From a virus, in IMG/VR virus record IMGVR_UViG_3300046757_000637, positions 1 through 20,718 of that record: 20,718 bases of DNA; one strand, given 5' to 3'. How positions within the stretch are numbered: position 1 is the first letter of the stretch; each line of letters begins with the position of its first letter. Positions 1 to 20,718 of this stretch are shown here, one piece after another. The notes under the pieces were generated by a model that searched no databases, had not been told where the DNA came from, and saw only the letters and a program-made list of their open reading frames with translations. The position numbers and the translations under genes were made by a program.

Positions 1-885
1 AAGATTCCATTCGACTTAGACTTCTTCAACAAAATTACAAAGGGAGGCCTTTGTAATAAGTCTCTTAACATTGCTCTTGCAGGCACTGGAGTGGGCAAGT
101 CTCTCTTTATGTGTCATGTTGCAGCTTCCTGTTTATTGCAGAATAAGAATGTTCTGTACATTACGATGGAAATGGCTGAGGAAAAGATTGCGGAACGTAT
201 TGACGCAAATCTTCTGAACGTGAATATTCAGGAGATGACGAACATGCCTAAGTCAATGTTTGCAAACAAAATAGGTAAACTTGCACAAAAAACTCAAGGT
301 CAACTTATAATTAAAGAGTATCCAACTGCAAGTGCTCATAGTGGACATTTTAAAGCACTTCTTAATGAACTTGCACTTAAGAAGTCATTTAGACCTGATA
401 TTATTTTCATTGATTACCTTAATATATGTGCTTCCTCGCGATATCGCGCTGGCAGCAATGTCAATTCATATACAACTATTAAGTCTATTGCAGAAGAGCT
501 TAGAGGATTGGCTGTCGAAACCAAGATCCCTATCGTATCTGCCACCCAGACCACTCGTTCTGGTTATGGTAGCTCTGACGTTGAGCTTACTGACACTAGC
601 GAGTCCTTTGGTCTCCCTGCTACTGCTGATCTTATGTTTGCCCTTATTTCAACTGAGGAACTTGAATCCTTAGGACAGATAATGGTGAAACAATTGAAGA
701 ATAGATATAATGATCCTACTCTGAATAAGAGATTTGTTGTGGGTATCGATCGTGCTAAGATGAGATTGTACGATTGTGAGCAATCTGCTCAGAATGATAT
801 TCTAGATAGTGGTCAAGATGAAGAGTATACTTCCCAAGAGAAGAGTTCTGGTCCTAGGAAATCCTTTGAAGGATTCAAATTCTGA
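1..885 (+). CDS. 41: Replicative DNA helicase, gp41-type (5' partial)
   Basis: This is the C-terminal part (294 residues) of a DnaB/gp41-like hexameric helicase that unwinds DNA at the phage replication fork and works with the gp61 primase encoded further on. The reading frame is open from base 1. The apparent GTG start at 91 is an internal codon, because it lies inside the Walker A motif GTGVGKS (82-102). The Walker B stretch IIFIDY lies at 400-417, followed by the DnaB-type VSATQTTR segment (about 535-558) and a late NRYNDP/FVVGIDRAK region. The C-terminus is an acidic linker ending in KSFEGFKF. Full-length gp41 proteins are about 450-480 residues, so roughly a third is missing upstream. 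The stop codon overlaps the next ATG by one base (TGATG), and a GAAGGA ribosome site lies inside the helicase end. A second copy of this tail follows the next gene. Confidence 0.95.
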   Translation, partial: KIPFDLDFFNKITKGGLCNKSLNIALAGTGVGKSLFMCHVAASCLLQNKNVLYITMEMAEEKIAERIDANLLNVNIQEMTNMPKSMFANKIGKLAQKTQGQLIIKEYPTASAHSGHFKALLNELALKKSFRPDIIFIDYLNICASSRYRAGSNVNSYTTIKSIAEELRGLAVETKIPIVSATQTTRSGYGSSDVELTDTSESFGLPATADLMFALISTEELESLGQIMVKQLKNRYNDPTLNKRFVVGIDRAKMRLYDCEQSAQNDILDSGQDEEYTSQEKSSGPRKSFEGFKF

Positions 886-1526
886 TGAAATTAAAAAAGG
901 ATGTCATCATTAATGATGAACCTCAATCTATTGATTGGCATAAAACCTTTTTCTTAGAAAGATATCTTGAAAAAGTAAATCCTCTTGACTTTAAGAACAT
1001 CATTGAACTTGGTGCGTATGATTGCAAAGAGTCTCTAACTTTTACAAGACTTTTTCCGAATGCACATATTACATCATTTGAGTGTAATCCAATTACTCTA
1101 CCGATTTGTAGAGAGAATTGTACAAAGTCGGATCGCATTACGTTGATAGAAAAAATGGTTACTGACAACCCAGAAGATAATAGATTTTATATCTGTGGAG
1201 GGGGACAATCTTCAATGCTTATCCCATATCAAGAACACAAAATAACTTGGGTTCCTTCTATATCAATGAATGAATACTTGAATGATGATTCTATTGACCT
1301 GGTTTGGATAGATGTTCAGGGAGCAGAAACAAATGTTCTTCGTAGTTTTGGTGACAAACTGAATAACATTAGAACAATCTATTGTGAAGTGAACATCAAA
1401 TCAAATAGATACGCTGGTAACTCCACACTAAAAACAGTAACCGAACTTCTTTCCAATTTCACTATCTCAGACTATATGCACCTCAATGAGAATGAAGTAC
1501 ATGCCATCTTTGAATCAAAAACTTGA
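885..1526 (+). CDS. FkbM-family SAM-dependent methyltransferase
   Basis: A 213-residue Rossmann-fold methyltransferase. The SAM-binding loop is ELGAYDCKES (residues 41-50), the acidic end of strand 2 is SFECNP (64-69), and the FkbM-type signature WIDVQGAE lies at 141-148, followed by YCEVN (166-170). FkbM proteins are usually O-methyltransferases acting on small molecules or glycans; the substrate here cannot be read from sequence. The ATG overlaps the helicase stop codon and uses the GAAGGA at 868-873 inside the helicase gene as ribosome site. The gene interrupts what looks like an ancestral helicase-mazG junction: a diverged copy of the helicase 3' end begins around its own stop codon. It therefore looks like an acquired cargo gene. 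Confidence is high for the family and low for the role. Confidence 0.88.
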   Translation: MKLKKDVIINDEPQSIDWHKTFFLERYLEKVNPLDFKNIIELGAYDCKESLTFTRLFPNAHITSFECNPITLPICRENCTKSDRITLIEKMVTDNPEDNRFYICGGGQSSMLIPYQEHKITWVPSISMNEYLNDDSIDLVWIDVQGAETNVLRSFGDKLNNIRTIYCEVNIKSNRYAGNSTLKTVTELLSNFTISDYMHLNENEVHAIFESKT

Positions 1527-1599
1527 CTTTGTACAAGAAGGGAAGTATAATAACGAGGAAAGACCTAAGAAATCATTTGAGGGATTTGAATTTTCATGA
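1522..1599 (+). pseudogene. Diverged remnant copy of the helicase 3' end
   Basis: In the frame starting at 1522 the bases encode LDFVQEGKY, a short linker, then KSFEGFEFS and a stop at 1597-1599. The true helicase ends with LDSGQDEEY, a linker and KSFEGFKF. By hand alignment the last ten shared codons agree at 24 of 30 bases, and most differences are at third positions, so the copy diverged while coding. The remnant begins at the methyltransferase stop codon, and its own stop overlaps the mazG ATG (ATGA). It also holds the probable mazG ribosome site, GAGGGA at 1579-1584. An open frame for 32 residues exists from the ATG at 1501, but I see no reason to think it is a separate gene. Confidence 0.72.
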
Positions 1600-2000
1600 C
1601 CGTAAATACTGATGCATATCTTGAGTTTGTAAATGCTGTTACATCTCAATCTAGTAAAGATGCTAATGCCTTTGAGAATCGCATTCAAGAACTTCGTGGG
1701 GAAGGATTTGAGACACACCGACTTCTTACTGCTGCTGTAGGAATGTCTGCTGAGGCAGGTGAGTTTACTGAGATTGTAAAGAAGATTATCTTCCAAGGTA
1801 AACCCGTAAACGAAGAGAACATGTTTCACCTAAAACGTGAACTCGGTGACATCATGTGGTATGTTGCTCAGGCATGTATGGGTCTTAATGTTTCTCTCGA
1901 CGAAGTTATTGAGATGAACGTAGACAAACTCAAAGCACGATACCCTGGTGGAGAGTTTGATGTTCATCATTCTGAAAACCGTAAAGAAGGAGATGTGTGA
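1596..2000 (+). CDS. mazG: MazG-like nucleotide pyrophosphohydrolase
   Basis: A 134-residue single-domain all-alpha NTP pyrophosphohydrolase. The metal-binding pattern is visible as EAGE (residues 53-56) and ELGD (82-85), the EExxE...ExxD arrangement of MazG/dUTPase-like enzymes, followed by IMWYVAQ. Such enzymes convert (d)NTPs to monophosphates. In cyanophages MazG has been proposed to act on (p)ppGpp, and later work favoured dGTP/dCTP hydrolysis. The small size is normal for the phage form; bacterial MazG proteins often carry two domains. The C-terminal KLKARYPGG.FDVHHSENR is the type I associate with cyanophage MazG. The start ATG overlaps the stop of the helicase-tail remnant, with GAGGGA upstream. 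Its placement with replication and nucleotide genes fits a role in recycling host DNA into phage dNTP precursors. Confidence 0.92.
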   Translation: MTVNTDAYLEFVNAVTSQSSKDANAFENRIQELRGEGFETHRLLTAAVGMSAEAGEFTEIVKKIIFQGKPVNEENMFHLKRELGDIMWYVAQACMGLNVSLDEVIEMNVDKLKARYPGGEFDVHHSENRKEGDV

Positions 2001-2236
2001 ATAATCTCAAAATCCCCTTTGCTATCGTATCTTTCCTGTTAGTTCAGGGTGCGGGTGCAGTGTGGTGGTCCTCACAAATTGATGGACGAGTCGGAACTCT
2101 TGAAGAAGAGAGTCTGAATATTGCCAGAGAAAATCGTAGATACATTGAGCAAGTGATTCAACCTTCCTATGGAATCAGTAGTTCCTGGAAGAATCAATAC
2201 CATGATGAGTGGGTTTTGAAAGGAGGATGGAAATGA
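1997..2236 (+). CDS. Small membrane-anchored protein, unknown function
   Basis: A 79-residue protein starting at GTG 1997, which overlaps the mazG stop codon, with AAGAAGGAG at 1984-1992 as a strong ribosome site. Residues about 4-24 (KIPFAIVSFLLVQGAGAVWW) form one hydrophobic segment typical of an N-terminal membrane anchor. The rest is charged and probably helical (TLEEESLNIARENRRYIEQV) with a short Trp- and Tyr-rich tail. I do not recognise a catalytic motif. Short one-pass proteins of this layout are common in cyanomyovirus genomes without an assigned role. A spanin-like or membrane-tethered accessory role is possible, but nothing in the sequence decides it. The stop overlaps the next ATG (ATGA). 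Confidence 0.75.
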   Translation: MNNLKIPFAIVSFLLVQGAGAVWWSSQIDGRVGTLEEESLNIARENRRYIEQVIQPSYGISSSWKNQYHDEWVLKGGWK

Positions 2237-2394
2237 TCAGTCTGGAAATAGATAGACGTGACGCAATTATTCTACGTCATCATCTTTTCTTATATACAAA
2301 AGATCATCCTGGTTTCTTCTCTGATGAAGGTATTCTAAAGATCAGAGAGATTTCACAACAAATAGACAAACAAATGGAGAATACAGAGGAATAA
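2233..2394 (+). CDS. Small hypothetical protein, 53 aa
   Basis: I place the start at ATG 2233, which overlaps the upstream stop (ATGA) and sits 6 bases after a perfect AGGAGG at 2221-2226. A GTG at 2209 or ATG at 2227 in the same frame would also read through but are worse placed. The product is soluble-looking and charged, beginning MISLEIDRRDAIILRHHLFLY and ending in a helix rich in Gln, Lys and Glu. No motif or family is recognised. It is the last gene of the helicase/mazG transcription block, because a hairpin with a T-run follows within 10 bases of its stop codon. Confidence 0.7.
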   Translation: MISLEIDRRDAIILRHHLFLYTKDHPGFFSDEGILKIREISQQIDKQMENTEE

Positions 2395-2402
2395 AATAAA
2401 TA
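2395..2402 (+). promoter_or_regulatory. Candidate T4-type late promoter (AATAAATA)
   Basis: The octamer matches the T4 late -10 element TATAAATA at 7 of 8 positions. T4 geometry puts this element at -13 to -6, so transcription would begin near 2408, inside the loop of the overlapping terminator hairpin. The downstream ORF begins at 2425. Confidence 0.55.
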
Positions 2403-2424
2403 ACCCCGTAAGGGGTATTTTTTT
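2403..2424 (+). terminator. Intrinsic terminator closing the helicase-mazG block
   Basis: The stem ACCCC (2403-2407) pairs with GGGGT (2412-2416) around the 4-base loop GTAA, followed by A and a run of seven T (2418-2424). This is a short but classical Rho-independent design. The T-run directly abuts the next ATG. Confidence 0.75.
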
Positions 2425-3492
2425 ATGGCAAAGTTAAACGAAGGAGACGTAATGGAAGGCATCTTTGCTATTTCTCTTGCGGAACTATTTGCCTGGGGAA
2501 CTATTTCAAAAACTCGTGTTAATAATATAAGGAGAAGAGTAGACGCAAGTTTATTCAGAAGTGGTAGATATAAAACTCAAATCAGAAAATTTAGAGACGG
2601 TAATCCAGAAGATAAGATTGAAGTCAATCTTGAGATGAGGATGAAGTATGAATCTACAAACATGGCGTTTGGTGAATCATATTCTTTACTATACGAAAAG
2701 AGTACCGACGTTGGAAACCTTGATAGAAAGATAGACCAATTAATAAAATACACAAAAACAAACTATCGTAAGATAGTTGAAAATGTGAAAAGAAAATATC
2801 TTGACAATGATAAGTCAGATAACGTTGTAATTACAATTATTGCAGATGGTATTGCTGGTGAATCTTCTGGCGGTATGATCAAAGGAGACTTAGAAGTCAT
2901 AGTGGATATTAATGGTATCAAGGCAATGAACCAGAATCTAAATTTTTCATTGAAATCTGGTAGTAAAACTCTTGCCAATTTGAGTCCTTACAATGGTATG
3001 ATGGATATCCTTAAGAGATTTGGTACTCAGGTTTCAGATCCTGAGATGTATTCTTCTACTCTTGGGGGAACTCTTGCACAAGCAAGAACCCCCGCAGAGA
3101 AAAAGATGAAAGTCGATCTAATTAAACAACTCTATAAGGAAGTGTTGACTAAAATAAAAAGTCAACAAATACAAAGTGGATTTAAACAACAAGCATTTCA
3201 ACTTTTTAGAGATGTAACTTTTGGTGATGACCTTGCGGATGTTGTTGATATTGACAAAACAAAGATTAAAGAAATGACAGTTGACTATATCAATGAGTTA
3301 GAACAAAAAGTTACTGGATTTTCTGTTGATGAAAATAAATCTGGAAATTTATTATTCAAGATTATGCCTCAAAATCAAGTATTGTTTCAATTAAGATTTA
3401 AAAATAGATCCGAAACAGTTAATGGTGAATTTAAAATTAAAGAACTAAAGTTTTATGTTGAGGCAGGACCTGCTGCTTATATTCCTAAATAA
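2425..3492 (+). CDS. Conserved-type phage protein, unknown function, late
   Basis: A 355-residue soluble protein with no membrane segment. Two starts are possible: ATG 2425, abutting the terminator T-run with only AAGGGG from the hairpin arm as ribosome site, or ATG 2452, which follows AAGGAG by 5 bases and begins MEGIFAISLAELFAWG. The shorter form (346 residues) has the better ribosome site; the longer one is what I would expect from related phage proteins beginning xKLNEGDVMEG. The central part (residues 150-180) reads KGDLEVIVDING, then NFSLKSGSK. This D155-x-E157 ... SLK177 spacing recalls nuclease folds of the PD-(D/E)xK type but is not proof. The downstream gene probably has its own late promoter within this gene's last codons. 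Function is not known to me. Confidence 0.8.
   Translation: MAKLNEGDVMEGIFAISLAELFAWGTISKTRVNNIRRRVDASLFRSGRYKTQIRKFRDGNPEDKIEVNLEMRMKYESTNMAFGESYSLLYEKSTDVGNLDRKIDQLIKYTKTNYRKIVENVKRKYLDNDKSDNVVITIIADGIAGESSGGMIKGDLEVIVDINGIKAMNQNLNFSLKSGSKTLANLSPYNGMMDILKRFGTQVSDPEMYSSTLGGTLAQARTPAEKKMKVDLIKQLYKEVLTKIKSQQIQSGFKQQAFQLFRDVTFGDDLADVVDIDKTKIKEMTVDYINELEQKVTGFSVDENKSGNLLFKIMPQNQVLFQLRFKNRSETVNGEFKIKELKFYVEAGPAAYIPK
3484..3491 (+). promoter_or_regulatory. Candidate late promoter (CCTAAATA)
   Basis: A CTAAATA variant of the T4 late octamer, overlapping the last codons and stop of the upstream gene. It lies 32 bases before ATG 3524 of a gene whose product carries a capsid-targeting peptide, as expected for late expression. 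It matches the consensus less well than the others. Confidence 0.4.
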
Positions 3493-3523
3493 CTACAGGT
3501 CACAGTGCACTGACTCGAACATA

Positions 3524-4741
3524 ATGAAATCATTTTCCCAATTCCTCAAAGAAGCCGTAGAAACTTCTGCGTCTGCTCAAGCGAAGAGACTTGGGTTGGA
3601 AGGTGATGGTCATGGAGACTGGTATGACAAAGATGGAACTCTTGCCGCTAAAACTGTTAGTGGTAAGTTAAAATTCTTTGGACAAGGTAAAAAGTCTAAA
3701 GATGAGAATTCTAGTGTAAAGACTCAAAAACCTACAACATCTAAACCAGATACTAAGAAATCGATACCAACTAAGACTCAATCGAAAAAAGTATCTCCAG
3801 AAAAATCTGGAGATGCAGAGGAATCGCAAGAAAAATCAGAGTCTAATGGTGTCATTATTGTTTTTGGTAGGTTCAATCCTCCGACAATCGGACACGAAAA
3901 GTTACTCAATAAAGCTGCACAAGAAGCAGAAAAAAATGGATACGAACTGAGAATCTATCCTTCGAGAAGTCAAGATAAGAAAAAGAATCCTCTAGACGCA
4001 ACTGCTAAGATTGATTATATGCGTCAGATGTTCCCCAAGTATGCAGGGAATATTGTTGATAATGCAAACTCCAAGACTATTTTTAATGTAATGATTGGAG
4101 CAAATGAAGAAGGTCATAAGAATATGAAGATTATGGTTGGTGCTGACCGTCTTGGCGAGTTCCAAGGTCTAAGTCACAAGTACAATGGTGAACTTTATAA
4201 CTATGATAACCTGGAAGTAGTTTCTGCAGGAGATAGAGATCCTGATGCAGAGGGTGCGGAGGGTATGTCTGCATCAAAACTTAGACTCGCAGCGAGTGGA
4301 GGAGACTTCAAATCTTTTGCTAAGGGTGTCCCAAACACACTGAATAATCAGAAAAAAATGGAACTCTACAACACTCTTCGTAAGAGTATGGGCATTAGTG
4401 AAGATTGGGAGATTGCTCCAAAATTTTGTGAAGATACTCTAAGGAATCGTTACATCAAAGAAGACATTTATTCCATCGGTACTATTGTAGAAAATATTAA
4501 CACTGGATTGACAGGGAAAGTTCTTAGAAGAGGAACCAATTACGTTATTGCAGTCACTGAAGGTGATGTAATGTTCAAGTCTTGGTTGAGAGATTTGATT
4601 GAACACAATGATAAACCTCATGAAATTGCAACAGACGAGTATCGGGAGTATCTTCAGGGGTTGACTCCTGGCCAAAAAATTGCCAGATATAATAAGACTA
4701 GAGTCCTTGACACCATGACTAAAAAGAAATCTGATAAATAA
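3524..4741 (+). CDS. Nucleotidyltransferase with capsid-targeting N-terminus
   Basis: A 405-residue protein, start taken at ATG 3524; the open frame extends upstream to 3455 but has no better start. Residues 1-10 read MKSFSQFLKE followed by A. This matches the T4 internal-protein capsid-targeting peptide (such as MKTYQEFIAE), which the gp21 prohead protease cleaves after L/I-x-E. Residues 11-50 contain DGHGDWYDKDG, and 50-105 are a Lys/Ser/Glu-rich linker. Residues 108-310 form a nucleotidyltransferase domain of the NMNAT/cytidylyltransferase superfamily: FGRFNPPTIGH, with the T-x-G-H site at 121-124, and SASKLR (249-254) in place of the usual ISxTxxR. Residues 316-360 look like a small beta domain (NTGLTGKVLRRGTNYVI). 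The substrate is unknown; an NMN adenylyltransferase role is plausible. It may be packaged in the head and injected. Confidence 0.85.
   Translation: MKSFSQFLKEAVETSASAQAKRLGLEGDGHGDWYDKDGTLAAKTVSGKLKFFGQGKKSKDENSSVKTQKPTTSKPDTKKSIPTKTQSKKVSPEKSGDAEESQEKSESNGVIIVFGRFNPPTIGHEKLLNKAAQEAEKNGYELRIYPSRSQDKKKNPLDATAKIDYMRQMFPKYAGNIVDNANSKTIFNVMIGANEEGHKNMKIMVGADRLGEFQGLSHKYNGELYNYDNLEVVSAGDRDPDAEGAEGMSASKLRLAASGGDFKSFAKGVPNTLNNQKKMELYNTLRKSMGISEDWEIAPKFCEDTLRNRYIKEDIYSIGTIVENINTGLTGKVLRRGTNYVIAVTEGDVMFKSWLRDLIEHNDKPHEIATDEYREYLQGLTPGQKIARYNKTRVLDTMTKKKSDK
4733..4740 (+). promoter_or_regulatory. Candidate late promoter (GATAAATA)
   Basis: It matches the T4 late octamer at 7 of 8 positions and overlaps the last two codons and stop of the nucleotidyltransferase gene. 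The next ATG is 29 bases downstream. No strong ribosome site is seen in between. Confidence 0.55.
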
Positions 4742-4769
4742 ACCATAGGCAGTCTTAGATTTTAGATAC

Positions 4770-6386
4770 ATGAAAAGTTGGAATAGTTTTTCAAATCAAC
4801 TTACCGAAAAAAAATCTCCTAAAGATTACGATGGAGACGGTGTAGTTGAAACTGGTTCTAAAGAACACGCTGGAGTAGTTCACAACGCTATTCAACGTGC
4901 TAAGGGTAAGAAGGCAGACGGCAAAGATACTCGGAAGGAAGAAGTAGAAAATATTGACGAAACTGCACTTGGTGATAAAGCAAGAGCAAAAGCAGTTGAA
5001 ATGGGACGTAAGAGACGCAGCACCAAAGAGTATAAAGCAGGTGGTGCAAGAGGCACTGGTAAGAATGAAAGAGCCGCATATGATCTTGCTAATGCTCAAC
5101 AAAGCACTAATGCTGACTTAGGTAGTCAGAAAAGAACTGATAAATCTTCTGGTATGCGGGGTCATCAGAATAAATCTGTTAAGAAGACTGGATCATATGA
5201 TTACGGTGCCGTCTTAGATAAGAAAGATCCTAAGAAGAACCCTAAGCATACTGCTAATAAGAAGACTACGAAAGAAGAAGTTCAACAAGTTGATGAATTT
5301 GTTGGTGGCAAACCTGGAGACGGATATATTGGACATCCTAATCTAGATATCAAAAACCCACTTGCTAAGAAACAAGTTAAGGGTCCCACTGGAAATCAAG
5401 GACTTGCTGGTAAACTTGGTGATAGAAAGATGAGAATTGATAGGATGACTAATAAAATGCTCAATCAATCTCTTGAACTAGAAGGTGAACTGGTTGACGA
5501 AAATATCGGTAGTGCTGTAGGTGGAGCACTCGAAAAGGGTGCAAACTTCATGAAGAGAAACCCAGTAGGTAAAACAATCCGTAGTGTTTTGAAACCAGTT
5601 GGTTCTGGCGCGGGAACTGCAAGACCATCTGTAAGGACTCAAGATACAATTCGCAAGAATCAGGCGGGAATGGAATCTGTCGAACATCAAGGCGAAGTGG
5701 TTGACGAGGGTAAGAAAGAACTCGATAGAGAAAAGAGAAACAAGATGTTCCGCCGTGCTGGTAATCTTTCCAGAGAGGCACTTAAGGGTGGTGACAAAGG
5801 AACTGAGGCAGGTAAGAAGTCTGCGAAGATCGTCAAGGCTATCAACAAAGATAATGAGGGTAAAGATAGAAACGATGTTAAAGAGGGTTATGGCGAACCC
5901 GATGAGAAGTTGGTGACTGGACGTAAGATGTTTACTATTCCTGATGCGGAGAAATCTGCAGCAGCTGCACGTCTTAAGGAGAAGGCTAGAAAGAAGCGTG
6001 AAGAAAAAATGAAGGAAGAAGTGAAAGTAGAAACTCCAGTAGTTGAAGAAGCAGAATCTAAGTCACAACAAAGACTGATGGGTCTTGCACTCTCCGTCAA
6101 GAGAGGTGACACTCCAATGTCTTCCGTAACTCCACAAGTTGTGAAGATGGCTAGAGAGATGAAGGAAAAGGATCTTAAGGATTTTGCAGGAACCAAACAT
6201 GATGGTCTTCCTGAAAAAGTAAAGTCTGAAGAACCAGAACTTTCCTCACCTTTAGTTGAGTCTTTAGTTGAAAGTGCTGCACAAAGAATGGCAGCAAAAG
6301 CAAGAAGAGAGGACGCACAGGCGAAGAGAGTTGATCGGCAGTCTTCAGGTGCTCAACAGAGAGCGGGGTTAAACGTAAAAAAGTAA
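4770..6386 (+). CDS. Charged late protein, zero-frame product of a frameshift gene
   Basis: A 538-residue, very Lys/Glu/Arg-rich, largely disordered-looking protein. The N-terminus MKSWNSFSNQLTE then K again resembles a capsid-targeting peptide with an L-T-E cleavage site at residues 11-13. Residues 16-31 (SPKDYDGDGVVETGSK) hold a DxDGDGxxE calcium-loop-like motif. Four short repeats of the type E-V/L-x-x-V/I-D-E (near residues 60, 172, 240 and 310) could be prohead-protease sites or spacers. Residues about 428-490 (SKSQQRLMGLAL to TKHDGLPEKV) resemble the small phage and bacterial domain I recall as DUF3008. Together these suggest an internal head or core protein. The ORF ends immediately after the heptamer A_AAA_AAG. 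A -1 shift there would continue for 351 more codons to 7438 and give an 889-residue form. Confidence 0.82.
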   Translation: MKSWNSFSNQLTEKKSPKDYDGDGVVETGSKEHAGVVHNAIQRAKGKKADGKDTRKEEVENIDETALGDKARAKAVEMGRKRRSTKEYKAGGARGTGKNERAAYDLANAQQSTNADLGSQKRTDKSSGMRGHQNKSVKKTGSYDYGAVLDKKDPKKNPKHTANKKTTKEEVQQVDEFVGGKPGDGYIGHPNLDIKNPLAKKQVKGPTGNQGLAGKLGDRKMRIDRMTNKMLNQSLELEGELVDENIGSAVGGALEKGANFMKRNPVGKTIRSVLKPVGSGAGTARPSVRTQDTIRKNQAGMESVEHQGEVVDEGKKELDREKRNKMFRRAGNLSREALKGGDKGTEAGKKSAKIVKAINKDNEGKDRNDVKEGYGEPDEKLVTGRKMFTIPDAEKSAAAARLKEKARKKREEKMKEEVKVETPVVEEAESKSQQRLMGLALSVKRGDTPMSSVTPQVVKMAREMKEKDLKDFAGTKHDGLPEKVKSEEPELSSPLVESLVESAAQRMAAKARREDAQAKRVDRQSSGAQQRAGLNVKK

Positions 6387-6417
6387 CTCCCCCTGAGAAA
6401 GGCAAACCTTCTCAGGG
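6377..6417 (+). promoter_or_regulatory. Programmed -1 ribosomal frameshift signal
   Basis: The heptamer A_AAA_AAG (6377-6383) is in the reading frame of the upstream ORF and is followed directly by TAA (6384-6386). After a 7-base spacer comes a stem: CCCTGAGAA (6391-6399) pairs perfectly with TTCTCAGGG (6409-6417). A bulged A and two further G-C pairs close a CAAA loop. This heptamer is the one used in E. coli dnaX, and the spacer length is in the usual range for -1 signals. A Shine-Dalgarno-like stimulator upstream is weak (AGAGAG at 6358-6363 or GGGG at 6365-6368). Confidence 0.85.
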
Positions 6418-7438
6418 AAGAGGAAAGGGTGCTACGTCTGCTTATGAAAGGTCTGCCGCAATTCGTGGTGCGACCAAAATCAAAGCTGAGAAGGAAAAGA
6501 CTAAGAGACAACAACAACGATTTGATAAAGAGGCTGAAAATAGAGCCCGTAGTAAAGCCGATCGGGCAGAAAATCAGGCCCGTAGTAAAGCCGAAAAGAA
6601 ACAACAGTCTCTAGAAAGAGAGAAAAAGGCCAAAGAACAGTTTAAAGATGAGAAAAAAGTAAAGAAAGCCCAACAAAAAGCAAAAACTGCTCAGGATTCT
6701 GCAGACGCTAGAAAGGACAAAACTTCAAATTATGCTAAGATGGCAACATCTTATCAATCTAAAGTTGCTAGTTCTTCTGGTCAAGGAACTGGTGCTAGTG
6801 ATGCAACCGCTGCGATGATTTCTAATCTGGGTAGTGCTGCTAAAGCTGGAATAGGTGCCGTTGGTGCTGTTCAGTCTAAGGTTAGAGAAGTTCAGAAACA
6901 GAAAAAGGCGGATCAACTCGCTAAGAAGGCTAAGAAAAAAGAGAAGAAGTTTGATAAGAAGTATAATGAAGAAGTCTTCTATGACTGGAGAGAAGAATTT
7001 CTACATGAGGTAGAAAAGAAAGGTGATAAAAAACAAAAAAAGATCATTGATGTAATGAAGGGGAAGAACCAAGTTGAGTTCAATCCTGTATCTGAGGGGA
7101 AAAAAGATTACTGTGATTGCGGCCGCGGTTGTGGTAAAAAAATCTGTGAAAAGTGTGGTAAACCAAATAGACCCGAAAACATCAAAGAAGACATGAAGGG
7201 CATGTCCCAGAAGTCTGGTGACAAAAGAAGCACCGATAGTGGTGCGGGCATGACTGCAAAGGGAGTAGCTAAATATAATCGCCGCACTGGTGGTAATTTA
7301 AAGACTGCTGTTACTACTCCACCCTCTAAGTTAGATCCAGACTCAAAGTCAGCAAAACGTAGAAAGAGTTTCTGTGCTCGTTCTAAAAGTTGGACTGGTG
7401 AAAGAGGAAAAGCTGCACGTCGTCGTTGGAATTGCTAA
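6383..7438 (+). CDS. -1 frame extension of the 4770 gene (C-terminal part)
   Basis: This frame is open from just after a stop at 6332-6334 through 7438, but has no ATG until 6740 and no ribosome site there, so frameshifting is the best way to express it. The first 118 codons are rich in Ala, Lys, Arg, Glu and Gln (ARSKADRAENQARSKAEKK) and should form a long charged helix. Then follow a Gly/Ala/Ser-rich stretch and another Lys/Glu helix, EEVFYDWREEFLHEVEKK. Next is a Cys cluster, CDCGRGCGKKICEKCG, of likely zinc-binding type. The C-terminus contains GMTAKGVAKYNRR, KRRKSFCARSKSW and ends ARRRWNC, resembling a small conserved phage domain I recall as DUF6321. The isolated ORF 6740-7438 (232 residues) is probably only the end of the fusion protein. 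The basic, Cys-rich end suggests nucleic-acid contact inside the head; this is inference. Confidence 0.78.
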   Translation, partial: VTPPEKGKPSQGRGKGATSAYERSAAIRGATKIKAEKEKTKRQQQRFDKEAENRARSKADRAENQARSKAEKKQQSLEREKKAKEQFKDEKKVKKAQQKAKTAQDSADARKDKTSNYAKMATSYQSKVASSSGQGTGASDATAAMISNLGSAAKAGIGAVGAVQSKVREVQKQKKADQLAKKAKKKEKKFDKKYNEEVFYDWREEFLHEVEKKGDKKQKKIIDVMKGKNQVEFNPVSEGKKDYCDCGRGCGKKICEKCGKPNRPENIKEDMKGMSQKSGDKRSTDSGAGMTAKGVAKYNRRTGGNLKTAVTTPPSKLDPDSKSAKRRKSFCARSKSWTGERGKAARRRWNC

Positions 7439-7444
7439 TCATTT

Positions 7445-8875
7445 ATGAAACAATTAAATGAATACGATGAGTGTCTGAAAAGACCTCATCCACTCTTTGT
7501 CTATGAAAACTATATTAACAATATAGAATTTCCAACCCGAGAAACCATTAGGGAAAACTCGGAACATAAAATATTTTCTAGACAGGCAACTATGGATCTC
7601 CCTGACGGAGACGAGTTGTCTGTTTCTTTTTGTAATCAAAAATATTTTGAGTCTGTTCTAAAAGAGTTTAAGTTATTTTCAAAAGTAAGACCAAAGTTAT
7701 TTAAAAAGGTTATTGATGGTGACTATGAGTTTGGTAAGGATGTGAAAGTCAAAGCAGAATACTGTATCAATAATTTAAGAACTTACTTTGATAAAGAACC
7801 TACAACAAGAGAACCCGAAAATATATTTGATCTAATTATTTTTGATGATGACTTCGTTGATTTTGAAGTATGTGAGTTGGACATGGATGGTAATGATGTC
7901 AACTTACATAAGATAGAATGTGAAAAAAATACTGCTATTATATTTCCATTTGTTCCTTCATCTTGGAATCGACAGAAAATAAAAAAATTTGATGGGAAGA
8001 GTATCAGAGTAAGTTTTATTGTTGATGATTCGTTGCAAGAAATAAATCCAAAAATTTGCAATCAAAGAGTTAAACAGAAAGGAAAAATTAACTTACCTAA
8101 AGATGAACAAGTTGGGGAAGACCTTGGTATAAAAAAGGAGGGCCTACTCGATCCATGGGGAATTTACTTGATTGATGATTATATCAATTGGGATAATTAT
8201 GTTGAACTTGAAAAAGACTTTCCTTCTTTTAAAAAAGTGATGGACTTACATATATCTGGGGATAATAAACCTAAGAAAGATAGAAATTATCGTACAGTAG
8301 ACGCTTCTGTTTTTAACAAACAAATTGTATTGAGTCCGAACTGGCAAAAATTTGTCAAATACCATACAAGTAAATTTTATTTCCAAAATATGTTTTCAAA
8401 ATTTGATAACATTTGGGAAACTTGGAGACCCGAACTAAGGGAAAAAATTTATTCTAGAGATTTTACTATAGGATATGTTGACAGTAAGACGGAAATGGAT
8501 GACTCGGAACATCCGGACATAGGGTATGACGTTTTATTTGTTCATGACTGTGTACAACAAAACGAAAATGGTCTTCATGTTCATATTGATAGGTGTGATA
8601 AATTGATTCAGTCAATGATTTATTTTCGACATCCCGAAGATAGATGTAATGATGCAAATCTTCAATTACATTATTGTCATGAGTGGGGTAATTATTTTCC
8701 AGGAGTTGTAGATAAAAAAGTTGACTATATTTCAAATAGATCTGTAACACTTCCATGCACACCAAGAGCATATCATTCAGTTTCTCCTGGTGATAGAAAA
8801 GGGAATCCGTATACAAGAAAGATGATTAATATTATCTTTAGAGTTAGACTAGATTTGCATGAGTTAGAAAGATAA
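7445..8875 (+). CDS. 2OG-Fe(II) oxygenase-like protein with two domains
   Basis: A 476-residue protein starting 7 bases after the frameshift gene. The C-terminal half (from about residue 235, GIYLIDDYINW) has the marks of a double-stranded beta-helix 2-oxoglutarate/Fe(II) dioxygenase: HVHID with the H-x-D pair at 380 and 382, a distal histidine in AYHSV at 444, and basic residues in RKMINIIFR (458-466) for 2-oxoglutarate binding. The N-terminal half ends in IIFPFVPSSWN, then GKSIRVSFIV, which looks like the last strands of a second copy of the same fold. Asn replaces the expected distal His and there is no H-x-D, so it is probably inactive. Such enzymes hydroxylate proteins, nucleobases or small molecules; the substrate here is unknown. 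It probably shares the transcript of the preceding late gene. Confidence 0.75.
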   Translation: MKQLNEYDECLKRPHPLFVYENYINNIEFPTRETIRENSEHKIFSRQATMDLPDGDELSVSFCNQKYFESVLKEFKLFSKVRPKLFKKVIDGDYEFGKDVKVKAEYCINNLRTYFDKEPTTREPENIFDLIIFDDDFVDFEVCELDMDGNDVNLHKIECEKNTAIIFPFVPSSWNRQKIKKFDGKSIRVSFIVDDSLQEINPKICNQRVKQKGKINLPKDEQVGEDLGIKKEGLLDPWGIYLIDDYINWDNYVELEKDFPSFKKVMDLHISGDNKPKKDRNYRTVDASVFNKQIVLSPNWQKFVKYHTSKFYFQNMFSKFDNIWETWRPELREKIYSRDFTIGYVDSKTEMDDSEHPDIGYDVLFVHDCVQQNENGLHVHIDRCDKLIQSMIYFRHPEDRCNDANLQLHYCHEWGNYFPGVVDKKVDYISNRSVTLPCTPRAYHSVSPGDRKGNPYTRKMINIIFRVRLDLHELER

Positions 8876-8878
8876 ATA
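8871..8878 (+). promoter_or_regulatory. Candidate late promoter (GATAAATA)
   Basis: It matches the T4 late octamer at 7 of 8 positions, spans the stop codon of the oxygenase-like gene, and lies 25 bases before ATG 8904. Confidence 0.55.
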
Positions 8879-8903
8879 GATCGCTGACTATGAGGCGCAT
8901 ACC

Positions 8904-9107
8904 ATGCTTGCATTTTTACTTCCACTCGCATCAAAAATTATCAAAGATGCCGTTTCAAATATTCCCGAAAATGAAGAACTCGGTGAGAAGATGGTTGAGA
9001 TCTGTCTTGTTATTCTTGCTAAGGCAGTTAAGTTGACCAAGACTGAAATGGACGATCAACTTCTAGAGGTTGTGACAAAGGCAATCAATTCAAGAGAAGA
9101 AGAATAA
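8904..9107 (+). CDS. Small hypothetical protein, 67 aa, late
   Basis: The product has a hydrophobic N-terminus (MLAFLLPLASKIIKDAVSNI) followed by an acidic segment, a second hydrophobic helix (MVEICLVILAKAVKL) and an acidic tail ending EEE. It might be a small two-helix membrane-associated protein, but both helices are amphipathic enough to belong to a soluble helical bundle. No family is recognised. A weak GAGG (8891-8894) precedes the ATG. It is flanked by two late promoters, so it forms its own short transcription unit ahead of a virion protein. Confidence 0.65.
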   Translation: MLAFLLPLASKIIKDAVSNIPENEELGEKMVEICLVILAKAVKLTKTEMDDQLLEVVTKAINSREEE

Positions 9108-9111
9108 TTTT

Positions 9112-9119
9112 TATAAATA
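9112..9119 (+). promoter_or_regulatory. Late promoter, perfect T4 consensus TATAAATA
   Basis: The octamer is identical to the T4 late -10 element recognised by the gp55 sigma factor, with a T-rich stretch in front. The predicted start is near 9125. The downstream gene starts at 9155 with AGAGGGA (9143-9149) as ribosome site. Confidence 0.75.
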
Positions 9120-9154
9120 TTCTTATAGATAACGAGAAACTAGAGGGAATCAAC

Positions 9155-9646
9155 ATGTCTCTATGGGGTAACAAAGATACTGTCTATTCGACAGGTAACA
9201 TCACTACAATTACGGATGCTGGAGTAATTACTGGTTCTGGTACAACTTTTGCCGATTCCACTTTAGTGTCATCAGGAATGATGATCACTCTTGGATCTAA
9301 GGGTGGTGGAGTCATTAAGTCAGTTGATTCCAATACGCAACTAACTCTTCACAGCACTGCTGGTCTAACTGCAGGTTCTGGACTTACTCAGACCTACAAC
9401 ATTAGCGAAGCACCTAAGTCTAGCGCACTGGACAGTAATACTAACGTCAACGAAGTTTACGGTTCAAATGCTGCTGAGGTTGCTGCAGCATCAGGTACAA
9501 TTTACGAACACTCTCACGCAGGTTGGGTTGGTATCACCACTTATGTTGATACACACGGAAACACCAGAACTAAGACTGAAGTCCTAGTTGCAATGAGTTC
9601 CATCGCTGGTGATGCAGCAGACGATTCTATCCTAGCCGATAGCTGA
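9155..9646 (+). CDS. Virion structural protein, cyanomyovirus type
   Basis: A 163-residue Gly/Ser/Thr-rich beta protein. It begins MSLWGNKDTVYSTGNIT and continues with GVITGSGTTFADSTLVSSGM, a pattern I know from a conserved T4-like cyanophage virion protein that starts MxLWGNKD. The C-terminal part (GWVGITTYVDTHGNTRTKTE and VLVAMSSIAGDAADDS) is equally typical. It is preceded by a perfect late promoter and a good ribosome site, which fits high late expression of a particle component. The exact position in the virion is unknown to me. Confidence 0.8.
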   Translation: MSLWGNKDTVYSTGNITTITDAGVITGSGTTFADSTLVSSGMMITLGSKGGGVIKSVDSNTQLTLHSTAGLTAGSGLTQTYNISEAPKSSALDSNTNVNEVYGSNAAEVAAASGTIYEHSHAGWVGITTYVDTHGNTRTKTEVLVAMSSIAGDAADDSILADS

Positions 9647-9664
9647 TATACAACTTGATTTAAT

Positions 9665-10036
9665 ATGAGATTTGATGAGTTGAACGAAGACAATTATGTA
9701 ATGTTTGCCATTAAACATTATGAAAACCCTCATGCGGTCACGCAAGATGATTTCTATGAGGATCTGAAACGATTTAAGTGGATAAAGAGATTACTCAAAA
9801 GGTATCAGACAACTGGTATCTTGAAATCTCATCTTCTCATCAATCATTTTATTATTTTGTATAATGTATTTGGAGAGGCTGCAACTCCACTTTTGTTTTT
9901 TAAAATTGATAAGGAGTTGTGGCCAGTTGTTAAGACGTTTGTTCTATATCTTGGTAGATTGCCTGAATATCCTAGATCTACATTACATGATATTCCGATC
10001 GATACAAATTGTTTGCAGGACTTGGATCAGATATGA
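9665..10036 (+). CDS. Conserved-type phage protein, unknown function, 123 aa
   Basis: A soluble, mostly helical 123-residue protein: MRFDELNEDNYVMFAIKHYE, then RFKWIKRLLKRYQTTG, then LLINHFIILYNVFGEAATPL and a tail RLPEYPRSTLHDI. The core 'hLLxNHFIxLYNVFGEAATPLLFFK' pattern is one I associate with a widespread small protein of T4-like marine phages without assigned function. It is followed by an overlapping gene (ATGA at 10033-10036). No late octamer precedes it, so it may be read with the upstream virion gene or from an unseen middle promoter. Confidence 0.75.
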   Translation: MRFDELNEDNYVMFAIKHYENPHAVTQDDFYEDLKRFKWIKRLLKRYQTTGILKSHLLINHFIILYNVFGEAATPLLFFKIDKELWPVVKTFVLYLGRLPEYPRSTLHDIPIDTNCLQDLDQI

Positions 10037-10224
10037 ATGATAGTATTCTTGGTAAGTATATTGATATGGTCAGGAACCTTCATGAGGAGGCGCCTGTGAA
10101 TAGTGTCGGTGGTGGAAATATTGCAGGAACTAAAGAAGCTGGAGATGATCCTCCAGTAAGAAGAAAGAAAAAGTATATCTATCAGAAAGGTTTGCGTAAA
10201 TGGTGGACATCTCTAACTAAGTAA
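10033..10224 (+). CDS. Small conserved-type phage protein, 63 aa
   Basis: Start chosen at ATG 10033, overlapping the upstream stop (ATGA). An upstream TTG at 10009 is in frame but has no support. The product MNDSILGKYIDMVRNLHEE is followed by APVNSVGGGNIAGTKEAGD, then DPPVRRKKKYIY and a basic, Trp-containing end. The Gly/Ala-rich 'APxNSxGGGxIAG' module plus a KKKK-type basic patch recurs, from memory, in several T4-like phage proteins. It directly follows an acidic EE, which would suit prohead-protease cutting. No enzymatic motif is seen. Confidence 0.65.
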   Translation: MNDSILGKYIDMVRNLHEEAPVNSVGGGNIAGTKEAGDDPPVRRKKKYIYQKGLRKWWTSLTK

Positions 10225-10226
10225 AA

Positions 10227-10655
10227 ATGGCATTCGGTCTCGGTAAATTAGCAGTTTTAGAATCAAAACTGGACATTTATGAAGATCTCTCTAAAGAGAT
10301 GCTTGACAAACTCGAAAGAGCAGTAGGCACAATATCTGAAAATAGCAACAGAGTTGCTATTATTTTAGAGCGTCATGAAAATCGTTTGGATGAATCTGAA
10401 CGTGCCGATAAACTCATCATCGGTATGCTGGAGGAGATGAAGGAGAGGCATGAGAAGGATCATGAACTGGTCAATTCTAGGATTACTGGGATTCAAAAGA
10501 AAGTGGATTCCAACGCAAAGTTTGTTATCGGTGCAGGAGCAGTCCTCGCGACCCTTGTGGCAGTACTACAAGTGGTTCCACCTATCATCAAAGTATTGAC
10601 ACCACAAGTGACCACAAGTATGATAGGAGGAATGCACGAAGAGCTTCCCGGATGA
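10227..10655 (+). CDS. Coiled-coil protein with C-terminal membrane segment
   Basis: A 142-residue protein starting 2 bases after the previous stop. Residues about 5-95 form a long heptad-like charged helix (LESKLDIYEDLSKEMLDKLE, SENSNRVAIILERHENRLDE, EEMKERHEKDHELV). Residues about 98-122 (FVIGAGAVLATLVAVLQVV) form a single membrane segment near the C-terminus. The layout, a cytoplasmic coiled coil with a C-terminal anchor, is common in small phage membrane proteins. A holin, anti-holin or membrane-tether role is possible but not shown. The last four bases overlap the primase ATG, so the two are translationally coupled. Confidence 0.75.
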   Translation: MAFGLGKLAVLESKLDIYEDLSKEMLDKLERAVGTISENSNRVAIILERHENRLDESERADKLIIGMLEEMKERHEKDHELVNSRITGIQKKVDSNAKFVIGAGAVLATLVAVLQVVPPIIKVLTPQVTTSMIGGMHEELPG

Positions 10656-11647
10656 GTTTCATCGACAGCCGATATATCGGTCTGATTTCTATAAAACTTC
10701 AAAAGTTCAGTCGGAAGAAAGACGGACTCTATACCTTTCGATGTCCATATTGTGGTGACTCTCAGAGACATAAGAACAAGACTCGCGGATATATTTACAA
10801 GTATAAGAACGATCATAATTTCAAGTGTCACAACTGTGGCGTCTCTAGATCCCTCACAAACTTCTTGAAGGATCACGATCCCGCTCTGCATGATCAGTAC
10901 GTCTTTGAGAGGTATAAGGAGGGTGCCACGGGTAAGGGATCGAATACTCCCACCCCTAAAAAACTAAGTGTTCCTAAACCAGTTTTTAAGAAAAGAGACT
11001 TTGATCTTAAAAAAATCTCAGAACTAAATAAATCACATCCCGCAAGAGAGTTTCTAGAAAATCGGAAGATTCCGCAACAATATCTCAGTGAACTTTACTT
11101 CACTGATAGGTTCAAAGAGTGGACCAATACGCAGAAGAAAACCTTTGATTCTCTAGAAAAAGACGAACCGAGAATTATTATCCCCTTAAAAAATAAGAAT
11201 GGTATCTTCGGGTTTCAGGGTAGGTCTATTAGTCCCAAATCGAAACTTAGATATATCACTATAATGTTGGATGATGAACATCCAAAACTTTTTGGACTTG
11301 ATAAGGTCGATGAAGAACAAACAATCTACATCACGGAAGGACCATTCGACAGTTATTTCCTTGCCAATGCTATTGCTATGTGTGGTAGCGATGTTGACGA
11401 CCGCATTATATCTAATCGAGATCGGGTCTACGTCTTCGACAACGAACCGAGAAACCGAGAGATCGTTTCTAAGATTGCGTCAACAATTGAAAGAGGACAT
11501 AAGGTAGTCATTTGGCCAGATAAAGTTGATCAGAAGGACATCAATGACATGTTCTTGACTGGACTTAACGTTCAGGACGTGGTACAATCTAATGTCTATA
11601 GTGGTTTACACGCAAAAACAAAACTTATTAGTTGGAAGAAAACATGA
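10652..11647 (+). CDS. 61: DNA primase, gp61-type
   Basis: A 331-residue DnaG-like primase that makes RNA primers on the lagging strand together with the gp41 helicase. The N-terminal zinc ribbon is visible as C31-x2-C34 (CPYCG) and C59-x2-C62 (CHNCG). The TOPRIM catalytic domain has E229 in YITEGPFDSY and D263 in VYVFDNEPRNRE, the metal-binding acidic residues. The length is close to T4 gp61 (about 340). It begins at an ATGA overlap with the coiled-coil gene, and its stop overlaps the nrdA ATG (ATGA), so primase and nrdA form one operon. No late promoter precedes it, as expected for a replication gene. Confidence 0.93.
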   Translation: MSFIDSRYIGLISIKLQKFSRKKDGLYTFRCPYCGDSQRHKNKTRGYIYKYKNDHNFKCHNCGVSRSLTNFLKDHDPALHDQYVFERYKEGATGKGSNTPTPKKLSVPKPVFKKRDFDLKKISELNKSHPAREFLENRKIPQQYLSELYFTDRFKEWTNTQKKTFDSLEKDEPRIIIPLKNKNGIFGFQGRSISPKSKLRYITIMLDDEHPKLFGLDKVDEEQTIYITEGPFDSYFLANAIAMCGSDVDDRIISNRDRVYVFDNEPRNREIVSKIASTIERGHKVVIWPDKVDQKDINDMFLTGLNVQDVVQSNVYSGLHAKTKLISWKKT

Positions 11648-13953
11648 GTAACGGAACGAAAGTTGTAAAGAGGAACGGAGTAACGGAGAGTCTGGATCTT
11701 GATAAAATTCACAAGATGGTTGAGAGTGCCTGTGAGAATCTCGCAGGTGTTTCCGCATCCCAAGTGGAGATTCAGTCTGGTATTCAGTTCTATGATGGGA
11801 TCACTACAGGAGAAATTCAAGAAATCCTTGTACGTTCTGCCTCCGATTTGATTGATTTGGAATCTCCAAACTATCAGTTTGTTGCAGCACGTCTACTTTT
11901 GTTCGGTCTTTATAAACAAGTCTTTGGTTCCGAGTGGAACCAGGGATTCCCCCACATCCACGATCACGTCAGAGGTGGTATCAAGAAGAAGATTTATGAT
12001 AAGACCCTATCAAATGCGTACACTGCAGAAGAATGGGAGAAAATTAATTCTTGGATTGATCATGGGCGCGATTTCCTGTTTACATATGCTGGTCTTCGTC
12101 AGGTAGTAGATAAGTACCTTGTACAAGACAGAAGTTGTGGCGAACTTTACGAAACGCCACAATATATGTACATGTTAATTTCTGCAACTATTTTTCAGAA
12201 ATATCCCCTAGATACTAGACTAGACTACGTTCGTAGATACTACAATGCCATCTCCAAACACAAAATCAACATTCCCACACCTATCATGGCAGGAGTGCGA
12301 ACTACACTTCGACAATTTGCTAGCTGTGTTCTTGTTGATGTTGATGACTCCCTCGATAGTATCTTTTCTAGTGACATGGCGATTGGCCGCTATGTTGCTC
12401 AACGTGCAGGAATCGGCATCAACGCAGGTCGAATCCGTGGCATCAACGCTAAGATCAGAGACGGAGAGGTTCAACACACAGGTGTTGTCCCCTTCCTCAA
12501 AAAGTTTGAATCAACTGTCAGATGTTGCACTCAAAACGGCATCCGAGGTGGGTCAGCTACTGTTCACTTTCCTATCTGGCACCAAGAGATAGAAGACATT
12601 ATTGTTCTCAAGAACAACAAAGGCACAGAAGACAATCGAGTGAGGAAACTTGACTACTCAATCCAAATTTCAAAACTTTTCTACGAACGTTTCATTGCGG
12701 ATGGAGAGATTAGCTTATTCTCACCGCATGACGTACCAGGTCTCTATGATGCTTTTGGTACTGATACATTTGACGATCTCTATGTACGTTATGAATCAGA
12801 TGAGTTTACTCCAAGAAAGACTGTCGGGGCTCAGTCACTCATTCTGGACATCCTGAAGGAACGTGCAGAGACTGGTCGTTTGTACATCATGAACATCGAC
12901 CATTGCAACTCCCACTCTTCATTCATCGATAAGGTGAATATGTCTAACCTGTGTCAGGAGATCACTCTTCCCACAGATCCTATTGGACACATTGATGATG
13001 CATCTGGAGAGATTGCTCTTTGTGTTCTCTCCGCAGTGAATGTGGGTAAACTCAAGAATCTCGATGAACTCGAAGAACTCTGTGATCTATCTGTCCGTGG
13101 ACTAGAGGAACTGATTGATTATCAAGACTATCCTGTAGTTGCTGCAGAACTTGCAACAAAGGCACGTAGGTCTCTTGGTATTGGTTTCATTGGACTTGCA
13201 CACTTCCTTGCAAAGAATGGTCTTAAGTATGACTCTCAAGAAGCCTGGGATCGTGTTCATGAACTTACCGAAGCATTCCAATATTACCTCCTCAAGTCTT
13301 CTTGCAAAATTGCAGAACAAAAGGGTCCATGCACTGACTTCAATCGAACGAAGTATTTTGATGGAAAACTTCCGATTGATACATATAAGAACGATGTTGA
13401 CGAGATCTCTTCTAAGGAACTGAACTATGATTGGGATTCTCTTAGGGAGTCTATCTCCACCTATGGTCTCAGGCACTCAACATTGTCCGCACAGATGCCT
13501 TCAGAGAGTAGTTCCGTTGTGTCAAATGCAACTAATGGAATTGAACCACCTAGAGGATACCTGTCCATTAAAAAGAGTAAAAAGGGACCTCTTAAACAGA
13601 TCGTTCCTCAGTATAATACCTACAAAGGCAATTATACTCTCCTCTGGGACATGCCTGATAATACTGGGTATATTAATGTTGTTGCTGTCATGCAAAAGTT
13701 CTTTGACCAAGCGATCAGTGGAAACTGGAGTTACAATCCAGGAAACTATCCTGACAATGAAGTACCCGTCTCCGTAATGGCACAAGACTTCCTGAAAACC
13801 TACAAGTATGGATGGAAGACTTCTTATTATCAGAACACCTACGACAATAAAACAGATGAGATAAAAGAGGACACAAAGGAAGATCAACTTAAAGCTTTGG
13901 AACAGTTGATTATGGAAACGAGTGATGACGACTGCGAATCTTGCAAGATCTAA
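11644..13953 (+). CDS. nrdA: Ribonucleotide reductase class Ia, large subunit
   Basis: A 769-residue alpha subunit that reduces ribonucleoside diphosphates to dNDPs. I use ATG 11644, which overlaps the primase stop; a TTG at 11632 would add four residues. The N-terminal ATP-cone (KVVKRNGVTESLDLDKIHKM) is the overall-activity site. Catalytic residues line up with E. coli: C228 (C225), the N435-x-C437-x-E439 radical and acid site in SNLCQE (N437, C439, E441), C460 in CVLSAVN (C462), and the radical-transfer pair Y728-Y729 in TSYYQNTYD (Y730-Y731). The C-terminal redox pair is C764-x2-C767 (CESCKI), shorter than the CxxxxC of E. coli. GGAAG in the end of the primase gene is the likely ribosome site. 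nrdB follows after 21 bases. Confidence 0.97.
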   Translation: MSNGTKVVKRNGVTESLDLDKIHKMVESACENLAGVSASQVEIQSGIQFYDGITTGEIQEILVRSASDLIDLESPNYQFVAARLLLFGLYKQVFGSEWNQGFPHIHDHVRGGIKKKIYDKTLSNAYTAEEWEKINSWIDHGRDFLFTYAGLRQVVDKYLVQDRSCGELYETPQYMYMLISATIFQKYPLDTRLDYVRRYYNAISKHKINIPTPIMAGVRTTLRQFASCVLVDVDDSLDSIFSSDMAIGRYVAQRAGIGINAGRIRGINAKIRDGEVQHTGVVPFLKKFESTVRCCTQNGIRGGSATVHFPIWHQEIEDIIVLKNNKGTEDNRVRKLDYSIQISKLFYERFIADGEISLFSPHDVPGLYDAFGTDTFDDLYVRYESDEFTPRKTVGAQSLILDILKERAETGRLYIMNIDHCNSHSSFIDKVNMSNLCQEITLPTDPIGHIDDASGEIALCVLSAVNVGKLKNLDELEELCDLSVRGLEELIDYQDYPVVAAELATKARRSLGIGFIGLAHFLAKNGLKYDSQEAWDRVHELTEAFQYYLLKSSCKIAEQKGPCTDFNRTKYFDGKLPIDTYKNDVDEISSKELNYDWDSLRESISTYGLRHSTLSAQMPSESSSVVSNATNGIEPPRGYLSIKKSKKGPLKQIVPQYNTYKGNYTLLWDMPDNTGYINVVAVMQKFFDQAISGNWSYNPGNYPDNEVPVSVMAQDFLKTYKYGWKTSYYQNTYDNKTDEIKEDTKEDQLKALEQLIMETSDDDCESCKI

Positions 13954-13974
13954 ACACAACCACCGAGGAATTAA

Positions 13975-15123
13975 ATGTCAGTTGAAGGTATGACCGTATT
14001 AAACACATCTACAGACGTAAACGCCAAGAAACAACCAATGTTTTTTGGTGCCCCTCTGGGAATCCAGAGATATGACCAGTATAAGTATCCTGTGTTTGAC
14101 AAACTAACTCAGCAACAACTGGGTTATTTTTGGAGACCAGAAGAGATTTCTCTCCAGAAAGATCGCGGTGACTATCAAACTCTTGCACCAGAACAGAAAC
14201 ACATTTTCACTAGCAATCTCAAATACCAGATCATGCTGGACAGTGTTCAGGGGCGTGGTCCTGGGATGGCTTTTATCCCCTACTGTTCACTTCCTGAATT
14301 GGAGGCGTGTATGACCGTATGGGAGTTTATGGAGATGATCCATAGTCGTTCCTACACATACATTATCAAGAACATTTATCCTGATCCTAGTGAAGTCTTC
14401 GATCATATTTTGAGTGATGAAAAGATCGTAAGTCGTGCTACTTCCGTGACCTCAGCATACAATGAATTTATTGAGGCTGCACATCAATATGATAATAGTA
14501 CCATGTGGGAACTAGCTAAAGAAGGACACACAGCTGGTACAGTTGAACGTCGTGAATTAAAAAGAAAACTTTATCGTGCTGTTGCCAATGTCAATATTCT
14601 CGAAGGTATCAGGTTCTATGTCTCGTTCGCTTGCTCGTTTGCGTTTGGTGAACTCAAACTTATGGAAGGATCCGCTAAAATCATCTCTCTCATCGCAAGA
14701 GACGAAAATCAGCATCTTGTCATTACTCAAAACATCCTCAACAAGTGGCGCGAAGGAGATGATCCAGAAATGGAAGAGATTGCGAGAGAGGAAGAGTCGG
14801 TAATTATCGACATGTTCAAAAAAACTGTTATAGAGGAAAAGTCATGGGCTGAGTATCTGTTTAAAGATGGATCTATGATCGGTTTGAATGATAAACTCCT
14901 TGCACAATATGTTGAGTGGATTGCAAATCGTCGCATGAAGGCGATTGGTTTGAAACCCATCTATGATATTCCTGCAAAGAACAATCCTCTTCCTTGGACT
15001 GAACACTGGATTTCTTCTAAGGGTCTTCAAGTTGCACCCCAAGAAACAGAGGTAGAATCTTATGTTGTTGGTGGCATCAAACAGGATGTTAAAAAAGATA
15101 CCTTCGCTGGATTCAAACTCTGA
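13975..15123 (+). CDS. nrdB: Ribonucleotide reductase class Ia, small subunit
   Basis: A 382-residue beta subunit carrying the di-iron centre and tyrosyl radical. The ligands match E. coli NrdB: D89 (in MLDSVQGR), E120 and H123 (MEMIHSRSY), E210 (ILEGIRFY), and E244 and H247 (ARDENQH), with the radical tyrosine at Y127. Length and sequence are typical of the E. coli/T4 type. The C-terminus DTFAGFKL should dock into NrdA as in other class Ia enzymes; it also resembles the helicase C-terminus. GAGGAA (13965-13970) lies 4 bases before the ATG. It supplies dNTPs together with nrdA; both lack late promoters, consistent with early or middle expression. Confidence 0.97.
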   Translation: MSVEGMTVLNTSTDVNAKKQPMFFGAPLGIQRYDQYKYPVFDKLTQQQLGYFWRPEEISLQKDRGDYQTLAPEQKHIFTSNLKYQIMLDSVQGRGPGMAFIPYCSLPELEACMTVWEFMEMIHSRSYTYIIKNIYPDPSEVFDHILSDEKIVSRATSVTSAYNEFIEAAHQYDNSTMWELAKEGHTAGTVERRELKRKLYRAVANVNILEGIRFYVSFACSFAFGELKLMEGSAKIISLIARDENQHLVITQNILNKWREGDDPEMEEIAREEESVIIDMFKKTVIEEKSWAEYLFKDGSMIGLNDKLLAQYVEWIANRRMKAIGLKPIYDIPAKNNPLPWTEHWISSKGLQVAPQETEVESYVVGGIKQDVKKDTFAGFKL

Positions 15124-15127
15124 TTTT

Positions 15128-15166
15128 ACGGGGACTAAATACATTATAGTGTTGTGTAGTCCCTGT
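15128..15166 (+). promoter_or_regulatory. Hairpin enclosing a candidate late promoter
   Basis: ACGGGGACTA (15128-15137) pairs with TAGTCCCTGT (15157-15166), 10 bp with one G-T wobble, around a 19-base loop. The octamer ACTAAATA (15134-15141) sits across the left arm and loop and would start RNA near 15147, 28 bases before the fibre-gene ATG. There is no T-run after the stem, so a simple terminator is unlikely. Confidence 0.5.
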
Positions 15167-15174
15167 AAACCAGA

Positions 15175-18100
15175 ATGGCGAAGCAGATAATTAACGTAGG
15201 ATCAACGCCTAATGACGGAACTGGTGATTCCTTAAGACAGGGTGCACAAAAGATTAACAATAACTTTGATGAGATTTATCAAAGTTTTGGTGATGGTAGT
15301 AGTTTATCCGATCTAACAATCGGAACAGCAACCACTGCAGGATTTGCACAAACTGCTGGAATTGCAACGAATGCACAGAATTTAAATGGGCAATCTCCTT
15401 CATTTTACTTAAATTATAATAATCTAAACAACCTACCAACAATCCCAACTAATAATAATGAACTAAGCAATGGTGCTGGTTATATCACTACAAGTGCTCT
15501 TGTAGGATATGCAACTGAAGCATCTTTAGTTGGATTTCAAACTGCTGGTGATCTAGTAGGATTTGCAACAAACATTCAAGCCGGCGCGGGAATTTCTGTA
15601 TTTGAATTCCCTGCCGGCAATTTTATTGTCACATCAACAGGTGGTTTAGTTGAGATTATTGGAGATGTTACTCCACAACTTGGTGGTAATTTAGATCTCA
15701 ATAGTAATAATATAACTGGATCTGGTAATATTAATATCACCGGAAACTTAATAGTTAGTGATGGTATCACGGGAGATCTAACTGGAACTGCCTCCACAGC
15801 TTCATTTGCAACAACTGCTTTTAATATTTCTGGAGCTCCAGATCTTACTGTTGGAGTGGTAACAGCAACCTCTTTCTATGGTTCTGGTATTGGATTAACT
15901 AACATACCATCTGCACAATTAACTGGCGCTCTCCCTGCACTTGATGGTTCGTCTCTATTAGGAATTGCTACAGATGTTGGACTTGCAGATGTAGAAGCTT
16001 CGGTTAATGCACTCGGCACCAATCTGAATATTGTAGGATTTTATGATGCACTGTCTGGTGTCGTAACTTCACTTACACTTATAGGACAGTCAAGAGGTAT
16101 TTCCATTGGATCTACACTTGCAGTCTCTGGTATTAATACGGGAGATTATTATATTGTTTCTGTAGGTGGAACTGATGTTGGCATCGCAACCTACGCAAAA
16201 TCAGGAATCTCTAGTGTATACGACGGAGACTGGATTGTCGGTATTGATACTAATGCATATTCAATCCTATCGTATTCCCAACAAGTCGTTGCACCTAGAG
16301 CTACTAATGCTGATATCGCAAGAACTTTAGAATCAAACGCTAACGTAAACACCAGTGGTATTATTACTGCAGGATCTTTTGATGGATCTCTTGCTGCATC
16401 AAATCTTACCGGACCATTCCCTGCAATCAGTGGTGCAAATTTAACAGATCTTACGGGATCATCTGCAGGAACTTTCGGAGATTCACTTACCGTACCTGTA
16501 GTAACAGTTGATTCTAATGGAAGAATTACTGGAATATCTACTGTAAGTATTTCTGGTGGAGCTCTTGGCGAAACACAATGGACTAGTTATCAATCTGGAA
16601 TTAGTACCACATCTTCTGTTGGCATTGGAACAACATCAATTACCGAGACTCTAACAGTTAAAGGTAATGGTCTGATCGATGGCACATTCCAAATAGGTGT
16701 TAATGCTGCAACTTCTGGAATACTTAATCTCACAAATAATTCATCTATAATTTATGGTTCAAACAATTTAACTGTAAGGAATGATAGAACTGGTGGAAAA
16801 ATAGTTCTATTGGGGGATGATGGTGTAGAGATTGTAAATCATGATACGAATTTGAGAGCCGCATGGTTCAAGAGTGGGGTTTCATACTTATATAATGAGG
16901 GCAATCTTAAGTTACAAACAACTACTGGTGGTATTGATGTTACTGGTGTAGTCACTGCAACTAAATTTGTTGGTGATGGATCAGGACTAATCGGAGTTAC
17001 TGCCTCTGGCACAGGAATTGAAATCAAAGATTCTGGAAGTGTTGTTGGAACTGCAGGAACTATTGACTTTGGTACAGGTGTTGATGTATCTCCAGCATCT
17101 GCGGGTATTGTTACCATAACTGTTAACGCTGGTGCTGCGGATACTGCATCTATAGTTTCTACATCATCTACAATAACTGATACATTAACATTAAGAGATG
17201 ACAACGACGATACTAGAAAAACTACATTTGCTCATGATAGAAACGTTTACTTTGATGATACTGGATTACTTACCAGTGATGGTTTGGTCATCAATAATCG
17301 TAAAGGTGACATAGTATTTGTTAATAGTGAGGGTGGAATTTCCTATGGAAATAGTGGACCAACTCTTGCACTTAAAGAAAGGAGTGTGGGTATCGGAACC
17401 ACAAATCCACTGGCAGTTTTAGACGTAAGAGGTGATGCCTTAGTCAGTGGTATTCTTACCGCAACTGGTGGGTTCTCTGGATCTATTGATTCTGCAAATA
17501 ACTTGACTGGTGGTATTGCAACTGCAAGTCAACTGCAAGTTACCGGAGTTACTACAAATAATGGAACAATATTTGCTCCTGGTTCTGCTAACTTAAGATT
17601 TGGTAATTTACCAATCAATAATTCGGTCATTAGAAATATTGCATTCGGCGACCAAGTTTTACAGTCAATGATAAGTGGTGCGGGTAGAAATATCGGTATA
17701 GGAGAATTTGCACTTAAAAATGTTTCTAGTGGTGCATACAACATTGGACTTGGCGTCAGAGCGGGTGAGAAGATAAACACTGGATCTTACAACGTTGTCG
17801 TTGGTGGATTTGACGGTTCTAACCAGGATTTGGGTATATCTGGTTCTTCAAATAATGTTGTACTTTCGGACGGTGAAGGTAAGATTAGATTCTATTCTGC
17901 GTCTGACAGAAGAGTTGGTATCGACACCACAATTCTTTCTACTGAGAAAGTAACAGTTGGTGGTAGTCTTACTGCAACATCTTTCCATGGATCTGCGTCT
18001 GGACTTACAAATATTCCTGCGGACCAACTAACTGGAGTATTGCCCATCATTGATGGTAGTAACTTAATTAACGTTACTGCAAGTGGTACTGGTGTTAACG

Positions 18101-19230
18101 TTCTGAATAATCAGAACAACCTAGGTGTTGCTGGAACATTTGATTTTAGTTCTGGTATTAATGCAAACTTTGGTGTTGGATTCTCAACCATATCTGTTGA
18201 TCCCTATTTACAATTAACTCAACTAAATGTATCTGGAGTTGTTACTGCTAATTCTTTTGTGGGTAATGGTTCTGGATTAACGGGTATTTCTACATTTAAT
18301 AATGATATTTTCTTAGGTGATGCCAGCAAAATAAATCTTGGTGCCAGTAATGATTTGCAGATATATCATGGTGGATCTTCAAATAATCACGCATATGTTA
18401 CGAGTACTAATGGAAATCTTTATTTAACTAGTCCATCTAATGGTTCTGTACATCTTGTAGGTTATAACAAATCCAATCTTATTGTACAGAGCACTTCAGT
18501 TGAGATTAAGTACGATAACTCCTTAAGATTTCAAACCACTGGATATGGTGTTACTGTATATGGAACAACTGAAACTCAACGGTTAAATGTTTCTGGTGTT
18601 GCAACTGCAACATCGTTCTCGGGATCTGGTGCAGGACTAACCAGCATTCCTGCAGCACAACTTACAGGATCACTACCTGCGATTGATGGTTCTAATTTGA
18701 TCGGAGTTATTGCTTCTGGTACTGGTATTGAAATTAAGGATAGTAACTCTGTTGTTGGTTCTGCTGGAACTGTCAACTTCGGAGATGGATTGACAGTATC
18801 ACCAGTGTCCGCTGGTGTTGTTACTGTAACCGCGGCTGGTGGCTCACTTCAAAATAGAGTCACTGTTTCTGCGTCTACTACATCGATCACAGACAATGCT
18901 ACGGGATTTACTACAGTAACTGGATTTAAGACATATTCTCTTATGAAGGTGGGAGTATCTACGGCTGCATGGGTAAGAATATACACCGATGGTGTATCGA
19001 GATCCAATGATACGGCTAGAGGAGTAGGGGAAGATCCTAATCCTGGAAGTGGAATAATTGCAGAAGTAGTTACTACCGGAATCTCAACTCAACAGATGAT
19101 TACCCCATTCACTATGGGTGGAAATATGGAAGATCCTGTAACTGACACTATTTACGTATCTATTACTAACCTTTCTGGTGCTACTCAACCAATAACTGCA
19201 GATCTGACTATTCTTCAACTAGAAGCATGA
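15175..19230 (+). CDS. Tail-fibre-like repeat protein, 1351 aa
   Basis: A Gly/Ser/Thr/Ala-rich fibrous protein, probably a trimeric fibre contacting the host surface. The N-terminus (INVGSTPNDGTGDSLR to NNNFDEIYQSF) is the type I know from cyanophage fibres. A repeat of the form TATSFxGSGxGLTNIP, AQLTGxLPxIDGSNLIG occurs from about residues 228, 927 and 1138. Shorter versions start near 591 and 1018, and a looser one at about 395. A second module (IGVxASGTGIEIKDSxSVVG) follows two of them. Residues about 835-880 (NIGIGEFALKN, YNIGLGVRAGEKI) resemble head repeats of trimeric autotransporters. The C-terminal 120 residues (VRIYTDGVSRSND, ADLTILQLEA) look like a conserved globular tip. The repeats suggest growth by internal duplication. 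A predicted late promoter precedes the gene. Confidence 0.88.
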   Translation: MAKQIINVGSTPNDGTGDSLRQGAQKINNNFDEIYQSFGDGSSLSDLTIGTATTAGFAQTAGIATNAQNLNGQSPSFYLNYNNLNNLPTIPTNNNELSNGAGYITTSALVGYATEASLVGFQTAGDLVGFATNIQAGAGISVFEFPAGNFIVTSTGGLVEIIGDVTPQLGGNLDLNSNNITGSGNINITGNLIVSDGITGDLTGTASTASFATTAFNISGAPDLTVGVVTATSFYGSGIGLTNIPSAQLTGALPALDGSSLLGIATDVGLADVEASVNALGTNLNIVGFYDALSGVVTSLTLIGQSRGISIGSTLAVSGINTGDYYIVSVGGTDVGIATYAKSGISSVYDGDWIVGIDTNAYSILSYSQQVVAPRATNADIARTLESNANVNTSGIITAGSFDGSLAASNLTGPFPAISGANLTDLTGSSAGTFGDSLTVPVVTVDSNGRITGISTVSISGGALGETQWTSYQSGISTTSSVGIGTTSITETLTVKGNGLIDGTFQIGVNAATSGILNLTNNSSIIYGSNNLTVRNDRTGGKIVLLGDDGVEIVNHDTNLRAAWFKSGVSYLYNEGNLKLQTTTGGIDVTGVVTATKFVGDGSGLIGVTASGTGIEIKDSGSVVGTAGTIDFGTGVDVSPASAGIVTITVNAGAADTASIVSTSSTITDTLTLRDDNDDTRKTTFAHDRNVYFDDTGLLTSDGLVINNRKGDIVFVNSEGGISYGNSGPTLALKERSVGIGTTNPLAVLDVRGDALVSGILTATGGFSGSIDSANNLTGGIATASQLQVTGVTTNNGTIFAPGSANLRFGNLPINNSVIRNIAFGDQVLQSMISGAGRNIGIGEFALKNVSSGAYNIGLGVRAGEKINTGSYNVVVGGFDGSNQDLGISGSSNNVVLSDGEGKIRFYSASDRRVGIDTTILSTEKVTVGGSLTATSFHGSASGLTNIPADQLTGVLPIIDGSNLINVTASGTGVNVLNNQNNLGVAGTFDFSSGINANFGVGFSTISVDPYLQLTQLNVSGVVTANSFVGNGSGLTGISTFNNDIFLGDASKINLGASNDLQIYHGGSSNNHAYVTSTNGNLYLTSPSNGSVHLVGYNKSNLIVQSTSVEIKYDNSLRFQTTGYGVTVYGTTETQRLNVSGVATATSFSGSGAGLTSIPAAQLTGSLPAIDGSNLIGVIASGTGIEIKDSNSVVGSAGTVNFGDGLTVSPVSAGVVTVTAAGGSLQNRVTVSASTTSITDNATGFTTVTGFKTYSLMKVGVSTAAWVRIYTDGVSRSNDTARGVGEDPNPGSGIIAEVVTTGISTQQMITPFTMGGNMEDPVTDTIYVSITNLSGATQPITADLTILQLEA
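16987..17121 (+). repeat. Fibre internal repeat, copy A (45 codons)
   Basis: It encodes LIGVTASGTGIEIKDS and the following 29 residues. By hand alignment it agrees with the 45-codon copy at 18697-18831 at 34 of 45 residues, while many codons differ at the third base. A looser related copy begins near 18064. Confidence 0.75.
18697..18831 (+). repeat. Fibre internal repeat, copy B (45 codons)
   Basis: It encodes LIGVIASGTGIEIKDS and the following 29 residues; it is the partner of the copy at 16987-17121. The copies are the same length without gaps, which points to duplication of a structural unit followed by divergence. Confidence 0.75.
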
Positions 19231-19244
19231 TGGATGACTATATC

Positions 19245-19252
19245 AATAAATA
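19245..19252 (+). promoter_or_regulatory. Candidate late promoter (AATAAATA)
   Basis: It matches the T4 late octamer at 7 of 8 positions, lies just after the fibre gene, and is 22 bases before ATG 19275 of the next virion-type gene. Confidence 0.55.
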
Positions 19253-19274
19253 AGAGAAGAGCTCAATTTAACTT

Positions 19275-20718
19275 ATGGCAATAAGCACTTACATTGTTGG
19301 AATAAACACTGGGAACGCTGGAAGTTGGACTACAGAAGATGCCTTATTTGCTATTGGTATTGGGTTAAGTTGGGCGCAACAACATGGAGCGCCAGTGAGT
19401 GGACTCGCTATTGGGGTTGCAACTTTTAGTGGCGGTGGCGCGGTTAATGCAGGATCGGATAGTTTTTATAAAGATGTATCACCCATAACCACCAGTGGTA
19501 TTGGAACTGGTGTAAGTCTTTGGATTGAAAGGGAGAGTGACCTCAGCGGAGCAATAGATGGTATTCTTGTAAACAGACCTGGTTATGGATACACTGGCGG
19601 AGAAGTAGTTACTATTTCCGCAGAAGATATTGGTGGTGCAGCTAATGGCGCATCTGATATTACTGTCCAATTAATTGTAGATGCTACAATACCTGCTGGT
19701 GCTTCTTATGCTGTAACTGCAACAGATGCTGGTGGCAATAATCACGTTAGTGAAGGTTATGATATTAACGGATATCAGGGGATTAGTTCTGGATTAGCCT
19801 ATACAATTTATGAAGGTGACACTTTAATATTTAAAAATTCTACTGGTAGTGAAACTTCTAGTTATGAGGATTACCACTTAACAAATAAGTACGTAGCTCA
19901 GCAGCCCGACTTTAGAGATAAAGTAGCCTCTTTTGGTATTAATGGTGTTGAAAATACTCAAACTAGAAGTTGGACACCAAAGTGGGGAGAACGTGGAACT
20001 TATTGGTTAACTAGAAACTATTATTCTCATGAAAATGTAGAAGAACAAATTGTAGTTAATGTCTTACAAAGAGACTCTGCTGGAATCACTAGTGTAAGTT
20101 ATGGATCTACCACAGAGTTCTTGAACTTCAGTACTTATAACTATGGGACTGCAGTTTGGAAACAAGATATTAATCCAAACAAAAAGTATGGAACTACGTA
20201 TCACTTCCTAGCGTTTAATAGTTCGTATAATTTACTCAACAGTCAGTGTAGTGGGTATCATCCGACAGATAATCATGCAGCTTTTCCCAACTGGGTATCT
20301 AATGGTGATCCAAGTAGTTCTATAGACTATAAAGGACATAAAGGATTACCGTACCGATCAGCCGGATCCGAAAAACTTGATATGATTCATGGAAGTTATG
20401 ACATTAACCAGAACGCAAGTACTTACACTTATGGGGCCTTAGCAAATGGTAATGGATGGACATATCAGAATAGTAACAAAACACTTTGCACTCTCAATAC
20501 CAATTACACAAGTTTTGAACTTAACTTGAGAGTATGGAAATCTGGTATTGATCCAAACTTTGTAGTATTTGGATTTGATTATCCTACAGTTTCTGCATCA
20601 ACTATAAGTGGTAATACAACGACAACTTGGTTCTGGCATAATTTTGAAACCAATGTCTTTGATTTGGATAAAGTCTTCTTAGGTGGGGCCACCACGATAG
20701 GTAGAAATTCTTCATATG
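19275..20718 (+). CDS. Large virion or fibre-like protein (3' partial)
   Basis: The frame from ATG 19275 stays open to the last base of the window (481 codons visible) and has no stop. It begins MAISTYIVGINTGNAGSW, then Gly-rich beta segments (GVATFSGGGAVNAG, GVSLWIERESDLSG, RPGYGYTGGEVVTISAEDI), and continues with Tyr/Trp/Asn-rich sequence (WGERGTYWLTRNYYSHEN, GYHPTDNHAAFPNWVS). The RPGYGYTxGEVVTI segment is like ones I recall in cyanophage structural proteins. No signal peptide or membrane helix is seen. Position after the fibre gene, a late promoter and composition suggest a secreted-free virion component, perhaps fibre, baseplate or decoration. I do not recognise the family with confidence. 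Confidence 0.8.
   Translation, partial: MAISTYIVGINTGNAGSWTTEDALFAIGIGLSWAQQHGAPVSGLAIGVATFSGGGAVNAGSDSFYKDVSPITTSGIGTGVSLWIERESDLSGAIDGILVNRPGYGYTGGEVVTISAEDIGGAANGASDITVQLIVDATIPAGASYAVTATDAGGNNHVSEGYDINGYQGISSGLAYTIYEGDTLIFKNSTGSETSSYEDYHLTNKYVAQQPDFRDKVASFGINGVENTQTRSWTPKWGERGTYWLTRNYYSHENVEEQIVVNVLQRDSAGITSVSYGSTTEFLNFSTYNYGTAVWKQDINPNKKYGTTYHFLAFNSSYNLLNSQCSGYHPTDNHAAFPNWVSNGDPSSSIDYKGHKGLPYRSAGSEKLDMIHGSYDINQNASTYTYGALANGNGWTYQNSNKTLCTLNTNYTSFELNLRVWKSGIDPNFVVFGFDYPTVSASTISGNTTTTWFWHNFETNVFDLDKVFLGGATTIGRNSSY

Follow-up and report, generated by a model that had tools for sequence, protein, structure and literature searches.

The gene at positions 4770-7438 of the window, the stretch of 20,718 nucleotides of viral DNA analyzed here, is very probably decoded by −1 programmed ribosomal frameshifting, to judge from comparison with its relatives. 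This reading had been proposed in a preliminary description of the window, and it is now supported by a conserved signal, by coding in a −1 frame lacking a start and by the existence of single-frame relatives. Matches found by megablast among phages of Synechococcus and Prochlorococcus identify the window as a fragment of a T4-like cyanophage.

Results

Putative frameshift signal in the window

Features of the gene are listed in Table 1. Positions 6375-6386 read GTA AAA AAG TAA, with the heptamer in phase with the ATG at 4770. The upstream ORF encodes 11 Lys-Lys pairs; only one of them, at its very end, is encoded by A_AAA_AAG. Downstream of the stop codon, the sequence CCCTGAGAA (6391-6399) pairs perfectly with TTCTCAGGG (6409-6417); the resulting hairpin has z = −3.3, and one of 200 shuffles was equally good. 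The first ATG of the −1 frame is found at 6740 and no GTG or TTG occurs earlier, which leaves 118 codons without a start, as the preliminary description had it. The predicted products are 538 and 538 + 351 = 889 amino acids long. Direct reading of the window showed that the heptamer, the TAA, the stem and the limits of the −1 frame had all been placed correctly, and that the heptamer does lie in a short overlap, put earlier at about 50 bases and amounting to 49 nt downstream of the TGA at 6332-6334. The spacer had been described as 7 nt following the TAA; its length is correct, but the TAA is counted within it, so that wording was slightly imprecise.

Table 1. Features of the probably frameshifted gene in the window
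Feature	Position	Strand	Remarks
Upstream 0-frame ORF	4770-6386	+	538 aa, Lys-rich, modular; product of normal decoding; homologues in L001, L002, L003 and L168
DUF3008 (PF11450) module of the upstream product	6051-6221	+	hmmscan E 3.3e-13, residues 428-484
TGA closing the −1 frame upstream	6332-6334	+	Frames overlap by 49 nt; overlap equal in four relatives
−1 frame ORF	6335-7438	+	Coding from about 6383 to 7435; 351 aa gained by slip; stop at 7436-7438
Shine-Dalgarno (SD)-like GCGGGG, candidate stimulator	6363-6368	+	8 nt 5′ of the heptamer; GCGGAG in relatives; effect inferred
Slippery heptamer A_AAA_AAG	6377-6383	+	Final two 0-frame codons
0-frame stop TAA	6384-6386	+	Abuts the heptamer; TAA in 5/5 clade A members
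Putative stimulatory stem-loop	6391-6417	+	Arms 6391-6399 and 6409-6417, perfect 9 bp; GG/CC extension possible with one bulged A
DUF6321 (PF19846) module of the −1 part	7235-7402	+	hmmscan E 1.9e-11, residues 285-340 of the downstream part

The gene is flanked by an NMNAT/cytidylyltransferase gene on one side and by a gene of unknown function on the other. Searches of phage DNA with it yielded short matches only, and in most tblastn matches the DUF6321 C-terminus alone was aligned. Rfam gave chance-level matches only, and no tRNA genes were found in the window.

Close relatives

Four contigs (L001, L002, L003 and L168) and the window make up clade A, which comprises five sequences only. In each of these contigs A_AAA_AAG_TAA closes the upstream ORF, whose product ends with ...ELNAKK, and the −1 frame encodes the downstream part; the overlap is 49 nt in all, and the spacer is 6-7 nt. 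All four have a hairpin directly 3′ of the stop (z from −4.0 to −5.4), which is kept while the encoded peptide differs (PPEKGKPSQGRG vs PSEKPTSGSQRKS). Because MAFFT placed the loop of the window hairpin wrongly, each sequence was folded separately and the stems were compared by hand. Counted from the loop, a pair that is C-G in the window is U-A in the other clade A members; this compensatory change is the only case of a stem pair altered on both sides. A 6-nt in-frame insertion in L168 is confined to the loop and leaves the stem intact. The check on homologues suggested earlier was therefore borne out, as heptamer, stop, spacer and stem are kept and the flanking protein sequence diverges. 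Relatives with 5 or 7 A, which were to count against frameshifting, did not turn up: scans permitting 4-9 bases at the A-run recovered the same four contigs, all with six A.

Around the clade A junction, variable sites are not numerous enough to reveal a frame switch, and dN/dS was used for this reason. Over the 118 codons that follow the heptamer, the stretch in which the window lacks a start, dN was lower than dS; by this measure the −1 frame is under purifying selection there.

A second junction and the base rate

Mechanical scanning of the collected loci identified 11 more distant contigs (clade B), in which ...AKAP[VE]KK is encoded at A_AAA_AAG_TAG, with exactly six A in all. The overlap is 31 or 37 nt, and several hundred amino acids are encoded downstream, including DUF6321 where tested. 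Substitutions fall in third positions of the 0 frame before the heptamer and in third positions of the −1 frame after it. The first start codons past the junction are 7 to 93 codons away.

The base rate of such arrangements was determined on 917 distinct ends of ORFs encoding at least 150 aa. The class of interest comprised ends at which the −1 frame stays open over 80 or more codons and offers no start within the first 25 codons past the stop; the slippery sequence was not a criterion. A_AAA_AAR was present within 6 nt of the stop at 11 of the 12 ends in this class vs 26 of the 905 others. Fisher's test gave p of about 1e-15, which, the sequences being related, indicates a strong association and not a true probability. 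The same test applied to the +1 frame gave two such cases.

Comparison with a dnaX-type cassette revealed an X_XXY_YYZ heptamer in 0-frame phase, as well as −1 coding past the 0-frame stop without its own start in clades A and B. Conserved 3′ structure at 5-9 nt is present in clade A and in S-PM2 and S-RIM32 (see below); it was sought at the clade B junction and not found. SD-like elements are GCGGGG or GCGGAG at 8 nt and AAGGAGG in S-PM2; the GGAGG of clade B is also present in single-frame relatives.

Cultured phages

A third junction (clade C) was found in the cultured phages S-RIM32 (gp085/gp084), S-PM2 (p142/p143), P-HM1, P-HM2 and MED4-213. It consists of 'EKK' at A_AAA_AAG, then TAG, TAA or CAG/CAA TAG, then V-x-x-P/x-V-E-V/I-M-P. 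The two parts are annotated as two genes, except that the downstream part is unannotated in MED4-213. Both S-PM2 (AJ630128, about 107470-107620) and S-RIM32 have AAGGAGG upstream of the heptamer and a 10-bp stem after 7 nt, in which 10/10 pairs are kept. Five of these pairs nevertheless vary between the two phages, one by a double change (A-U to G-C) and four on one side only. In S-PM2 the annotated GTG start of p143 falls within this conserved stem, and the codons before it evolve as −1-frame codons; the predicted fused junction is ...MKEETEKKVKKPVIEVMPEIDD... Start codons of clade C are 3-8 codons from the stop, so reinitiation is possible there, unlike in clade A. In MED4-213 (L339, 2303-3165) the gene between gp16 and gp17 is distributed over two frames, compared with the intact PHM2_112 of P-HM2, and has no slippery heptamer.

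Single-frame relatives and other genes ending in A-runs

At the same position after the NMNAT gene, S-SCSM2R_176 encodes DUF3008-like and DUF6321 modules in one frame of 815 aa (the DUF3008-like match, at 22.5 bits, is slightly under the Pfam cut-off of 24). L021 and L029 read through the clade B junction in one frame, yet they retain GTAAAAAAG there. These homologues show that both halves belong to one protein. Single-frame homologues had been listed as grounds for rejecting a frameshift if they differed by one base at the A-run; they do exist, but they differ by larger inserts. Past the heptamers of L021 (3918) and L029 (2601) the −1 frame runs into a stop after 7 codons and 1 codon, respectively, which is a dnaX-like layout. 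In principle, two forms of different length could be made from the same site whichever layout it has, as reported for dnaX of different bacteria (PMC5009743). We infer that slipping may take place in the single-frame genes as well.

A-runs were also noted at the ends of other ORFs. In clade D (L014 7662, L030 7657, L037 7426; also L016 and L017) a modular Lys-rich gene has A9 before its stop and a −1 frame of 180-440 codons; the length of this run fits transcriptional slippage too. In L344 (S-SKS1, HQ633071; 2315) an open −1 frame of 178 aa lies behind an A_AAA_AAG located 30 nt before the stop; this break splits a CWKGY module and so may be a mutation or error and not a programmed site. The annotated start of SWZG_00152 in S-SKS1 is 48 codons late. 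In other genes (L160 4795, L018 2555, L171 5076), ORFs ending in A-runs have open −1 frames of about 107-197 codons.

The protein and its probable link to the virion

The protein consists of DUF3008 upstream and DUF6321 downstream, with Lys-rich segments making up the rest. Positions 7100-7185 encode a Cys-rich, zinc-ribbon-like module, CDCGRGCGKKICEKCGKP, which is also present in L001 and absent from L002 and L003. In the window, segments beginning with KPGDGYIGHPNLD, with NIGSAVGGALEKG (followed by NPVG) and with GKKEL succeed one another in this order; in L002 the first two are swapped, and the borders come after V/I/L-x-E. Eight [VIL]xE motifs were observed in the window against 2.9 expected (14 of 2000 shuffles). 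They are enriched in most clade B members and not in clade D. [LIV]xE is the cleavage consensus of the gp21-type prohead protease. In the window gene, L001 and L002, modules are reordered or inserted with borders after [VIL]xE, and S-x-E-P-E-G-E-x-[VI]-x-E is repeated; these are possible prohead-protease sites. A prohead protease of gp21 type (Peptidase_S77) is encoded by G003, a relative of 239 kb; Pfam detected no protease domain within the window protein.

Three syntenic S-SCSM1 genes (91-93) carry virion-protein annotations: the NMNAT gene, its successor and a gene of 69 aa that matches the DUF3008 module. Virion proteins of S-SCSM1 were identified by mass spectrometry (PMC9602691), and the cytidylyltransferase T4-GC190 was detected in S-SM1 virions (PMC3037559). 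The window gene may be late and head-associated, as the preliminary description had it, and the detection of related genes in virions backs this view (PMC9602691, PMC3037559). Judging by these relatives, its product is probably a virion protein, and it is plausible that this modular protein is processed.

Discussion

Mechanism and alternatives

On arrival of the ribosome at A_AAA_AAG, tRNA-Lys would occupy both the P and the A site. The stem-loop 7 nt downstream and the adjacent stop codon, perhaps together with the SD-like GCGGGG upstream, would then promote a slip, in which a fraction of ribosomes re-pair one base back and read on in the −1 frame. The stem, the adjacent stop and the SD-like element are what would be expected to stimulate such a slip. 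Without a slip the 538-aa protein would be made; the 889-aa form would gain the Lys-rich charged region and the DUF6321 module. The two forms may be modular virion proteins required in unequal amounts. Where AAA and AAG are read by a single tRNA-Lys, A_AAA_AAG is particularly prone to shifting (PMC5009743). ARAGORN was applied to the tRNA loci that Rfam marks in two picocyanobacterial genomes, 38 in Prochlorococcus MIT 9201 and 40 in a Cyanobium, neither of them necessarily the host of this phage; tRNA-Lys(UUU) was found and CUU was not, and having only tRNA-Lys(UUU) is the condition that makes A_AAA_AAG slippery (PMC5009743).

The same arrangement could arise if one gene had been split, either in the A-run or in the GGGG lying 12 nt before it, by a recent inactivating indel or by an error made in sequencing or assembly. 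One added base in either place would join the frames, and single-frame homologues exist. However, the same frame break with six A recurs in five clade A and 11 clade B contigs obtained from different samples, conservation of the upstream protein extends to its last residue and cultured isolates share the design; as a general explanation an error or indel is refuted, and for this gene it is extremely unlikely. Two separate genes, the downstream one beginning by reinitiation or internal initiation, would agree with the GTG or ATG starts annotated near the stop in S-PM2, S-RIM32, P-HM1 and P-HM2. Yet the window offers no ATG, GTG or TTG for 118 codons, a stretch which relatives retain as protein; the first starts in clade B vary in distance, and the S-PM2 GTG is embedded in a conserved stem behind codons evolving in the −1 frame. 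We regard separate genes as improbable.

An A-run is also a substrate for transcriptional slippage, by which an A added to the mRNA would make a ribosomal shift unnecessary. Bacterial cases involve runs of 9 A (PMC5009743), a length seen in clade D (L014, L030, L037), but the run in the window is only six A long, and a conserved stem at a set spacing and an in-phase X_XXY_YYZ are ribosomal signals, which makes slippage by the polymerase very improbable. The commonest phage frameshift, following the same −1 logic, is that of tail assembly chaperones (PMC5009743, PMC10885494), and the short and long forms might accordingly serve tail assembly only. A G/GT identity failed on both gene order and chaperone similarity: no tape measure gene follows, the neighbours being the NMNAT/cytidylyltransferase gene and a gene of unknown function. 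Moreover, the products, at 538/889 aa, are far larger, the modules are DUF3008 and DUF6321, and the syntenic genes encode virion proteins, so there is scarcely any likelihood of a tail chaperone.

Significance and comparison with known systems

The signal is present in abundant marine phages and in the cultured reference phages S-PM2, P-HM1 and P-HM2, in which the downstream part appears as a short gene of its own or has no annotation. A predicted virion component becomes testable in laboratory strains, and frameshifting, known from only a few phage genes, gains a further gene class. One slippery site occurs in frame-swapped layouts, each of which predicts a short and a long product.

Retroviral and totiviral Gag-Pol offer a possible analogy, given modules that lie between [VIL]xE motifs and are shuffled at them, and a gp21-type protease gene in a relative. 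Unlike Gag-Pol, the window protein has no Pfam protease domain inside it, and cleavage here is hypothetical. Tentatively, and with more doubt than confidence, one might suppose that T4-like marine phages use a Gag-Pol analogue built of small basic virion modules shuffled between prohead-protease sites. Frameshift cassettes at several junctions would set the copies of downstream modules per head, and the layout would vary by lineage (the short form arising by termination or by slip) with two products kept.

A close parallel in signal is E. coli dnaX (tau/gamma), which shares A_AAA_AAG, a 3′ stem-loop at short spacing, an upstream SD-like element and two products from one start. Unlike dnaX, the window gene is an unrelated phage gene, the slip yields the long product and the SD-like spacing is about 8 nt; in dnaX it is 10 nt. 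For Chlorobium dnaX a reversed layout has been proposed, in which the 0-frame stop abuts the site as it does here (PMC5009743). Frameshifting in phages is well known, including that of tail chaperones and capsid proteins (PMC5009743, PMC10885494). In T7/T3 gene 10 and the capsid gene of Lactobacillus phage A2, a −1 shift close to the gene end extends the virion protein at its C-terminus, as predicted for the window gene (PMC5009743); however, the window gene is not a major capsid gene, its extension is 351 aa of other modules and there are several junctions in the family. Phage tail chaperones G/GT likewise fuse two overlapping ORFs by a −1 shift, but gene, position, size and family are all different. 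In the searchable literature, which is largely that with open access and excludes preprints, searches on DUF3008/DUF6321 and on frameshifting of cyanophage structural genes gave no report of such a shift in this family. The decoding device is a known one; what appears undescribed is the gene class, the several junctions, the frame-swapped layouts and the recurrence in a family of shuffled virion proteins.
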